The notes beneath the pieces are model-generated. The model made no database searches. It had not been told where the DNA came from and was given only the letters and a program-made list of their open reading frames with translations. From Tardiphaga robiniae (lineage in GTDB: Bacteria; Pseudomonadota; Alphaproteobacteria; Rhizobiales; Xanthobacteraceae), in contig NZ_LVYV01000012.1 of assembly GCF_001618955.1 (NCBI RefSeq), positions 434,001-498,000 of the forward strand: a stretch of 64,000 bases of DNA, in the 5' to 3' direction. Position 1 is the first letter of the stretch; every line of letters starts with the position of its first letter. The translations under genes and the position numbers were made by a program. Positions 1 through 64,000 of the stretch are shown piece after piece.

Positions 1-31
1 AGTCGTTGCGTCAACTGCCATGGTTCACTCC

Positions 32-1555
32 TCAGATACTGATGTCGACGCCGCTGCTGGATCCCAGCATGCGGCCGTAACCGCGACCCGCAGCAATCGC
101 AGGCACGGACTCGTCTTCGTGGATCACAAGGCGCTGGGCGTTGCGGCCCGAATTCTCGCCATTGTTCTGTTGCTGGCCTTGCGATTGATCGCGCAGGCTG
201 AATTGTAATCCGCTGTCATTGGTCTTGAAGCCGGCCTGTTCGAGCGCGCGCTGCAGTTGCGGTGCATCCTGGCGCAGCATGGTCAGGGTTTCCGGCTTCT
301 CGACGGTGAGGTGCGAGGTGACGTTGCCATGCTTGTCGACTTCGAGCCGGACATCGATACGGCCGAGTTCGGCAGGGTCGAGCCTGATATCGAAGCTGCT
401 CTTTCCGGATTTGGCATTCTGCGCGATCTCGACGGCGACGCCGTTCAAAGGCACTGGCGCATTGGTCGCGACCGTGGCGGTCAATTGCGGGGTCGCAGCT
501 GCAATCGGCGTCGGTGCGGTCTGCAACGGCTGCTGCTGCAAGCTATTGGTGGTCGGCGCAGTCACATCCGGTAATGCAGCCTGGGCGGTATGTTCGGTGC
601 GACGCTCATGGGCAGCGCCAGCCGCAGGCTTTGCAGCTTCCGGTGCAACGGCGGTCGCGTCAGTTGCTACGCCATCGACGGGTTTGTCGCCCGGCTTGGC
701 ATCCTTGCCGACGGTCGGCACTGCGGCCGCGTCGGCTGGCTGCGCGGACGTCGTCTCGGTGGTTTTGGTCTTGTCTTCTGATTTGACCTCGGCCGTCGAT
801 GCCGTTGTGGCATCGGCTGCGCTGGTCTTCTTCGCGCCGGCTTTGCCGCCCGCGGGCGTCGCGGATGCGATAAGTGCCGCGAAATTTTCTTCGGCTTCCG
901 GAGGCGTCGTTGCGGGCGCCGCTTCGGCGTCAGCCGTTGCAGCTTCAGTCACTGCCGTCTGGGCTTTCAAAACGGCTGCAGCGATGGCGAGAGGCTGTGC
1001 AACGCCGGTGGTTTCGGGCGCTGTCGGAGCTACTGCAACATCGGTCGTGGCCGCAGGCACGGGGATCGCGACGGCGACGGCGGCGACCGCAACGGGCTTC
1101 TCGGTTGAGGCCGTTGCATCGACATCGGTCGTTGCGGTCTTGTCGGTATCCTTGGACGAGGCGCCCTTGGTGTCAGTCTTGTCGCCCGTTTTCGCGTCGG
1201 CCTTGGAATCGGCCTTCGTGTCGCTCGGGTCGCTCTTCTTCGCCTTGCGGGAGTCCTGCGCGGCATCGGCTGCCTGGGTGTCGCGGTCACGTGCATTGAC
1301 GGCCGCGTTGTCGGCGCGATCGTCGGACTGCCGTGTGCGGTCATTGCTCGAGGAGCGCGTGTCGTCGCGCCGTGCGGGTGCTGGCAGATCAGGCTGGGCG
1401 GCTGCGGCGCGATCGGTCACGACGCTGGCGGCAGTGTTGCTGTCGACCAGCGAGCCGAAGCTGTCGGCGTCCGACCGCTGATCGTCGCGGGACGAATTCG
1501 ATCGCGCGTTCTGAAACGAGATGTTTGAGATGATATCGGACGTGACGCTAACCAC
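32..1555 (-). CDS. fliK: Flagellar hook-length control protein FliK-like
   Basis: 507 aa. Seen: an N-terminal 370 or so residues of low complexity, rich in Ala, Thr, Asp, Lys and Pro, then a compact C-terminal domain (about 380-470) with the segment SFDIRLDPAELGRIDVRLEV. Known: this is the Flg_hook domain of FliK, the secreted ruler that stops hook growth and switches the flagellar export gate to filament substrates; a long disordered N-terminus is normal. The start is GTG with GGAAAGG six bases upstream; a stronger AAAGGAGGA lies too far away (about 24 nt). No other flagellar gene is in view, so the rest of its operon would lie left of the window. The domain call is firm; the exact start is less sure. 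Confidence 0.85.
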   Translation of the reverse strand: MVSVTSDIISNISFQNARSNSSRDDQRSDADSFGSLVDSNTAASVVTDRAAAAQPDLPAPARRDDTRSSSNDRTRQSDDRADNAAVNARDRDTQAADAAQDSRKAKKSDPSDTKADSKADAKTGDKTDTKGASSKDTDKTATTDVDATASTEKPVAVAAVAVAIPVPAATTDVAVAPTAPETTGVAQPLAIAAAVLKAQTAVTEAATADAEAAPATTPPEAEENFAALIASATPAGGKAGAKKTSAADATTASTAEVKSEDKTKTTETTSAQPADAAAVPTVGKDAKPGDKPVDGVATDATAVAPEAAKPAAGAAHERRTEHTAQAALPDVTAPTTNSLQQQPLQTAPTPIAAATPQLTATVATNAPVPLNGVAVEIAQNAKSGKSSFDIRLDPAELGRIDVRLEVDKHGNVTSHLTVEKPETLTMLRQDAPQLQRALEQAGFKTNDSGLQFSLRDQSQGQQQNNGENSGRNAQRLVIHEDESVPAIAAGRGYGRMLGSSSGVDISI

Positions 1556-1875
1556 GGGCGGCCTTTCCAGAAGAGTTCTATCCTCCTTTCAGCAAGGACC
1601 GGGCCATGTCTCCTTTCATAGAAATATCCATATAAATCAGTGCGTTATTGTTCTGAGAGAAACTCCTTGAGGACTCTCACGGCCGCTTCTTTTCTGCCCG
1701 GCGGCAAGAATTGCCGTTTCCGGCGAGGCGCCGTGATTGATTGAGCGCAAGGCGGCCTATATTAAAGTGCCATATCCCAACCATTGTCGGACCGACCTTT
1801 AAGTTCCGGGATTTGGCTCCGTTTTCCTGATCGCGACGGTTTGCAGCCAGCGCGGTCGCATCAGTGACCGAAACC
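1556..1875. other. Divergent intergenic region between fliK and mnmA
   Basis: About 320 bases with no convincing gene. It must hold both divergent promoters. A possible hairpin (TGAGAG at 1654-1659 pairing with CTCTCA at 1674-1679) and an AT-rich stretch at 1617-1650 are visible. No sigma-54 or sigma-28 promoter could be assigned with confidence. Confidence 0.4.
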
Positions 1876-3072
1876 ATGCTCAACAGTCTCGATCTCGAAG
1901 GCCGCCCGGAGGACACCAGGGTCGTGGTCGCCATGTCCGGCGGCGTCGACTCCTCGGCGACGGCTGCGCTGCTGAAGTCGCAGGGCTATGATGTCGTCGG
2001 TATTACGCTACAACTCTACGATCACGGCGCCGCCACCCATCGTAAGGGCGCTTGCTGTGCCGGCCGTGACATCCATGATGCCCGCGACGTCGCCGAGCGG
2101 ATCGGGATCCCGCATTACGTGCTGGATTATGAAAGCCGGTTCCGCGAGTCCGTGATCGACAATTTCGCCGCGAGCTATGCATCCGGCGAAACGCCGGTGC
2201 CGTGCATCGAATGCAATCGTTCGGTCAAGTTCCGCGACCTGCTGGCGACCGCGCGCGATCTCGGCGCGCAGGCGCTGGCGACCGGGCATTACGTGGCCTC
2301 ACGCCGCCTTGCTGACGGCTCGCGTGCCATGGTCTGCGCTGCCGATGCCGATCGCGACCAGAGCTATTTCCTGTTCGCCACCACGCAGGAACAGCTCGAT
2401 TATCTCCGCTTTCCGCTCGGCGACATGAGCAAGCCGCAGACCCGCGAACTAGCCCGGCAGTTCGATCTGTCGGTCGCCGACAAGCAGGACAGTCAGGACA
2501 TCTGCTTCGTGCCGTCCGGCCGCTACACCGACGTGATCGAGCGTCTGAAGCCGAATGCGCTTGAACCGGGCGAGATCGTCGATATGGATGGCCATGTCAT
2601 CGGCCGCCACGACGGCATTATCCATTTCACCATCGGTCAGCGCCGCGGCCTCGGTATTGCAGCGAGCGCGCCGCTCTACGTGATCAAGCTCGACGCCGTC
2701 ACCCGGCGCGTGGTCGTCGGCACGCGCGAGGCCTTGCGGATGCACCGCATTGTGCTGCGCGACGTCAACTGGATCGGCGGCGGGACGCTCGATCGCGCCG
2801 TTGGCAACGGTCTCGAACTGTTCGTCAAGGTGCGCTCGACCCGTGGACCACAGCCGGCCTGGCTGCGTGCTGTGAATGGCGGCTACGAGATCGAACTGGT
2901 CGGCGGCGAAGAGGGCGTGTCGCCCGGTCAGGCCTGTGTGTTCTACGACGCGCCGGACGGGCAGGCCCGCGTGCTCGGCGGCGGCTTCATCAAGAGCGCT
3001 GCGGCGAAAAGCCCTGTCAGCACATCCCCACGCGATGCTAATGTCCCTGCTGTCGCAGCGATGCGTGTGTAA
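1876..3072 (+). CDS. mnmA: tRNA-specific 2-thiouridylase MnmA
   Basis: 398 aa from ATG 1876; an in-frame GTG at 1864 would add four residues, but family members in this group begin MLNSLDL, so the ATG is preferred. Known role: cytoplasmic ATP-dependent thiolation of U34 in Lys, Glu and Gln tRNAs, taking sulfur from the IscS relay. Seen: PP-loop AMSGGVDSS near the N-terminus, the first catalytic Cys in [11 protein letters not shown] and the second in [10 protein letters not shown], plus C-terminal OB-like region ending in an Ala/Ser-rich tail. Full length and intact. It is followed 17 bp later by pmtA on the same strand, perhaps co-transcribed by chance. Confidence 0.95.
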
Positions 3073-3089
3073 GAGTTCAGGGTAGGGGC

Positions 3090-3728
3090 ATGGCTGGCGA
3101 TATCGACCGCGCAGGGGTCGCGAAGGCTTACGGGCGCTGGGCGCCGATTTACGATCTCGTTTTTGGCAAGGTGTTCGATAGCGGTCGGCAATCGACAATC
3201 ATCGAGGCCGATCGGATCGGCGGCCACATCCTGGATGTCGGTGTCGGCACCGGACTGTCGCTCGTCGATTACGCCCGCACCACGAAGATTTGCGGCGTCG
3301 ATATTTCCGAGCCGATGCTGCGCAAGGCGCATGAGCGCGTCCGCACCCACAACCTCACCAATGTCGAAACGCTGGCGGTCATGGATGCGAAGAACCTCGC
3401 ATTCCCCGACAATCATTTCGATGCCGTCGTGGCGCAGTATGTCATCACCGCTGTTCCCGACCCGGAAGCCACGCTCGACGATTTCGTCCGTGTGCTGAAG
3501 CCAGGTGGCGAGCTCATTCTGGTCAACCACATCGGCGCTGAAAGCGGTCCGCGCAAGATTTTCGAACTGGCCTTTGCACCCTTGGCGCGTCGCCTTGGCT
3601 GGCGACCGGAATTCCCGTGGAAGCGGCTGGTGGATTGGGCCGCGGTGCATGGCGGGATCACGCTGGCCGAGCGCCGGTCGATGCCGCCGATGGGGCATTT
3701 TTCGCTGATCCGCTACATTAAATCCTGA
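3090..3728 (+). CDS. pmtA: Class I SAM methyltransferase, probable phosphatidylethanolamine N-methyltransferase
   Basis: 212 aa. Seen: N-terminal motif AYGRWAPIYDLVFG, SAM-binding motif I LDVGVGTG (48-55), an acidic motif II (CGVDISEPM), and a C-terminal LKPGGELILVNHIGAE segment. Known: this arrangement is typical of rhizobial/Rhodobacter-type PmtA, which methylates phosphatidylethanolamine at the cytoplasmic membrane toward phosphatidylcholine. Inferred: the same reaction here. UbiE-like methyltransferases share the fold, so specificity is likely but not proven. The gene is intact with a short spacing from mnmA. Confidence 0.75.
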   Translation: MAGDIDRAGVAKAYGRWAPIYDLVFGKVFDSGRQSTIIEADRIGGHILDVGVGTGLSLVDYARTTKICGVDISEPMLRKAHERVRTHNLTNVETLAVMDAKNLAFPDNHFDAVVAQYVITAVPDPEATLDDFVRVLKPGGELILVNHIGAESGPRKIFELAFAPLARRLGWRPEFPWKRLVDWAAVHGGITLAERRSMPPMGHFSLIRYIKS

Positions 3729-3779
3729 CTGTTGCAGCGCGGGACCGGAACCTCCGTTCGCGCCCGCGGTTTGCTCCGG

Positions 3780-4151
3780 ATGCAGATCAAACAGTTGCTC
3801 GTCATCGCAGGTCTTGTCATCGCCGGTTCCAGCGCTGCACTCGCGCAGGCGCCGCCGACGCCTGCTCCGCCACCCGCTCAGACCGCACCGCCGGCGGCTG
3901 AGCGTGCAAATGCCAATTGTGCGCCGACACAAATGACCCCGCAGGGGACGATTGCTCCCAGCGGTACGACGACCGGGCAGAGCTCTGAGCCGTTGGGCGA
4001 CAAGCTCGCGAAATCGGATGGCGTTTTGTGTCCGCCGAGCAATGTCGATTCCGCGATGCGGGCGCCGGCGCCGAATTCGGACAGCAGCAACACGCCGGTG
4101 ATTCCGCCGCCCGGCAGTCCCGGTGGCGATCCAAGCGTTAGGCCGAAGTAA
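3780..4151 (+). CDS. Small secreted proline/alanine-rich protein, unknown function
   Basis: 123 aa from ATG 3780; an upstream in-frame TTG at 3732 would prefix a charged tail to the signal peptide, so the ATG is preferred. Seen: a clear Sec signal peptide (MQIKQLLVIAGLVIAGSSAA, cut after ALA-Q), then a mature chain rich in Pro, Ala, Thr and Ser with two Cys residues and no globular-looking core. I do not recognise a family. It sits alone, convergent with the quiC-type gene on the other strand with only 15 bp between the stops. Confidence 0.6.
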   Translation: MQIKQLLVIAGLVIAGSSAALAQAPPTPAPPPAQTAPPAAERANANCAPTQMTPQGTIAPSGTTTGQSSEPLGDKLAKSDGVLCPPSNVDSAMRAPAPNSDSSNTPVIPPPGSPGGDPSVRPK

Positions 4152-4166
4152 ATCTTCGCTCAGGCA

Positions 4167-6026
4167 TTAGACGCGCGGGACAGATACTGGCCGCGCGTCA
4201 CGCGTTTGTGCCGCAAGCCTGATGCCTGCATTGGCCGCACCAAATCCCTGATAGTTGCGGCGCTCCACGATCTCGAAGAAGAAGCGCTCGTCGAAGCTCG
4301 GCGTGTAGATCTGGAAGAATTCACCGTCGCCTTCGCGATCATAGAGGATCTGGTTGTCGCGTAGCGCGGACATCAGTTCGGCATCGAGCCCGTATTTGGC
4401 TTCCACGTCATCGTAATAATTGTCGGGAATGCGCAGGAATTTGGCGCCGCGTTTGCGCATATCGGCCACAGCAGCAAAGATATTGTCGCACAAGAACGCG
4501 ATATGTTGCACGCCGGAACCGAAGAACTCCGAGATGAAGCGGTTCGACAGCGTACGCGTTGCCGATGATCCATTCAGGATGACGCGGAGTGATTGATTTG
4601 CGCTGATCAGCGCCTGGCTTTGCACGAGGCCGACCGGGTCCGGAATTTCCATCTGCGGCAGGCGCTGCAGGTCGAGAATGCCGGTGTAAAACAGAAGCCA
4701 CGACAACATCTCGTCATAGGGCATCGATTGCGAAATGTGATCGACGACGGAGAGATGATCTGTACCAGCATCGCTCTTGAGCGGCTCGAAATCTACGTCC
4801 CAATTCTTGCTGGCCGCTTCCAGGAAGTAGAGCAGACTGCCACCAACGCCGTGGATCGCCGGAATTTCCAGTTCGCCCGGTCCGACTGGCTGATAGAAAG
4901 TCCGCGCCTGCAAAGCTTCCGCGCGCGCCATGGCCTGCTTGGTATTGCCGACGTCCAGTGCGATGGCGCACACGCCGGGGCCATGCGTCACGTAATGCGA
5001 ATGCGCGAAACCGTCCGGCTCAGAATTGATCACGAGTTCGATAGTGCCCTGCGACCAGCGTTCGACGTCCTTGCTGCGATGGACGCCTGTCTTGCGAAAG
5101 CCGAGCTGGCTGAGCAGCGTCGCAAGGTCTGTCGCCTTGGCCTCGTTGACGGCAAACTCGATAAAGCCAACACCGCGGGTGGATGTCTTCGGCTGCAGGG
5201 CGTCGGCTGGCGTCTTGGCCAGTTGATCCTGCAGCAGGATCAGTGAGCGCAACCCGTCAGTGGCAGTGCGAACGGCGGAGCCTGCGCGGAACTGGTCGTT
5301 GAAAATCTCGAGCGACCACGCGCCGCTATAGCCGGTGGCCTGCACGGCTTCCATGAACTTGGCCACAGGCAGGTCGCCCTGACCGGGGAAGCAGCGGAAA
5401 TGCCGGCTCCAGGACAGGACATCGAGGCCCAGCTTCGGCGCGTCGGCGAGCTGCACTAGAAAGATCTTGTCGGCCGGGATGGATGCAATGGCGCTGACGG
5501 GAAATGCCGGGGCCAGCGCATGGAAGCTATCGAGGATCACGCCGATGGACGGGTGATTGGTGCGGCGCACGATCTCCCAGGCATCGCGATAGTCGTTGAC
5601 ATGAGCGCCCCATGCGAGCGCTTCGAAGCCGACACGCATGCCATGCTTCGCGGCGAGGTCCCCAAGCTCACGAAAATCCGCCGCTGCGCGGTCGATGCCG
5701 CCGAGCGAGGCCGGCGAGATGTTGCTGCAGATCAGCATCAGATCCGTCTGCAACTCTTTCATCAGATCGAACTTGCGCGCCGCGCGCGCGAAGTTGCGGC
5801 TGCGCTGCGGCTCCGGCATGCCCTCGAAATCGCGGAACGGCTGGAAGGCGCAGATGGTCAGGCCGAGGTCGCGACACATCTGGCCGACGTCGCGCGGACT
5901 GCCATTGAAGGACAGAAGATCTGCCTCGAAAATCTCGACCTCGTCAAAGCCGGCGGCAGCAATGGCGCGGAGCTTCTCATCCAGCGCGCCTGACAGCGAG
6001 ACGGTGGCGATCGAGAGCTTGTTCAT
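4167..6026 (-). CDS. quiC: 3-dehydroshikimate dehydratase fused to HPPD-like VOC domain (QuiC type)
   Basis: 619 aa, bifunctional-looking. Seen: residues 1-275 form an AP-endonuclease-2-like TIM barrel with candidate metal ligands E135, D166, H169, Q192 and E240 in GFEALAWG, VILDSFHA, FLVQLADAP and WSLEIF. Residues 285-600 form two VOC repeats like 4-hydroxyphenylpyruvate dioxygenase, with the 2-His-1-Glu set H430, H508 and E585 present. Known: QuiC-type enzymes dehydrate 3-dehydroshikimate to protocatechuate; the role of the fused HPPD-like half is poorly defined. Last gene of an ABC importer operon, overlapping livF by 4 bp, with a shikimate/quinate dehydrogenase upstream. Inferred: it feeds imported shikimate or quinate into the beta-ketoadipate pathway. 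The locus contains no protocatechuate dioxygenase. Confidence 0.85.
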   Translation of the reverse strand: MNKLSIATVSLSGALDEKLRAIAAAGFDEVEIFEADLLSFNGSPRDVGQMCRDLGLTICAFQPFRDFEGMPEPQRSRNFARAARKFDLMKELQTDLMLICSNISPASLGGIDRAAADFRELGDLAAKHGMRVGFEALAWGAHVNDYRDAWEIVRRTNHPSIGVILDSFHALAPAFPVSAIASIPADKIFLVQLADAPKLGLDVLSWSRHFRCFPGQGDLPVAKFMEAVQATGYSGAWSLEIFNDQFRAGSAVRTATDGLRSLILLQDQLAKTPADALQPKTSTRGVGFIEFAVNEAKATDLATLLSQLGFRKTGVHRSKDVERWSQGTIELVINSEPDGFAHSHYVTHGPGVCAIALDVGNTKQAMARAEALQARTFYQPVGPGELEIPAIHGVGGSLLYFLEAASKNWDVDFEPLKSDAGTDHLSVVDHISQSMPYDEMLSWLLFYTGILDLQRLPQMEIPDPVGLVQSQALISANQSLRVILNGSSATRTLSNRFISEFFGSGVQHIAFLCDNIFAAVADMRKRGAKFLRIPDNYYDDVEAKYGLDAELMSALRDNQILYDREGDGEFFQIYTPSFDERFFFEIVERRNYQGFGAANAGIRLAAQTRDARPVSVPRV

Positions 6027-6763
6027 GCCGCGGTCTCCGTCATGGCGCCGCCGAGGAACAACTGTCCGATGCGCGGATCGTTGAGCACACGGTCGGCCTT
6101 GTCCATCAAGCGGGTCTGGCCGAGTTCGAGCACGATACCGAAATCGGAAATCTCGAGTGCCGAGCGTGCATTCTGCTCGATCATCAGGATCGAGACGCCG
6201 TGGTCACGCAGCTCCTTCAGGATGTTGAACGTTTGCAGCACCATCAGCGGCGACAACCCGATGGACGGTTCGTCGATCAGCACCAGTTGCGGATTGAGCA
6301 GCAGGCCGCGGGCGATTTCGAGCTGCTTCTGCTCGCCGCCCGACAGGGTGGATGCCTGTTGCTTGGCTTTGGTGCGCAGCACCGGGAATTTGTCGAGCGC
6401 GGCCTCGATACGGGCCGGCAGATCAGTGATGTCGCGGCCGGCGGCGACGGCTCCGAGTTCGATATTGTGGCGGACCGTGAGTTCCGGGAAGATGTTGCGG
6501 CCCTGCGGGACGTAGCAGATGCCGGCGGTGAGCAGAGCACGCTGGCCGAGCCCCGTGACGTCCTTGCCTTTGAACGTAACCTTGCCTTCGCGCAACTTCA
6601 GCAGGCCGAAAATTGCCTTGAAGACGGTGGACTTGCCGGCGCCATTTGGCCCGATCACGGTGGTGATTGACCCAGCCGGCACCGAGAAGGTGGTGCCGTT
6701 GAGGATCGTCATCTTGCCGTAGCCGCCGACCAGGTTCTGAACGTCCAGGATTGCATCGCTCAT
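6023..6763 (-). CDS. livF: Branched-chain-type (HAAT) ABC transporter ATP-binding protein LivF
   Basis: 246 aa. Seen: Walker A GPNGAGKST (38-46), signature LSGGEQKQLEIARGL, Walker B LVLIDEPSIGLSP, and the short LivF-type C-terminus without an extra domain. GAGGAT lies just before the ATG. One of the two ATPases that power the LivHM permease at the inner membrane. Nine bases separate it from livG and it overlaps the downstream dehydratase by 4 bp, so transport and catabolism are translationally coupled. Known: HAAT importers take amino acids, aromatic acids, amides or urea. Inferred from context: shikimate, quinate or a related hydroaromatic acid. Confidence 0.93.
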   Translation of the reverse strand: MSDAILDVQNLVGGYGKMTILNGTTFSVPAGSITTVIGPNGAGKSTVFKAIFGLLKLREGKVTFKGKDVTGLGQRALLTAGICYVPQGRNIFPELTVRHNIELGAVAAGRDITDLPARIEAALDKFPVLRTKAKQQASTLSGGEQKQLEIARGLLLNPQLVLIDEPSIGLSPLMVLQTFNILKELRDHGVSILMIEQNARSALEISDFGIVLELGQTRLMDKADRVLNDPRIGQLFLGGAMTETAA

Positions 6764-6772
6764 GGCGTATCC

Positions 6773-7516
6773 TCAATGTCCCAGATAGGCTTCGATCACG
6801 GCGGGATTGGCGCGGACTTCGTCAGGCCGTCCCATCGCCAGAACCTTGCCTTCGGCCATCACCATCACGCGCGTGCAGAGCGACATCACGAATTCCATAT
6901 TGTGCTCGATCACCACAAAGGTGGCGCGCTTCTCCTGATTGATGGCGCGCAGGCGATCCTTGAGATCCGCGAGCATGGTCAGGTTGACGCCGCCGGCCGG
7001 TTCGTCGAGCAGCACCAGCCGCGGTCCACCCATGAAGGCCATCGCGGCATCGAGCAGCTTCTGCTGGCCATAAGAGAGGCCGCCTGCAGGTTCGTTGGCG
7101 AGATGGTCGAGCTTGAAGAAGCCGATCATCTGGTTTGCCGCCTCAGTGAGACCGGCGTCGGACGGGCCGAGCAGCCGCGACAACATGTTGCCCTGGTGCT
7201 CCTGGCCCGCAAGGATCAGGTTCTCGCGCACCGACAATTTTGGAAACACCTGCAGGAGCTGAAATGTGCGGCTGACGCCGAGGCCGTTTAGCTCTGACGG
7301 GCGCATACCGGTGACCACCTTGCCGTCGACCTTCACCTCACCGGCGCTCGGGCTGAGCTGGCCGAGGATACAGTTGAACAGTGTGGACTTGCCGCAACCG
7401 TTCGGTCCGATCAGGCCGAGAATTTCGCCTTCCTGCACGTCGAAGGAGACGCCATTGACGGCCGCGATGCCGCCAAAGCTCTTGCGGATGTTGGTGACTT
7501 CGAGGACCGCGGTCAT
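6773..7516 (-). CDS. livG: Branched-chain-type (HAAT) ABC transporter ATP-binding protein LivG
   Basis: 247 aa from ATG 7516; the open frame runs further upstream, but that part overlaps livM out of frame and is not homologous. Seen: Walker A GPNGCGKST (37-45), signature LSYGQQKLLDAAMA, Walker B LVLLDEPAGGVNL and the LivG-specific C-terminal VMAEGKVLAMGRPDEVRANPAVIEAYLG. The ATG overlaps the livM stop (ATGA). Partner of LivF as ATPase of the importer. Confidence 0.93.
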   Translation of the reverse strand: MTAVLEVTNIRKSFGGIAAVNGVSFDVQEGEILGLIGPNGCGKSTLFNCILGQLSPSAGEVKVDGKVVTGMRPSELNGLGVSRTFQLLQVFPKLSVRENLILAGQEHQGNMLSRLLGPSDAGLTEAANQMIGFFKLDHLANEPAGGLSYGQQKLLDAAMAFMGGPRLVLLDEPAGGVNLTMLADLKDRLRAINQEKRATFVVIEHNMEFVMSLCTRVMVMAEGKVLAMGRPDEVRANPAVIEAYLGH

Positions 7517-8508
7517 GGCGTCACCTCCAGCTTGGCCTTCGCGACTGCACGCTGGGCGGAAGCGGCCTTGGTGCGGCGTTCGGAGATGAAGCGATCGAGG
7601 ATGCCGAGAATCCCGGTCGGCGAGTAGATCAGCAGTCCGATCACCGCGATCGCATAGAGCATCAGGTAATAGCCCTGGGTGAAGCGCAGCCATTCCGGCA
7701 GCAGCACGGCAATCATCGCGCCGAGGAACGGTCCGAAGAAGAAACCGGAGCCGCCGACGATCACCATCATCAAGAGATCAAGCGACAGCGACAGGTGGAA
7801 CGGGACGGGATCGACATATTGCGTCAATGGCGCATAGAGCGTCCCGGCGACGCCGCCGAGTGCGGAGCCGATCGCAAAGGCCATCAGCGTATAGCGCCGC
7901 GTGTCGATGCCCAGCGAGAGCGCACGAACGGGATTTTCGCGCAGTGCAATGAAAGCGCGGCCCCAGGGCGAACGGATCAGCCACCAGACGGCCAGCGAGA
8001 CGAGCGCGAGCGATCCCAGACAGACATAATAGAATGGCAACGGTCGTCGCGTCGGATAGCCGAAGATTTCCGGGCGAGGGATGTTGCTGATGCCGTAGAT
8101 GCCCTTGGTCAGCCAATCCTCGTTCCGAAACACGAGAAAAGCGAGCGTCGAAAAGGCGAGGGTGACAAAAGCCAGATAGTGGTGCTGTACGCGCAGGGCG
8201 GGATAACCGAGGATCCAGCCGATAGCGAAACACAGCACGATGGCGACGCCGAGCGCGCCGATGAGCGGCAGGCCGTTCGATGTCATGATCGCAGCAGTGT
8301 ATGCGCCGATGCCGACAAAGGCGCCCTGCGCGAGCGAGACCTGTCCGGCATAGCCCAACGTCAGATTGAGCCCCATGGCGGCGATGGTCATCACAGCCCA
8401 CTGGCTCAGGATGAACAGACCGTAGCGGTTGAAATTCATCGGAACGATGATCAGCGCGGCAATGACAACGATGCCCAAGCCGATCTTGAGGGTCTTCGCC
8501 GCGGTCAT
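7513..8508 (-). CDS. livM: Branched-chain-type ABC transporter permease LivM
   Basis: 331 aa, hydrophobic throughout with about nine to ten membrane segments. Seen: the LivM hallmark GYAGQVSLAQGAFVGIGAYT (about 54-73) and a C-terminal cytoplasmic Ala/Lys-rich tail. Forms a heteromeric pore with LivH. Its ATG overlaps the livH stop by 4 bp and its stop overlaps livG, so the four transport genes form one tight translational chain. Confidence 0.93.
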   Translation of the reverse strand: MTAAKTLKIGLGIVVIAALIIVPMNFNRYGLFILSQWAVMTIAAMGLNLTLGYAGQVSLAQGAFVGIGAYTAAIMTSNGLPLIGALGVAIVLCFAIGWILGYPALRVQHHYLAFVTLAFSTLAFLVFRNEDWLTKGIYGISNIPRPEIFGYPTRRPLPFYYVCLGSLALVSLAVWWLIRSPWGRAFIALRENPVRALSLGIDTRRYTLMAFAIGSALGGVAGTLYAPLTQYVDPVPFHLSLSLDLLMMVIVGGSGFFFGPFLGAMIAVLLPEWLRFTQGYYLMLYAIAVIGLLIYSPTGILGILDRFISERRTKAASAQRAVAKAKLEVTP

Positions 8509-9380
8509 ACGGTGCGCTCCTCAGGCCGGCCAAGCATGCCCTGCGGCCGAAACAGAATGATCGCGATCAGCAGAACCAATGGCACAGCGGCGCGATACTG
8601 GGTGGAGACATAGGCGGCCGACAGATTGTCGACGACGCCGATCAGCAAGCCGCCGGCGATGGCGCCGCGGACCTGGTTGAAGCCGCCCACAATGGCGGCG
8701 ATGAACGCGGCCTGGCCCAGAACCTCGCCATTGGAGAACTTGGCGAGATAGATCGGTGTGATTAGCAGTGAGGCCAGCGCCACGAGAAAGGCATTGATCA
8801 GGAATGTCAGCAGGATCATGCGTTCGACGGGCACGCCGATGATGCGCGCGACGGTCGGGTTCTGCGCGGCGGCCTGCATCTGATGACCGATGGAGGTGCG
8901 GTTCAGCAGTGTGGTCAGGCCGAGCACGGCAAGGATCGCCAGCACGAGCACGCCGATGCTCTGCAGCGCAACGACGCGGCCGAAAATCGTGATGTCGCCG
9001 CCCGGGATGATCGAGGGAAACGGCGAGGCTTCGGCACTCCAGAATTGCTTGGCGGCCTCCTTGATGCCGATGGCCAGTGCCATGGTCGCAATCGCCAGCG
9101 GCAGCACGCCATGGCGCAGCATCGGATCGACCAGCAGCATCTTGAAGCCGAGGCCCAGTAGCAGCAGCGACAGCGCGATGCCAATCAGGATCGCCAGCCA
9201 GAACGGTGCGCCGGCATGCATCACCGCCAGCATCAGGAAGGCCGGCAGCATGACGAATTCGCCCTGCGCAAAATTGATGGTCTGCGAGGTCTGCCACAGC
9301 AGCGTGAAGCCGACTGCGACGATCGCATAGATCGCGCCGGTGGCGAGGCCTGCGATGAGGAGGTCGAGCAAATTGGACAT
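8505..9380 (-). CDS. livH: Branched-chain-type ABC transporter permease LivH
   Basis: 291 aa from ATG 9380, preceded by GGAG at a good distance; the in-frame TTG at 9392 lies inside that ribosome site and is rejected. Seen: eight or so membrane segments and the LivH hallmark LLWQTSQTINFAQGEFVMLP. Pairs with LivM. A palindromic repeat element separates it from livK (the binding protein) upstream, so livHMGF-quiC may be expressed at a lower level than livK. Confidence 0.93.
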   Translation of the reverse strand: MSNLLDLLIAGLATGAIYAIVAVGFTLLWQTSQTINFAQGEFVMLPAFLMLAVMHAGAPFWLAILIGIALSLLLLGLGFKMLLVDPMLRHGVLPLAIATMALAIGIKEAAKQFWSAEASPFPSIIPGGDITIFGRVVALQSIGVLVLAILAVLGLTTLLNRTSIGHQMQAAAQNPTVARIIGVPVERMILLTFLINAFLVALASLLITPIYLAKFSNGEVLGQAAFIAAIVGGFNQVRGAIAGGLLIGVVDNLSAAYVSTQYRAAVPLVLLIAIILFRPQGMLGRPEERTV

Positions 9381-9423
9381 GTGGTTCTCCAAATAGCCGG
9401 CGCTTCAACACACCGGCTGTGCG

Positions 9424-9554
9424 CTCCCTCGTCCCGCCGTTGCGGGGGAGAGGGTCGGGTGAGGGCTGTTGCGAGGGAAGCACTGGCTCCCCCTCACCCG
9501 ACTTGCACGCGCTTCACGCATTACAGTCGACCTCTCCCCTCAAGCGGGGAGAGG
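9424..9554. repeat. Palindromic intergenic repeat, copy 1
   Basis: Seen: a GC-rich element bounded by two short hairpins of the type CTCCC..GGGGGAG and CCTCTCCCC..GGGGAGAGG, with GGGTGAGGG and CCCCCTCACCC inside that pair with each other. It shares the string CACTGGCTCCCCCTCACCCG with the copy at 38161-38301; a third relative is at 44196-44384. It lies between livK and livH, directly after the livK stop on the transcribed strand. Known: repeats of this look are common between genes in Bradyrhizobium relatives. A role in mRNA stability or attenuation is inference. Confidence 0.8.
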
Positions 9555-9569
9555 TAAGCAAGGGCAGCC

Positions 9570-10712
9570 TCAGTTGCCCAGCTTCGGCAGCACTTGCTTG
9601 ACGACCTGCTTGCCTTCGACGATCTCGACGAGGAAACCCTGGCGATCGATATCGCCATTGGCGTCGAAGGTCGCGTCCATCAGAATGCCCGGCTCCTTGG
9701 CGGCGGTGATGGTGAAGCCGTGCAGGGCGTCGGCGAAGCCCTTGGAATCGACCTTGCCCATCTTCTCGGTGGTGGCCTTGATCATGTAGATCGCGAGCCA
9801 GCCCTTGAGGCCGTTATGGTCCGGGACGTAGTTGTACTTCTTGACGAACTTGTCACGGAACGCCTTGATCAGCTCAACCGGCGCGTCGGTGGTGAGGCCG
9901 ACATGGCCGCGGGCACCGTTGGCTGCGTCGCCAGCGAGTTCGACGACCTTCTGTCCGACCAGCGTGGTTTCGCCGACCAGCGGCACGGTGACGCCCTGGC
10001 GCTTCAGCTCCTTGAGTATGCGCGCGCTCTCTTCTTCGTTGACGTAAACGAAGACTGCGTCCGGCGCCGCTGCCTTGATCTTGCTGACATCGGCCGCGAA
10101 ATCGGCCTGGCCGGCTTCGGTTGAGAGATCGGCCGCGACCTTGATATTGTACTTGGCGAATTCCTTGCTGATGGAATCGCGCCCGCCTTTGCCGAAGTCG
10201 TTATTGACCCAGACGATGGCGACGGATTTCGCTTTCAGTTCGTCGTTGATGTATTTGGCGACCTTCGGCATCGACGACTGCTGGCCGAACGACGTTCTAA
10301 ACAGAAACTTGTTGCCGGCTGTGGTGAGTTCGGCGGCCTCGCCGCCCATGATCTGTGCGATGCCGGCTTCCGCGGCGAGCGGCGCGGTGACCTTCACCGA
10401 ACCGGAATAGCCGGGCCCGAGCAGGACGTAAGGCTCGGCATCGAGTGCCTTCTGAACCTGTGCGCGGGCGACACCGGGGTTCGACTGCGAGTCTGCGTGG
10501 GTCACTTCCAGCTTGCGGCCGAGCACGCCGCCCTTGGAGTTGATCTCCTCGATCGCGAGATCGATGCCGTTTTTCCAATTGGTGCCGACGGTGGCGCCGC
10601 CACCGGACAATTCGGCAACATTTGCGAGTTTAATAGGCGCTCCGGCCTGCGCGATGGCAGCACCGGTCAATACAGTCGCGAGCAGGGCGCTCGCCAAGAA
10701 CACTGGCTTCAT
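9570..10712 (-). CDS. livK: Branched-chain-type ABC transporter periplasmic binding protein LivK
   Basis: 380 aa. Seen: Sec signal peptide MKPVFLASALLATVLTGAAI ending AIAQA, then the Peripla_BP_6 fold beginning IKLANVAELSGGGATVGTNW, with IDLAIEEINSKGGVLGRKLE and LGPGYSGSVKVTAPLAAE. Start supported by AGGAGG five bases before the ATG. First gene of the importer, 61 bp downstream of the dehydrogenase gene. The substrate cannot be read from sequence. Its neighbours (shikimate/quinate dehydrogenase and dehydroshikimate dehydratase) point to a hydroaromatic acid. Confidence 0.9.
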   Translation of the reverse strand: MKPVFLASALLATVLTGAAIAQAGAPIKLANVAELSGGGATVGTNWKNGIDLAIEEINSKGGVLGRKLEVTHADSQSNPGVARAQVQKALDAEPYVLLGPGYSGSVKVTAPLAAEAGIAQIMGGEAAELTTAGNKFLFRTSFGQQSSMPKVAKYINDELKAKSVAIVWVNNDFGKGGRDSISKEFAKYNIKVAADLSTEAGQADFAADVSKIKAAAPDAVFVYVNEEESARILKELKRQGVTVPLVGETTLVGQKVVELAGDAANGARGHVGLTTDAPVELIKAFRDKFVKKYNYVPDHNGLKGWLAIYMIKATTEKMGKVDSKGFADALHGFTITAAKEPGILMDATFDANGDIDRQGFLVEIVEGKQVVKQVLPKLGN

Positions 10713-10773
10713 GGAATCCTCCTGTTGCTAATTGTTGTCTTTATCGATGCGGCCTTATGAGCGGCCGCTTCAT

Positions 10774-11664
10774 TCAAGCTGCGTTTGGTGTCGGGTACCT
10801 TTTGACCATGACGGCGTCGAAAGCAATTCCCATTTCGGTCGTGGACGGCGCAAATCCTGTAAACAACTCAAAGGCATCCGCGGCCTGGTAGATCGCCAGA
10901 TCGCGGCCGGTCATGACCGGCGCGCCCTTGGCCTTGGCGGCGTTGAGCAGCGGCGTCCACAGCGGGGAGTACACCGCATCCGCAACCCACGCTTCCGCAT
11001 GCAGCAGCGCATCGGGCACAGGGGTGCCGCGGTTGGGCAGCATGCCGATCGGTGTCCCGTTGACGATGCCGACTGCACCGCGGACGGCGTCATCGACGCT
11101 GTCCGCCACGCGGATGCTTTGCTTGTTGTGAAGCAGGGAAACGAGATGCCGGGCCTTGGCCGTGTCCGTATCGAAAATCCGGATCTCCGAAACGCCGAGA
11201 TCAGCCAATGCAAAGGCGATGGCCTTGCCGACGCCGCCGGTGCCGATGACCGCGACCGGGCCGTGGTTGGAATTGGTGACGAGTTGCCTGGCGGCCCTTG
11301 CAAAGCCCGTGGTGTCGGTGTTGTGGCCAGTCAGCTTGCCGTCGCGGACCACGACGGTGTTGACGGCGCCGATGGCCTTGGCCCCGGGCGAGAGCTCGTC
11401 GAGCAGATCGACCACGGCTTCCTTGTAGGGGAAGGTGACATTGATGCCGGCAAAGCCGAGCCGGCGGACGCCATCCAGAATGCTTTTCAGCTCGTCGCGA
11501 CCGGCACCGGCGATTTCGATCAGCTGATAGTGGCAGTGGGCGCCCATGGCTTCGGCGGCCCGCTCATGCATCGCCGGCGACGCCGAATGCGCGATCGGCG
11601 CACCGAGCAGGCCGGTGAGGAAGCGTTGGCCCGTCGCCGGGGTATGGGGCGTCGAAGAGGTCAT
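10774..11664 (-). CDS. Shikimate/quinate dehydrogenase, AroE family, likely NAD-dependent and catabolic
   Basis: 296 aa from ATG 11664; in-frame ATGs at 11691 and 11694 are possible and no candidate has a clear ribosome site. Seen: substrate motif AHSASP (25-30), catalytic K81 in NVTFPYKEA and D117 in GHNTDTTG, dinucleotide loop GTGGVGKA (141-148), and D165 in IRIFDTD. Known: biosynthetic NADP enzymes carry NRT-type residues at this position, whereas NAD-using quinate/shikimate dehydrogenases carry Asp, so NAD use is inferred. Heads the importer/quiC operon. Inferred reaction: shikimate to 3-dehydroshikimate (or quinate to 3-dehydroquinate), handing substrate to the dehydratase. A housekeeping AroE should exist elsewhere. 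Confidence 0.85.
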   Translation of the reverse strand: MTSSTPHTPATGQRFLTGLLGAPIAHSASPAMHERAAEAMGAHCHYQLIEIAGAGRDELKSILDGVRRLGFAGINVTFPYKEAVVDLLDELSPGAKAIGAVNTVVVRDGKLTGHNTDTTGFARAARQLVTNSNHGPVAVIGTGGVGKAIAFALADLGVSEIRIFDTDTAKARHLVSLLHNKQSIRVADSVDDAVRGAVGIVNGTPIGMLPNRGTPVPDALLHAEAWVADAVYSPLWTPLLNAAKAKGAPVMTGRDLAIYQAADAFELFTGFAPSTTEMGIAFDAVMVKRYPTPNAA

Positions 11665-11728
11665 GAACGGATGGCCAGTACTGTCAATCATCATCAGAAA
11701 CGGGACAGAAGATAGCGCGGCAGCGATC

Positions 11729-11772
11729 TAACACAATTACCCTGTTATACGACAAACATAACATGATGTTAT
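11729..11772. promoter_or_regulatory. Candidate LysR operator cluster (TAACA/TGTTA half-sites)
   Basis: Seen: a perfect palindrome ATAACAT-G-ATGTTAT at 11758-11772, containing the T-N11-A pattern of LysR-type boxes, and a second pair TAACA-N9-TGTTA at 11729-11747. Both lie just upstream of the dehydrogenase gene; the first overlaps the LysR stop codon. Two sites about 25 bp apart match the usual recognition/activation layout of LysR regulators. Binding by the adjacent LysR is inferred. Confidence 0.6.
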
Positions 11773-12707
11773 TTTTTACGGACGCGCGAGGCCGGCTTTG
11801 CAGCGGCAATTTTGTGAGAGCCGACTGCGCGCATCTCGGTGCGCAGGCAGTCGATGAAATGCTCGATATGCAGTGACAGCGGCGCGCCGCGTTTCACGGC
11901 GACGTAAGTATCGAACCGGGTGGGTTCGACGATGCGGATCACCTCGACGCCTGGATAGCCGCCATGGGCCACCGTGAACTGGTCGATGACCGCGATGCCC
12001 AATCCTGCCTTCACCAGGGCACAGACCGTGGTGCCAAATCTCGCCCGGATGGTGATGTCGTATTTGAGTTTATTGCGGGCGAAGATCTCCGCCATGATCC
12101 GACCGTAGGGATCGTTGGGATCGATGCCGATGAGGGGATACCGGATGATCTCCTTGGCCGACACCTGCTTGCGACCTGCGAGTTCGTGCCCCTCCGGCAC
12201 GATGCAGAACAATTCGCCGGATGCCAGCGGCATGAAGTCGAGCCCGGGATGTTCGAGCCGATAGCTCATGGCGACGCAGTCGCCGCGACCGAGCAGCAGA
12301 TAGTCGATCGCCTCCTCAAGCTTGAGAATGTTGATGTCGATCCGCAGGCCGGGATAACGACGCCGCACCTGCTCGATGGCGCGTGGCACCATCACCTGCG
12401 AGATACTGGGAACCGACCCGATGCGCAATTCCGACAGTGTTCCGTGGCCGATTTTGGAGATGATCTCGGTGAGATCGTCGACTTTCTTGTAGACACCGTT
12501 GATCTGCTCGAAAATATTCTGCGCTTCAGGCGTCGGGAAGTAGCGTCCGTTCTGGCGCTGGAAGAAGCGGATGCCGAGCGACTTCTCGGTGTATTTGACC
12601 AGGCGGCTGATGCCGGGCGCGGACACATTCAGGAGTTTGGCCGCGCCGCCAATGGTGCCCGTCACCATGACGGCGCGGATCACTTCAACCTGGCGTAACG
12701 TCATCAT
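11769..12707 (-). CDS. LysR-family transcriptional regulator of the shikimate/quinate locus
   Basis: 312 aa from ATG 12707 (in-frame TTG 12713 is less likely). Seen: N-terminal winged helix (MTLRQVEVIRAVMVTGTIGG, GISRLVKYTEKSLGIRFFQR) and a LysR substrate domain from about residue 90 with SELRIGSVPSISQVMVPRAI. Basic C-terminal tail. It lies upstream of, and on the same strand as, the dehydrogenase-importer-quiC operon, with about 104 bp to the operon start containing palindromic boxes. Inferred: activator responding to shikimate, quinate or protocatechuate. Co-transcription with the operon is possible but the operator cluster argues for a separate promoter. Confidence 0.85.
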   Translation of the reverse strand: MMTLRQVEVIRAVMVTGTIGGAAKLLNVSAPGISRLVKYTEKSLGIRFFQRQNGRYFPTPEAQNIFEQINGVYKKVDDLTEIISKIGHGTLSELRIGSVPSISQVMVPRAIEQVRRRYPGLRIDINILKLEEAIDYLLLGRGDCVAMSYRLEHPGLDFMPLASGELFCIVPEGHELAGRKQVSAKEIIRYPLIGIDPNDPYGRIMAEIFARNKLKYDITIRARFGTTVCALVKAGLGIAVIDQFTVAHGGYPGVEVIRIVEPTRFDTYVAVKRGAPLSLHIEHFIDCLRTEMRAVGSHKIAAAKPASRVRKK

Positions 12708-12971
12708 GCGCAAAAACTCTCGTTATGCTGAACGGCGCGGATGGTGCGCCAGAATGCGCGCTCTTCTGCCCTGGATGGATATGGTGCCGACCGCGTCCTG
12801 CGAACCGGGTAGCATCTTCCCCAGAGATTATCAGAACACATCTGAATTGATTCAATTTTTACCGACAGTTCGCAATCGAATTAACGCAAGTTGTAGGAGT
12901 GGATTGTAGAAGGGGCGCATTGGTCTATTTTCAGGTCAGCCCACATTCGTCGTTTCCGCCGTTGAGGTCCT

Positions 12972-14183
12972 ATGCGCGTCGCTGTCGTCCACGATTGGCT
13001 CTACACGCTGGGCGGTGCCGAGCAGGTGCTGCGCGAGATATTGCAGTGCTATCCGGAAGCGGATGTGTTCACGCTGTTCGATGTGCTGACGCCGGAAGAT
13101 CGCGCCAAGATTGGCTTCAAGAAGGCGCGTACCAGCTTCCTGCAGAAGATGCCGTTCATCCGCAAACGTCATCGGTCATATTTGCCACTCATGCCGATCG
13201 CGATCGAGCAGTTCGATCTGTCGGGCTACGACCTGGTTATTTCCAGCAGTTATGCGGTGGCCAAGGGCGTGATCACCGGCCCGAACCAGCTTCACGTGTC
13301 CTATGTGCATTCGCCGATGCGTTATGCATGGGATCTGCAGCACGCTTATCTGAATGAAAGCGGTTACACCGCTGGCATCAAGAGCGCGTTGGCGCGGGCA
13401 CTGCTGCACCGCATCCGGATCTGGGACGTGCGCACGGCCCATGGGCCAGACGCCATGCTGGCGAACTCCAATTTCGTCGCCAAGCGGATCAAGAAGGTCT
13501 ATGGCCGCGACGCCAAGGTCATCTATCCGCCGGTGACCATGTCGAAGCTGCCGCCCGATCTGCCCACCGGGGACCACTTCCTCGCGGCAAGTCGTCTGGT
13601 GCCCTACAAGAAGATCGAAGCCGTGATCCAGGCCTTTGCCGAACTGCCGGATCAGAAGCTGATCGTCGCAGGCGACGGCCCGGATGCGGAACGGTTGAAG
13701 GCAATCGCTAGCCCGAACGTGACATTTGTCGGCTTCGTCAGTGATGAGAAGCTGCGCGAATTGATGGCGACGGCGCGTGCCTTTGTCTTTGCCGCCGAGG
13801 AAGACTTCGGGATCATCGTTGTCGAAGCGGAATCCGAGGGGGCGCCGGTTCTGGCGTTCGGCCGCGGCGGCGCGCGCGAGACGGTCTCGGCCTCTCCGGA
13901 ATTACGCACCGGCATGTTTTTCGATTCCAACGAGCCGAAAGCAATTGCGGAATGCGTCCGTGCCTTCGTGGCGAATGAAAGCTCATTTTCGCGTGCCGAC
14001 TGCCGGATGCAAGCCGAGAAATTCTCGGCTGAGCGTTTCCGCAACGAACTGATGTCGTTCGTGAACGATCACATGCGGACGTTCAGCGGTGAGCGGCGGC
14101 GCAATCGCGATGGCAGTTCACCGGATGCGGCAGGCTTCAAGCGGCGCTGGAGCGATGCCAGGGATTCCGCCCGAAGCGAATAG
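12972..14183 (+). CDS. Glycosyltransferase family 4 (GT-B)
   Basis: 403 aa. Seen: N-terminal VVHDWLYTLGGAEQVLREIL (acceptor-side loop), C-terminal Glycos_transf_1 half from about 200 with ASRLVPYKKIEAVIQAFAEL, VAGDGPDAERLKAIA and the E-x7-E motif in EEDFGIIVVEAE. GAGGT precedes the ATG. Retaining, nucleotide-sugar-dependent transfer to an envelope polysaccharide or lipid acceptor is the family role; the sugar and acceptor cannot be told. It stands alone, outside a polysaccharide cluster. The C-terminal 40 residues are basic and disordered. Confidence 0.85.
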   Translation: MRVAVVHDWLYTLGGAEQVLREILQCYPEADVFTLFDVLTPEDRAKIGFKKARTSFLQKMPFIRKRHRSYLPLMPIAIEQFDLSGYDLVISSSYAVAKGVITGPNQLHVSYVHSPMRYAWDLQHAYLNESGYTAGIKSALARALLHRIRIWDVRTAHGPDAMLANSNFVAKRIKKVYGRDAKVIYPPVTMSKLPPDLPTGDHFLAASRLVPYKKIEAVIQAFAELPDQKLIVAGDGPDAERLKAIASPNVTFVGFVSDEKLRELMATARAFVFAAEEDFGIIVVEAESEGAPVLAFGRGGARETVSASPELRTGMFFDSNEPKAIAECVRAFVANESSFSRADCRMQAEKFSAERFRNELMSFVNDHMRTFSGERRRNRDGSSPDAAGFKRRWSDARDSARSE

Positions 14184-14193
14184 GCATCTGCCG

Positions 14194-14616
14194 TTACAAT
14201 GACGCCCGCGACCCGGGGCCTTTGTAATCCGGAAACCGTGACAGCATGGCGGTCTTCAGGAACTTGAAGTGCGAGATGCTGACAGCAAGGTCGCGCAACC
14301 GGCGCTGACCGTTTGAAATTTCGGTCTCGAACAGGTCCAGGTGATCGCTGTCGAGCTTCTCCCGGGTCAGGTACTCATCGTCCCCATTGCCGAAGGTTAC
14401 AGCCGCGCGCGCCAGCACATCGTCGACGCGCCGGGTGAGGCCGGCCTGTTCGGCTTCGGCATTGCTGAGCGCGCTATCGAGGGCCGAAAGGACATAATCC
14501 AGCCGCTCGCGATCAGTTTCGGCATCGCGTTCAGCCGAACGCGCCCTGAACTCACGCTCGCCGACAAGGCTGCGAAGATAGTTCTGGGCACGAGCCCGCA
14601 GGAACATCTGGAACAT
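14194..14616 (-). CDS. Hypothetical protein, helical
   Basis: 140 aa. I do not recognise the family. Seen: almost entirely helix-prone and charged (RARAQNYLRSLVGEREFRAR, DRERLDYVLSALDSALSNAE), with no signal peptide, membrane segment or Cys; the C-terminus reads SHFKFLKTAMLSRFPDYKG. Coiled-coil character is likely. Convergent with the glycosyltransferase (stops 10 bp apart). Codon use looks coding rather than shadow. Could be a small cytoplasmic adaptor; no function is claimed. Confidence 0.6.
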   Translation of the reverse strand: MFQMFLRARAQNYLRSLVGEREFRARSAERDAETDRERLDYVLSALDSALSNAEAEQAGLTRRVDDVLARAAVTFGNGDDEYLTREKLDSDHLDLFETEISNGQRRLRDLAVSISHFKFLKTAMLSRFPDYKGPGSRASL

Positions 14617-14711
14617 GCCGTATCCGGTCCAAGCGCGCGCAGCGGCATGCCGCGCAATGGCGCAGCTTGGCCGATTATGGTGATCAATCGGTTAAGAAAT
14701 CGGATGCGTGA

Positions 14712-15392
14712 TCAGGCAGGCTTGCAGAACATCGCGATCGCCAATTCGATCCGCGTGTTGAGCATGCGCCGGTTGAGGCGATAGCTGTTATCCGCCATCA
14801 GCCTGAAATGATCATTGGCGAACACCATTCCGAGCAGCATCTCGGACACCTGTTTGATGGGCTGGTCACGGAGCTCGGGGCGGATCGTCACCTGTTTCAG
14901 CGCTTCCACCACGTCCTTGGCGCCCAGTTCGAAGATGACCTCGGCGAAGATGCCAGCGATATCCGGGGACAACAGGCGCTCGCTGATGATCAGCCGATGC
15001 AGTGCTATTTCGTCGGGTGCCAGCGCGATATCGACGATGTGCTTCAGGGATAACCTTAACCGGTCGATCGGCGTGCCCTTGGTTTCTACGTGACTGAAAC
15101 GAACCTGCGGCAGGCTGCGCAGCAGCATCGCGCGGAACAGCTCGCTCTTGCTGGCGAACATCTTGTAGAGCGTTTTCTTCGACATGCCGGTGGCGCCAGC
15201 GATGTCATCCATGGTGGTCGCCGCGAAGCCCTTCAACGTAAAGGTGGCTTTGGCCACCGTGAGCAGATGCTCGGTGCGTTCGTCGGATGGCGGAGCCGAA
15301 GCGGTTGATGCGGCAGGGTTCGCTATAGGCGGACGCGTTGCCTGCGACAAAGTGCCATCGCGATTCTTACTCGCACTTGCTGGTGCAACCAT
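14712..15392 (-). CDS. TetR/AcrR-family repressor of the adjacent RND pump
   Basis: 226 aa. Seen: a 37-residue low-complexity N-terminal tail, then the TetR HTH (ERTEHLLTVAKATFTLKG, TTMDDIAGATGMSKKTLYKM), then a ligand domain of the TetR_C_7/AefR kind. Divergent from the efflux operon, with 196 bp between the starts. That gap contains two 18-bp palindromes. Known: AcrR/TtgR-type repressors sit in just this position and release DNA on binding drugs or phenolics. Inferred: autorepression and pump repression. Confidence 0.85.
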   Translation of the reverse strand: MVAPASASKNRDGTLSQATRPPIANPAASTASAPPSDERTEHLLTVAKATFTLKGFAATTMDDIAGATGMSKKTLYKMFASKSELFRAMLLRSLPQVRFSHVETKGTPIDRLRLSLKHIVDIALAPDEIALHRLIISERLLSPDIAGIFAEVIFELGAKDVVEALKQVTIRPELRDQPIKQVSEMLLGMVFANDHFRLMADNSYRLNRRMLNTRIELAIAMFCKPA

Positions 15393-15463
15393 TGGGCATC
15401 GATCCCGTTAATGAAGGTCGCCTCACAAACGCTTGAGCAGCGACTTCCCGCGCAGTGTAGCGC

Positions 15464-15518
15464 TTGACTTCCCGAAAGGAAACTACCAAGTTTCCTGCAC
15501 GGAAACCGAAGAGTTTCC
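15464..15518 (+). promoter_or_regulatory. RND-pump promoter region with paired TetR operators
   Basis: Seen: GGAAACT-ACCA-AGTTTCC (15478-15495) and GGAAAC-CGAAGA-GTTTCC (15501-15518), two 18-bp palindromes starting 23 bp apart, about two helical turns. A possible -35 TTGACT lies at 15464-15469, so the first palindrome would cover the promoter. The matching half-sites GGAAAC/GTTTCC suggest one dimeric repressor binding twice. Assignment to the divergent TetR is inferred. Confidence 0.7.
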
Positions 15519-15588
15519 ACATATTTCCAACGGCGACGTCGTCCGCGATTTGCGCGGATGTCGGGCGCCGTTTTGCATTGGTGAACTG

Positions 15589-16800
15589 ATGATGAGCCTT
15601 GGATTTGCGCGCCCTTTCGCCTTGGTTGGCCTGCTGGCGCTTGCGGGATGTGGTGAGGCGAAGAAGGAAGCTGCGGCGCCGCAGGCGCCTGAAGTTGGTG
15701 TTCTGGTTCTGAAGACACGGGAGGCGCCGGTCTCCACGGTGCTGCCGGGTCGCGTCAACGCCTATCAGGTTTCGGAAGTGCGACCGCAGGTCACCGGAAT
15801 CCTGCAGAAGCGAAACTTCGTCGAAGGCTCGGAAGTGAAGGCCGGCGATCTTCTTTATGAGATCGACCCGGTTCAATATCAGGCTGCGCTCGAAAGCGCG
15901 GAGGCTGCGGTTCTGAAGGCGCAGGCCAATCTCGTGAGCGTGCGGCTCAAGGCCGAGCGCAAGACGCAGCTGCTCAAGACCAATGCCGCCAGTCAGCAGG
16001 ATGTCGACGATGCCGTCGCCACCTTCAAGCAGGGCGAAGCCGATCTGAAGGCTGCCGAGGCCAATCGCGATACCGCAGCGATCGCGCTTGACCGCACCAA
16101 GGTGACTGCCTCGATCTCCGGCCGCATCGGAAAGTCGTCGATCACGCCGGGTGCCCTGGTGACCGCGAGCCAGGCCAGCGCCCTGACCACGATCCAGCAA
16201 CTCAATCCGATCTATGTGGATCTCGATCAATCGACCTCGGAAATGGAACGCCTGCGCTCGCAACTTCAGAGCGGCCGGTTGAAGCAGCCGGACGGCCACG
16301 TCCAGATCGAGCTGTTGCTGGAGAACGGCAAGACCTACGACCAGAAGGGCAAATACAGTTTCACCGATTCCAGCGTCAACGAAAACACCGGTTCCGTCAG
16401 CACGCGCGCGATCTTTGCAAATCCGAGCCGCGCGCTGTTGCCGGGCATGTATGTGCGTGCGCGCGTCGTAGCCGGTGTCGATCTCACGGCGATTATGATC
16501 CCGCAGCGTGCGGTGTCGCGTAATCCGCTCGGGCAGGCGACCGCCATGTTCGTCGACAAGGACGGCAAGGTCGAGCAGCGCATCATCGAAGTCGCTCAGG
16601 CGATCGGCAATAATTGGCTCGTCGAGCGCGGTGTTGCCTCGGGCGATCGCGTGATCATCGACGGATTGCAGAAGGTCAAACCTGGCGCCAATGCCAAGAC
16701 CGTTGAAGTGACGGTCGATCCCGCCACCGGCCTGACCCTTAATCCCGGCAAGCAGGCTGATGCGGGTGCCGACGCTGCGTCCGCAGCCCGCAAGGAATAA
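15589..16800 (+). CDS. RND efflux periplasmic adaptor (membrane fusion protein), AcrA/MexA-like
   Basis: 403 aa from ATG 15589 (15592 equally possible). The open frame extends to 15433 but that part overlaps the operators, so it is rejected. Seen: lipoprotein signal with lipobox LALAGC, beta-barrel and lipoyl halves ([40 protein letters not shown]) around a helical hairpin ([20 protein letters not shown]), and the HlyD-like C-terminus with [20 protein letters not shown]. Lipid-anchored in the inner membrane, bridging the RND pump to an outer-membrane channel, which is not encoded here. Four bases separate it from the pump gene. Confidence 0.93.
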
Positions 16801-16804
16801 TGGT

Positions 16805-19800
16805 ATGTCGCATTTCTTCATCAAGCGGCCGATCTTCGCCTGGGTCCTTGCGATCCTGATCATGTTCGGCGGCCTGCTGGCGATTCTGGGGCTGCCCATC
16901 GCCCAGTATCCGCAGATCGCACCGACGGTGATCACGATCTCCGCGACCTATCCGGGCGCCAATGCGCAGACGGCGGAGAATTCGGTGACCAAGGTCATCG
17001 AGCAGAACATGACCGGCGTCGACTATCTGCAATATATGTCGTCTTATTCGACCTCGACCGGCACCGTGCAGATCTCGATCACCTTCAGCAACGAGGCCAA
17101 TCCCGACATCGCTCAGGTGCAGGTGCAGAACAAGCTGCAGCTCGCGATGCCGTTGTTGCCGCAGGTGGTGCAGCAACAGGGCCTGCGCGTGGTGAAGTCG
17201 TCGTCGAGCTTCCTGATGGTGCTCGGTTTTGTCTCCGAGAACGGCAGCATGACCGCAAGCGACATCGCCGACTATGTGGCGAGCTCGATCAACGAGCCGA
17301 TCAGCCGCGTCTCCGGTGTGGGTCAGGTGCAGTTGTTCGGCGCCGAGTATGCGATGCGGATCTGGCTCGATGCCGACAAGCTCGCGAAATACAACCTGAT
17401 GCCGAGTGATGTCACGGCGGCGATCACGGCCCAGAATACCCAAGTCACCGCCGGCCAGCTCGGCGGTCTCCCAGCGGTGGATGGCCAGCAGCTCAATGCG
17501 ACGATCACGTCGCAGAGCCGGTTGCAGACCATCGAGCAGTTCAACGACGTCATCCTGCGCACCAGCACGTCCGGCCAGACGGTCCGTATCAAGGACGTTG
17601 CCCGGGTCGAGTTGGGGTCCAAGAGCTATGACGCCGTGGCGCGCTACAATGGCAAGCCGGCGGCCGGCATGGGCATCAGTCTGGCGACCGGCGCCAATGC
17701 GGTGGCCACATCGGAAGGCGTGAAGGTGCGCATCAATCAGCTCACGGCGAATATGCCGGCGGGGCTGAAGGTGATCTATCCCTATGACACGACGCCATTC
17801 GTGAAACTGTCGATCGAGAAGGTCGTGCACACGCTGTTCGAGGCGATCGTGCTGGTCTTCATCGTGATGTTCGTGTTTCTGCAGAGCTGGCGCGCGACCA
17901 TCATCCCGACCATTGCCGTGCCGGTGGTGCTGCTTGGCACATTCGGTGTGCTGTCGATTGCGGGTTATTCCATCAATACGCTGACCATGTTCGCGATGGT
18001 TCTCGCGATCGGCCTTCTCGTCGACGACGCTATCGTCGTGGTGGAGAACGTCGAACGTGTGATGGAGGAAGAAGGGTTGTCGCCGCGCGAGGCGACCGAG
18101 AAGTCGATGCATGAGATCACCGGCGCCCTGGTCGGCATCGGCGTCGTGCTGTCGGCCGTGTTCATTCCGATGGCCTTCTTTTCCGGTTCGGTCGGCATCA
18201 TCTATCGGCAGTTCGCGCTCACCATCGTGTCGGCCATGGTGCTGTCGGTGCTGGTGGCGCTGATCCTGACGCCGGCGCTATGCGCCACGATTCTGAAGAA
18301 GCCCGAGAAGGGCCACGGCCAGAAGCGCGGTTTCTTCGGCTGGTTCAACCGCAATTTCGATCGCACGGCCAATGGCTATGAGAAGACCACGGGCGCTGTG
18401 GTGCGGCGGCCGGCCGCGGCCTTGATCGCTTTCGTTGCTGTTGTCGCAGGTATGGTTCTTCTGTTCGTGCGTTTGCCGAGCTCGTTCCTTCCCGACGAAG
18501 ACCAGGGCACGCTCATCTCACTGATTCAGCTGCCGGTTGGCGCCACCGCCGGCCGCACGCTCGATGTGATCAAGCAGGTCGAGCATCAGTTCATGGAGAA
18601 TGAGAAGGACACTGTGCAGGGCGTGTTCGCGGTGCGTGGCTTCAGCTTCGCCGGGCAGGGTCAGAATGTGGGCCTTGCTTTCGTCAGCCTGAAACCGTTT
18701 GCCGAACGTGCTGATCATGCCAAGTCGGCGCAGGCCATTGCCGGGCGTGCAATGGCAGTGTTCTCGAAGATTCGTGACGCGATGGCCTTCACCGTGTTGC
18801 CGCCGTCGCTGCCGGGCTTCGGTAATGCCAGCGGCTTCGACTTTTATTTGCAGGACTCCGGCGGCGCCGGCCACGAGGAGCTGCTGAAAACCCGCAATCA
18901 ACTGCTTGGACAGCTCGCAGGCGACAAACGTATCGCGCAGTCGCGGCCGAACGGACAGGACGATACGCCGCAATTCAATCTCGATATCGATCAGCCGAAA
19001 GCCACGGCGCTCGGCATCAACCTGACCGACCTCAACACGACGCTGTCGGCGGCGTGGGGCGGCTCCTATGTCAACGACTTCATCGACCGCGGCCGCGTGA
19101 AACAGGTCTATGTCCAGGGCGACGCGCCATTCCGGATGGGCACGACCGATATCGGCAGATGGTATGTGCGCAACAATTCGGGATCGATGGTGCCATTCAC
19201 GGCTTTCGCGAGCGAGCGCTGGAGCTACGGCTCGCCGCGTCTCGAGCGCTACAACGGCGTGGCGGCGGTGCAAATCCAGGGACAGGCGTCACCTGGCACC
19301 AGTTCGGGCACCGCGATGGCTGCGGTCGACGAGCAGGTGAAGAAACTGCCGGCCGGCTATACGCATGAATGGACCGGACTGTCGTTTCAGGAGCGGCTGA
19401 CCGGCAGCCAGACACTGTATCTCTATGCGATCTCGGTTCTGATCGTGTTCCTCTGCCTCGCTGCCCTCTATGAGAGCTGGTCGATTCCCTTCGCCGTAAT
19501 GCTGTCCGTGCCGATCGGCATTCTCGGAGCGCTGGCGGCGGCCACGATGTTCGGGCAGGCCAACGACGTCTATTTCCAGGTCGGCCTGCTCACGACGATA
19601 GGCTTGTCTGCGAAAAACGCGATTCTGATCGTGGAGTTTGCCATCGAGCAACAAGCGGCGGGCAAGTCGCTGGTCGAGGCGACGCTGCACGCTGCACGGC
19701 AGCGTTTGCGCCCGATCCTGATGACTTCACTGGCCTTTGTTCTCGGCGTGCTGCCGCTCGCTATGGCGACTGGCGCAGGTTCGGCCAGCCAGAATGCCAT

Positions 19801-19957
19801 CGGCATCGGCGTCGCGGGCGGTATGGTCACCGCGACGGTGCTCGGCATCTTCTTTGTGCCGGTGCTTTATGTGTTGGTGCAGCGCCTGTTTCCGGGCCGC
19901 AAGAAGGACGAGAAGCCTCAGGCGAATGAGCATCCGATTGCATCGCCTGCGGAGTAG
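16805..19957 (+). CDS. RND multidrug efflux permease, AcrB/MexB-like (HAE1)
   Basis: 1050 aa from ATG 16805. Seen: [18 protein letters not shown] start typical of HAE1 pumps, twelve membrane segments in two halves, the proton-relay Asp pair in [17 protein letters not shown], and the motif [17 protein letters not shown] in the second half. Trimeric inner-membrane drug/proton antiporter. Co-transcribed with its adaptor; the outer-membrane TolC-type partner must come from elsewhere. Full length, no breaks. Substrates likely amphiphilic drugs, dyes or plant phenolics. Confidence 0.95.
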
Positions 19958-20080
19958 TCGCGTCGCTCTCGACCTGAAGAGATGGCCGCCCGCAGCGAGG
20001 GGGTGACCATCTCCTCAGCTTATAGCGGTCACTCGGCTTTTCCGGCTATCCTCCCGACAAAATCACAGGGATGGAAAGAA

Positions 20081-21103
20081 ATGCCTCTGTCTTCGGACGA
20101 CCGCTACCCAATCAACGACCTTAGCGGCAAAGCGAGTACAGCCCGTTTTGCGAAAATAATTCGACCGCGCCTGTCGGTGCCTTTGGTCGCGGCGCCGATG
20201 TTTCGCGTGTCGGGTCCGGCTCTCGTTATTGCGGCGTGCAAGGCTGGCGTGATCGGTTCGTTTCCAACAGCCAATTGCCGAACCGACGATGAACTCGATA
20301 GCTGGATAGCGCGCATTCTCGGTGCGCTCGGGCCGGACGACGCGCCGTTTTGTCCGAATCTCATCATCCGCCGCGAGAGCTTGCAGGATGATCTTGCCAC
20401 GGTGATCCGGCATGGCTGCGAGATGGTGATCACCAGCGTCGGACCGCCGGATGCGGTCGTCGGTCCGCTGCATGAGATAGGTTGTATGGTGTTTGCCGAT
20501 GTCGCTTCGATCCGGCATGCGAAGAAAGCCATTGCGGCCGGTGTCGATGGTCTCGTCTTGCTGACGGCGGGTGCTGGTGGGCAGACCGGCTGGGTCAACG
20601 GCTTTTCCTTCGTTCGGGCGGTTCGCTCCTTCTATGAAGGGCCGATCGTGCTGGCCGGCGGCGTGTCGGATGGGCAGGCGGTGTTTGCCGCCGAGGTGCT
20701 CGGCTGTGATCTCAGCTATATGGGCACCAAGTTCATTGCCACCGAGGAGAGCATGGCGGTGGACGAGTACAAGCAGATGCTCGTCACGTCCGAACTCGAT
20801 GATGTTCTGCTGTCGCGGGCTTTCACCGGGCTGGAAACCAACACGCTGGTTCCCTCGATTGTCGCCGCGGGGCTTGATCCGAAAGATTTGCCGACGGACA
20901 TGACCAGGGAGCGAGCCGATGCGCTCTATGGCCGGCAAGCGACGTCCGGGGTCAAACGATGGCGCGACGTCTGGAGCGCAGGTCACTCTGTCTCAGGTGT
21001 TGCTGCAGTCGAGTCCGTAGCGACGCTGGTCGCCCGCACGCGCGATGAATATGAGACTGCGCGTTTAACGACACGTCGTTCACCTGCGGGGCTGACGCGC
21101 TAG
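20081..21103 (+). CDS. NPD/nitronate monooxygenase-family FMN protein with altered active-site loop
   Basis: 340 aa from ATG 20081 with GGAAAGA just upstream; the longer frame to 19982 has no support. Seen: TIM-barrel FMN fold with VPLVAAPMFRVSGPALVIAA, VITSVGPPD, VDGLVLLTAGAGGQTGW and VLAGGVSDGQAVFAAEVLG. Known: class nitronate monooxygenases use a catalytic His in a GGHxG loop. Here the loop reads GGQTG with Gln at 168, so canonical nitronate oxidation is doubtful. Could be an NAD(P)H-dependent flavin enoyl reductase-like or uncharacterised subgroup. Single gene, about 125 bp after the RND pump. Confidence 0.75.
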   Translation: MPLSSDDRYPINDLSGKASTARFAKIIRPRLSVPLVAAPMFRVSGPALVIAACKAGVIGSFPTANCRTDDELDSWIARILGALGPDDAPFCPNLIIRRESLQDDLATVIRHGCEMVITSVGPPDAVVGPLHEIGCMVFADVASIRHAKKAIAAGVDGLVLLTAGAGGQTGWVNGFSFVRAVRSFYEGPIVLAGGVSDGQAVFAAEVLGCDLSYMGTKFIATEESMAVDEYKQMLVTSELDDVLLSRAFTGLETNTLVPSIVAAGLDPKDLPTDMTRERADALYGRQATSGVKRWRDVWSAGHSVSGVAAVESVATLVARTRDEYETARLTTRRSPAGLTR

Positions 21104-21172
21104 GAGTGAAGCATCCGCGCCCGACGCAAGGTTTCGGACGGGGGGCATTGCGTTCAGATCTGCACGGCTGGG

Positions 21173-21361
21173 TTGCGGCGCGATATCGCGTTCGCGGTGG
21201 CGACTGCCGGTATCATTATTGCGGTGACGGCTACCACGCTGTCGATTCACACGCTAAACCACACGCCATCCCCGCGCGCCTGGGGGCCGATCTGCTCGGC
21301 GCTCGACCGCATCTCTCCCGCCTCATCGCGCGATCCGCGGATGGCGGCTTCGTACCGATAG
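21173..21361 (+). CDS. Possible small membrane protein, unknown
   Basis: 62 aa with a TTG start and no convincing ribosome site. Seen: a single hydrophobic N-terminal segment DIAFAVATAGIIIAVTATTL followed by a short polar tail. It fills most of the 267-bp gap before the ggt-like gene. The hydrophobic segment after MRR looks like a real anchor, but the weak start keeps confidence low. Confidence 0.3.
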   Translation: MRRDIAFAVATAGIIIAVTATTLSIHTLNHTPSPRAWGPICSALDRISPASSRDPRMAASYR

Positions 21362-21370
21362 AGGACCCTC

Positions 21371-22948
21371 ATGCGTGATTTCATGGCCGTTGCCCGTTCC
21401 GTTGCCGTCGCCGAGCACGGGATGGCCGCAACCTCGCATCCGTTGGCGACGCTGGCTGCTGTGGAGATGCTGAAGTCGGGCGGCAATGCCATCGATGCGG
21501 CGCTGGCGGCGGTCGCCGTGCAATGCGTGGCCGATCCGGCGATGACCGGCATCGGCGGCGACTGTTTTGCCCTTTATTCGCCGAAGGGCGGCGCGCCGAT
21601 CGCGCTGAACGGCTCCGGCCGTACCCCCGCCAAGATCGATTCCGAGAAATATGCGGCGTCCGGCGCCCGCGACATTCCCGAGACCTGTGTCGAGACCGTC
21701 ACCGTGCCCGGCGCCATCGATGCCTGGTGCAAGCTCAGCAAGGATCATGGCTCGAAGCCGCTGGCCGATGTGTTTGCCGCCGCCATCGACGCTGCCGAGA
21801 ATGGCTTCCTTATCACGCCGCGCGTGTCCGCCGACTGGGCCAAATGGCGCCGCAAGCTGGAACTGCATCCCGACGCGACCGCGCAATACCTGCCGGGTGG
21901 TCATGCGCCCGCGGTCGGCGACAAGCGCGTCCAGCCGGCGCTCGCTGCCACGCTGCGCCGGGTCGCGCGCGAGGGCCGCAACGGCTTCTACCAGGGCCAG
22001 GTAGCTGACGACATCATCACCACACTGCGTGCCATCGGCGGCGCGCACGAGGCCGATGATTTCAATGAGCAGCGCTCCGACTATGTGACGCCGATTTCGG
22101 CCAATCATCACGGCTATGACGTCGCCGAATGTCCGCCGAATGGCCAGGGCCTCGCCGCGCTGATGATCCTGCGCGTGCTGGCCGGCTACGACATGGCCAA
22201 TCTGAGCGAAGCCGACCGCATCCATGTGCTCGCCGAGGCGACCAAGGCGGCCTATCGCACGCGCGATGCCTATTTCTGCGATCCGGCTTACGGGCAGGTC
22301 GATGTCGAGCGCTTCCTGTCGGACAAATTCATCGGCGACCTTCGCGCCAAGATCGACATGAAGCAGGCTTCGCCGGAAGAGCACTGGGACTCGGTCATCC
22401 ACAAGGACACGGTCTATCTGACCGTGGTCGATCGCGATCTCAACGCCGTGTCGCTGATCAATTCGCTGTTCGGTCCGTTCGGCAGCGGCATCTATGCGAA
22501 GAAGTCCGGCGTGCTGCTGCACCATCGCGGCTGGAGTTTCCGCGCCAAGCCCGGCCATGTGAATTCGCTTGGCCCGCGCAAGCGCCCGATGCACACGATC
22601 ATTCCGGGCATGCTGATGAAAGACGGCCGCGCGGTCATGCCGTTCGGCGTGATGGGCGGCCATTATCAGGCCACCGGCCATGCCCAGTTCATATCCGATG
22701 TGATCGATCGCAAGATGGACATCCAGGCTGCTGCCGAGGCGCCGCGCTCGTTCGCGACCAATAACCTGCTGCAGCTTGAAAAGACCATCCCGGAAGCGGT
22801 GCGCAACGATCTGGCCGCCCGCGGCCATACGCTGCAGATGATGGATACCGGCATCGGCGGCTGCCAGGCCATCCAGATCGATTATCAGCGCGGCGTGCTG
22901 CTCGGCGCCTCGGACCACCGCAAGGACGGCCTCGCACTCGGCTTCTGA
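21371..22948 (+). CDS. Gamma-glutamyltransferase-family (Ntn hydrolase) enzyme
   Basis: 525 aa. Seen: N-terminal [20 protein letters not shown] and [10 protein letters not shown] (large-subunit features), the likely autoprocessing nucleophile T347 in [11 protein letters not shown], and small-subunit motifs [26 protein letters not shown] and [12 protein letters not shown]. No signal peptide, so cytoplasmic, unlike classical periplasmic GGT. GAGGA sits before the ATG. Known: GGT-like proteins cleave gamma-glutamyl bonds or related amides/acyl groups after self-cleavage. The precise substrate (glutathione, cephalosporin-type acyl or another amide) cannot be told. Confidence 0.88.
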
Positions 22949-23453
22949 TCGATCAGGACAAGGCGCGATGGCGAGCTTCAGGTCCCGTCGCGCCGTGTCT
23001 TGAAAAACGGATCGAAAACTTTCGGCAGATCGTCCGGCGGAATGCCGTCGCCATTGTCGGCCACGACCACGCGCATGTTGCCATCGTCGCGAGACGGCAA
23101 GCTCGATCACGCCGGCGCGGCCATCGGGACGCCATGAACTGCTGTATTCAGCGCGAGATTTCGAACAACCTGCGCGAGCGCACCGGGATAAGTGTCGGCC
23201 ACGATGCCGTCCTTGCATATCACGCGAACCGTATGGCCTCTGCGGTCGAGCAAGGGGGATCCTTGGCGCCGTCAGTGTGGAAACGGCGAACGGGTGCATT
23301 GTTGGTCGTTTCTCTGACTCGCAGGTTCGGCGAATATGACGGAGCAAGCGGCGCGGTGTCGGTAACTATCGATTAACTCCATTAGAATTTGAGCCAGTTC
23401 GCCGGTGAAACTTTCAGACTTTGGCGGTATCGGGTGCTTCGGGGAGAGGCGAC
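22949..23453. other. 505-bp gap between ggt-like gene and GGDEF gene
   Basis: Holds the histidine-kinase remnant (22978-23250, minus strand) and the probable promoter region of the downstream diguanylate cyclase. A near-consensus CtrA-type site GTAA-N7-TTAAC lies at 23362-23377. No intact gene seen. Confidence 0.7.
22978..23250 (-). pseudogene. Decayed sensor histidine kinase, HATPase_c fragment
   Basis: Seen on the minus strand in pieces: LAQVVRNLALNTAVHG (N box) in one frame, RPDGRAGVIELAVSR in a second, and RVVVADNGDGIPPDDLPKVF followed by DPFFKTRRDGT-stop in a third. These are the N, G1 and F boxes of a histidine-kinase ATP-binding domain, in the correct order but split by at least two frameshifts. 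The G2 box and the dimerisation domain are missing. No intact reading frame links them. Confidence 0.8.
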
Positions 23454-24602
23454 GTGATCAGATTCTGGAAATCAATTTTCGTCGGCGTTCCGGACCATGT
23501 CCGGATCGAACTCATTGACATGCTTTTCCAGACGCGTGTGCCGCTCTCGATCGCCGGCTTCACACTGGCCATCGTCTCGTGTCACGTCGCCATTAGTTCT
23601 GCAAATCCATGGTTCTACGGGTTGAGTGCAGCCGGAGTGATCGTCACGATCTTCCGCGTGGCCACCGAGGGCGTCTATCATCGCAGTAAAGGTCAACGCA
23701 GTTTCACAATCGTCGCGGCCGAGCGATGGGAGCGGCTTTACGCGTGGAGCAGCTACGTCTTTGCAGGATTGATCGGTTTGCTTGGCGCGGCGACTTTCTG
23801 GGCGAAGAATCCTGCGCATCAACTCCTCGCAACGGCGCTGGTCTTCGGCTATGCGGCTGGCATCGTCTGCCGGATTTCCGTCCGCCCGGGGATCGCGCTG
23901 CCGGCCTTGATGCTGGTTGCCTTGCCGACGGCATTCTCTGCGCTGGCTCGCGCCGACGGCAACCTGGCCTTCTATGCCGTGATCCTGATCGCGTTCCTGC
24001 TTGGTAGCTTCGAGACCGTCCGCTTCATCTATCGGCAGAACATCGAGCAGATTTCGCTCAAGCACGAATTTTCGACCCTTGCGCGGCACGATGCGCTCAC
24101 GGGTCTCGCCAATCGGCTTGGCTTCCAGGAGCGCTTGGCGATCATCGCGGCGCGCGCGCGGGCAACAGGCTGCCTCATCGCCGTTCACAGCATCGATCTC
24201 GACCGGTTCAAGGAGGTCAATGACGTGCATGGTCATCCCGTAGGCGACGCGCTGCTGCAGGCCGTTGCGAGCCGGCTCAGCGGAATTTTGCGCGACGGCG
24301 ATTTCGCGGTGCGCATGGGCGGCGACGAATTCGTCGTGGTGCAATCCGTTGTCGGCAATCGCGAGGAGGCCATGTTGCTGGGCCGCCGCATCATTCGGAC
24401 GGTCTCGGAGCCGTTCATCATCGATGGTCTCGAGCTCACTGTTGGCGCAAGCGTCGGGATCGCGGTTGGTCGCGACGGCGATGATCCCTCCGATCTCACT
24501 CCGGCTGCCGACCGGGCGCTCTATGCATCGAAGGCCAGCGGTCGAAACCGAGTGACGTTTGCCAAGCCCGTCGATGCCGAGACGATGGCGCGTGCGGGCT
24601 AG
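23454..24602 (+). CDS. Membrane diguanylate cyclase (GGDEF)
   Basis: 382 aa from GTG 23454, preceded by GGGAGAGG; the in-frame TTG 23421 is rejected. Seen: about six membrane segments in the first 200 residues (MASE-like sensor), linker, then GGDEF domain with LTGLANRLGFQERL, LDRFKEVNDVHGHPVGDALL and intact MGGDEFVVV. An RxxD inhibitory site (RDGD) lies exactly five residues before GGDEF, so product inhibition is expected. Makes c-di-GMP at the inner membrane. No EAL domain. Signal sensed by the membrane part unknown. Confidence 0.92.
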   Translation: MIRFWKSIFVGVPDHVRIELIDMLFQTRVPLSIAGFTLAIVSCHVAISSANPWFYGLSAAGVIVTIFRVATEGVYHRSKGQRSFTIVAAERWERLYAWSSYVFAGLIGLLGAATFWAKNPAHQLLATALVFGYAAGIVCRISVRPGIALPALMLVALPTAFSALARADGNLAFYAVILIAFLLGSFETVRFIYRQNIEQISLKHEFSTLARHDALTGLANRLGFQERLAIIAARARATGCLIAVHSIDLDRFKEVNDVHGHPVGDALLQAVASRLSGILRDGDFAVRMGGDEFVVVQSVVGNREEAMLLGRRIIRTVSEPFIIDGLELTVGASVGIAVGRDGDDPSDLTPAADRALYASKASGRNRVTFAKPVDAETMARAG

Positions 24603-24699
24603 CGGTTCGGCGCAGCGAGCGTAGGCTGACCCGTGCAGGCAAGATTTCCTTCAGATCAAAAAAGCTGACAGTGAATCGATGGCATCAATGGGGAGCGGG

Positions 24700-24735
24700 T
24701 TGACAGGCACTGATTATGTTATGTTATAACATAAC
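24700..24735 (+). promoter_or_regulatory. Zur box overlapping sigma-70 promoter
   Basis: Seen: a perfect 18-bp palindrome GTTATGTTATAACATAAC at 24718-24735 and an exact TTGACA -35 at 24700-24705; a TTATAA-type -10 at the right distance lies inside the palindrome. Known: rhizobial Zur sites are AT-rich palindromes of this kind upstream of zinc-uptake and COG0523 genes. A bound repressor would block RNA polymerase. The following gene is a COG0523 GTPase, which strengthens the call. Confidence 0.85.
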
Positions 24736-24785
24736 AAATAAGATGAGCCCAATGTCCCGCACCCTCAAAAGACTGTTCGATCTCG

Positions 24786-25991
24786 ATGCAAAAACTCCCC
24801 GTCACGGTCTTGTCCGGCTTCCTCGGGGCTGGAAAGACAACTTTGCTGAACCATGTGCTGAACAACCGTCACGGCCTGAAAGTGGCGGTGATTGTGAACG
24901 ACATGAGCGAGGTGAACATCGATGCGGACCTGGTTCGCGATGGCGGTGCCAATCTGTCGCGGACGGATGAGAAGCTGGTCGAAATGACCAATGGCTGCAT
25001 CTGCTGCACTTTGCGCGACGATCTGCTCAAAGAAGTACGTGCGCTCGCCGAGAGCAGGCGGTTCGATTACCTGCTGATCGAATCCACCGGAATTGCAGAG
25101 CCGCTGCCGGTGGCCGCGACCTTCGACTTCCGCGACGAGAACGGCGACAGTCTCTCCGACGTGGCACAGCTCGACACCATGGTGACCGTCGTCGATGCGG
25201 TGAACCTGTTGAAGGATTATTCCTCGACCGACTTTCTGCAGGACCGCGGTGAGGCACTCGACGGCGACAAGCGGACGCTGGTCGATCTGCTGGTGGAGCA
25301 GATCGAATTCGCTGATGTCGTCGTGCTCAACAAGGTCAATGACGCCACGCTCGAGCAATGCAACAGCGCGCGCAAGATCATCTGCGCGCTCAATCCCGAC
25401 GCCGATATCATCGAGGCGAGCTTTGCCGATGTGCCGTTCGACCGCGTGCTCGATACCGGACGCTTCGATTTTGAGAAGGCGCAGCAGCATCCGCTCTGGC
25501 ACAAGGAGCTGTATGGTTTTGCCGACCACGTGCCGGAGACCGAAGAATACGGCGTGACGAATTTCGTCTATCGCGCGCGGCGGCCGTTCGATCCCGTGAA
25601 GTTTCAGGCCTTCCTGCGCGAGAGCTGGGCCGGCGTGATCCGCAGCAAAGGCCACTTCTGGCTCGCGACGCGGCCGCAATGGGTCGGCGAACTCAGCCAG
25701 GCCGGCGCCATCGTGCGCACCGAAGGCATGGGCTTCTGGTGGGCCAATGTGCCTGCCGATCGCTGGCCGGACGATCCGTATTGGCGGCAGTCGCTGAAGA
25801 AGAACTGGAACGAGATCTATGGCGACCGGCGGCAGGAGATCGTGTTCATCGGTTCCGACATGGACGAGAGCGACATCCGCCGCCGGCTTGATGCCTGCCT
25901 TGTTCCGGGAAAGCCCGGCATGGATATCGCCGGCTGGGCGAGGCTCGCCGATCCGTTTCCGGCCTGGAAACGGGCCGACGAGGTGGCGTAA
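24786..25991 (+). CDS. COG0523/CobW-family zinc-responsive GTPase (ZigA/YciC-like metallochaperone)
   Basis: 401 aa. Seen: P-loop GFLGAGKTT (11-19), metal motif C71-I-C-C74, Walker B-like [11 protein letters not shown], an NKxN-type base motif (VVLNKVN), and a CobW C-terminal domain from about 270. Known: the Zur-regulated COG0523 branch delivers zinc to client enzymes during zinc starvation, using GTP. The perfect palindrome and promoter 50-90 bp upstream put this gene in that branch rather than the cobalamin (CobW) or nitrile-hydratase branches. Single gene; no zinc ABC importer adjacent. Confidence 0.9.
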
Positions 25992-26001
25992 GCTTCTTTG
26001 A

Positions 26002-26016
26002 CCAATTATAAATTGG
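26002..26016. promoter_or_regulatory. Short palindrome upstream of the AraC gene
   Basis: Seen: CCAATT-ATA-AATTGG, a perfect 6-3-6 palindrome, 81 bp before the AraC regulator start and just after the COG0523 gene. Too AT-rich for a terminator; an operator for an iron or metal regulator is possible but unproven. Confidence 0.35.
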
Positions 26017-26096
26017 CGATGGGCCCGGCGGGTTGCGATCAGCGCTGGCGGCCATAGGGTGCGTCCTCTGGGCACCTGCCCGTATGGACCATATCG

Positions 26097-26978
26097 GTGG
26101 ATCGCCAACTCTCGCCAGTCACAACGCCAAGCGAAAACGAGAAGCTGCTCCTGCTGTCGGGAACGCTGATCCTGTCCGCCGGTATTACCCGCTTCGACAA
26201 ACCTAAACGCGTCAATGCGACGCTGCCGGCCGGCGTGAAGACCGTCGTGCTGCTGAGCGGACGCGTGCAGATCCGGATCGGCGAGGGCACCGCACGGGAG
26301 ATCTGCGGTCCCGCGGTGCTGGTCATCCGTACCATCAACGGCGCCGAGCGCGATCAGGTCTTCGCCGCCGATGTTCCCGTGCGTTACGTCATCGTGCAGA
26401 TGAACGAGAACCTCATGGGCGCTGATATGTCGGCGGCGCTGGACCGGTCGTTCACGAGCGGAAACATCTCGCGCGACGATGGTGCATTGCTGATGTCAGG
26501 CCCGGCGGGCCACGCGCTGCAGGCCCTGACCAGCCAGATCATGAACTGCCCGATCCGCGGCGCGGAGCGCGAGCTCTATCTCGGCGGCAAGGCGTTGCAG
26601 CTTGCGGCATTGGCGATCTCGTCCTGCATCTCTCAGGCGAATTCCGAAGAGGCGCTGCAGCTCTCCTCGAAAGAGATCGAGCGCATCCGTCAGGCGCGTG
26701 AATTGCTGATCGCCTCCATGCAGAAGCCGCCGAACCTGGAAGGGCTGGCGCAGCAGGTGGGCCTCAATGTCCGCAAATTCAGCGACGGCTTTCGCCGCGT
26801 CTACGGGTCGACGGTGTTCGGCTTTCTGCAGGAATACCGTCTGGAACAGGCTTACAAGCTGATCTCATCCGGCGAGATGAGCGTGTCGGAGGCGGCTTAT
26901 CACGTCGGCTACGGCGCGGCGCATTTCGCCACCGTCTTCCGCAAGCGCTTCGGCATTTCGCCGAGCAGCCTGCGCTAG
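26097..26978 (+). CDS. AraC-family regulator, likely of siderophore uptake (PchR-like)
   Basis: 293 aa, GTG start. Seen: unassigned N-terminal sensor domain (about 1-190) and C-terminal double HTH, with NLEGLAQQVGLNVRKFSDGF, GFLQEYRLEQAYKLISSGEM and SEAAYHVGYGAAHFATVFRK. Known: PchR/YbtA-type AraC proteins bind the ferri-siderophore in the cytoplasm and activate the cognate receptor gene. It sits 182 bp upstream of, and co-oriented with, a TonB receptor, esterase and ABC importer, which supports that role. Confidence 0.82.
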   Translation: MDRQLSPVTTPSENEKLLLLSGTLILSAGITRFDKPKRVNATLPAGVKTVVLLSGRVQIRIGEGTAREICGPAVLVIRTINGAERDQVFAADVPVRYVIVQMNENLMGADMSAALDRSFTSGNISRDDGALLMSGPAGHALQALTSQIMNCPIRGAERELYLGGKALQLAALAISSCISQANSEEALQLSSKEIERIRQARELLIASMQKPPNLEGLAQQVGLNVRKFSDGFRRVYGSTVFGFLQEYRLEQAYKLISSGEMSVSEAAYHVGYGAAHFATVFRKRFGISPSSLR

Positions 26979-27160
26979 ATCCCCGCCGTCGCGGCAAAGC
27001 GCTGCGACAGTTTATAGGTCTCCTAACCTCCGACAAAAGCGAGAGTCCGGCAAACGAAAGTCCGCGCCTATGTCTCCCTTGTGCTGCGTGCCACTAGAGG
27101 AGCGCGCTGGCTCGGGGAATTTGCCCGGCGCAGAAATGACTCTCGGGGATCATCAGACAC

Positions 27161-29548
27161 ATGACGACACGTATGCGCTGGGGCAGGCTGCTTCATATTT
27201 CACCACTCGCTTTGGCGCTTCCGTTCGTCGATTCCACGTCCGTGCTCGCTCAACAGTCGTCTGGCTCGACGCTGCCGCCGGTGACCATCGAAGGTGGTGC
27301 ACCGCGCGCGCCGCGCGCCGCGCCGAAGCAGCGCTCGTCGTCCCGAGCTGCGACAACCGCGCGCCGTGCACCCGTCGCTTCGCCGCCGGCTGCCGAGGTG
27401 GCGCCGCGCGAGACCGCGCGTGGCCCGGTGCAGGGCATCGTCGCCAGGCGCTCGGCCACCGGCACCAAGACCGATGCGTCGATCCTGGAAACGCCGCAGT
27501 CGATCACGGTCGTGACCAAGGATCAGATCGCGCAGCAAGGCGCGCGTTCGGTTGCCGAAGCGCTGCGCTACGAGCCCGGCGTCATCTCCGAAAGCCGCGT
27601 CGGCGATCGCTTCGACAACGTCTTCATCCGTGGTTTCGGCGGTTTCGGTGCCAACGCCAACTACCTGCATTTCTGGGACAGCCTGCGCCTGCCACGCGGC
27701 GTGTCCTATGCGATGCCGTCGGTCGATCCCTATCTGCTCGAACGTGTCGAGATTCTGCGTGGTCCAGCCTCGGTGTTGTATGGCCAGAACAATCTCGGCG
27801 GCATGGTCAACCTGATCAGCAAGAACCCGACCATGACGGCGCAAGGCGAGATCTTCACCCGTTTCGGCGATCATAACCGCATCGAAGGCGGCTTCGACAT
27901 CAGTGGTCCGCTGACCAAGGACGGCGATCTGCTGTATCGTTTGGTCGGTCTCGGTCGCAAGGCGGACACCGAGGTTAATTACACCACCACCGAACGACAG
28001 ATGATTGCGCCGACCATCACTTGGCGTCCATCGACCGATACCACGCTGACGGTGCGGGCCAGCTACACCAAGGACCCGTCGAGCTATCAGCCGAACTGGC
28101 TGCCGGCCCTCGGCACGCTGCTTCCGAATGCCAACGGCCAGATTCCGAAGAACTTCTTCTCTGGCCATCCCAACGTGAATACGTATTCGCGCGAGCAGAC
28201 CTCGGTCGGCTACGAGTTCGAACATCACTTCAACGACACCTGGGCTGTTCGCCAGAATTTCCGCTACATGGAAGTGACCAGCGACTTCAAGGCGCTGTCG
28301 GTGACTGGCTTCGGCGCGGGTTCGACCTGCGGCGCGGGCACCACGGCGAATCTCTGTCTCGCGCGTTCAACCACCAACTATCTGGAGCAGCTGAAGGCTG
28401 CGGCGATCGACACGCAGGCCGAAGCGAAATTCGCGACCGGCTGGCTGGATCACACCGTTCTGATGGGCGTCGATTATCAGAATGTGTCCTCGAATGCCCG
28501 GTTCGGCACCGGCACTTCGACCAATATCAATTATCTCAACCCGAATTACGGCACGCTATCCGCGCCGGCGCTGACCAGCCAGACGATCATCGATCGTGAG
28601 CAGTCCGGCATCTACCTGCAGGACCAAGTCCGGGTCGGAAAGCTCGCTGTCGTTGCCGGCGTGCGTAACGACTGGGCCAATGCCACGAGCCAGACCAGCA
28701 CCATCGCGAGCGGTGCCGTCACGAGCCTGATTCGGCCGTCGGACACCGCAACGACATGGCGCGTCGGTACGACCTATCAGTTCGATAATGGCTTCGCGCC
28801 CTATGCGAGCTATTCGACGTCGTTCGAGCCGAGCGTGAGCATCGGCACCGATTACACCGGCAAGGCCTTCGTCCCGACTACGGGCGAGCAGTACGAGGTC
28901 GGCGTGAAGTATCAGCCGGTGGGTCTCAACGGCTTCTTCATGCTGTCCTATTTCGACATCACGCAGAACAACGTCCTCACGACCGATACGGCGCACACGA
29001 CGGGCTGCACCGTCTCGGGTGGCTTCTGTCAGGTCCAGCAGGGCGAGGTACGTTCCAAGGGCATCGAGCTTTCGGGCAAAGTGACGCTGCAGCCCGGCCT
29101 CGACGTGATCGCCGCCTATTCGCACACCGATATAGACATCACCAGGAGCTCGCAGACGGCGACGATCTACGGCACCTCCACCGTCGTCTCCGTGCAGGGG
29201 AAGAAGCCGGTGGGCGCTGCCGCCGATACCGCGTCGCTGTGGATGGATTACACCTTCCAGAGCGGTGCACTCGCAGGCTTCGGCTTTGGCGGTGGGGTAC
29301 GCTATGTCGGCGCGTCGAATGGCGATGCCGCCAATTCGGCTGCGATGGTCGTCCCGGCCTATACGCTTGGCGATGCGCAGATTCATTATGATCTGGCCGG
29401 CATGTCGCCGCAGCTCAGGGGTTGGAAAGTGGCGGTCAACATGACCAACATCTTCGACAAGACCTATGTTTCGGCCTGCGCCTCGTCGAACCAGTGCTTC
29501 TACGGCAATGGCCGGACTACCTTGGGCACGATCCGGTATCAGTGGTAA
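27161..29548 (+). CDS. TonB-dependent siderophore receptor
   Basis: 795 aa, outer membrane. Seen: signal peptide, a basic low-complexity linker (RAPRAAPKQRSSSRAATTAR, about 48-90), plug domain with ETPQSITVVTKDQIAQQGAR, VDPYLLERVEILRGPASVLY, then a 22-strand-type barrel ending NQCFYGNGRTTLGTIRYQW with a terminal aromatic. Known: FhuA/FpvA-like ferri-siderophore receptors, energised by TonB-ExbBD, which is not encoded here. Followed by an esterase and a FecCD-type ABC importer, so it is the entry point of a complete uptake route. Siderophore identity unknown, probably catecholate or hydroxamate. Confidence 0.93.
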   Translation: MTTRMRWGRLLHISPLALALPFVDSTSVLAQQSSGSTLPPVTIEGGAPRAPRAAPKQRSSSRAATTARRAPVASPPAAEVAPRETARGPVQGIVARRSATGTKTDASILETPQSITVVTKDQIAQQGARSVAEALRYEPGVISESRVGDRFDNVFIRGFGGFGANANYLHFWDSLRLPRGVSYAMPSVDPYLLERVEILRGPASVLYGQNNLGGMVNLISKNPTMTAQGEIFTRFGDHNRIEGGFDISGPLTKDGDLLYRLVGLGRKADTEVNYTTTERQMIAPTITWRPSTDTTLTVRASYTKDPSSYQPNWLPALGTLLPNANGQIPKNFFSGHPNVNTYSREQTSVGYEFEHHFNDTWAVRQNFRYMEVTSDFKALSVTGFGAGSTCGAGTTANLCLARSTTNYLEQLKAAAIDTQAEAKFATGWLDHTVLMGVDYQNVSSNARFGTGTSTNINYLNPNYGTLSAPALTSQTIIDREQSGIYLQDQVRVGKLAVVAGVRNDWANATSQTSTIASGAVTSLIRPSDTATTWRVGTTYQFDNGFAPYASYSTSFEPSVSIGTDYTGKAFVPTTGEQYEVGVKYQPVGLNGFFMLSYFDITQNNVLTTDTAHTTGCTVSGGFCQVQQGEVRSKGIELSGKVTLQPGLDVIAAYSHTDIDITRSSQTATIYGTSTVVSVQGKKPVGAAADTASLWMDYTFQSGALAGFGFGGGVRYVGASNGDAANSAAMVVPAYTLGDAQIHYDLAGMSPQLRGWKVAVNMTNIFDKTYVSACASSNQCFYGNGRTTLGTIRYQW

Positions 29549-29589
29549 ATGAGTTCGGTCCGGCATCGTCCAATGGACGGTGCCGGACC

Positions 29590-30492
29590 ATGCGAGCGAA
29601 GAGCCAGCAAAGCGATCCCTGTATGTCGAGTGTAATGCTGCCCGGCGCCAGTGTGCGTGACGTCACCTCGAAGACGGGGCGCGACTACCGCATCTTTGTC
29701 TGGCAGCCCACTACGGGCCAACTGCAGGGCAAAATGCCCGTCGTCTATCTGCTTGACGGCAACGGAACCTTTCCCATCGCGGCAGCGGCAACTGCGCTGC
29801 AGTCGCGCCGGCCGGAGCGAACGGGTGTGCGGCCCGCGATCATCGTCGGCATCGGCTATCCCACGACGTTGTGGCTTGATGCCGAACGTCGCACCTATGA
29901 CTACACGCCCCCTGTACCATCCGATGCGCTGCCCCAGCGCCCCGATCAGGGTGGATGGACCAGGACGGGCGGCGCCGATGAATTTCTCGATTTCATCGAG
30001 CACGAATTGCAACCGCTGATCGAAGGCGAGTTCGATATCGATCGCGACCAGAGCGCGCTGTTCGGACATTCCTTCGGCGGACTGTTCGCGCTGCATACGT
30101 TGTTCACGCGGCCCGACCTGTTTCGCAATTATGCGGCCGCCAGTCCGTCGATCTGGTTCGGCGGCGATCAGTTGCAGCAGGCCAAGGAAAAATTTAAGGC
30201 GCGCTTCACGGCTGGTGGCGCGTTGAAGCTGCCGCGGCGCTTGCTCGTCACCGTCGGCAGTCTGGAACAGGCTGAGGCCCAGTCCGCCGATGGCTCGCCC
30301 GTCGGCTATGACTCCTGGATTCGCCGCAACAGAATGGTAGAGAATGCCCGCAGCCTCGCGGCGGATCTCGCGACGATGGATCGGGCGGCGCTGGAAGTGA
30401 CGTTCAAGGAATTCGAGGACGAGAACCACGCATCCGTGTTACCGGCGGCAATCAGCCGGGCGCTGCGGTTCTCTCTGGCATCGGGCACGTGA
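29590..30492 (+). CDS. Alpha/beta-hydrolase, putative ferri-siderophore esterase (IroE/Fes-like)
   Basis: 300 aa from ATG 29590; ATG 29623 is an alternative, and the frame upstream overlaps the receptor gene. Seen: esterase-D-like fold with YRIFVWQPTTG, MPVVYLLDGNGTF, nucleophile Ser in ALFGHSFGGLFAL, oxyanion region and a C-terminal His in FEDENHASVLP. No signal peptide. Known: relatives hydrolyse tri-catecholate or related siderophore esters to free iron. Lies between the receptor and ABC genes, with its stop overlapping the next start, consistent with cytoplasmic iron release. Confidence 0.8.
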   Translation: MRAKSQQSDPCMSSVMLPGASVRDVTSKTGRDYRIFVWQPTTGQLQGKMPVVYLLDGNGTFPIAAAATALQSRRPERTGVRPAIIVGIGYPTTLWLDAERRTYDYTPPVPSDALPQRPDQGGWTRTGGADEFLDFIEHELQPLIEGEFDIDRDQSALFGHSFGGLFALHTLFTRPDLFRNYAAASPSIWFGGDQLQQAKEKFKARFTAGGALKLPRRLLVTVGSLEQAEAQSADGSPVGYDSWIRRNRMVENARSLAADLATMDRAALEVTFKEFEDENHASVLPAAISRALRFSLASGT

Positions 30493-31613
30493 TGGCTTCC
30501 ATTGATTTTCGATCCGTGACTTCAGCGCTCATCGCGTGCGTCCTGGGCCTGTATCTGGCCATCGCGCCTGCTGCGGCTAACCCCGTCACCATCACTGACA
30601 TCACCGGCCGTACCGTCACGCTCGCGCAGCCGGCCAAGCGGATAATCCTCGCCGAAGGGCGTCAGATCCTTGGCCTGTCGCTGTTGTACCCGGATCCCGT
30701 GAGCTTGATTGCCGGATGGCTCGGCGATTTCCGCCGCAATGACAGCGAGAGCTATGCGCTCTATCGCCAGAAGTTTCCTGCAATCGATGACATTCCCGTG
30801 CTCGGCATGGGCAATGACGGCTCGTTCTCGGTCGAGAAGGCGATTGCCATCAAGCCCGACGTCGCCGTGCTCGGGACCAGCTTTGCGCCTGGCGGTCGGG
30901 GCAATGACGTCGCGCGGCAATTGGAGGCGGCAGGCATTCCCGTGGTGTTCACGGATTTCTTCGTCAATCCGTTCGACAACACCATTCCCAGCATGCGTGT
31001 GCTGGGTCGCGTCAGTGGTCGCGAGCAGCAGGCCGAGGACTACATCGCCTTCTACGAAGCGCATATGAAGCGGATTGCGGAGCGGATGCCGAAGGACACC
31101 AAGCGTCCCAGCATCCTGTTCGAGACCCATGCAAACACCAGCGATTGCTGCCACGCGCCCGGTAGCGGCAATATTGGCCGCTTCATTGCCTTTGCCGGTG
31201 GCGACAGCATCTCTGCGCCTGTGTCGAAAGGCCCGACGGCGCAGCTCGGCCTCGAATATGTGATCTCGCAAAATCCGGATATCTATGTTGGCACCGGTGG
31301 CGCGCATCTGCGCGCCACCGGCGGTCTGGTGGTCGGCCCGGGCTTCGATGCGGACATGATCCAGCAGCGGCTTGCAGCGGTCGTGGCTCGGCCTGGCTTT
31401 TCTGAGCTCCGTGCGGTCAAGGGAAAGCGCGTCCACGGCCTGTTCCACAACATCATGTCGACACCCTTGAACCTTCTGGCGACGGAAGCTCTGGCTTGCT
31501 GGCTGCATCCACAGGCGATGAAGGATATAGACCCCGATGCGACCATGGCCGAGATCAATGCCAGGTTTCTCGCGGTGCCGATGAAGGGCATTTATTGGGC
31601 CGATCTCAAGTGA
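30492..31613 (+). CDS. ABC transporter periplasmic ferri-siderophore-binding protein (FepB/FecB-like)
   Basis: 373 aa from ATG 30492, whose A is the last base of the esterase stop (TGATG); a GTG one codon earlier is also possible. Seen: signal peptide ending AAANP, then Peripla_BP_2 features: ITDITGRTVTLAQPAKRIIL, KPDVAVLGTSFAPGG and a conserved long backbone helix. An unusual Cys pair occurs in SDCCHAPGSG. Delivers ferri-siderophore to the permease encoded next. Confidence 0.88.
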   Translation: MASIDFRSVTSALIACVLGLYLAIAPAAANPVTITDITGRTVTLAQPAKRIILAEGRQILGLSLLYPDPVSLIAGWLGDFRRNDSESYALYRQKFPAIDDIPVLGMGNDGSFSVEKAIAIKPDVAVLGTSFAPGGRGNDVARQLEAAGIPVVFTDFFVNPFDNTIPSMRVLGRVSGREQQAEDYIAFYEAHMKRIAERMPKDTKRPSILFETHANTSDCCHAPGSGNIGRFIAFAGGDSISAPVSKGPTAQLGLEYVISQNPDIYVGTGGAHLRATGGLVVGPGFDADMIQQRLAAVVARPGFSELRAVKGKRVHGLFHNIMSTPLNLLATEALACWLHPQAMKDIDPDATMAEINARFLAVPMKGIYWADLK

Positions 31614-32659
31614 GCGCCGATTCGCAAGCGATTGCTGAGGCCTATCAGCGCGTCATTCGCAGGCGCGTGGCTTTTCTCATCCTGCTGGCGCTGATCAGCG
31701 TCGTGTCCTTCGCGGTCGATCTTGGGACCGGGCCTTCGAGCCTTGGCCTGATGGATGCCGTGCGCGGCGTGCTGAATATCGGCAAGCTGTCCGGCCCGCA
31801 AAGCGCGATCCTGTGGGAGGTACGATTGCCGCAGGCATTGCTCGCGATATTGGTCGGCCTCGCGCTGGCCACGGCCGGTGCGGAGATGCAGACGATCCTT
31901 GGCAACCCACTCGCCAGCCCATTCACGCTCGGTGTGTCGTCGGCGGCCTCCTTCGGTGCCGCGTTGGCCATCGTGCTCGGCATCGGCATTCCCGGCGTGC
32001 CGCAGAACTGGATCATTTCGGCCAATGCCTTCGTGTTCTCCTTCATCGCCGTCATCGTGCTGCAATCGGTGGTGCGGCTGCGCGGCTCAGGCACCGATAT
32101 CCTCGTATTGTGCGGCATCGCGTTGTTCTTCACTTTCAACGCGCTAGTGGCACTGACGCAATTTCTCGCCAGCCAGCAGGCGCTGCAGCAGCTTGTGTTC
32201 TGGATCATGGGCAGCCTCTCCCGCGCGAGCTGGGAGAAGGTGCGGCTGCTGGCGGTGGTCGTGGTCATCGCCTTGCCGTTTGCACAGCGCGCGGCCTGGC
32301 CGATGATGGCGTTACGTTTGGGCGAGGATCGTGCCCGCAGCCTCGGGATCAACATCGCGCAATTGCGTTTCATGTCCCTGCTGCGGATCAGCATCCTTAC
32401 GGCAACGGCCATGGCCTTTGTCGGCACCATCGGCTTCGTTGGATTGGCCGGGCCGCATATCGCGCGGCTGCTGATCGGCGAGGATCACCGCTTCTTCCTG
32501 CCGGCCAGCGCATTGACCGGCGCGATCATCATGTCGCTGGCCTCGGTGGCCAGCAAGAGCATCATCCCCGGCGTGCTGATTCCGATCGGCATCGTCACGG
32601 CGCTGATCGGCCTGCCGGTGTTCTTCTCGCTGATCTTCAGCCGGCGAGGCACCGTATGA
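31610..32659 (+). CDS. ABC transporter permease, FecCD family
   Basis: 349 aa from GTG 31610, which overlaps the previous stop (GTGA); the frame upstream lies inside the binding-protein gene. Seen: about nine to ten membrane segments, the FecCD signatures RLPQALLAILVGLALATAGA and MQTILGNPLASPFTLGVSSA, and AFVGTIGFVGLAGPHIARLL. Homodimeric permease: only one permease gene is present, as in BtuC/FhuB-like single-gene systems. Overlaps the ATPase gene by 4 bp. Confidence 0.92.
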   Translation: MSADSQAIAEAYQRVIRRRVAFLILLALISVVSFAVDLGTGPSSLGLMDAVRGVLNIGKLSGPQSAILWEVRLPQALLAILVGLALATAGAEMQTILGNPLASPFTLGVSSAASFGAALAIVLGIGIPGVPQNWIISANAFVFSFIAVIVLQSVVRLRGSGTDILVLCGIALFFTFNALVALTQFLASQQALQQLVFWIMGSLSRASWEKVRLLAVVVVIALPFAQRAAWPMMALRLGEDRARSLGINIAQLRFMSLLRISILTATAMAFVGTIGFVGLAGPHIARLLIGEDHRFFLPASALTGAIIMSLASVASKSIIPGVLIPIGIVTALIGLPVFFSLIFSRRGTV

Positions 32660-33441
32660 GCGCCTCGGACCTCACCATCCGGTCTCTCTCTGCCGGCTAT
32701 GGCGCGCGCAAGGTGCTGCGCGATCTATCAATGCCGCCGATACCGGGCGGCAAGATCACCGCGCTGGTCGGACCGAACGGCGCCGGCAAGACGACGCTGC
32801 TGCGCGCGGTGGCGGGGCTTGTGCCGGCAAGCGGCGACATTCGCTTTGGGGCTCTGGACATGCTGACCGCATCGGCCAGCGAGCGGTCGCGTGCGATGGC
32901 CTTCATGCCACAATTTCTGCCGCAGCGGATGGCGTTGAGCGTACTGGAATCCGTGATCAGCGCATTGCGTGCGTCGCCGCCGCAGATTGAGCGGATGGAC
33001 GCGGCGGCTTTTCGCGATGTTGCGCTCGAGACGCTCAGTGGTCTCGGGATCGTCGATTTGGCGCTGCAGCCATTCGACAAACTCTCCGGTGGTCAGCGCC
33101 AGCTTGCCAGTCTCGCGCAGGCGCTGGTACGCAAGCCGCGGCTGTTGTTGCTGGACGAGCCGACCAGTGCACTCGATCTGCGGCATCAGCTTCAGGTCAT
33201 GAATATCGTGAAAACCGCCGCGCGCGGCGGAACGGCCGTCATCGCGGTGCTGCATGACCTGCAGGCCGCAGCGCGGTGGGCGGATTCCATCGTGGTGATG
33301 AAAAGCGGCGCGCTCTATACGAGCGGCGCGCCAGCTGATGCCATCAGCGCAACCATGCTGTCGGATGTCTATGGTATCGACGGCAGTGTCGAGACCACGT
33401 CCTCCGGCGACATTCATATTCACGCCGGGCGGCTGGCCTGA
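32656..33441 (+). CDS. ABC transporter ATP-binding protein, FecE/FepC type
   Basis: 261 aa from ATG 32656. Seen: Walker A GPNGAGKTT (39-47), Q loop in MPQFLPQRM, signature LSGGQRQLASLAQAL, Walker B LLLLDEPTSALDL and switch His in VLHDLQAAARWAD. Last gene of the siderophore operon; convergent with the DUF1045 gene 6 bp beyond its stop. Confidence 0.93.
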   Translation: MSASDLTIRSLSAGYGARKVLRDLSMPPIPGGKITALVGPNGAGKTTLLRAVAGLVPASGDIRFGALDMLTASASERSRAMAFMPQFLPQRMALSVLESVISALRASPPQIERMDAAAFRDVALETLSGLGIVDLALQPFDKLSGGQRQLASLAQALVRKPRLLLLDEPTSALDLRHQLQVMNIVKTAARGGTAVIAVLHDLQAAARWADSIVVMKSGALYTSGAPADAISATMLSDVYGIDGSVETTSSGDIHIHAGRLA

Positions 33442-33446
33442 ATGAA

Positions 33447-34148
33447 TCAGGCTGCCGTCAGCGGCGCGTGACGCAGCACCTGGAAGCGCGACGTCGCAGA
33501 TGTCTGGCGGAACAGGCCGATGCGGTCGATCCGCAGCGAGGCGAGATCGAGTGTCGCGAACCGCTGCTGCAGCATCGCCAGCACCGCCGGGCTGCGCTCG
33601 GGAGGAAGCCGTCCGGTCAGTGTCATGTGAAAGCGAAAATCGTCGCGCACATAGGGATAGCCGAAACGATCCAGCTGCTCGACCTGCCGCGGCGTCAGGT
33701 TCTCCGGTTTGCGACGTGCGCGGTCTTCCGACGTCATCGGTGCGCGGAACACCTCGAATCCCTCAACGCAGGCCTGAGCCAGTGTGGAAAGTTCAGCAGA
33801 GGGGGCATCCGGCACCACAGCCGTGAAGCCGCTGATGATACGAACCACAGGCGAGATTTCCGGGATGGCGCGGGGCATTCGCGCGAAGTCATCGAAGGCT
33901 GCGATCAGGTCGGCTTCAGTGGCCTGCGGCGTCAGCGAGAACGGCGCCTTCAGCGTGGCGTGAAAGCCGTATTTGCGCGGGTCCTTGATCAGCGCCGGCC
34001 AGTCCAGCGCCTGTATGATGAGATCACCGGGAACCAGCACGTCATCGCCGGTGAAGGGATCGTAGCCGAGGATTTCGGCGCCGAAGCGGGAGAGGGCACT
34101 GTCGGCGTCGGGGGCGTAATAGATCGCGTAGCGCGGGAATTCAGTCAT
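33447..34148 (-). CDS. DUF1045 phosphonate-associated 2H-phosphoesterase-like protein
   Basis: 233 aa. Seen: two H-x-T-L motifs, GFHATLKAPF (about 82) and FRFHMTLTGRL (about 173), the hallmark of the 2H phosphoesterase/RNA-ligase-like fold, with the DUF1045 start RYAIYYAPDADSALSRFG. Known: DUF1045 genes travel with phn genes in alphaproteobacteria; cyclic-phosphate or ribose-phosphate handling is suspected but unproven. Last gene of the acetyltransferase-phnM-DUF1045 operon. Confidence 0.85.
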   Translation of the reverse strand: MTEFPRYAIYYAPDADSALSRFGAEILGYDPFTGDDVLVPGDLIIQALDWPALIKDPRKYGFHATLKAPFSLTPQATEADLIAAFDDFARMPRAIPEISPVVRIISGFTAVVPDAPSAELSTLAQACVEGFEVFRAPMTSEDRARRKPENLTPRQVEQLDRFGYPYVRDDFRFHMTLTGRLPPERSPAVLAMLQQRFATLDLASLRIDRIGLFRQTSATSRFQVLRHAPLTAA

Positions 34149-34168
34149 GGCCGCACCATAAAGCCGCG

Positions 34169-35356
34169 TTATGCCGCGGCAATAGCTTTACGGGACATGG
34201 CACGTGCCGGCTGCAGGCGCGCGGCATCGGTGAGATGCACGAGCTTGCCCTGCACGATCACGGCGACGATGCGCGGCCGCAGCGCGATGCTGTCATCGAC
34301 CAGCAGAAGATCCGCGCGGCGTCCGTCGGCGATCTCGCCACGGTCCGTGAGCCCTGCGGCCTTGGCTGGTGCGGACGAGATCAGCGCCCAGGCCTGCGGC
34401 AGCGACAGGATGCCGTCCTGAACCAGCCGGAATGCGGCCAGCAATTGTGCGGGATAGTAATAGTCCGAGGCCAGCACCGAGCAGAGGCCCTTGGCGATCA
34501 TGTCCGACGCCTTGGTCCAGCCGGTGTGGCTGCCGCCGCGCACCACATTGGGCGCGCCGAATACGATGAAGTCGCCGGCCGCGGCCGCAGCCTTGGCGGT
34601 CTCTTCGTTGATCGGGAATTCGGCGATATTGACGCCGAGCTTGCGGAAATCGTCGCGCATCGCAGGCGAAGCATCATCGTGAGAGAGCGTCGGCACGCCG
34701 GCAGCGTTCGCTACCTTGGCCAGCCGCGCGATCGAGGCCGGCACCTCGTCGGTGCGCGACAGCACGCGTTCGACCAGCTGATCGAAGGCCTCGCTGGTGA
34801 GGCCAGTGCGTTCGACCATCCGCGCGCGCTTCGCCGGCCTCGAAATGCCGGCGATATCCATGTGATCGTTGAAGGCGAGGAGATCGATGCGGCCGGCCTT
34901 CAGCCAGCCCAGGATCTCGTCCTCCGCCTCGAGATTGAACGTCTCTTGCCGCAGATGGAAGCGCGTGTCGGAGGCGAGCTTCGGCCGCAGCGTCTCGATG
35001 GCATCCAGCAGCTTGCGGGCGTTCTCCGCGCCGCGCAGGCCCGGCTCCCAGGACCATGTGGCGCCGTGGAACACCGTGGTGATGCCATTGGCGATGGCCT
35101 GACGGTCGCTGTCGATCAAGGCGACGTCGACCGGGAAGTCGACGCCTGGGCGCGGCATCAGCTGTCGCTCGAAGGCATCGCCATGCAGGTCGACGATCCC
35201 CGGCAGCGCCAGCAGATCGGAGGCATCGAGGCCGAGCGCGCCATGGGGCGCATCCGATCCGATGTCCGCAATCACGCCATCTGCGATCTGCAGTGAGGTC
35301 TCGGCGATGTCGCGGCCGAGCAAAGTGCGTCCACCGTCGATGAAAAGTTCAGTCAT
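34169..35356 (-). CDS. phnM: Alpha-D-ribose 1-methylphosphonate 5-triphosphate diphosphatase PhnM
   Basis: 395 aa. Seen: amidohydrolase fold with metal motif VDLHGDAFERQ, FHGATWSWEPGLRG, FNDHMDIAG, TLSHDDASP and FGAPNVVRGGSHTGW. Known: PhnM removes pyrophosphate from the triphosphate intermediate before C-P lyase (PhnJ) acts. The genes that make and use its substrate (phnGHIL, phnJ) are not in this window, so they must be elsewhere or PhnM has another use. Overlaps the upstream acetyltransferase gene by 4 bp. Confidence 0.93.
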   Translation of the reverse strand: MTELFIDGGRTLLGRDIAETSLQIADGVIADIGSDAPHGALGLDASDLLALPGIVDLHGDAFERQLMPRPGVDFPVDVALIDSDRQAIANGITTVFHGATWSWEPGLRGAENARKLLDAIETLRPKLASDTRFHLRQETFNLEAEDEILGWLKAGRIDLLAFNDHMDIAGISRPAKRARMVERTGLTSEAFDQLVERVLSRTDEVPASIARLAKVANAAGVPTLSHDDASPAMRDDFRKLGVNIAEFPINEETAKAAAAAGDFIVFGAPNVVRGGSHTGWTKASDMIAKGLCSVLASDYYYPAQLLAAFRLVQDGILSLPQAWALISSAPAKAAGLTDRGEIADGRRADLLLVDDSIALRPRIVAVIVQGKLVHLTDAARLQPARAMSRKAIAAA

Positions 35357-36003
35357 GTCACTGCCATCTGCTTGGGCGCCTTGACGCCTTTATACTTGCC
35401 TAGAAAATCCTCGACCGGGAGCTTGCGGAAATCCGGCAGCCCCTGTCTTAGCATCTCATGGTCCCAATCCCACCAGGCGAGATCCATTAGTCCGTATTCC
35501 ACAGTTTCCGAAAATCGCCGCCGCACCGGTCGCGCCGGATTGCCGGCGACAATCGTATAGGGGGCGACGTCCTTGGTCACGATGGCGCCGGCGGCAATCA
35601 CTGCGCCGGTGCCGATCTGCCGACCGGGCAGAACGATCGCGCCGTGGCCCATCCAGACGTCATGGCCGATTGTGACATGATGTTCGCGCCGCCATGTAAA
35701 GAAGTCGACGTCGTCGGCCTCGCCGGGGAAATAGGAAGAGGCGCGATAGGTGAAATGCGCCTGCGTCGCCCGATGCATCGGGTGGTTGCCCGGATTGATC
35801 CGGATCATCGCCGCGATCGAGCAGAACTTGCCGATGGTCGTGTAGGTGATCTGGCCGTCATTCACGACATATGAATAGTCGTCCATCGTCACTTCTTGCA
35901 GGATCGTCCGCGCGCCCACTTCGGTATAAGCGCCGAGCTTGCTGTCGACGAGTTTCGCGCTCGGATCGACCGATGGCGTGAGGGAGAGCTGCTTTCCGGC
36001 CAT
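35353..36003 (-). CDS. Phosphonate-locus hexapeptide-repeat acetyltransferase
   Basis: 216 aa from ATG 36003; the open frame continues upstream through the regulatory gap and is rejected. Seen: left-handed beta-helix repeats (PSAKLVDSKLGAYTEVGART, IGHDVWMGHGAIVLPGRQIG, TGAVIAAGAIVTKDVAPYTI) and the xenobiotic-acetyltransferase ending AGNPARPVRRRFSE. Known: this chloramphenicol-acetyltransferase-like family recurs in phn operons; its acceptor may be an aminophosphonate. First gene of the minus-strand phn operon, 85 bp from a Pho box facing it. Confidence 0.85.
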   Translation of the reverse strand: MAGKQLSLTPSVDPSAKLVDSKLGAYTEVGARTILQEVTMDDYSYVVNDGQITYTTIGKFCSIAAMIRINPGNHPMHRATQAHFTYRASSYFPGEADDVDFFTWRREHHVTIGHDVWMGHGAIVLPGRQIGTGAVIAAGAIVTKDVAPYTIVAGNPARPVRRRFSETVEYGLMDLAWWDWDHEMLRQGLPDFRKLPVEDFLGKYKGVKAPKQMAVT

Positions 36004-36087
36004 GTGACACCCGTGCGACGGAAGAGGAATCAGGATGTGATGAAGAGAGTGCGCGCTGGGCGCGCGTGGGTCTCTTCGGTCGGTTTC

Positions 36088-36105
36088 GTGACAGTGTCGT
36101 GACGT
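36088..36105 (-). promoter_or_regulatory. Candidate Pho box for acetyltransferase-phnM-DUF1045
   Basis: Seen on the minus strand: ACGTCAC-GACA-CTGTCAC, two 7-mers with 11-bp periodicity. Known PhoB consensus is two CTGTCAT-like 7-mers 11 bp apart; one half matches perfectly except the last base, the other at about five of seven. It sits 85 bp before the acetyltransferase start and faces it. Confidence 0.65.
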
Positions 36106-36150
36106 CAGCATGAATTCGGGCGTGCTTTTCCCGCAAGGAGGATAACCCGT

Positions 36151-36237
36151 ATGCGCAGGGCACATGTCACATCACTGTTAAACGCGGGCGTTACCGGTGG
36201 CGATGTCTATTGTCATTGGAGTGCCTCATGCTGGTGG
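36151..36237 (+). CDS. Possible 28-aa leader ORF overlapping phnC start
   Basis: Seen: AAGGAGG nine bases before an ATG (36151), an excellent ribosome site, then 28 codons ending in TGA ten bases into phnC in another frame. The Pho box lies inside this ORF, so a PhoB-driven transcript would not carry its start. It would be made only from an upstream promoter. May be chance. Confidence 0.2.
36164..36181 (+). promoter_or_regulatory. Candidate Pho box for phnCDEE
   Basis: Seen: ATGTCAC-ATCA-CTGTTAA, two 7-mers with 11-bp periodicity, 46 bp before phnC. Good fit to the PhoB direct-repeat consensus, in the orientation of phnC. Together with the oppositely oriented box at 36088-36105 it gives each divergent phn operon its own site. 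Confidence 0.7.
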
Positions 36238-37037
36238 TGGATAGGTTGACGTGCCGTTTCGGCGCCAAGGCCGCCGTCGATAACGCGTCATTCGAGATCA
36301 AGCCCGGCGCATTCGTCGGTGTGATCGGTCGTTCAGGCGCGGGCAAGTCGACCATGCTGCGCATGATCAACCGTCTCGCCGAGCCGTCCGATGGGCGCAT
36401 CACGTTCGATGGCATGGATGTCACCGCGCTCAAGGGCCGCGAGTTGCGCAAGTGGCGCGCGCGCTCCGCCATGATCTTCCAGCAGTTCAATCTCGTCGGC
36501 CGTCTCGATGTGCTGACCAATGTGTTGATGGGTCGCCTTGCCGAGATGCCGCAGTGGCGCTCGCTGACCCAGATGTGGCCCGAGGATGATCGCGCACTGG
36601 CGATGTCGGCGCTGGAACAGTTCGACATGGCGCAATACGCCTCGCAGCGCGCCGATCAGCTCTCCGGCGGTCAGCAGCAGCGCGTCGCCATCGCCCGCGC
36701 ATTGGTACAGCAGCCCGACATCATTCTTGCCGATGAGCCGATCGCATCATTGGATCCGCGCAATACCCGCATCGTCATGGATGCGCTGCTGCGCATCAAC
36801 AAGCACTTCGGCATCACCGTGATGTGCAACCTGCATTCGCTCGATCTGGCGCGGACCTATTGTGATCGCCTGATCGGCATGTCCGCCGGCCGCGTCGTGT
36901 TCGACGGCGCGCCCTCCGCGCTCACCGAACATATCGCCCGCGAACTCTACGATCTCGAAGCCGACGAGGTGATGGGATCGGCGCATATGCCGACGCCTGT
37001 CCACGTTCCCGAATACGGTGTGGCTGCCGTCGCGTGA
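36228..37037 (+). CDS. phnC: Phosphonate ABC transporter ATP-binding protein PhnC
   Basis: 269 aa from ATG 36228, with GGAG six bases upstream; an in-frame start at 36210 is less likely. Seen: Walker [10 protein letters not shown] (34-42), signature [15 protein letters not shown], Walker [14 protein letters not shown] and PhnC-type [18 protein letters not shown]. Powers import of phosphonates (and possibly phosphite or phosphate esters). First gene of phnC-phnD-phnE-phnE. Confidence 0.93.
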
Positions 37038-37150
37038 TTGCAGTGCGTTGAAATTATCGCGGTGCCGTCATCGTAACGATGGCATCGTCGCGATAGACGC
37101 GCCTTCTACCAAGAAAAAACGTTTCACCTCAGATCAAAACAGGGACTGTC

Positions 37151-38089
37151 ATGATCAACCGTCGCTCCATTCTGCTCAGCGCCGCGGCGCTGGCTTTCGC
37201 CGCCACCTCGGCCTCGGCCCAGGATTACAAGGCCAAGTATCCGGAACTGACCTTCGCCATCATCCCGGCAGAAAACGCGTCGGGCGTCACCGAGCGCTGG
37301 GCGCCCTTCGTCGCCTATCTGTCGAAAGAACTCGGCGTGAAGGTCAATTTGCGCATCGCCAATGACTACGCAGCCGTCATCGAAGGCCAGCGCTCCGGCA
37401 ACATCCACATCGCCAGCTATGGTTCGGCCTCGTTCGCCCGTGCGCGCCTCACCGGCGTGAAGACCGATGCCTTTGCCAACGACATCAACATCGATGGCTC
37501 GACGGGCTACTACTCGGTGTTCTTCGTCAAGGCGAACAGCGCTTACAAGACCATCGATAATCTGAAGGGCAAGAACCTCGGTCTGGTCGATCCGAATTCA
37601 ACCTCCGGCAACAACGTGCCGCGCTTCGAGCTGGACAAGATGGGCATCTCCGATGCCGACACCTATTTCAGCAAGGTCGTGTTCACCGGCAGCCACGAAA
37701 ATGCGCTGCTGGCGCTGTCGCAGGGCACCGTCGATGTCGCCGCCAACCAGTGGACCAACGACAACGACTCGACGCTGCAGCAGATGCTGACCAAGGGCAT
37801 GCTGAAGAATGCAGACGGTTCGGCGATGAAGAAGGAAGACTTCCGCATCGTCCACAAGTCCGCTCCGATCATCAACGGCCCCTATGCTTATAACTCCGAC
37901 CTGCCGGAAGATCTGAAGGTCGCCATCGCCAAGGCTTTCGTCGATGCACCGACCAAGGACAAGGCGGCATTTGATCGCCTGTCGGACGGCCAGAAGAAGG
38001 GCTTCCACGCTGCGACCACCAAGGATTGGGACGCGACCATCGACCTGATCAAGTTCGTCGACGCGCTGCGCAAGAAGAAGGCGTCGTAA
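37151..38089 (+). CDS. phnD: Phosphonate ABC transporter periplasmic binding protein PhnD
   Basis: 312 aa. Seen: signal peptide MINRRSILLSAAALAFAATS-ASAQ, then the PhnD fold with ELTFAIIPAENASGVTERW, a mid-protein GLVDPNSTSGNNVPRFEL phosphonate-binding loop (Ser-Thr-Ser) and AANQWTNDNDSTLQQM. 113 bp after phnC. A terminator-like hairpin and a palindromic repeat follow it before phnE, which may favour high PhnD over permease. Confidence 0.93.
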   Translation: MINRRSILLSAAALAFAATSASAQDYKAKYPELTFAIIPAENASGVTERWAPFVAYLSKELGVKVNLRIANDYAAVIEGQRSGNIHIASYGSASFARARLTGVKTDAFANDINIDGSTGYYSVFFVKANSAYKTIDNLKGKNLGLVDPNSTSGNNVPRFELDKMGISDADTYFSKVVFTGSHENALLALSQGTVDVAANQWTNDNDSTLQQMLTKGMLKNADGSAMKKEDFRIVHKSAPIINGPYAYNSDLPEDLKVAIAKAFVDAPTKDKAAFDRLSDGQKKGFHAATTKDWDATIDLIKFVDALRKKKAS

Positions 38090-38104
38090 GTATCTGCAAT
38101 TGAC

Positions 38105-38140
38105 AGGAGCCGGATCAGCAATGGTCCGGCTCCTTTTCTG
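38105..38140 (+). terminator. Terminator-like hairpin inside the phn operon
   Basis: Seen: AGGAGCCGGA pairing perfectly with TCCGGCTCCT across a 10-base loop, followed by TTTCTG. It begins 16 bases after the phnD stop. The 10-bp GC-rich stem and T-rich tail fit a Rho-independent (partial) terminator between phnD and phnE. Confidence 0.65.
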
Positions 38141-38160
38141 TGTGGAACGCTGCGGTCTCT

Positions 38161-38301
38161 TCCCTCGCCCCGCTTGCGGGGAGAGGGTGGCTTCGCGAAG
38201 CGAAGACGGGTGAGGGGAGCCAGCGAGTGAAACACTGGCTCCCCCTCACCCGAAGCCTCGCTAACGCTCGGCTCCGACCTCTCCCCGCTTGCGGGGAGAG
38301 G
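38161..38301. repeat. Palindromic intergenic repeat, copy 2
   Basis: Seen: end hairpins CCTCGCCCCGC-TT-GCGGGGAGAGG and CTCTCCCCGC-TT-GCGGGGAGAG, with ACGGGTGAGGGGAGCCAG pairing to CTGGCTCCCCCTCACCCG in the middle, plus an internal CTTCGCGAAG. The whole element is close to one long inverted repeat. It shares CACTGGCTCCCCCTCACCCG with copy 1 and lies between phnD and phnE. Confidence 0.85.
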
Positions 38302-38355
38302 TTATCCTGAGCGCAGCGATCTGACGGTATGTTACTTTCATAGGCACAACCTTTC

Positions 38356-39240
38356 ATGTCCGCCGCCGTTTCCATCCTTCCGGCTCCGCAGCTCGCTGCG
38401 CTGAACGATGCCTACCGCAAGGCGGTGGCACGCCGGCGGTTGCGCACGCTGTTCGTCGTGGTGGCCTGTTTTGCAGCGCTGTTCGTCGCGGCGCTCGGTG
38501 CCGAGGTTAATCTCAGGACCTTCATCGAGAAGATCGGAAACTTCGGCAGCTACTTCGATCGTATCTTCACGCTCGAGGCTGGCACCCGGGTCTGGACCGA
38601 CGTCAATGAATGGTTCTGGGGCTGGAAGAAGTGGCTGTCGCTCCTCGGCGAGACCGTGCTGATCAGCTATGTCGGCACACTAATCGGTGCCGTCCTGGCC
38701 TTCGGGCTGAATTTTCTCGCGGCCGAGAACACCGCTCCATCCGCGCCGCTGCGCTTTGCTGTCAGGCGTTTCATGGAATTCTGCCGGACCGTGCCGGATA
38801 TCGTGTTTGCGCTGATCTTCGTCATCGCCTTCGGCCTCGGCCCGATGGCCGGCGTGCTAGCCATCGCGATCCACTGCGTTGGCGCGCTCGGCAAGCTCTA
38901 TGGCGAGATCGTCGAGAATATCGACATGAAGCCCGTGGAAGGCATCCGCTCGACCGGTGCGGGCTGGGTCGACTGCATGCGCTTTGCGGTGCTGCCGCAG
39001 GTCGCGGCGGGCTTTGCCAGCTACACGCTGCTGCGCTTCGAGATCAATGTGCGCGGCGCGTCCGTGATGGGCTTCGTCGGCGCTGGCGGCATCGGTCAGG
39101 AACTCGTCGTTGCTGTCAGAAAGTTCTATTATTCCGATGTCAGTGCGATCCTGCTGATGATCATCGTCGCCGTATTCATCATCGACATCGGCACCGGCTG
39201 GCTGCGCGGTCGTCTGTTCGGCAAGGAAGCCAGATCATGA
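38356..39240 (+). CDS. phnE: Phosphonate ABC transporter permease PhnE (1)
   Basis: 294 aa. Seen: N-terminal cytoplasmic stretch, about six membrane segments, and the ABC permease coupling loop around EIVENIDMKPVEGIRSTGAG followed by GFVGAGGIGQELVVAVRKFY. Forms the inner-membrane channel with the second PhnE. Overlaps the next gene by 4 bp. Separated from phnD by 266 bp containing a hairpin and a repeat. Confidence 0.92.
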   Translation: MSAAVSILPAPQLAALNDAYRKAVARRRLRTLFVVVACFAALFVAALGAEVNLRTFIEKIGNFGSYFDRIFTLEAGTRVWTDVNEWFWGWKKWLSLLGETVLISYVGTLIGAVLAFGLNFLAAENTAPSAPLRFAVRRFMEFCRTVPDIVFALIFVIAFGLGPMAGVLAIAIHCVGALGKLYGEIVENIDMKPVEGIRSTGAGWVDCMRFAVLPQVAAGFASYTLLRFEINVRGASVMGFVGAGGIGQELVVAVRKFYYSDVSAILLMIIVAVFIIDIGTGWLRGRLFGKEARS

Positions 39241-40085
39241 GCAGGCAGCCTGACACCAACACCCAGGAGCTGCGCGGGCGCTATCCTGATGTCTTCAACC
39301 GCCCGATGGCCTCGCGCGCCGGTGTGCCGGCCATCTTGGTCGCGGCGCTGGCATTGTTTATTTTTGGGCTCAATGAACTCGATTTCTCGCCGGCGCGGAT
39401 GTGGACCGGCCTGCGCGAACTCGGCTGGATCACCATGATGATGATCCCGCCGAATCCCGGTTCGTCACTGCCTGCCTATCTGCATGCGATGGGCGAGACG
39501 CTGTCGATCGCGCTGCTTGGCACGACCCTCGCTGCAGTGTTCGCGCTGCCGGTCAGTCTGCTCGCGGCACGCAACGTCATTCCGTCCGCATGGCTTCGCT
39601 TTCCGGTCCGGCGTTTTCTGGATTCGATTCGCGGCGTCGATACGCTGATCTGGGCGCTGGTCTGGATCAATGTGGTCGGTCTCGGCCCGTTCGCCGGCGT
39701 GCTGGCGATCGCGATTTCGGATTTCGGCGCCTTTGGCAAATTGTTTTCGGAAGCCATTGAAGCCGCCGACAAGAAGCAGGTCGAAGGCATTCGCGCCTCC
39801 GGCGGCAGCGCGATGCACGAGATCCGCTTCGGTCTGATGCCGCAGGTCCTGCCGGTCATCGCTGGGCAGGTGCTGTATTTCATTGAGTCCAATACGCGCT
39901 CCGCCACCATCATCGGCATCGTCGGCGCAGGCGGTATCGGTCTCCAGCTCGCGGAGCAGATCCGCGTGCTGGAATGGCAGAAGGTCTCGTTCCTGATCCT
40001 GATGATCCTGGTCGCGGTGGCGGCAATCGACTGGATTTCCAGCCGACTGCGCTTTGCCATCATCGGCCGCCGTGCGGTGGCGTAA
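39237..40085 (+). CDS. phnE: Phosphonate ABC transporter permease PhnE (2)
   Basis: 282 aa from ATG 39237, inside the previous stop (ATGA). Seen: same PhnE family as its neighbour, with EAIEAADKKQVEGIRASGGS and GIVGAGGIGLQLAEQIRVLE. Known: many alphaproteobacteria carry paired phnE genes encoding a heterodimer. Last phn gene; convergent with a GST gene whose stop is directly adjacent, so no phnGHIJKL follows. Confidence 0.92.
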   Translation: MSRQPDTNTQELRGRYPDVFNRPMASRAGVPAILVAALALFIFGLNELDFSPARMWTGLRELGWITMMMIPPNPGSSLPAYLHAMGETLSIALLGTTLAAVFALPVSLLAARNVIPSAWLRFPVRRFLDSIRGVDTLIWALVWINVVGLGPFAGVLAIAISDFGAFGKLFSEAIEAADKKQVEGIRASGGSAMHEIRFGLMPQVLPVIAGQVLYFIESNTRSATIIGIVGAGGIGLQLAEQIRVLEWQKVSFLILMILVAVAAIDWISSRLRFAIIGRRAVA

Positions 40086-40736
40086 TTACGCCGCCGCTTT
40101 GTGGCGTTCCTGTTCGGCCTTGAACAGTTTGAACTCTTCGGTCACCGCGCGCACAATGCTCGGCCGTTCGCGCAGACGCTTGTGGTAGGCCTTGATCGCT
40201 GGCCAGTTGTTCAGATCGATCTCCGGCAACACCATCGTCCAGTTTAGCACCGTGACAAGATAGGCGTCGGCGACGCTGAATTTGTCGAGCAGGAAGTTGC
40301 GTCCCGCGAGATGGTTTTCCAGATAGGTCAGCCGCGACAATCCGCCTTGTAGTGCATAGGCCTTCATCTCCGGGGGCGCCTTCTTGGCCAGCAGCGGCAC
40401 GAACAGGCCCTTGTGCAGCTCGGTGCCGATGAAACACAGCCACTGCTGCAGCCGGCTGCGGTCGATGCCCGAACCCGCGGCGATGGGGGAGTGCGGAAAC
40501 CAGTCGGCGACATGCTGCAGGATCGCAGCATTCTCGGTGAGGATGACGCCATCGTCGGTGCGCAGCGTCGGCACCAGGCCGAGCGGATTCACGTCGCGGA
40601 AATCCGAACCGTCGTTGCGTACTTGCTTGTTCAGTGGATCGACCTCGAAGAACCGCGCGTCGGCGCCGGCTTCGGCCTCATACAGCGCGATGCGGGTAGC
40701 CATCGAACAGGCCATCGGGGAGAAATACAGATCCAT
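40086..40736 (-). CDS. Glutathione S-transferase
   Basis: 216 aa from ATG 40736; the frame upstream overlaps the TetR gene and is rejected. Seen: N-terminal thioredoxin-like domain starting MDLYFSPMACSMATRIALYE with Cys10 in the beta-class position, cis-Pro loop LVPTLRTDDG, and helical C-terminal domain with SVADAYLVTVLNWT. Conjugates glutathione to electrophiles or shows peroxidase activity. Divergent from a TetR regulator with a mirrored 19-bp element between them, so probably inducible by a toxic compound. Confidence 0.88.
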   Translation of the reverse strand: MDLYFSPMACSMATRIALYEAEAGADARFFEVDPLNKQVRNDGSDFRDVNPLGLVPTLRTDDGVILTENAAILQHVADWFPHSPIAAGSGIDRSRLQQWLCFIGTELHKGLFVPLLAKKAPPEMKAYALQGGLSRLTYLENHLAGRNFLLDKFSVADAYLVTVLNWTMVLPEIDLNNWPAIKAYHKRLRERPSIVRAVTEEFKLFKAEQERHKAAA

Positions 40737-40784
40737 GGAAGCCTCCTTGAGCTGACGGATCGTTGCGGCCGATCCGTTGGTTGA

Positions 40785-40847
40785 TTTTCGTACCGTCTCG
40801 CATAATATAAATCGGGTCAAGGAATTTAATGCGAAATGGTACAAAAA
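40785..40847. promoter_or_regulatory. Mirrored 19-bp operator between gst and tetR
   Basis: Seen: TTTTCGTACCGTCTCGCAT at 40785-40803 and, on the other strand, TTTTTGTACCATTTCGCAT at 40829-40847; 16 of 19 positions match and the pair is centred exactly on 40816 with a 25-bp spacer. The right copy covers the TetR start codon. An inverted pair like this is expected for a TetR dimer controlling both divergent genes. Confidence 0.7.
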
Positions 40848-41495
40848 AAGAAAAAGCTCGTCGCCGTGGCGAAGCCGGAGGTAGCCACCGAGCCGAAGCG
40901 CCGCGGCCGGCCACGCGCCTATGAGCCCGATGTGGCGATCGAGCAGGCGCTGGCGCTGTTTCGCAAAGGCGGTTTTGCGGCGACGTCGCTCGACGATCTC
41001 AGCGAAGTGACCGGCATGAACCGGCCGTCGCTCTATGGCGCCTTCGGCGACAAGCGCGCGCTGTATCTCAAGACCTATCAACGCTACCGCGATGACTACA
41101 CGGTTCCGATGGTCGCCATCTTCAAGGCCGATATCGACATCCGCGAGCGCCTGCGCCGCTTCTTCGATGCCGCGCTCGACATCTATCTCACCGGTGAGGA
41201 GCCGCGCGGTTGCTTCACGGTGATGACCGTGGCTTCGGATGCGATTGCCGATCCTGACATCCGTGAGCTCGTCTATCGCGGCTTTGCCGATGTCGACGAT
41301 GCATTCGGCTGGTGCTTTCGCACCGCAATCAAGCGCGGCGAGATGCCTGACACCGTGGACGTTGCGGCGCTATCGCAGATGGCGTCGGCGACATTGTTTT
41401 CGCTGTCGATCCGCGCTCGAGCCGGTGTTCCCCGCACTGAGCTGGATGTGATCGTGAAAGGTGCAATTGCCTTGCTCTGCGGCCCGGCGCGCTAG
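40836..41495 (+). CDS. TetR/AcrR-family transcriptional regulator
   Basis: 219 aa. Seen: basic N-terminus (VQKKKKLVAVAKPE), HTH region PDVAIEQALALFRKGGFAAT with SLDDLSEVTGMNRPSLYGAF and a ligand-binding domain of the TetR_C_11-like kind (RRFFDAALDIYLTGEEPRGC). Its start codon lies within the mirrored operator, indicating autoregulation. Likely controls the divergent glutathione S-transferase. A 99-bp gap separates the two starts. Confidence 0.85.
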   Translation: MVQKKKKLVAVAKPEVATEPKRRGRPRAYEPDVAIEQALALFRKGGFAATSLDDLSEVTGMNRPSLYGAFGDKRALYLKTYQRYRDDYTVPMVAIFKADIDIRERLRRFFDAALDIYLTGEEPRGCFTVMTVASDAIADPDIRELVYRGFADVDDAFGWCFRTAIKRGEMPDTVDVAALSQMASATLFSLSIRARAGVPRTELDVIVKGAIALLCGPAR

Positions 41496-41547
41496 CCGGT
41501 TCCCTCGGCGCGAAATCCGATCGGCTTCACAATAATTTCCGCTAACC

Positions 41548-41574
41548 TGTCGGCATCGCACGATGCCGACCGTC
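41548..41574 (+). promoter_or_regulatory. ECF42-type promoter of the YCII-sigma operon
   Basis: Seen: TGTCGG (41548-41553), 17 bases, CGTC (41571-41574), 20 bp before the YCII start. The same hexamer-N17-tetramer occurs at 43282, 51907 and 53056, each before a transcription unit of the same functional flavour. Known: ECF42 sigma promoters described in Streptomyces have a TGTCGA-like -35 and CGWC -10. A perfect 10-2-10 palindrome (41549-41570) fills the spacer here. Autoregulation is inferred. Confidence 0.75.
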
Positions 41575-41593
41575 TTTCATCCAAGGAGATCCC

Positions 41594-41959
41594 ATGCTTT
41601 ACGCCATTCTCTGCTACCATGATGAAGCCGTTGTCGGCGGCTGGTCGAAGGACGAAGACGACGCTGTGATGGCGAAGCTCGCCGTCGTGCACGCCAAGCT
41701 CGCGCAGCAGGGCCGGCTCGGCCCCGTGGCGCGCCTGCTGCCGACCACCGCGGCGACCACGCTGCGCAAGGACGAGCCGCCGGTGGTGCTGGACGGCCCG
41801 TTCGCCGAAACGAAGGAGCAGTTGCTCGGTTTCTATGTGGTCGAGGCCGAGAATCTCGATGGCGCGCTGGAGATCGCCGGGGAACTCGGCCGCGCCAATC
41901 CCGGCGGCGCCTATGAAATCAGACCGATCGGCGTCTTCCACGGAGCGTTTCAGCCATGA
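41594..41959 (+). CDS. YCII/DGPF-family protein linked to ECF42 sigma factor
   Basis: 121 aa; AAGGAG precedes the ATG. Seen: MLYAILCYHDEAVVGGWSKD and the family motif VVLDGPFAETKEQLLGFYVV, ending YEIRPIGVFHGAF. Known: DGPF (YCII-related) proteins are the constant genomic partners of ECF42 sigma factors; their biochemistry is unknown, though the fold is ferredoxin-like with a His/Asp pair in YciI relatives. Overlaps the sigma gene by 4 bp. Could act as a sensor or stress enzyme. Confidence 0.88.
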   Translation: MLYAILCYHDEAVVGGWSKDEDDAVMAKLAVVHAKLAQQGRLGPVARLLPTTAATTLRKDEPPVVLDGPFAETKEQLLGFYVVEAENLDGALEIAGELGRANPGGAYEIRPIGVFHGAFQP

Positions 41960-43269
41960 CCGATGTCGCCTGGATCGATGCGGCGCTGACTACCGCGCGT
42001 CCCCAGGCGCTCGGCGCGCTGCTGCGCTATTTCCGCAATCTCGACACTGCAGAGGAGGCGTTCCAGAACGCCTGCCTGCGCGCGCTGAAGACCTGGCCGC
42101 AAAATGGGCCGCCGCGCGATGCCGCGGCGTGGCTGATCATGGTCGGTCGCAACGTCGCTATCGACGATATCCGCCGCGGCGCGAAGCAGCAGCCGTTGCC
42201 GGAGGACGACCAAGCGATATCTGATCTGGACGATGCCGAGAGCGAACTGGCCGAGCGTCTCGATGGATCGCATTATCGCGACGATATCCTGCGGCTGCTG
42301 TTCATCTGCTGCCATCCGCAGCTCCCGGCGACGCAGCAGATCGCGATCGCGCTGCGCATCGTCTCGGGCCTGACGGTGAAGCAGATCGCCCGTGCGTTCC
42401 TCGTCTCGGACGCCGCGATGGAACAGCGCATCACCCGCGCCAAATCTGCCGTTGCCAAGGCCAATGTGCCGTTCGAGACGCCGGGCGCGCCGGAGCGCAG
42501 CGAGCGTCTCGCTGCCGTGGCCGCCATGCTCTATCTGATCTTCAACGAGGGCTATTCGGCCTCAGGCGAAAGTATCGATCTGCGCTCACCCTTGTGCGAG
42601 GAGGCGATCCGCCTGGGACGGCTGCTGCTCAAGCTGTTTCCGGCCGAGCCAGAAATCATGGGCCTCGCAGCGCTCATGCTGCTGCAATATGCCCGCTCGG
42701 CGGCGCGTTTCGATGCCAATGGTGCGCTGGTGCTGCTCGACGATCAGGACCGCACGTTGTGGAACGGCAAGATGATCGCCGAAGGTCTGGCATTGATCGA
42801 CAAGGCGATGCGCCATCGCCGCACCGGCGCCTATCAGATCCAGGCTGCCATTGCCGCGCTCCATGCCCGCGCGGCGAAACCGGAAGACACCGACTGGGCA
42901 CAGATCGAGCTGCTTTATGGCTCGCTGGAAATCCTGCAACCATCGCCGGTGATCACGCTCAACCGCTCGGTGGCGGTCTCGAAAGTGCGTGGTCCTGAAG
43001 CCGCGCTGGAGATGATCGCGCCATTGGCCGCAAAGCTCTCGAACTATTTCCACTTCTTCGGCGTGCAGGGTGCCTATCTGATGCAGCTCGGCCGCAACGA
43101 TGAAGCCCGCGAAAGCTTCAACCGCGCCATCGCGCTGGCCAATACCTCGGCGGAGGCGGATCACATCCGGATGCATCTTGATCGGCTGATGCTGGAGAGC
43201 AAGCCGCGGCCAAAGGCCGCGAACAAGGTCAAGAATCAGGCGAAGAACAAGGCGGCTACTCCAGAATAA
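41956..43269 (+). CDS. ECF42-group RNA polymerase sigma factor with C-terminal TPR-like extension
   Basis: 437 aa, much longer than a plain ECF sigma. Seen: region 2 (ALLRYFRNLDTAEEAFQNAC, AWLIMVGRNVAIDDIRRGAK), region 4 (LRIVSGLTVKQIARAFLVSD, MEQRITRAKSAV), the group signature YLIFNEGYSASGE, then a TPR-like helical domain from about 200 and a Lys/Ala-rich tail. Known: ECF42 proteins lack an anti-sigma factor and need their C-terminal extension for activity. No anti-sigma gene here. Inferred: drives its own operon and three nearby units bearing the same promoter. Confidence 0.92.
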   Translation: MTDVAWIDAALTTARPQALGALLRYFRNLDTAEEAFQNACLRALKTWPQNGPPRDAAAWLIMVGRNVAIDDIRRGAKQQPLPEDDQAISDLDDAESELAERLDGSHYRDDILRLLFICCHPQLPATQQIAIALRIVSGLTVKQIARAFLVSDAAMEQRITRAKSAVAKANVPFETPGAPERSERLAAVAAMLYLIFNEGYSASGESIDLRSPLCEEAIRLGRLLLKLFPAEPEIMGLAALMLLQYARSAARFDANGALVLLDDQDRTLWNGKMIAEGLALIDKAMRHRRTGAYQIQAAIAALHARAAKPEDTDWAQIELLYGSLEILQPSPVITLNRSVAVSKVRGPEAALEMIAPLAAKLSNYFHFFGVQGAYLMQLGRNDEARESFNRAIALANTSAEADHIRMHLDRLMLESKPRPKAANKVKNQAKNKAATPE

Positions 43270-43281
43270 TTTTCATGGCGG

Positions 43282-43308
43282 TGTCGGATTGCGCCGATCT
43301 CGCTCGTC
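43282..43308 (+). promoter_or_regulatory. ECF42-type promoter of the doxX-VOC unit
   Basis: Seen: TGTCGG (43282-43287), 17 bases, CGTC (43305-43308), 41 bp before the DoxX start. Exact copy of the motif and spacing found upstream of the YCII-sigma operon; the spacer is unrelated, so conservation is limited to the -35 and -10 elements. Confidence 0.75.
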
Positions 43309-43348
43309 CTTGAGACGACACCATCTATTCGAACCACAGGACAACTCT

Positions 43349-43750
43349 ATGCCCATCTCCCGTACCGCGCTCTGGATCGGCCGCATTCTCAGCGGCCTCG
43401 TCATTCTCTTTCTGGTGATGGATGGCGGCATCAAGCTCGTGCCGATCAAGGAGGTCACCGAGACCATGCAGCAGCTTGGCTATAGCGGCAGTATGGCGCA
43501 GGCGCGGGGCCTTGGCGTCCTCACGCTGCTCTGCGCATTGCTTTACGCGATCCCGCGCACGTCCGTTTTCGGCGCCATTTTGCTCACGGGTCTGCTCGGC
43601 GGCGCGATGGCGACGCATCTGCGTATCGACAGCCCGCTGTTCACGCATCTGTTGTTTGGCTTTTACATCGGCGTGATGGCATGGGGTGGGCTGTACCTGC
43701 GCGATCCCGCGATGCGCGCGATGATCCCGATCCGAAACCAGGATTTTTAA
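43349..43750 (+). CDS. DoxX-like integral membrane protein
   Basis: 133 aa from ATG 43349; an upstream in-frame start at 43289 would overlap the promoter. Seen: four membrane segments (IGRILSGLVILFLVMDGGIK, LGVLTLLCALLYAIP, VFGAILLTGLLGGAM, LLFGFYIGVMAWGGLYL) of the DoxX/DUF4267-like type. Known: DoxX-like proteins often accompany ECF sigma and YCII genes and are tied to redox/thiol stress in some bacteria; function otherwise unclear. 15 bp before the VOC gene. Confidence 0.82.
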   Translation: MPISRTALWIGRILSGLVILFLVMDGGIKLVPIKEVTETMQQLGYSGSMAQARGLGVLTLLCALLYAIPRTSVFGAILLTGLLGGAMATHLRIDSPLFTHLLFGFYIGVMAWGGLYLRDPAMRAMIPIRNQDF

Positions 43751-43765
43751 CCGGAGGAGACGACG

Positions 43766-44173
43766 ATGCAGGTCAATCCCTATCTTCACTACAACGGCAA
43801 TTGCGAAGAGGCGCTCAATTTCTATGTGAAGGCGATCGGCGCCAAGATCGACGTCATTATGCATGTGGAAGGCTCGCCCGCGGCGGAACAGATGCCACCG
43901 TCGATGGCCAAGAAGGTGCTGCATGGCCAGATCTCGGTCGATGGCGAGGTCATCATGGCTTCGGACGCGCCGCCGGATTATTTCGAGAAGATGCAGGGCA
44001 TGTCGGTCTGTCTGCAGATCCAGGATCCTGCAGATGGCGCCAAGGTCTTCGCGGCATTGTCCGAGGGAGGCACCATCAAGATGCCGTTCGGCGCCACGTT
44101 CTGGTCAAAGGGATTTGGCATGTGTGTCGATAAATTCGGCGCGCCCTGGATGATCAATTGCGCGATGGAGTGA
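43766..44173 (+). CDS. VOC-family (PhnB/YjdN-like) protein
   Basis: 135 aa, GGAGGAG upstream. Seen: VNPYLHYNGNCEEALNFYVK start, repeated beta-alpha-beta-beta-beta units, and FGAPWMINCAME end typical of PhnB-like glyoxalase/bleomycin-resistance fold proteins. Despite the PhnB name there is no link to phosphonates; such genes are common ECF42 targets with DoxX and YCII genes. Probably co-transcribed with doxX under the ECF42-type promoter. Confidence 0.85.
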   Translation: MQVNPYLHYNGNCEEALNFYVKAIGAKIDVIMHVEGSPAAEQMPPSMAKKVLHGQISVDGEVIMASDAPPDYFEKMQGMSVCLQIQDPADGAKVFAALSEGGTIKMPFGATFWSKGFGMCVDKFGAPWMINCAME

Positions 44174-44195
44174 TGTGAGACGCGCGCTTGCCCAA

Positions 44196-44384
44196 CCTCT
44201 CCCCTCCCTGCGTGGGGAGAGGTCGCCGCATCTTTGCGGCGGGTGAGGGGCGGGGCACTAAGCTGATCGCAGACACTGCAGACAACGGTCGCGTCTCACA
44301 GCGCGATCCAATAGACCATCGTTGTGGATGCGCCATGCCCGGCCCCTCATCCCGACCTTCTCCCCGCGCAGTGCGGGGAGAAGG
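44196..44384. repeat. Palindromic intergenic repeat, copy 3 (diverged)
   Basis: Seen: end hairpins CCTCTCCCC..GGGGAGAGG and CTTCTCCCCGC..GCGGGGAGAAG, with CGGGTGAGGGGCGGGGC and GCCCGGCCCCTCATCCCG inside pairing imperfectly. Same plan as copies 1 and 2 but longer centre (about 100 bp) and less similar. Lies between the VOC gene and the MFS transporter start. Confidence 0.75.
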
Positions 44385-44436
44385 AGCGCGCGGTCCGCGC
44401 GTCACTGCATCGATTCTGAAAGAAAAAGATTTTCTC

Positions 44437-45636
44437 ATGTCCGCCTTTACCCGCAACGCCATCGTGCTCGGCCTGCTCTCTGCCGTCGGCCCCTTTGCCA
44501 TTGACATGTATCTGCCGGCGCTGCCGGCGATCACCGCCGATCTGCACACCACGACCTCGGCGACGCAGATGACGCTGATTGCGTTCTTCATCGCCTTCGG
44601 CCTGTGCCAGATCGCCTATGGCCCGCTATCCGATGTCTATGGCCGCAAGGCGCCGCTTTATGCAGGCCTGACACTGTTTATCGCCGGCTCGATCGGCTGT
44701 GCGCTGGCGCCGAGCGTGGCGTGGCTGATCGCGTTCCGCTTCGTCCAGGGCCTCGGCGCCGCCGCCATGGGCGTGATTCCGCGCGCCATCATTCGCGATC
44801 TGCACACCGGCGTCGAAGCAACGAAACTGATGGCGCTGGTGATGCTGGTATTCTCGGTGTCGCCGATCCTCGCACCGCTCGGCGGCAGTGCGTTGATCGT
44901 GCCGTTCGGCTGGCGCGCGGTGTTCGTTGCCGTGACCATCGCCGCCGTGCTCGCTCTCGTCCTTGTGGCAGCGCTGCTGCCGGAGACGCGCCCTGCGCAT
45001 GAGCGCATCTCGGGCAGTGTGCGCAATGTGCTCGGCAGCTTCGGCGAGCTGCTGCGCGACTGGCACTTTCTCGGGCTCACCTTCATCGGTGGCCTCGGCA
45101 TGGCGAGCTTCTTCGCGTTTCTCGCGACGTCGTCCTTCGTCTATATCGGTCACTACGGCCTGACGCCGACGCAATACAGCCTGGCCTTCTCGGTCAACGC
45201 GATCGGCTTCATCGGCGCCTCGCAATTCGCGGGTTTCCTCGGTGGCCGCTTCGGCATGGGGCGTGTGGTGATGGCGGCGGTGTCGGCCTATGCGTTTTTC
45301 GCAGTCGTGCTGCTGGCGCTCACGCTGGCCGGCTTCACCAGCCTGGCCGTGCTGATTCCGCTGCTGTTCGTCTCCTTCGCCTTCCTTGGTCTCGTGATCC
45401 CGTCGACCATGGTGCTGTCGCTGGAGAATCATGGCCCCATCGCCGGCATCGCTTCCGCCTTGGGCGGTACGCTGCAGATGGTCACCGGTGGTCTGATGAT
45501 CGGCGTGTCCGGACTGTTCTTCGACGGCACCTCGCTGCCGATGGTGGCGACCATCGCCTGCACGGCGTTTGGCGCGCTTGCCGTCAGTATCGCCACGCTG
45601 CGTCCGCGCGAACTTTCGCCGCAGCTCGCCGAGTAG
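44437..45636 (+). CDS. Bcr/CflA-family MFS drug exporter
   Basis: 399 aa from ATG 44437; the open frame upstream runs through the repeat and is rejected. Seen: twelve membrane segments and the Bcr/CflA signatures GPFAIDMYLPALPAITADL, IAYGPLSDVYGRKAPLYAGL and FVQGLGAAAMGVIPRAIIRD. Proton-driven export of drugs such as bicyclomycin- or chloramphenicol-like compounds, or of amino acids. The repeat upstream probably insulates it from the ECF42 unit; no ECF42-type motif directly before it. Confidence 0.9.
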   Translation: MSAFTRNAIVLGLLSAVGPFAIDMYLPALPAITADLHTTTSATQMTLIAFFIAFGLCQIAYGPLSDVYGRKAPLYAGLTLFIAGSIGCALAPSVAWLIAFRFVQGLGAAAMGVIPRAIIRDLHTGVEATKLMALVMLVFSVSPILAPLGGSALIVPFGWRAVFVAVTIAAVLALVLVAALLPETRPAHERISGSVRNVLGSFGELLRDWHFLGLTFIGGLGMASFFAFLATSSFVYIGHYGLTPTQYSLAFSVNAIGFIGASQFAGFLGGRFGMGRVVMAAVSAYAFFAVVLLALTLAGFTSLAVLIPLLFVSFAFLGLVIPSTMVLSLENHGPIAGIASALGGTLQMVTGGLMIGVSGLFFDGTSLPMVATIACTAFGALAVSIATLRPRELSPQLAE

Positions 45637-45674
45637 GCGAGGCTGCTAGTCTGTCTCCCGTGCAGAGGTGAGGG

Positions 45675-46157
45675 ATGAGGCGGATGTGGTTCAGTCTGAC
45701 ATTTCTGGCGGCAATCGGATCGGGCCTGATGGCCGGACTGTTCTTCGTGTTTTCGGTCACGATCATGAACGCGTTCGGCAAATTGCCGGCGCCATCAGGC
45801 ATCGCGGCGATGCAGTCGATCAACACCACCATCCTCAATCCCATCTTCATGACAGCCTTCATGGGTACGGCGCTACTCTGCGTCGTGCTGGCGATCTTCG
45901 GCGTAGTCCGATGGTCACAGCCTGGCGCGGCCTGGCTGATCGCGGGCGCTGTGCTCTATGTGGTCGGCACGATGCTGGTGACCATGGTGTTCAACGTGCC
46001 GCTGAACGACACGCTTGCCGCGGTCTCGCCGGACAGTGCCGAAGGCGCTAGCTTGTGGCGCAACTACCTTGAGGTCTGGACCCGCTGGAACCACGTGCGC
46101 ACGGTGGCATCCACCGGCGCGCTGGCGTGTTTCATGCTGGCCCTGCGCGCGCAGTAG
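45675..46157 (+). CDS. DUF1772 membrane protein
   Basis: 160 aa. Seen: four membrane segments (LTFLAAIGSGLMAGLFFVFS, FMTAFMGTALLCVVLAIFGV, WLIAGAVLYVVGTMLVTMVF, TVASTGALACFMLAL) with the DUF1772 motif FNVPLNDTLA and WTRWNHVRT near the C-terminus. Known: the family includes fungal anthrone oxygenases; bacterial members are uncharacterised. Stands 38 bp after the MFS gene, possibly co-transcribed; convergent with a TonB receptor. Confidence 0.8.
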   Translation: MRRMWFSLTFLAAIGSGLMAGLFFVFSVTIMNAFGKLPAPSGIAAMQSINTTILNPIFMTAFMGTALLCVVLAIFGVVRWSQPGAAWLIAGAVLYVVGTMLVTMVFNVPLNDTLAAVSPDSAEGASLWRNYLEVWTRWNHVRTVASTGALACFMLALRAQ

Positions 46158-46161
46158 TACC

Positions 46162-48408
46162 TCAGAACCGATACGTCGCGGTGCTCAGCAGCGTGCGGCC
46201 CATGCCGTAGAAGCAGTCGCCGAACGACAGACAGGTGGCGATGTTGCGGGTGTCGGCAATATTGGTCGCATTGAACTGCAGCCGCCACGGGCCATTGTCC
46301 CAGCGCACCATGGCATCGAACAGCGTGTAGTCGGGCGTGCGGAGCACGTCGATGCCGTCCCAGGATTCGCCGATATAGCGCACGCCGGCGCCGACGGTGA
46401 CGTCAGGCAGGCCGAGCGATGCCAGGCGATATTTTCCCCACAATGATGCTTGCTGCTGCGGCACGCTGGCGACGCGCTTGCCGGCATTGTCGCCGGATTC
46501 GATCCGCGCATCCGTATAGGCATAGGCGCCGATCAGGTCGAGATTGGGCGTGACGCTGGTCAGCACTTCCAGTTCGGCGCCCTTGATCCGCACCTGGCCG
46601 GTCTGGATCGAGAAGACGCCGGGTCCGGAGGACAGCCGGTTGCGCTCGGTGGTGTCGTAGATAGCCGCATTGATCGCGGTGCCGGCAAACGGATTGTACT
46701 TGAAGCCGACCTCGAACTGCTCGCCGCGCACCGGCTTGCAGAACCCGTTTTCGCAGGTGCCGGCGCCGAATACCGGGTTGAACGACTGCGCGTAGGAGAA
46801 ATACGGTGTCATACCGAACGGCAGCTCATACATCAGTGCGCCGCGGCCTGTGGTGGCCTTGTCGTTCTGGGTCGGCAGTCCTTCGATGCTGTAGTTGACA
46901 TAGTCCTGCCGCACGCCGAGCAGCGCCAGCCACGGGCCGAGCCGCATCTGGTCCTGCGCGTAGAAGCCGGTCTGGCCCTGTCGGGCCGCGGGATCGTCGG
47001 TCAGCGACGCGGAGAAACTACTATAGACCGGCGCATACAGATCGAACGGCCGCGGATCGAGGCCGCTGCCGCTGCGGGTTTTCTCGTGCAGGCCGAGATA
47101 GTCGATGCCCACCAGCACCTTGTGCGACACCGCTCCGGTCTGCAGCTTGATTTCGGCATTGCTGTCGGAGGTGAAGGCGTCCTTCGCGGCCTGACGGGCG
47201 TAGTAGATCCGCTGTACGGTCCGCCGGCCGGCGTCGAGGAATGGGTTGGTCGGGTTGGAATACAGGTCCGGATACATGATGGCGTAATCGCCGTCGGTGT
47301 GGCTGTAGCGGAAGCTCTGCTTGATCTTCAGCACATCGCCGAAGCTCTGCTCGTAGAGGCTGGTGACGCCGCCGGTGGTGATGTTGTAGCGATCGTAATT
47401 CGGTTCGCCGGCGAAGCGATTGACGGGGATATAGCCGTTGGGGCCGGGCTTCAGCACGCCCTCGATGGGCAGGAAGGCGCTGAACGAGCTGGACTTGTCC
47501 TTCTGGTAATTGCCGAGCACGGTCCAGGAGATGTCGTTGGTCGGCCGCCAGGTCAGCGACGGCGCCAGCAGGATGCGGTCGTTCGGCACGTAATCGACCT
47601 GCGAATCGGAATCGCGCAGTACGCCGACGAAGCGGTACAGCCACTCGCCATCCTTGGTCAGCTTGCCGGTGGAGTCCATCTGCAACTGCTTGCGGTCGAA
47701 GGAGCCATACTGCACGCCGATCTCGTTACGGGATTCGGCCTGCGGGCGCTTCGACACTTCGTTGAGCACGCCTCCGGTGGACGAGCCGCCATAGAGCACC
47801 GACGATGGCCCGCGCAGCACTTCGATGCGCTCCAGCGCGTAGGGATCGCGGCGCCATTCCAGCACCTGGCTGAGCCGCGAGCCCTGCATGCCGTCGAGAT
47901 AGCGGCTCGGCTCCTGGCCGCGGATCAATGTGTAGTCGCCGCGGGCATCGCCGCCGAACGGATCGGCGGTCACGCCGGGCACATAGCGCAGGGTTTCCTG
48001 GACAGACAGGCCGCCCTGGTCGGTGATGCGATCGGCTGTCACCACCGAAATCGACTGCGGAGTCTCGCGGAGTGGCGTGTCGGTCTTGGTGCCGCCCATA
48101 CCGCGATTGGCGAGATAGCCCTCCACCGGGCCGGTGGCGGTTTCCGCGCGAACACCGGCAGCTGCGGTGGCAGCAGCAACCGGCGCATTGTTGCGCGCCG
48201 CGGCCTGGCGTGTTGCACGCGCGCGTGCTGTCGATGGGCGGGTCGCGCGCGCACGCGCGGCCGGTCGAACGGGCTGATCTACCACGACGGCTGGCAATGC
48301 GGTGCTGCCTTGCGGCGATTGCGCCTGCGATGGCGTCGTGACCAGCGCCAGCATCGGCAGCGCCGTCCCGACAAGCCATCCCAGATGTGTGGAAGATTTG
48401 AATTTCAT
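46162..48408 (-). CDS. TonB-dependent siderophore receptor (paralog A)
   Basis: 748 aa from ATG 48408 (MKFKSSTHLGW signal peptide); ATG 48423 would add five residues. Seen: signal ending PSQAQ, basic Arg/Ala/Thr-rich linker (about 38-85), plug with ETPQSISVVTADRITDQGGL and LERIEVLRGPSSVLYG, barrel ending GDCFYGMGRTLLSTATYRF with the terminal Phe. Closely similar to the receptor at 49485-51725 through plug and early barrel. Outer-membrane ferri-siderophore uptake, substrate unknown. Confidence 0.92.
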   Translation of the reverse strand: MKFKSSTHLGWLVGTALPMLALVTTPSQAQSPQGSTALPAVVVDQPVRPAARARATRPSTARARATRQAAARNNAPVAAATAAAGVRAETATGPVEGYLANRGMGGTKTDTPLRETPQSISVVTADRITDQGGLSVQETLRYVPGVTADPFGGDARGDYTLIRGQEPSRYLDGMQGSRLSQVLEWRRDPYALERIEVLRGPSSVLYGGSSTGGVLNEVSKRPQAESRNEIGVQYGSFDRKQLQMDSTGKLTKDGEWLYRFVGVLRDSDSQVDYVPNDRILLAPSLTWRPTNDISWTVLGNYQKDKSSSFSAFLPIEGVLKPGPNGYIPVNRFAGEPNYDRYNITTGGVTSLYEQSFGDVLKIKQSFRYSHTDGDYAIMYPDLYSNPTNPFLDAGRRTVQRIYYARQAAKDAFTSDSNAEIKLQTGAVSHKVLVGIDYLGLHEKTRSGSGLDPRPFDLYAPVYSSFSASLTDDPAARQGQTGFYAQDQMRLGPWLALLGVRQDYVNYSIEGLPTQNDKATTGRGALMYELPFGMTPYFSYAQSFNPVFGAGTCENGFCKPVRGEQFEVGFKYNPFAGTAINAAIYDTTERNRLSSGPGVFSIQTGQVRIKGAELEVLTSVTPNLDLIGAYAYTDARIESGDNAGKRVASVPQQQASLWGKYRLASLGLPDVTVGAGVRYIGESWDGIDVLRTPDYTLFDAMVRWDNGPWRLQFNATNIADTRNIATCLSFGDCFYGMGRTLLSTATYRF

Positions 48409-48582
48409 TTGCCCGCACCCCATTACCAAGTGATGCAGGCGACTTATCACGCAGCGACGCAGCCGAAAGACGTCCGGGGCGTCATACAATTAGTCTGGAA
48501 TTAGTATCTCTCTAAGGTGGCGGAGGTGCGCGATGGAATCGGCAGTCGCGCAATGCTGAATGTCATCCGGGCGCGACTTTCG

Positions 48583-49386
48583 CTAGCCGTTGATACCCTC
48601 GCGCCGCAGCGTCGGCAGGCCGATGCCCGTGGCGTCGAAACCGCCGTCGACCGCCAGCATCTGGCCGGTGATGTAGCTCGACCGGTCGCTGCACAGGAAG
48701 AAGATCGCGTCGGCGAGCTCGTCCTCGCCGCCGTAACGATTCAGCGGAATCGCATCGTGATAATCGGCGCGGATCGCCGGCGTGTGCACGGCCTTGGCCA
48801 TCGCGGTCTCGACAGGACCGGGCGCCACCGCATTGACTCGGATGCCGAGCAGCGCGAGCTCGACAGCGGACTGCTTGGTGAAGTGAATGATGCCGGCCTT
48901 GCTGGTGCCGTAGGCGACGCGCAGCGTGGACGCGCGTAGCGCCGAGATCGAGGCGATGTTGACGATGGCGCCGCCGCCATGCTCGCGCATCAGCGGTGCG
49001 GCCGCCTTGGTGCACAGGAACGGGCCGGTGAGGTTCACGGCCATGATGCGTTCCCATTCCTCCAGCGTCGTCTCGAGCAGAGGCTTGAAGTTCGCGATGC
49101 CGGCATTGTTGACCAGCGCATCGAGCCGGCCGAAGCGGGCCTGCGTGGCGGCAAAGGCTTTATCGACAGCCGCGGCGTCGGAGACATCCGTATGCAGCGC
49201 CAGCGTGTTGTCGGGATCGTTCAGCGCCTTGACGCTGGCGTCGAGCAAATCGCGCTCGATATCCAGCAGTGCGACACGATAGCCTTCGCCAAGAAAGCGT
49301 TTGGCGACCGCAAGGCCAATGCCGCGTGCGGCGCCGGTGACGAGTGCAACCTTGCGAATCTGTTCCTTGCCGTCAGCCTTGGTCAT
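48583..49386 (-). CDS. SDR-family oxidoreductase
   Basis: 267 aa from ATG 49386; the frame upstream is unsupported. Seen: TGAARGIG (17-24) nucleotide loop, NNAG (93-96), catalytic Ser146, Tyr159 and Lys163 (YGTSK), and C-terminal YITGQMLAVDGGFDATGIGL. Classical SDR, NAD(P)-dependent, with LDIERD after beta-2: Asp there favours NAD. Substrate unknown. It lies between two paralogous TonB receptors, which may hint at a siderophore-related or sugar-alcohol substrate, but could be chance. Confidence 0.88.
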   Translation of the reverse strand: MTKADGKEQIRKVALVTGAARGIGLAVAKRFLGEGYRVALLDIERDLLDASVKALNDPDNTLALHTDVSDAAAVDKAFAATQARFGRLDALVNNAGIANFKPLLETTLEEWERIMAVNLTGPFLCTKAAAPLMREHGGGAIVNIASISALRASTLRVAYGTSKAGIIHFTKQSAVELALLGIRVNAVAPGPVETAMAKAVHTPAIRADYHDAIPLNRYGGEDELADAIFFLCSDRSSYITGQMLAVDGGFDATGIGLPTLRREGING

Positions 49387-49484
49387 GTCCTGCCCTGTCG
49401 TCTTGATCGTTGCAGGGCTGTTTAGAGAACGACAACGGCCGGGACAAGCCCGGCCGCTGCGTAATCCTGACGGAAGGTTCGGCG

Positions 49485-51725
49485 TCAGAACCGGTAGGTC
49501 GCGGTTCCCAGCACCGTGCGCCCGAGGCCGTAATAACAGTCGCCGCGGGCGTAGCACGCCGCCACATATCGCTCGTCGGAGATGTTGTTGGCGTTGATCT
49601 GCAGCCGGAAGGGGCCGGGATCATAGGCGATCATCATGTCGAACAGCGTATAGTCGGGAATCTTGACGAGATTGCTCTCGTCATAGGATACGCCGATATA
49701 ACGTACGCCGGCACCGACCGTGACATCGCGCAGGCCGAGCGCCGCCAGGCGATACTTGCCCCACAGCGAAGCCTGGTTCTGGGGCACGCCTTCGACGCTG
49801 TTGCCGATATTGTCGCCGCTTTCCACCTTGGCATTGATGTAGGAGTAGCTGCCGATCAGGTCGAAATCGGGCGTGACCTTGCCGATGACTTCCAGCTCGG
49901 CGCCGCGGATGCGGACCTGTCCGATCTGGCTCGATTTGGTGATATCGGCGGATGCGGCCAGCCGGTTTCTCTCTACCGTGTCGTAGATCGCAGCGTTGAT
50001 CGCCAGGACAGAGTTCGGGTTGTACTTGAAGCCCACCTCATAGGTTTCGCCACGCTGGTCCTTGCAGGGACCGTCGGCGCAGGAGCTGCCGCCATACGCC
50101 GCGCTGAAGTACACCGGATTGAACGACTGCGCCCACACCACATAGGGATTGAAGCCGAACGCGGTTTCATACATCAGGCTCGCGCGCCCGGTCGTCGCCG
50201 ACCTGTCGCTGTCCTCCCCGATCCGACGCGTGCTGGCATAATCCTGACGAATGCCGAGTGTGGCGAGCCAGGGACCGAGACGCATCTGGTCCTGCCCGTA
50301 AATGCCGGTCTGGCTTTGCCGCGTGTCCGGAGCGGCAATCAAGTCGGGCACGGGCAGGCTGGTATAGACAGGCGCGTAAAGGTCGAACGGCGTCGCGTCG
50401 AAACCACCCCCGGCAGACGCGCGCGTCTTGACGTCGCGGTAATCGACGCCGAACAGGAATTTGTGCGACAGCGCGCCGGTCAGCGCCTTCACCTGGATGT
50501 TATTGTCCATGGTGAAGTTGTCCTTCGACGCCTCCTGGTTCGACGTGTAGCGGTTCACCGTGCGCTGTGCGGGATCGAGGAACGGGTCCGTCGAGAACAC
50601 GTTCGCATAGACGCTGCGATAGACGCCTTCGACATGCGCGTAGCGCAGGTTCTGCGTGAACTTCACCGCATCATTGAACTGATGTTCGAAAAGGCTGCTG
50701 AGGGCGCCGGTTTCGGTCTGGTAGATATCAGTGTTGGGATCGCCGACGAAACGATCGCGCGAGATATAGCCGCTGGCGCTCGGCACCAGCGTGCCGACGC
50801 GTGGCAGGAAACCGTTGGTGGTGCCGGTCTTGTCCTTTTGATAGGTGCCGAGCACGGTCCAGCTCGTATTGGTGGTCGGGCGCCAGGTCAGCGAGGGCGA
50901 CAGCACGATGCGGTTGTCGGGCACGAAATCGACCTGGGTGCCGCTGTCGCGGAATAGGCCAACGAAGCGATACAGCCACTCGCCGTCCTTGGTCAGCTTG
51001 CCGGTCGTGTCCATCTGGACCTGCTTACGGCCGAAATTGTCGAACGACACGCCGACTTCATTTTTGGATTCCGCTTGCGGGCGCTTCGAGATCAGGTTGA
51101 CGAGGCCTGCGGTCGATGTGTCGCCATACAGCACGGAGGCGGGGCCGCGAAACACCTCGATGCGCTCGAGCATGTAGGGATCGACGCGCCACTCGTTGAA
51201 CTCGTTGCGGTTGTTGACGCGTGTGCCGTCGAGATAGACGTTCGGGTCCTGGCCGCGGACCTTGAAGTAATCGTTGCGCGAATCGACGCCGCCGGGCTCG
51301 GCGAATACGCCGGGCACATAGCGTAGGGTTTCCTGGATGCTGCTGACGCCCTGATCCCTGACGCGGTCGGCGGTGACGACGCTGATCGACTGTGCCGTCT
51401 GATTCAAGGGCGTGTCGGTCTTGGTGCCGGTTCCGCTGACCGTGGCGGAATAGCCCTGTACTGGACTCGTGCCGGTTTCAGCGCGGGAGGTGGGGGCTGT
51501 TGCTATTGCTGCGGGTGCCGCGGTGCTGCGCGCCGCCGTTCGACGACTTGTAGAGCGCGCCGCCTGCGACCGCTGCGGACGTGCCGGCGTGGCACGCGGT
51601 TTGGCCTGCTCGACAACGACGGGCGGGAGCTGGCTCTGCGCCTGCGCCGGAGCTTCGATCGCGAAGGTCATAAGAACTGCGATAGACGCTCCGAAGAGTC
51701 GCTGTGAGGTTTGGGAAGTGGCCAC
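49485..51725 (-). CDS. TonB-dependent siderophore receptor (paralog B)
   Basis: 746 aa. GTG start supported by AAGGAG seven bases upstream. Seen: signal peptide ending APAQAQ, Arg/Ala/Ser/Thr-rich linker (about 38-75), plug with QTAQSISVVTADRVRDQGVS and LERIEVFRGPASVLYG, barrel ending GDCYYGLGRTVLGTATYRF. Shares long runs such as AESxNE and TGKLTKDGEWLYRFVG with paralog A, indicating an old duplication. A palindromic box overlaps its ribosome site region, suggesting iron- or metal-dependent control. Confidence 0.92.
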   Translation of the reverse strand: MATSQTSQRLFGASIAVLMTFAIEAPAQAQSQLPPVVVEQAKPRATPARPQRSQAARSTSRRTAARSTAAPAAIATAPTSRAETGTSPVQGYSATVSGTGTKTDTPLNQTAQSISVVTADRVRDQGVSSIQETLRYVPGVFAEPGGVDSRNDYFKVRGQDPNVYLDGTRVNNRNEFNEWRVDPYMLERIEVFRGPASVLYGDTSTAGLVNLISKRPQAESKNEVGVSFDNFGRKQVQMDTTGKLTKDGEWLYRFVGLFRDSGTQVDFVPDNRIVLSPSLTWRPTTNTSWTVLGTYQKDKTGTTNGFLPRVGTLVPSASGYISRDRFVGDPNTDIYQTETGALSSLFEHQFNDAVKFTQNLRYAHVEGVYRSVYANVFSTDPFLDPAQRTVNRYTSNQEASKDNFTMDNNIQVKALTGALSHKFLFGVDYRDVKTRASAGGGFDATPFDLYAPVYTSLPVPDLIAAPDTRQSQTGIYGQDQMRLGPWLATLGIRQDYASTRRIGEDSDRSATTGRASLMYETAFGFNPYVVWAQSFNPVYFSAAYGGSSCADGPCKDQRGETYEVGFKYNPNSVLAINAAIYDTVERNRLAASADITKSSQIGQVRIRGAELEVIGKVTPDFDLIGSYSYINAKVESGDNIGNSVEGVPQNQASLWGKYRLAALGLRDVTVGAGVRYIGVSYDESNLVKIPDYTLFDMMIAYDPGPFRLQINANNISDERYVAACYARGDCYYGLGRTVLGTATYRF

Positions 51726-51735
51726 GCTTACGCTC

Positions 51736-51756
51736 CTTAGCTAATTTTCAGCTAAG
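51736..51756. promoter_or_regulatory. Palindromic box upstream of TonB receptor B
   Basis: Seen: CTTAGCT-N7-AGCTAAG, a perfect 7-7-7 dyad ending 11 bases before the receptor GTG and covering its ribosome site. It resembles, but does not match, the TTTAGAA/TTCTAAA iron control element bound by Irr in rhizobia. Probably an operator for an iron-responsive regulator; identity unproven. Confidence 0.5.
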
Positions 51757-51906
51757 TCGGTAACGCGCGCGTGAAGCGGTGTGAACGGCAAATGGCCATT
51801 TCCACAGGTTGCCAGTTTAGTATCGTTCTACTTTTCGATCTCTGAACATGCCCAAGGCCTGTATGGATGGATTTTGGCTCCTCTGTAGCGAAAATGGGCC
51901 AGTAGT

Positions 51907-51933
51907 TGTCGGGATACGTAGAGCCCATTCGTC
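51907..51933 (+). promoter_or_regulatory. ECF42-type promoter of the GST-SnoaL unit
   Basis: Seen: TGTCGG (51907-51912), 17 bases, CGTC (51930-51933), 70 bp before the GST start. Third copy of the motif with identical spacing. Confidence 0.72.
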
Positions 51934-52002
51934 CTTGGTTGACGTCATTCGCCAGGCTCATGTAGCGGCGATGTATTTCATCCATCCCGACAGGAGGTTC
52001 CC

Positions 52003-52650
52003 TTGTCCCTCACCCTGCATTTCCATCCGCTGTCGTCCTATTGCTGGAAGGCGCTGGTCGCGCTCTACGAGAACGACACGCCGTTCACGCCGCATATGGT
52101 CAATCTCGGCGACGAGACCGAGCGCGCGGCGCTGTTGAAACTGTGGCCGATCGGAAAATTCCCGGTGCTGCAGGACGATGCGCGCGGCGCGATCGTGCCG
52201 GAGTCCTCCATCGTCATCGAATACCTCGACCGGCATTTTCCGGACCACACGCGCTTTATCCCCGATGGCGATCTCGGACTGCAGACGCGGTTGCGCGATC
52301 GCTTTTACGATCTCTATGTGCACACGCCGACCCAGAAGATCGTCGGCGACAGGCTGGTGCCGGCCGACAAGAAGGATGCGCATGGTGTGGCCATGGCGCG
52401 GGCTCAGCTCACCACGTCCTACGGTATGATCGACAGGCAGATGGTGACGAACGCGTGGGCGATGGGCGCAGCGTTCACGCTCGCCGACTGTGCAGCTGCG
52501 CCAGCGCTCTACTACGCGAACAAGGTGCATCCGTTCGGAGATGCGCATCGCAACGTCTCGGCCTATCTTGGCCGGCTGCTGGCGCGTCCATCATTCGCGC
52601 GGGTGGTGAAGGAGGCGGAGCCGTACGCACATATGTTCCCGCAGGAGTGA
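52003..52650 (+). CDS. Glutathione S-transferase-family protein
   Basis: 215 aa with a TTG start, chosen because AGGAGG lies five bases upstream and no ATG fits. Seen: thioredoxin-like domain LHFHPLSSYCWKALVALYEN, WPIGKFPVLQDD, ESSIVIEYLDRHFPDHTRFI and helical domain with GAAFTLADCAAAPALYYANK. Known: such GSTs are frequent ECF42 neighbours or targets. An ECF42-type motif 70 bp upstream places it in the local regulon. Followed 5 bp later by a SnoaL-like gene. Confidence 0.87.
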   Translation: MSLTLHFHPLSSYCWKALVALYENDTPFTPHMVNLGDETERAALLKLWPIGKFPVLQDDARGAIVPESSIVIEYLDRHFPDHTRFIPDGDLGLQTRLRDRFYDLYVHTPTQKIVGDRLVPADKKDAHGVAMARAQLTTSYGMIDRQMVTNAWAMGAAFTLADCAAAPALYYANKVHPFGDAHRNVSAYLGRLLARPSFARVVKEAEPYAHMFPQE

Positions 52651-52655
52651 GCATC

Positions 52656-53021
52656 ATGAGTGCCGACAAGGCCGGGGTTATCCGAGACCTGTTTGCGGCC
52701 TATCTGCGCAACGACCGCAAGGCCGTCGAAGATGCGTTCACGGCCGACTTCACCTTTACGAGCCCGTTCGATGACGGGATCGACAAGGCAACCTATTTCG
52801 CCCTCTGCTGGCGTGTCGCCGACTGGATCGCGCAGCATGATCTCGAGCGTATCGCGGTCGATGGCGATGTGGCTTTCGTGACCTATCGTTGCGTGGCGAA
52901 GGACGGCAAGAGTTTTCGCAACACCGAAGTCTTCGGCTTCGAGGGTGATCTCATCCGGTCGATCGACGTGTATTTCGGCGCGACGTACAAGGATGGGGTG
53001 TTTCAGAAGCAAGCGTCGTAA
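52656..53021 (+). CDS. SnoaL/NTF2-like protein
   Basis: 121 aa from ATG 52656; the longer frame overlaps the GST gene. Seen: NTF2-like cone fold start VIRDLFAAYLRNDRKAVEDA, FTSPFDDGIDKATYFALCW and RNTEVFGFEGDLIRSIDVYF. Known: the fold serves isomerases, hydrolases and ligand binders; this ketosteroid-isomerase-like subgroup is often fused or adjacent to ECF sigma factors. Co-transcribed with the GST. Confidence 0.82.
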   Translation: MSADKAGVIRDLFAAYLRNDRKAVEDAFTADFTFTSPFDDGIDKATYFALCWRVADWIAQHDLERIAVDGDVAFVTYRCVAKDGKSFRNTEVFGFEGDLIRSIDVYFGATYKDGVFQKQAS

Positions 53022-53055
53022 AGTCGCATGACCTCGGAAATAATGTCGAAAGAGA

Positions 53056-53082
53056 TGTCGGTCTGCCAAAAGCTCATTCGTC
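53056..53082 (+). promoter_or_regulatory. ECF42-type promoter of the YCII-YCII unit
   Basis: Seen: TGTCGG (53056-53061), 17 bases, CGTC (53079-53082), 71 bp before the first YCII gene. Fourth copy with identical spacing. Confidence 0.75.
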
Positions 53083-53152
53083 ATTCTGGCAGAGCTGGGT
53101 TGTGGCGGGCAATGAATCCCAGTCCGGTCGATGACGTAAACGGGAGAGACAA

Positions 53153-53569
53153 ATGCGTTTCATGGTGATTGTGCATGCGAACAAGGACACCGAAGCCGGC
53201 GTGATGCCGACGACGGAACGGCTGACCGCGATGGGCAAGTTCAATGAGGAGATGTGCAATGCCGGCGTGATGCAGGCCGGCGAGGGGCTGCATCCAACAT
53301 CGAAAGGCGCGCGGATCACCTTTACCGGCAGTGAGCCGACGGTGAAGCAAGGGCCGTTCGATGTGACGCGCGATCTGATAGCGGGCTTCTGGCTGATCGA
53401 CGTCGCCTCGAAGGACGAGGCGATCGCGTGGATGAAGCGCGCGCCATTTGCGGCCGGCGACGAGATCGAGATCCGTCAGGTGTTTGCGGCCGAGGATTTC
53501 GGCGACGCCCTCACACCCGAATTGCGCGAGAAGGAAGAGCACCTGCGCGCGCAAGCCGCCAAGAAATAA
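53153..53569 (+). CDS. YCII/DGPF-family protein (2)
   Basis: 138 aa. Seen: MRFMVIVHANKDTEAGVMPT, a QGPF variant of the DGPF motif (VKQGPFDVTRDLIAGFWLID), then EIEIRQVFAAEDFGDALTPE and a Lys-rich end. Same family as the sigma-linked YCII gene at 41594. Preceded by an ECF42-type motif and followed by another YCII gene 27 bp later. Substrate or role unknown. Confidence 0.87.
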   Translation: MRFMVIVHANKDTEAGVMPTTERLTAMGKFNEEMCNAGVMQAGEGLHPTSKGARITFTGSEPTVKQGPFDVTRDLIAGFWLIDVASKDEAIAWMKRAPFAAGDEIEIRQVFAAEDFGDALTPELREKEEHLRAQAAKK

Positions 53570-53596
53570 GCCACGAGATCAACGAGGATAGTGACC

Positions 53597-54022
53597 ATGC
53601 GATTCATGATGCTGATGATTCCCGGCGGCTATGAGACTGCGGCGCCGGGTACCGTGCCGGAGGATGTCGACCGCGTCGCGTCGATGATGGCCTACAACAA
53701 GGCGCTACTGGATGCCGGCGTGCTGATCACTTGCGACGGACTGCACCCGCCATCGATGGGCGCGCGGGTGTCCTTTCCATCCGGCAAGCCGGTGGTGACC
53801 GACGGGCCGTTCGCGGAATCCAAGGAAGTGCTCGGCGGCTACTGGATGATCGACGTCGCCTCGCGCGATGAGGCCATCACCTGGGCCAGTCGCTGCCCGG
53901 CGACGCCCAACGAAGTGATCGAGATCCGCCAGGTGCAGGAAATGGCTGATTATCCGGAGGACGTGCAGGCCGTCGCCTCGGGATTCGAGGAGATGCAGAC
54001 CACCGCGAAGCGGCTCGGCTGA
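53597..54022 (+). CDS. YCII/DGPF-family protein (3)
   Basis: 141 aa from ATG 53597; an in-frame GTG two codons earlier is possible. Seen: MRFMMLMIPGGYETAAPGTV, the canonical motif VVTDGPFAESKEVLGGYWMI and EVIEIRQVQEMADYPEDVQA. Paralog of the preceding gene, with which it shares a transcript. The three YCII genes in this window all appear tied to the single ECF42 factor. Confidence 0.87.
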   Translation: MRFMMLMIPGGYETAAPGTVPEDVDRVASMMAYNKALLDAGVLITCDGLHPPSMGARVSFPSGKPVVTDGPFAESKEVLGGYWMIDVASRDEAITWASRCPATPNEVIEIRQVQEMADYPEDVQAVASGFEEMQTTAKRLG

Positions 54023-54131
54023 GGCAAAATCACTGTGACGGGCATGAAACGGTCGTGTCGAAACACGGCCGCATGCCTGCCGCAGGATTTCCGCATGCGG
54101 CGGGCGTTGATTTGTTGAGGGAATTTGCGCC

Positions 54132-54158
54132 GGTCACACCGTTTTGGTGTGACCTTTT
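54132..54158 (+). terminator. Hairpin with T-tract after the YCII pair
   Basis: Seen: GGTCACACC-GTTTT-GGTGTGACC, a perfect 9-5-9 stem-loop, followed by TTTT. It fits a Rho-independent terminator for the YCII-YCII unit. Because it also sits 28 bp before a TetR gene, an operator role is the alternative. Confidence 0.55.
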
Positions 54159-54185
54159 GGCCCGGCTCATGTTAAAGCCATTCAC

Positions 54186-54890
54186 ATGAGCTGGCGCAAA
54201 GACAGCCGCGGCGAGCGCGGTTATCACCACGGAAATCTGAAAGAGGCCCTGCTGCAGGCGGCGCTGGGGCTGATTGCGGAGAAGGGGCCTGCGGGCTTCA
54301 CCTTCGCCGATGCCGCGCGCACGGCTGGCGTCAGCGCGGCCGCGCCCTATCGCCATTTCCGCGATCGCGACGACCTCCTCGCCAGCATCGCGCAGCGTGG
54401 CTTCGAGCAGTTCGAGCTGGTGCTGACGGCGGCGTGGGACGATGGCCGGCCGAATACGGTCACGGCCTTCGAGCGGATCGGCAAGGCGTATCTCGCTTTC
54501 GCCCGCACTGAACCGGCCTTCTATTCGGCGATGTTCGAATCTGGAATCCCCGTAGATTCCAGTCCTGAACTGGCCGCGGCGGGAGAACGTGCCTTCGGTG
54601 TGATCCGTGCGGCGGCAGAACGTTTGGCCGCCTTAACGCCGCCCGGTGTGACGCGTCCGCCGGCGATGATGATGGCGCTGCATATCTGGTCGCTGGCGCA
54701 CGGCGTGGCCTCCCTGTTCGGCCGCGGCGATGCCGCGCGGCGCAAGCTGCCGATGTCGCCGGAAGATCTGCTCGAAGCCGGCGCGCTGATTTATTTGCGC
54801 GGACTGGGCTTTCCAACCGACCAAAACGTCCACAAGTCCGACACAACTACAGCGCCCAAATCGGGTCCTTGGGGAACCGCCCCAAAATAA
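54186..54890 (+). CDS. TetR-family regulator with WHG-type C-terminal domain
   Basis: 234 aa. Seen: GYHHGNLKEALLQAALGLIA, the HTH FTFADAARTAGVSAAAPYRH, then a TetR_C_13/WHG domain (SLAHGVASLFGRGDAARR). Known: this subgroup often pairs with DUF2852 in Bradyrhizobium relatives. A perfect palindrome at 54944-54962 just after this gene, in front of the DUF2852 gene, is a plausible target. Ligand unknown. Confidence 0.85.
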   Translation: MSWRKDSRGERGYHHGNLKEALLQAALGLIAEKGPAGFTFADAARTAGVSAAAPYRHFRDRDDLLASIAQRGFEQFELVLTAAWDDGRPNTVTAFERIGKAYLAFARTEPAFYSAMFESGIPVDSSPELAAAGERAFGVIRAAAERLAALTPPGVTRPPAMMMALHIWSLAHGVASLFGRGDAARRKLPMSPEDLLEAGALIYLRGLGFPTDQNVHKSDTTTAPKSGPWGTAPK

Positions 54891-54916
54891 TTCGCGGCGC
54901 TCCCCTTGCGGTCGTC

Positions 54917-54962
54917 TTGACAAAATCCGGCCGTGAGCTACGTATGTAAATGTTATTTACAT
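54917..54962 (+). promoter_or_regulatory. Promoter and palindromic operator before DUF2852
   Basis: Seen: TTGACA (54917-54922), a TACGTA-like -10 sixteen bases later (54939-54944), and a perfect 8-3-8 palindrome ATGTAAAT-GTT-ATTTACAT at 54944-54962 overlapping the -10 edge. The upstream TetR regulator is the likeliest ligand. Confidence 0.65.
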
Positions 54963-54997
54963 TCACAAGCGGCATGGTGCCGCTGATGGAGAGGAAA

Positions 54998-55477
54998 ATG
55001 GCCAACGCTGCAGATTACAATCGATGGGGTCCGCCCGCCGATGATCGGGTGTCCTACCAGATGCGCTCACCATGGCACATCATACTGATCGTGCTCGGTT
55101 TTATCGTCTGGTGGCCGGTTGGCCTCGCACTTCTCTTTTTCACACTCGGGAGCAGAAAAATGGGTTGTTGGGATCGTAACGGCCGTTTTGAGAACAAGAT
55201 GGAGCGGATGCAGTACAAGATGGAGCGCATGCGCAACCGCATGGAGCGCTCAGGCTTCGGATCGGGCTTCGGCTTCGGCCCGCCGACCTCCGGCAACCGC
55301 GCCTTCGACGAATATCGCGTCGAAACCCTGCGCCGCCTTGAGGAGGAACAGCACGAATTCAAGAACTTCCTCGATCGCCTGCGTCACGCCAAGGACAAGG
55401 AAGAGTTCGACCAGTTCATGGCGCAGCACCGCCCAAAGCCGACTCCGCCATCGGATAACAATCAGCCGCAGGGCTAA
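54998..55477 (+). CDS. DUF2852 membrane protein
   Basis: 159 aa from ATG 54998, with GAGAGGAAA just upstream; the frame starting at 54950 overlaps the operator. Seen: one strong membrane segment (HIILIVLGFIVWWPVGLALL), then a Met/Arg-rich charged helix, and RRLEEEQHEFKNFLDRLRHA, probable coiled coil. Known: DUF2852 is an alphaproteobacterial family without assigned function. A Rho-independent terminator follows it. Confidence 0.85.
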   Translation: MANAADYNRWGPPADDRVSYQMRSPWHIILIVLGFIVWWPVGLALLFFTLGSRKMGCWDRNGRFENKMERMQYKMERMRNRMERSGFGSGFGFGPPTSGNRAFDEYRVETLRRLEEEQHEFKNFLDRLRHAKDKEEFDQFMAQHRPKPTPPSDNNQPQG

Positions 55478-55864
55478 CAGCCCGGAACTAATTGGCGTCA
55501 GGCGTAGCGCCCCCTTCGCCCGATGCCGACATCGCCGCCCGTCTGATCATTCAGGCGGGCGGTTTTGCTTTGTCACGGGCCCTTCACGAACAAGCGAATA
55601 CCGCTTCATTTCTCGGCCAAAACACGCTTTGGTAACTCCGCATTAACCATGACTGGCGTCTGGTAAAAGCCGCAGAAACGCGTGCAAGCCCTTGTTTTGA
55701 CATGTTGGCAGGGAATTTAGGGCTCGGCTTCGGACAAGCCCTCCATGCGACACAACAAGAACATTGCACTGGCGTTCCGCGCCGCGCGCGATGCGTGGCC
55801 GCGGCACCAGCGATGAGCAAGTCGCTGGCAAATTGAGGATTTTTGCGTTGAGAGGATACCGTTC
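55478..55864. other. 387-bp gap between DUF2852 and tolQ
   Basis: Contains the terminator at 55535-55570 and the presumed tol promoter region. A near-consensus CtrA-type site, GTAA-N7-TTAAC, lies at 55632-55647. No further gene is seen. Confidence 0.6.
55535..55570 (+). terminator. Rho-independent terminator after DUF2852
   Basis: Seen: CCGCCCG (55535-55541) pairs with CGGGCGG (55556-55562), with a further CTGA/TCAG pair inside, followed by TTTTGCTTT. Strong GC stem and T-tract. Confidence 0.85.
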
Positions 55865-56578
55865 ATGAATCCGGCCGATGTCGCGCAGTCAGCCCTGCCG
55901 CTGGCTTCATCCGACGTTTCGCTGATCGCGCTGTTCCTGCAGGCCCACTGGATCGTGAAAGCGGTCATGCTGGGACTGCTGGGCTGTTCGGTGTGGGTCT
56001 GGGCGATCGCGATCGACAAGATGTTCCTGTATTCGCGCACACGGCGCGCCATGGACCGGTTCGAGCAGGCGTTCTGGTCCGGCGAGTCCATCGAGGATCT
56101 GTACCGCGCGCTGTCCGCCAAACCGACGCAGTCGATGGCGGCGTGTTTCGTCGCGGCGATGCGCGAGTGGAAGCGGTCTTTCGAAAGCCAGGCGCGCTCC
56201 TTCACCGGCTTGCAGATGCGCATCGACAAGGTGATGAACGTCTCCATCGCCCGTGAGGTCGAGCGCCTCGAGCGCCGGCTTCTGGTGCTGGCGACGGTCG
56301 GTTCGGCCGGTCCTTTCGTCGGCCTGTTCGGCACCGTCTGGGGCATCATGTCGAGCTTCCAGGCGATTGCCGCCTCGAAGAACACGTCGCTCGCCGTGGT
56401 CGCACCTGGTATCGCCGAAGCGCTGTTCGCCACGGCCATCGGCCTTATCGCCGCCATCCCGGCGACTATTTTCTACAACAAATTCACGTCAGAAGTGAAC
56501 AAACAGGCCCAGCGCCTGGAGGGGTTTGCCGACGAGTTTTCAGCGATCCTGTCGCGCCAGATCGACGAGCGCGTCTGA
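55865..56578 (+). CDS. tolQ: Tol-Pal system inner-membrane protein TolQ
   Basis: 237 aa. Seen: three membrane segments (AVMLGLLGCSVWVWAIAIDK; LLVLATVGSAGPFVGLFGTV; EALFATAIGLIAAIPATIFY) and the MotA/TolQ/ExbB signature. Known: TolQ and TolR form the proton-driven stator of the Tol-Pal motor that pulls the outer membrane inward at division. First gene of tolQRAB; 37 bp before tolR. Confidence 0.95.
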   Translation: MNPADVAQSALPLASSDVSLIALFLQAHWIVKAVMLGLLGCSVWVWAIAIDKMFLYSRTRRAMDRFEQAFWSGESIEDLYRALSAKPTQSMAACFVAAMREWKRSFESQARSFTGLQMRIDKVMNVSIAREVERLERRLLVLATVGSAGPFVGLFGTVWGIMSSFQAIAASKNTSLAVVAPGIAEALFATAIGLIAAIPATIFYNKFTSEVNKQAQRLEGFADEFSAILSRQIDERV

Positions 56579-56615
56579 TGGGTGACGAATTGAACCTTGA
56601 AGTGAGCACCCTCTC

Positions 56616-57089
56616 ATGGGGATGAATGTGGGCTCGGGCGGTGGTGGCGGAAGTCGGCGCGGGCGCCGGCGCGCTGCCGTCATGGCCGAGATCAACGTCA
56701 CCCCGATGGTCGACGTCATGCTGGTGTTGATGATCATCTTCATGGTGTCGGCGCCGCTGATGACCTCGACCATCGATATCGACCTGCCGATCGCGAGCGG
56801 CGGCAAGTCGATATCGCAGAATGCTCCGCCGCTCACCGTGTCGGTGAAGCGCACCGGCGGTGGCTGTAATTCGGCGGTCGAAATGTATGTCGGCGACGCC
56901 CTGGTGCCGGTGAGTGAGCTCGACGCCAAGATCAAGGCGATCCGAGCGACGCGTTCGGAGACAGACAACACCGTGTTTCTCCGTGGTGACAAGGACGTCT
57001 GTTACACGGACATGATGAAATTGCTCGGCACCGTTCGCTCTGCCGGATTCAAGGCCAATATCGTGATCCTGCCGGAGCAGGGGACGTAA
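56616..57089 (+). CDS. tolR: Tol-Pal system protein TolR
   Basis: 157 aa. Seen: Gly/Arg-rich N-terminus, the motif AEINVTPMVDVMLVLMIIFM with the conserved membrane Asp, and a periplasmic ExbD-like domain. The proton path of the TolQR motor runs through this Asp. Five bases before tolA. Two Cys residues in the periplasmic domain (GGCNSA, DVCYTD) could form a disulfide. Confidence 0.95.
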   Translation: MGMNVGSGGGGGSRRGRRRAAVMAEINVTPMVDVMLVLMIIFMVSAPLMTSTIDIDLPIASGGKSISQNAPPLTVSVKRTGGGCNSAVEMYVGDALVPVSELDAKIKAIRATRSETDNTVFLRGDKDVCYTDMMKLLGTVRSAGFKANIVILPEQGT

Positions 57090-57093
57090 GCTC

Positions 57094-58173
57094 GTGGAAC
57101 AGCCGGTTGATCTGGGCAGGAGCAAGATTGGAAATCTGATCGTGAAGGTCGACAAGACACTCATCGCATCGGTAGCCCTGCACGTCATCGTGATAGGGTG
57201 GGGACTTCTCACGTTCTCTTCCAAGGCATTGGAAGTGATGCCGGAGGATTCCGTCGGGGTCGACATCAGCGTCGAAAGCCAGTCCATGGTCGGTCAAAAG
57301 ACCGGCAAGAAGGAAAATCCGAAGCCGAAGGTGGAGAAGGTCGCCGAGGCCAAGCCGCCGGTCGAGGATACCGTCGGCAAGATCGACGACAAGAAGCCGC
57401 CGGTGATCACCGAGACGGCGCCGAAGGAACAGCCGAAGACTGACGAGAAAGCGGCGGCCGAAGCAGCGAAGGCAGAGGCTGCGGCAAAAGCCGAGGCTGC
57501 AGCGAAAGCCGCGGCCGATGCCAAGGCAAAGGCAGAAGCCAAAGCGGCGGCGGTGGCCGACGCCAAGGCAGAGGCTGAAGCGAAGGCCGAGGCTGACGCC
57601 AAGGCGCAAACAGAAGCCAAGGCGAAGGCCGAAGCGCAAGCCAAGGCTAAAGCAGAAGCCAAAGCGAAGGTTGAGGCCAAAGCCAAGGCTGACGCCGACG
57701 CGAAAGCCAAGGCCGAAGCACAGGCCAAGGCAGCAGAGGCCAAGAAGGCCGAGCGCGTGTTCGATCAGTCGAAGATCGCGGCGCTGATCGACAAGCGGGA
57801 TCCAACCCGGAATTCGGTGACGGGGTCCGACCTCAATCCGAACGAGGCTCTGGGTTTGGCGAAAGGCAATGCGAGCAACAACGTCGCCACCTGGGGCGCA
57901 ATGTTCAAGTCGCAGGTCGAGCGCTGCTGGAAGAAGCCCTATGGCGGCATCGAAGCGCAGATGACCGAGTCGATTTTCAGCGTCAAGCTGAGGCGTGACG
58001 GGTCGTTGGAAACGACGCCGGTTGCCATCAGCAATCCATCGACGCCGTATTTCCGCGTCTATCAGGAGAGCGCACTGCGTGCGATCATCGAATGCGCGCC
58101 GTATAAACTGCCTACGGCGTTTTTTGACGAGTGGAAGTTTTTCGAACCCGTTTTCACCGAACGACGGTCATGA
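57094..58173 (+). CDS. tolA: Tol-Pal system protein TolA
   Basis: 359 aa, GTG start. Seen: one N-terminal membrane anchor ([20 protein letters not shown], with the SxxxH motif that contacts TolQR), a long Lys/Ala/Glu-rich helical domain (about 75-225) made of AKAEA-type repeats, and a C-terminal TolA domain with [17 protein letters not shown] and [15 protein letters not shown]. Spans the periplasm to touch Pal and TolB. The repeat tract is prone to slippage but the frame is intact. Confidence 0.93.
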
Positions 58174-58222
58174 GCACGTCACTCCTGGTGACGATCACGA
58201 ATACCGAGCAAAGCCCGCAATA

Positions 58223-59575
58223 ATGACCGACAAGAATGGATTGCCCCCGATGTTGTTTCGCCCAAGCCGCCGACAGATCATCACAGGAATGGCGGCGACC
58301 GGTCTGCTGATGGGCACCAGTGCGCGAACCGCCTTCGGGCAGGCGCGCGTGCAGATCACGGAAGGCAATGTCGCGCCGCTGCCCATCGCAATCCCCAATT
58401 TCTCCGCTGGCACTGGCGCGGACAATGAGGTGAGCGTCGGCGTCTCGCAGGTCATCACCAACAATCTCAAGCGCAGCGGTCTGTTCGCGCCGATCGATCC
58501 GGCCGCCTTCGTCGAGAAGGCGATCAATATCGACGCGCCGCCGAACTTCGTGAACTGGAAGACCGTTAATGCGCAGGCGCTGGTCACTGGCCGCATGACC
58601 CGACAGGGCGATGGTCGCCTGAAGGCCGAATTCCGGCTGTGGGACGTCGCCACCGGTCAGCAATTGGCTGGCCAGCAATATTTCACCTCGCCGGAATACT
58701 GGCGTCGTATCGCCCACATCATTTCCGACCAGATCTATGAGCGCCTGACCGGCGAGAAAGGCTATTTCGATAGCCGCGTGGTCTTCGTTGACGAAACCGG
58801 CTCCAAGGAGCGCCGCGTCAAGCGACTGGCGCTGATGGATCAGGACGGCGCCAATGTGCGTTACCTGACGCGCGGGGCGGATCTGGTGCTGACGCCGCGG
58901 TTCTCGCCGTCGACGCAAGAGATCACCTATATGGAATTCGGTCAGGGTGATCCCAAGGTCTATCTCTTCAATATCGAGACAGGCCAGCGCGAGGTCGTCG
59001 GCAACTTTCCGGGCATGTCGTTCTCGCCGCGTTTCTCACCCGATGGCCAGCGCGTCATCATGAGCCTGCAGCAGGGCGGCAATTCCAACCTGTTCGTCAT
59101 GGATCTGCGGTCGAAGTCGACGACGCGCCTGACCGATACGCCGGCGATCGATACCTCGCCGTCATATTCTCCGGATGGCTCGAAGATCTGCTTCGAATCG
59201 GATCGCGGCGGTAAGCCGCAGATCTATACGATGGCGGCAACCGGCGGCGGTGCCCAGCGCATCTCGTTCGGCGAAGGCAGCTATTCGACCCCGGTCTGGT
59301 CGCCGCGCGGCGACTATATCGCCTTTACCAAGCAGGGCGGCGGGCAGTTCTCGATCGGCATCATGAAGCCGGATGGATCCGGCGAGCGGTTGCTGACGTC
59401 GGGCTATCACAACGAAGGTCCGACCTTCGCGCCGAACGGTCGCGTGATCATGTTCTTCCGCGATACGGGCGGGGGCCCGTCCCTGTTTACGGTCGACGTT
59501 TCGGGCCGTAACGAACTCAAGGTTCCGACCCCCGGCTTCGCGTCAGATCCGGCGTGGTCGCCATTGCTATCGTAA
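58223..59575 (+). CDS. tolB: Tol-Pal system periplasmic protein TolB
   Basis: 450 aa from ATG 58223; ATG 58250 is an alternative. Seen: signal region with a twin-arginine-like [16 protein letters not shown], then the TolB N-domain ([20 protein letters not shown]) and a six-blade beta-propeller with repeated [12 protein letters not shown] motifs. Known: TolB binds Pal and is released by TolA. TolB is normally Sec-exported, so the SRR motif is notable. 49 bp after tolA. Pal is not the next gene: two other genes intervene. Confidence 0.93.
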
Positions 59576-59731
59576 ACAAATGATTGGCGGCGGCGGGCGG
59601 ATTACCGGCTATTCCCGGCAAACTTTGCCCACCGCACTGAAATCGCGAGCAGATTTGCTGTTTATGCGAATGCGTAAACAGTTCGCTAACGATGTTCCCT
59701 CAGAAAGACTTCATCAGGACCCGGTACCAAT

Positions 59732-62089
59732 GTGCGCCTGAACAGGACGCATTTACGCCCGATGCAGCTCGCCGATCACAACCGGACGAATAGCAAATCG
59801 ATGTCGCCGTCGATCTACACGGCGCTCGTCGATTCATTGTTCGAGAACCCGATTCCGATGCTGGCCGGTGCGGTCTGTGCCGGGACCGGCGCAGTCATGA
59901 CTGCGGTGAAGACCGGCAATCCTTTGCTGTGGCCATGCGCGGCCCTGATCATCGTTATCGGCGCTTTGCGGGCCCTTCAGCTTAGCCGCTATGAAAAGCG
60001 CGAGACCGCGCTGACGCCTGACGAGGCGATCCGCTGGGAATTCAATTACATGGTTGGCGGCTCGCTCTATGCAGCCGCGTTGGGCCTGTGGTGTTGGGTC
60101 GTTCTGCTCGGCAGTGATGATCCGGTCGCGCATATGCTTGGTACGGCAGTGACCGTCGCTTATATCGCGGCCGGTGCCGGCCGAACCTATGGCCGTCCGA
60201 AGATCGCGCAGCTGCAGGTGCTGCTGGCGTGCGGTCCGATGGCGCTGGCACTGATTATCCACGGTGACTTCTACTATATCGGCTTTGCGTTTCTGAACGT
60301 CCTGTTCTTTGTCGGCCTGCGCCGGATCACGCTTCGTCTGCATGACGTCTACGTCAAGGCGCTGCTGGCCACCGAGCGGGTCGGCTCCATCGCCGGCCAG
60401 TTCGATACGGCGCTGAACAACATGCCCAACGGCCTGTGCATGTTCGGCGCCGATGGTCGGTTGGCGGTGCTCAACAATCGCTTCACCGCAATGATGGAGA
60501 TTTCAGAGGATCTCGTGCAGCGCGGCGTGACTGCTCGCGAAGTCGTCTCGCTCTGCGTCAACGCGGGGACAGTGTCATCGGTCAGCGCGATGACCATCAT
60601 CACCGAGATTGAAAGCTCGAAGGCAGCCGAAATCACGACCCTTGATCATGCCCACGAGAGCGAACGCGCATTGTCGTGGAAGTTTCAGCCGATGGTCGGC
60701 GGCGGCACGGTCGTTCTGCTTGAAGACATTACCGAGCGCCGCAATTCCGAAGCGCGTATCAGCCACATGGCGCGTTTCGACGAATTGACGGGGTTGCCGA
60801 ACCGGGTCAGTTTCCGGAACGAAATCGGCCGCATGCTGAAGAGCTCGGACCAATCCACGCTGTCGGCCCTGCTGTTCGTCGATCTCGATCAGTTCAAGCA
60901 GGTCAACGATACGCTTGGTCATCCATGCGGTGATCAGCTGTTGTGCATGGTCGCCGACCGGCTGCGCGAAATGTTGCGCGCGGATGACTTCGTGGCTCGT
61001 TTTGGCGGTGACGAATTTGTCGTATTCCAACGTGCCATCAAGACAAATCATGATGCAGCCGATCTGGCGCGTCGCATCGTCGAACGGCTCAGTGAGCGCT
61101 ACGAGGTCGACAATCATCAGGTCGAGATCGGCGCCAGCGTCGGCATCGCCTTGACGGAACCCGATGTCAGCGCTGACAACCTTTTGAAGAACGCCGATAT
61201 GGCGTTGTATCGTGCGAAGGCCTCCGGCCGTGGCACCTTCTGCTTCTTCCGCGACGAGATGGCCCAGACGGTCGAGGCGCGCCGCGTGCTCGAACTGGAT
61301 CTGCGCCAGGCGCTCGCCAATGAAGAATTCGAGATTTACTACCAGCCGCTGGTCAATCTGAAGTCGGGACGCATCTCGACCTGCGAAGCGCTGCTGCGCT
61401 GGAATCATCCTGTCCGCGGCACTGTTTCGCCGGTCGATATCATTCCCGTCGCAGAAGACATGGGCCTGATCGTCGATCTTGGCCGCTGGATTTTGCGCAA
61501 GGCCTGTATCGAATGCATGAAGTGGCCGGACGCGGTCAGCGTCGCCGTCAACTTCTCGTCGCAGCAGTTTCATCAGCGCGATGTGTTGAGCGAGGTACGC
61601 TACGCCCTCGATGTGTCCGGGCTGCCGGCGCGTCGTCTCGAGATCGAGATCACCGAATCGTCGCTGCTGCGTAATACGCAGTGGACCCACGATGCCCTCG
61701 CGCAGCTTCACGCGGCAGGTTGCCGGATTTCGCTCGACGATTTCGGTACCGGCTATTCGAGCCTGAGCTATCTGCACAATTTCCCGCTGCAGAAGGTGAA
61801 GATCGATCGCTCATTCCTCGAAGGGATCGATACGGACCGTCCGTTGACGCTGCTGCGCGGCGTCGCGCGCCTCAGTGCCGATCTGGGAATGACGGTTGTC
61901 GTCGAAGGCATCGAGACCAATGAGCAGCTCGAGCTGATCAGTGCCGACGGCACGATTAGCGAGGCCCAGGGTTATTTGTTCAGCCGCCCGGTGCCTGCGA
62001 CCCGGATCAGGCAGCTCCTGGACGCGTCCCACGGACGTCGCGTGATCGAGCCCGGCGCCAATGTCGAGGCCACGCGCGCGCCGGCCTGA
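59732..62089 (+). CDS. GGDEF-EAL membrane protein (c-di-GMP turnover)
   Basis: 785 aa, GTG start (ATG 59762 possible). Seen: five or six membrane segments in the first 210 residues, PAS-like domain (FDTALNNMPNGLCMFGADGR), GGDEF domain with intact GGDEF (about 424) and an RxxD site (RADD) five residues before it, then EAL domain with CEALLRW, EITESSLL, DDFGTGYSSLSYL, KIDRSFLEGID and EGIET. Both active sites look complete, so synthesis and hydrolysis are both possible. Lies between tolB and pal. Confidence 0.93.
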   Translation: MRLNRTHLRPMQLADHNRTNSKSMSPSIYTALVDSLFENPIPMLAGAVCAGTGAVMTAVKTGNPLLWPCAALIIVIGALRALQLSRYEKRETALTPDEAIRWEFNYMVGGSLYAAALGLWCWVVLLGSDDPVAHMLGTAVTVAYIAAGAGRTYGRPKIAQLQVLLACGPMALALIIHGDFYYIGFAFLNVLFFVGLRRITLRLHDVYVKALLATERVGSIAGQFDTALNNMPNGLCMFGADGRLAVLNNRFTAMMEISEDLVQRGVTAREVVSLCVNAGTVSSVSAMTIITEIESSKAAEITTLDHAHESERALSWKFQPMVGGGTVVLLEDITERRNSEARISHMARFDELTGLPNRVSFRNEIGRMLKSSDQSTLSALLFVDLDQFKQVNDTLGHPCGDQLLCMVADRLREMLRADDFVARFGGDEFVVFQRAIKTNHDAADLARRIVERLSERYEVDNHQVEIGASVGIALTEPDVSADNLLKNADMALYRAKASGRGTFCFFRDEMAQTVEARRVLELDLRQALANEEFEIYYQPLVNLKSGRISTCEALLRWNHPVRGTVSPVDIIPVAEDMGLIVDLGRWILRKACIECMKWPDAVSVAVNFSSQQFHQRDVLSEVRYALDVSGLPARRLEIEITESSLLRNTQWTHDALAQLHAAGCRISLDDFGTGYSSLSYLHNFPLQKVKIDRSFLEGIDTDRPLTLLRGVARLSADLGMTVVVEGIETNEQLELISADGTISEAQGYLFSRPVPATRIRQLLDASHGRRVIEPGANVEATRAPA

Positions 62090-62189
62090 CCAGCCGCGGG
62101 CCACACTCTCGAATTTCCATTTCCATTCGTTTCGCGCGCCGAATAGGCCAAAAGGGTTAACCACATTGTGGCAGAACCTTTGACAACTT

Positions 62190-62205
62190 TTAAGAAAGCT
62201 TTAAC
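62190..62205 (+). promoter_or_regulatory. CtrA-type box
   Basis: Seen: TTAA-GAAAGCT-TTAAC, an exact match to the TTAA-N7-TTAAC consensus of the alphaproteobacterial cell-cycle regulator CtrA, 45 bp before the FeeM-like gene. A TTGACA lies immediately upstream (62180-62185), so the box would sit within the core promoter. Binding is inferred. Confidence 0.65.
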
Positions 62206-62250
62206 CTTTCCTTACTCGCGTAGTCATGGCGTTGGTGCGTAGGAGACGGA

Positions 62251-62991
62251 ATGATGGCTTCGGCCGATCAAGCGACTGAAGCTTCGAAGCGCAGCGATAT
62301 TCTCGACCGGGTTGACTACCGTCTTGCCGAAACCGAAGCTGAGAAAGAGGCGATCTATAGCCTGCGCTATAGAGCCTATCTCCATGAGGGGGCCATCGAG
62401 CCTCGGGCGGATCGCCGTCTCGCCGACCGTTTCGATGATTTGCCGAATTCATGGACTTTCGGGATATTCGTTGATGGCGAGCTCGCCAGTTCGCTGCGCG
62501 TCAGCGTAGCGACGCCGGACAATCCGGAGACGCCCGCCGTCGATGCATTCGGGGACCTGTTGCGTCCCGAGCTGGACAAAGGGAAGATCATCGTCGACCC
62601 GAACCGCTTCGTGGCCGACCCGAACAACCGCACCAAGTTTCCTGAACTGCCCTACATGACGGTTCGGCTGGGCTATGTCGCCTGCGGCTATTTCAAAGCC
62701 GATATCGGGACGGCGACCGTGCGCGCCGAGCATCGTGCGTTTTATCGCAAGGTTTTCCTGCAGACGCCGATGTGCGAGCCGCGGCCTTATCCGACGCTGA
62801 CCAAGCCGCTATGCCTGATGGCGGCCGACTACGCCTCGGTGCGCGAACGTATTTTTATGCGCTACCCGCATTTCCGCTCCAGTCTCTTCGAGCAGCGGGC
62901 TCTGTTCGAGCGCAAGAGCGAGCCCCTGGCGCCGGATCTTCATTCATCCGAGTTCCATATCGCTCAGGCCGCGGTGTTGCCCCGCAGTTGA
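62251..62991 (+). CDS. N-acyl amino acid synthase FeeM-like GNAT-fold protein
   Basis: 246 aa. Seen: ETEAEKEAIYSLRYRAYLHE, DDLPNSWTFGIFVDGELASS, KGKIIVDPNRFVADPN and YMTVRLGYVACGYFKADIGT, the layout of FeeM/LasI-like acyltransferases related to homoserine-lactone synthases. Known: FeeM makes long-chain N-acyl tyrosines from acyl-ACP. Substrate here unknown; could make an acylated amino-acid lipid or signal. Starts ATGATG after GGAGACGG. Under a CtrA-type box and wedged between a c-di-GMP gene and pal, suggesting an envelope or cell-cycle role. Confidence 0.75.
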   Translation: MMASADQATEASKRSDILDRVDYRLAETEAEKEAIYSLRYRAYLHEGAIEPRADRRLADRFDDLPNSWTFGIFVDGELASSLRVSVATPDNPETPAVDAFGDLLRPELDKGKIIVDPNRFVADPNNRTKFPELPYMTVRLGYVACGYFKADIGTATVRAEHRAFYRKVFLQTPMCEPRPYPTLTKPLCLMAADYASVRERIFMRYPHFRSSLFEQRALFERKSEPLAPDLHSSEFHIAQAAVLPRS

Positions 62992-63261
62992 GGGTGGAGG
63001 ATGGCGACGGTCCCATCGCCGGTCGTTGCTGATTATTCCAGCAGTCCCGCAGCGGGATTCCGCCTAAAACCAGCTGCTTTCTCAGAACCTTCACCGTCGC
63101 GCCACATTTGCCAACCATTAACCACGTCGTTGCTTTTTCGCGGCCTGTGGCTTTTGATCGGTTTTGGCAACACCTCATCAAGGTTGACGGAACGTTCGCT
63201 TAACCAACGCCCTGTAGACCGAATGACAGTTGGGTAAAGCGTGAGCGTGGAGGCTCCGGGA

Positions 63262-63756
63262 ATGAAGCATCAGATGCGAATCCTCCAGGGATTAAAACTG
63301 GCTGCAGTGCTGGCCGTGGCGCTGTCGATGGGCGCCTGCGCCAACAAGAACGGTTTGGGTGCCGATGGCGCGATGGCCAATGCCGCCACGCCGGGCAGCC
63401 AGCAGGACTTCGTCGTCAATGTCGGCGATCGCGTGTTCTTCGAGAGCGATCAGACCGAACTGTCGCCGCAGGCGATCGCGACCCTGGACAAGCAGGCGCA
63501 GTGGCTGCAGCAGTACAACCGCTACTCCTTCACCATCGAAGGTCATGCGGACGAGCGCGGCACCCGCGAATACAACATTGCGCTCGGCGCCCGCCGTGCC
63601 CAGTCGGTTCGCACCTTCCTGGCCTCGCGCGGTATCGATGCCAGCCGGATGCGCACCATCTCCTACGGCAAGGAACGTCCGGTCGCGGTGTGTAACGACA
63701 TCTCGTGCTGGTCGCAGAACCGCCGTGCGGTTACCGTGCTGAACGCTGGCGCGTAA
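63262..63756 (+). CDS. pal: Peptidoglycan-associated lipoprotein Pal
   Basis: 164 aa from ATG 63262 (GTG 63241 and ATG 63274 possible). Seen: lipoprotein signal with lipobox LSMGAC, Ala/Gly linker, OmpA-like domain with GDRVFFESDQTELSPQA, FTIEGHADERGTREYNIALG and RTISYGKERPVAV. Anchored in the outer membrane, binds diaminopimelate in peptidoglycan and TolB. 270 bp after the FeeM-like gene, with its own upstream gap, and followed by a strong terminator. Confidence 0.95.
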   Translation: MKHQMRILQGLKLAAVLAVALSMGACANKNGLGADGAMANAATPGSQQDFVVNVGDRVFFESDQTELSPQAIATLDKQAQWLQQYNRYSFTIEGHADERGTREYNIALGARRAQSVRTFLASRGIDASRMRTISYGKERPVAVCNDISCWSQNRRAVTVLNAGA

Positions 63757-63775
63757 GCGACGTCTGATATCAAAC

Positions 63776-63811
63776 AAAATGGCGTCTGCCCCCGGGGCAG
63801 GCGCCATTTTT
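63776..63811 (+). terminator. Strong terminator after pal
   Basis: Seen: AAAATGGCG..TGCCC pairing with GGGCA..CGCCATTTTT, a long GC-rich stem flanked by A-tract and T-tract, so it could work in both directions. The 3' half GGGGCAGGCGCC recurs at 63816-63827, followed by TTT. Confidence 0.88.
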
Positions 63812-63920
63812 GTTTGGGGCAGGCGCCTTTGTCGCTGTCGAAAGTCACATTTTTGGCGTAGTGAAATCCTCATCGTGATGCGCGCCGATGGGGCGCGAAA
63901 CCGGTCATTTTCAGGCTCAA

Positions 63921-64000
63921 ATGTCATCCAGATCTCATTCGCTCGCCGGCGCTGCACTCGTCTCCATGCTGCTCGTCACGGCTTCGCCGGTTTGGGCGCA
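63921..64000 (+). CDS. cpoB: Probable Tol-Pal accessory protein CpoB/YbgF (5' part only)
   Basis: Seen: ATG 63921 followed by a signal peptide reading MSSRSHSLAGAALVSMLLVT then ASPVWA; the window ends at the expected cleavage site. Known: cpoB/ybgF follows pal in tol clusters and codes a secreted coiled-coil/TPR protein linking Tol-Pal to cell-wall synthesis. Only 26 codons are visible, so identity rests on position. Confidence 0.5.
   Translation, partial: MSSRSHSLAGAALVSMLLVTASPVWA

Follow-up and report, generated by a model that had tools for sequence, protein, structure and literature searches.

Four TGTCGG-N17-CGTC sites are present in the stretch of Tardiphaga robiniae DNA analysed here (64,000 nt, hereafter the window), and they are almost certainly promoters of the ECF42 type. 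The ECF42 sigma factor whose gene spans 41956-43269 very probably reads them, and at least six distal operons would belong to the same regulon. This reading is supported by the domains of the sigma factor and its YCII partner, by a promoter form identical to that of RpoE10 of Sinorhizobium meliloti, by the conservation of motif and spacing, and by the larger number of sites in genomes that carry the sigma factor. The holoenzyme with this sigma factor would bind TGTCGG via sigma4 and CGTC via sigma2, 17 bases apart, and transcription would start about nine bases after CGTC, judging from the marked start of SMc01149 in S. meliloti. In the window, the promoters would drive the YCII-sigma operon along with three others encoding small proteins of the YCII, DoxX, VOC, GST and SnoaL families; the further operons of the regulon would be located elsewhere in the genome. 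The result is a predicted genome-wide gene set for a widespread, poorly understood group of sigma factors in Bradyrhizobium relatives, so that YCII, DoxX, VOC, GST, DUF1428, DUF899 and AHSA1 proteins, mostly of unknown function, may be studied as one response.

Sigma factor operon, predicted promoters and predicted target genes

The first-pass annotation had proposed four elements of this form, and all of them were recovered on the plus strand at the coordinates in Table 1, with exactly 17 bases between the halves. The chance expectation for the motif in 64 kb is 0.28, and none of 100 dinucleotide shuffles of the window contained four sites. The spacers, described earlier as unrelated, are mostly so, except that those of sites 3 and 4 have nearly identical ends (AGCCCATT and AGCTCATT). 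Common to all four sites are a Y before CGTC and NTT after it. Extended by these flanks, the motif occurs at five sites in 6.36 Mb, four of which are the window sites, and the fifth (L029) is located within a 1593-bp gene on the opposite strand. A relaxed pattern, TGTCGR-N15-18-CGWC, gives 18 matches in the window, the four promoter sites included, versus 5.5 expected.

Table 1. Features of the predicted ECF42 regulon in the window and the second ECF42 of the genome (distances are from CGTC to the start codon; E-values are from Pfam)
Feature	Position	Strand	Remarks
Predicted ECF42 promoter 1	41548..41574	+	exact match; 19 nt upstream of YCII-ECF42 operon
YCII-family gene, sigma partner gene	41594..41959	+	YCII 2.3e-19
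ECF42 sigma factor, 437 aa	41956..43269	+	Sigma70_r2, Sigma70_r4_2, DUF6596
Codons E156 to T160, recognition helix, sigma region 4.2	42421..42435	+	residues 156/160 separate promoter classes
Predicted ECF42 promoter 2	43282..43308	+	exact match; 40 nt upstream of doxX-VOC
DoxX-like gene	43349..43750	+	DoxX_2 3.6e-20
VOC / 3-demethylubiquinone methyltransferase-like gene	43766..44173	+	3-dmu-9_3-mt 2.5e-12, Glyoxalase 9.9e-07
Interval between promoter pairs	44371..51725		MFS (+), DUF1772-like (+), TonB receptor (-), SDR (-), TonB receptor (-)
Predicted ECF42 promoter 3	51907..51933	+	exact match; 69 nt upstream of GST-SnoaL
Glutathione S-transferase-like gene	52003..52650	+	GST_N_3 4.2e-13; TTG start behind AGGAGG
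SnoaL-like gene	52656..53021	+	SnoaL_2 2.7e-08
Predicted ECF42 promoter 4	53056..53082	+	exact match; 70 nt upstream of YCII-YCII
YCII-family gene	53153..53569	+	YCII 1.6e-14
YCII-family gene	53597..54022	+	YCII 2.9e-22
Second ECF42	G000:C9:101436-102611		YCII-sigma operon; 44% identity to window sigma

The start of the sigma gene overlaps the stop of the upstream YCII gene by 4 nt. Its product carries Sigma70_r2 (1.9e-10) and Sigma70_r4_2 (2.8e-10) domains above the Pfam cut-off and, in its C-terminal extension, DUF6596 (2e-35) at residues 184-285; a TPR_1 match at residues 372-394 has 21.7 bits, below the cut-off of 27.8. The system shows the marks of group ECF42, namely sigma2 and sigma4 domains, a C-terminal extension some 200 residues long with a weak TPR, an adjoining YCII gene and target promoters of the form TGTCGR-N17-CGWC, represented by the four exact sites. 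As had been noticed earlier, no anti-sigma gene is located beside the sigma gene, the flanking genes encoding TetR, YCII, DoxX_2 and VOC proteins according to Pfam, which suggests that the activity of the sigma factor is probably set by its C-terminal extension, with the YCII protein as a candidate partner, as already proposed in the literature. What is observed is that the sites are present, with their spacing, position and conservation, and that they co-occur with the sigma factor; transcription from the sites, its dependence on the sigma factor, autoregulation and the inducing signal are inferred, and the role in stress response or detoxification is a guess made from the protein families.

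In the interval between the promoter pairs, where genes were named by inspection of their translations, no exact TGTCGG-N17-CGTC site was found. The description of this part as a TonB-receptor island interrupting the cluster agrees with the relatives, in which the receptors vary (L093 and L094 have two, L095 has one and L096 has none) and the cluster is otherwise mostly collinear, as if the TonB genes had been inserted in particular lineages.

Relation to known ECF42 systems

The first-pass annotation had taken as its precedent the ECF42 promoter described in Streptomyces, in which the -35 element is reportedly TGTCGA-like. The assignment to ECF42-type promoters holds, but the closest precedent is the alphaproteobacterial RpoE10, whose promoters already have the G. 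All three promoters listed for RpoE10, an ECF42 of S. meliloti, are TGTCGG-N17-CGTC, the targets being SMc01151-rpoE10, SMc01149-SMc01148 and SMb20475-SMb20474 (PMC6180224). In the same study, overexpression of RpoE10 raised six genes and, as regards the targets, raised the SMb20475 and SMc01149 genes (PMC6180224). Both the motif and this kind of regulon are therefore already published for S. meliloti.

As far as the published description of RpoE10 goes, the two systems have in common a sigma gene preceded by a YCII gene, a C-terminal TPR extension, the lack of an identified anti-sigma gene, few targets, TGTCGG-N17-CGTC promoters and glyoxalase-like targets. They differ in that at least ten operons are predicted here, including four close to the sigma gene, and in the additional families GST, SnoaL, DUF899 and AHSA1. 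Another difference concerns autoregulation, which is predicted for the window sigma, its YCII-sigma operon having a site of its own that is conserved, whereas RpoE10 failed to raise its own operon: SMc01151, the first gene of the latter, was reported as unchanged on RpoE10 overexpression despite a perfect site (PMC6180224), which speaks against autoregulation in S. meliloti.

Three ECF42 factors of Streptomyces venezuelae (Sven_0747, Sven_4377 and Sven_7131; Liu et al. 2018, as reviewed in PMC8999054) have a TPR-rich C-terminal extension that is described as essential for activity; a YCII-related gene is nearby, and they are counted among the sigma factors governed by an extension, not by an anti-sigma factor (PMC8999054). 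In the described features, the C-terminal TPR extension and the neighbouring YCII gene are common to these and the window system. A search within 170 nt of the YCII gene in two Streptomyces loci (L262 and L278, both A156 and V160) gave no site. Pseudomonas putida ECF-10, which belongs to the same group as the window sigma, is reported to affect stress and antibiotic sensitivity (PMC8999054, PMC6180224), and its gene context is termed similar to that of RpoE10 (PMC6180224).

A second ECF42 and a possible role of residue 156

The second ECF42 of the genome likewise has a YCII-sigma operon and N17 spacing, but carries A156 and V160 instead of E156 and T160. Its presence, and that of two weak sigma-like matches, raises the question of whether the four sites, being real ECF promoters, serve chiefly a different sigma factor (the second ECF42 or one of ECF41 type) or are shared by several; the S. 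meliloti ECF41 (RpoE9) promoter, listed as TGTCAC-N17-CGTC (PMC6180224), is built alike, and such classes differ by one or two bases. We consider this improbable. The own promoter of the second ECF42 is different (TGTCGT-N17-CGAC at C9:100954-100980), TGTCGG stood before YCII solely with sigmas that have E or Q at position 156, and the sites cluster around the window sigma gene. A scan with TGTCGW-N17-CGAC for the second regulon gave 59 matches, several of which are GC-rich inverted repeats, and only its own operon could be named as a target.

The distribution of sites among genomes also argues for the window sigma. TGTCGG-N17-CGTCHT occurs 6.65 times per genome in 43 genomes with a window-type sigma (reversed control 1.21) versus 2.0 times in 76 genomes without it (control 1.12; Mann-Whitney p 1.7e-11, without correction for kinship), and 24 genomes with other ECF42 clades only have 2.75 sites on average (control 1.54). 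The reversed control is a weakened one, and what carries weight in these counts is how genomes that have the sigma differ from those that lack it; the clade lists were made by hand and include two genomes with more distant copies (G013 and G035).

When YCII lies directly upstream of an ECF42 gene, TGTCGG is found for 77 of 100 sigma genes with E or Q at position 156 and TGTCG[AT] for none, versus TGTCGG for none, TGTCG[AT] for 58 and neither for 31 of the 89 with another residue. The remaining 23 E/Q156 genes have no site within 170 nt, though some have one further upstream. The split persists below 90% identity, with 53/73 TGTCGG and no TGTCG[AT] in the E/Q156 group, and no TGTCGG and 47/78 TGTCG[AT] in the others. 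In a set of 145 sigma genes that each received a single promoter call, all 79 with E156/T160 have TGTCGG, and TGTCGG is found in 0/63 sigmas with residue 156 other than E or Q; these are the labelled part of 217 aligned rows of 370 to 470 aa, near relatives included, with labels from the spacing-17 scan only (spacings 16-18 were covered in other scans).

Residue 156 aligns with R171 of sigma-E and K170 of SigW, which contact base -31, the variable base. Glutamate 156 may read the last -35 base (G, -31) and keep the circuit apart from the second ECF42, which is a further step beyond the regulon itself. On the present alignments, we lean towards a code in which insulated ECF42 promoter classes would be set largely by residue 156, E or Q going with TGTCGG and small residues with TGTCGA, TGTCGT or other variants. 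Three single cases are counted in favour of the code: TGTCTG in a relative within the clade that carries E156A (L232), TGTCCG, seen twice, for a sigma with E156 from outside the clade (L165), and TGTCGG for another outside sigma, which has Q156 (L316). Against the code stand a Q156 sigma with TGTCTC (L132), the retention of G at base 6 in L232 and two Micromonospora sigmas with G156/T160 and TGTCGG-N17-CGAC behind the sigma gene. The independent residue-promoter pairs number three (sign test p 0.25), and the code is only a lead, since independent changes are few.

T160 alone was rejected as the determinant, since in four cases where T160 is combined with A156 or L156 the promoter has TGTCGA. 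A single ancestral event behind the G/A split was likewise rejected: a 64-row tree had one G-class change, and 81 rows gave four residue-class and five promoter-class changes. Literature searches returned no title or abstract on the residue-156 code, the likeliest papers being outside their scope. If the code is true, two ECF42 circuits may work side by side in one genome without cross-talk, as apparently here; one sigma4 residue set against one promoter base would explain the coexistence of several ECF42 per cell, and the pair might be used for orthogonal switches.

Position and conservation of the sites

The motif is found in the position of promoter 1 in four genus relatives (L093-L096), upstream of doxX in L093 and L095, upstream of GST in L094, L096 and L099, and upstream of the YCII gene matching that behind promoter 4 in L093-L096, L099 and L103. 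At site 1, the spacer completes a perfect 10-2-10 palindrome of 22 bp (GTCGGCATCG-CA-CGATGCCGAC, 41549-41570) and the adjoining gene (40836-41495) encodes a TetR-family regulator, for which the site might be an operator, repressing the YCII-ECF42 operon instead of, or besides, its drive by the sigma factor. This is a shade less probable still than reading by another sigma: the palindrome is broken in L093, L094 and L095, in which TGTCGG-N17-CGTC is kept, and is intact only in L096 among the four genus relatives, and the corresponding sites of L097, L098, L099 and L101 lack it, as do the three remaining window sites.

The ECF42 promoter reading is favoured by the spacing, which is kept with position across the family. 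Across 38 orthologous neighbourhoods, N17 is the spacing of 69 upstream sites in intergenic DNA, versus three such sites at N12-16 and N18-22 together, and sites within genes number nine at N17 and 47 at ten other spacings. YCII proteins are encoded behind 37 of the 69 upstream N17 sites, the rest being mostly glyoxalase, AHSA1/polyketide cyclase, DoxX, GST, DUF1428 and DUF899 proteins.

In the whole genome, bare TGTCGG-N17-CGTC has 43 matches and is not in excess, spacings of 13 to 21 together giving 520 matches, or about 58 per spacing; the reversed pattern has 19 and understates chance. N17 is distinguished by position relative to genes, not by bare count. Twelve of the 43 sites lie 5-105 nt upstream of a gene, 24 inside genes and seven elsewhere, versus two upstream and 38 inside for the first 40 sites at other spacings (Fisher p 0.007; these 40 are all on contig C1 and were taken among the matches listed, about 100 of the 520), and none upstream, 17 inside and two elsewhere for the reversed pattern. 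Frequency inside genes, named earlier as evidence against the proposal, is thus seen for the bare motif and not for its position or conservation. The window served to train the simple codon-bias script with which genes were called; the script mis-set some starts and swallowed the TetR gene. An origin of the four sites by chance in GC-rich DNA, as might be suggested by the many bare matches, most of which lack support, is hardly credible in view of the shuffles, the spacing and position kept across the family and the experimental link of the same promoter form to an S. meliloti ECF42 (PMC6180224).

The predicted ECF42 regulon is not local, as had been claimed, six further sites being located elsewhere in the genome, upstream of VOC, DUF1428, AHSA1, GST, DUF899 and YCII genes. 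Behind two of the twelve upstream sites are genes from outside these families, for an SDR and for a hexapeptide-repeat protein, the latter named by inspection. The comparison with other genomes included 48 sites, of which the 30 with given loci were examined for their gene context; the gene caller placed one of these, the L296 site, inside an overlapping ORF. Each of the six distal sites is present in all four genus relatives; of the resulting 24 sites, 16 were placed by their gene context and eight by spacer likeness.

Four predicted promoters and the genes behind them

The four TGTCGG-N17-CGTC elements reported in the first-pass annotation are all exact and lie on the forward strand at the positions it gave, where 0.28 matches would be expected by chance; four or more were obtained in 0 of 100 shuffles. 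The families assigned to the genes behind them were borne out by Pfam, and the sigma gene encodes the domains sigma2, sigma4 and DUF6596. The spacers, described as unrelated, do differ, but those of sites 3 and 4 end near-identically and site 1 contains a palindrome.

Features of the window and of its genome (G000; C, contig; L059, the C9 locus as fetched)
Feature	Position	Strand	Remarks
TetR-family gene	40836-41495		directly precedes the palindrome
Promoter 1	41548-41574	+	19 nt upstream of YCII-ECF42 start codon
Palindrome in promoter 1	41549-41570		perfect, 22 bp, GTCGGCATCG-CA-CGATGCCGAC; disrupted in 3 of 4 genus relatives
Promoter 2	43282-43308	+	40 nt upstream of doxX-VOC start codon
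TonB receptors	46162-51725		flank SDR gene on both sides
Promoter 3	51907-51933	+	69 nt upstream of GST-SnoaL start codon
Promoter 4	53056-53082	+	70 nt upstream of YCII-YCII start codon
Second YCII-ECF42 operon with promoter	G000:C9:100954-102686 (= L059:5955-7687)		
GC-rich inverted repeats	G000:C1:115020, C5:100908, C12:113493, C16:23805, C34:205017		TCGTCCC...GGGACGA
Identical motif copies on two contigs	G000:C2:245626, C8:93868		possibly a duplicated segment; C2 copy 26 nt upstream of SDR gene

The same TGTCGG-N17-CGTC form is common to all three promoters (SMb20475, SMc01151 and SMc01149) listed for RpoE10, the ECF42 sigma factor of S. meliloti, in Table 1 of a published study, which marks the start of SMc01149 9 nt downstream of CGTC (PMC6180224). 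A final G in the -35 element has thus been published before for alphaproteobacteria, and the window system, an ECF42 regulon whose promoter form is known from the literature, is ordinary in kind. According to the same source, overexpression of RpoE10 brought no rise of SMc01151, the first gene of the sigma operon, whose motif overlaps the putative start in its authors' account; autoregulation of the window operon is therefore only a prediction.

The cluster was also said to be interrupted by a TonB-receptor island. The receptors sit inside a mostly collinear cluster: neighbourhoods L093-L095 of genus relatives keep the order TetR, YCII-ECF42, DoxX, VOC, MFS, DUF1772, SDR, GST, SnoaL, YCII, YCII, TetR, as does a fourth, L096, except for a DoxX match, and the number of receptors varies: L093 and L094 have two each, L095 has one and L096 lacks them. 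The best interpretation is lineage-specific gain or loss, apparently recent, of genes outside the regulon.

A regulon extending beyond the window

The regulon is real and well supported, but it is larger than first described and not local. Genome-wide there are 43 matches to the bare motif and 19 to its reverse, but 520 when spacings 13-21 are pooled (about 58 per spacing), so that N17 shows no excess as such. It is position, not bare count, that sets the N17 sites apart: with genes placed by our own gene caller, 12 of the 43 stand 5-105 nt ahead of a gene, against 2 of 40 other-spacing sites (Fisher p 0.007), and none of the 19 reversed sites does so. Ten of these 12 are the window sites and six distal ones, which precede genes for VOC; DUF1428 (then VOC); AHSA1 (then RibD_C); GST; DUF899; and YCII. 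Of the remaining two, one stands before an SDR gene and the other before a gene judged by inspection to encode a hexapeptide-repeat protein. Each distal site was found again in all four genus relatives (16 of 24 cases by gene context, 8 by spacer likeness). An MFS transporter gene lies 34 nt behind the motif in genus relatives (L288:1501, L305:1501, L307:1501); no MFS-preceding site was seen among the 43 matches as read in context.

In the family, some match to the window sigma (E <= 0.001) was obtained in 97 of 119 genomes, many of these matches being weak and pointing to other sigma factors. TGTCGG-N17-CGTCHT averages 6.65 per genome where the window sigma is present (43 genomes; reversed control, 1.21) and 2.0 where it is absent (76 genomes; 1.12), a difference with p 1.7e-11, kinship not being corrected for. 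Neighbourhoods were collected for 38 orthologues at least 69% identical, and a further 42 loci hold more distantly related ECF42 genes. Among the 38, upstream intergenic sites numbered 69 at spacing 17 versus 3 at spacings 12-16 and 18-22 together, in-gene sites 9 versus 47 at the other ten spacings, and sites elsewhere 3 and 1. YCII accounts for 37 of the 69 proteins behind the upstream sites; most of the others belong to the glyoxalase, AHSA1 or polyketide-cyclase, DoxX, GST, DUF1428 and DUF899 families, and an ABC transporter and a beta-lactamase-family protein occur once each.

The genome encodes a second ECF42 sigma, 44% identical to that of the window, and TGTCGT-N17-CGAC stands 91 nt upstream of the YCII gene of its operon. 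GC-rich inverted repeats that look like a REP-type family mimic this pattern.

Residue 156 and the last -35 base

Among the fetched ECF42 genes, the promoter ahead of YCII reads TGTCGG-CGTC in the window clade and TGTCGA-CGTC, TGTCGA-CGAC or TGTCGT-CGAC in other clades, with spacing 17 predominant wherever 16-18 was scanned. A comparison of sigma proteins less than 90% alike (n=77) shows both E156 and T160 of the recognition helix in 47 of 47 with a TGTCGG promoter (G class), whereas the other 30 have E156 in none and T160 in one; Q157, R158, R161, A162 and K163 are invariant in all 77. Where YCII lies directly upstream, E/Q156 genes (n=100) carry TGTCGG in 77 cases, TGTCG[AT] in 0 and neither in 23, and the others (n=89) 0, 58 and 31, respectively; eight other spacings gave 6 matches in total. 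Below 90% identity, the counts are 53/73 TGTCGG and 0 TGTCG[AT] against 0 and 47/78.

The helix aligned gap-free (HMMER) to E. coli sigma-E (2h27, 1or7) and AlgU, pairing E156 with R and T160 with F of TVRSRIF. We infer these to be sigma-E R171 and F175, which fits the 1or7 chain positions less a three-residue tag. The SigW counterparts, K170 and H174, are described as bonding to base -31 of the template strand and touching -32 and -33, respectively (PMC6713349). If TGTCGG spans -36 to -31, the variable sixth base would be -31, where glutamate could accept a bond from the cytosine opposite G, and alanine could face the thymine opposite A.

The G class is a single clade with one change on a 64-row tree, which makes the bulk of the correlation a single event. 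Inside this clade, L232 (E156A) has TGTCTG; outside it, L316 (Q156) has TGTCGG and L165 (E156/M160), whose placement may be a long-branch effect, has TGTCCG ahead of two genes. On an 81-row tree with the helix excluded, three of three independent pairs run in the expected direction for [GC]G (p 0.25) and two of three for base 6 alone. The relation of residue 156 to the promoter base is a lead to a possible, simple specificity code for ECF42 promoters, open to bench testing. Counter-cases to such a code are L132, with Q156 and TGTCTC; L232, which still has G at base 6; and two Micromonospora ECF42 proteins (G156/T160) with TGTCGG-N17-CGAC behind the sigma gene (L257:5208, L282:5179). These last sites, of a mixed promoter type, lie 33-35 nt ahead of a membrane-protein-like gene.
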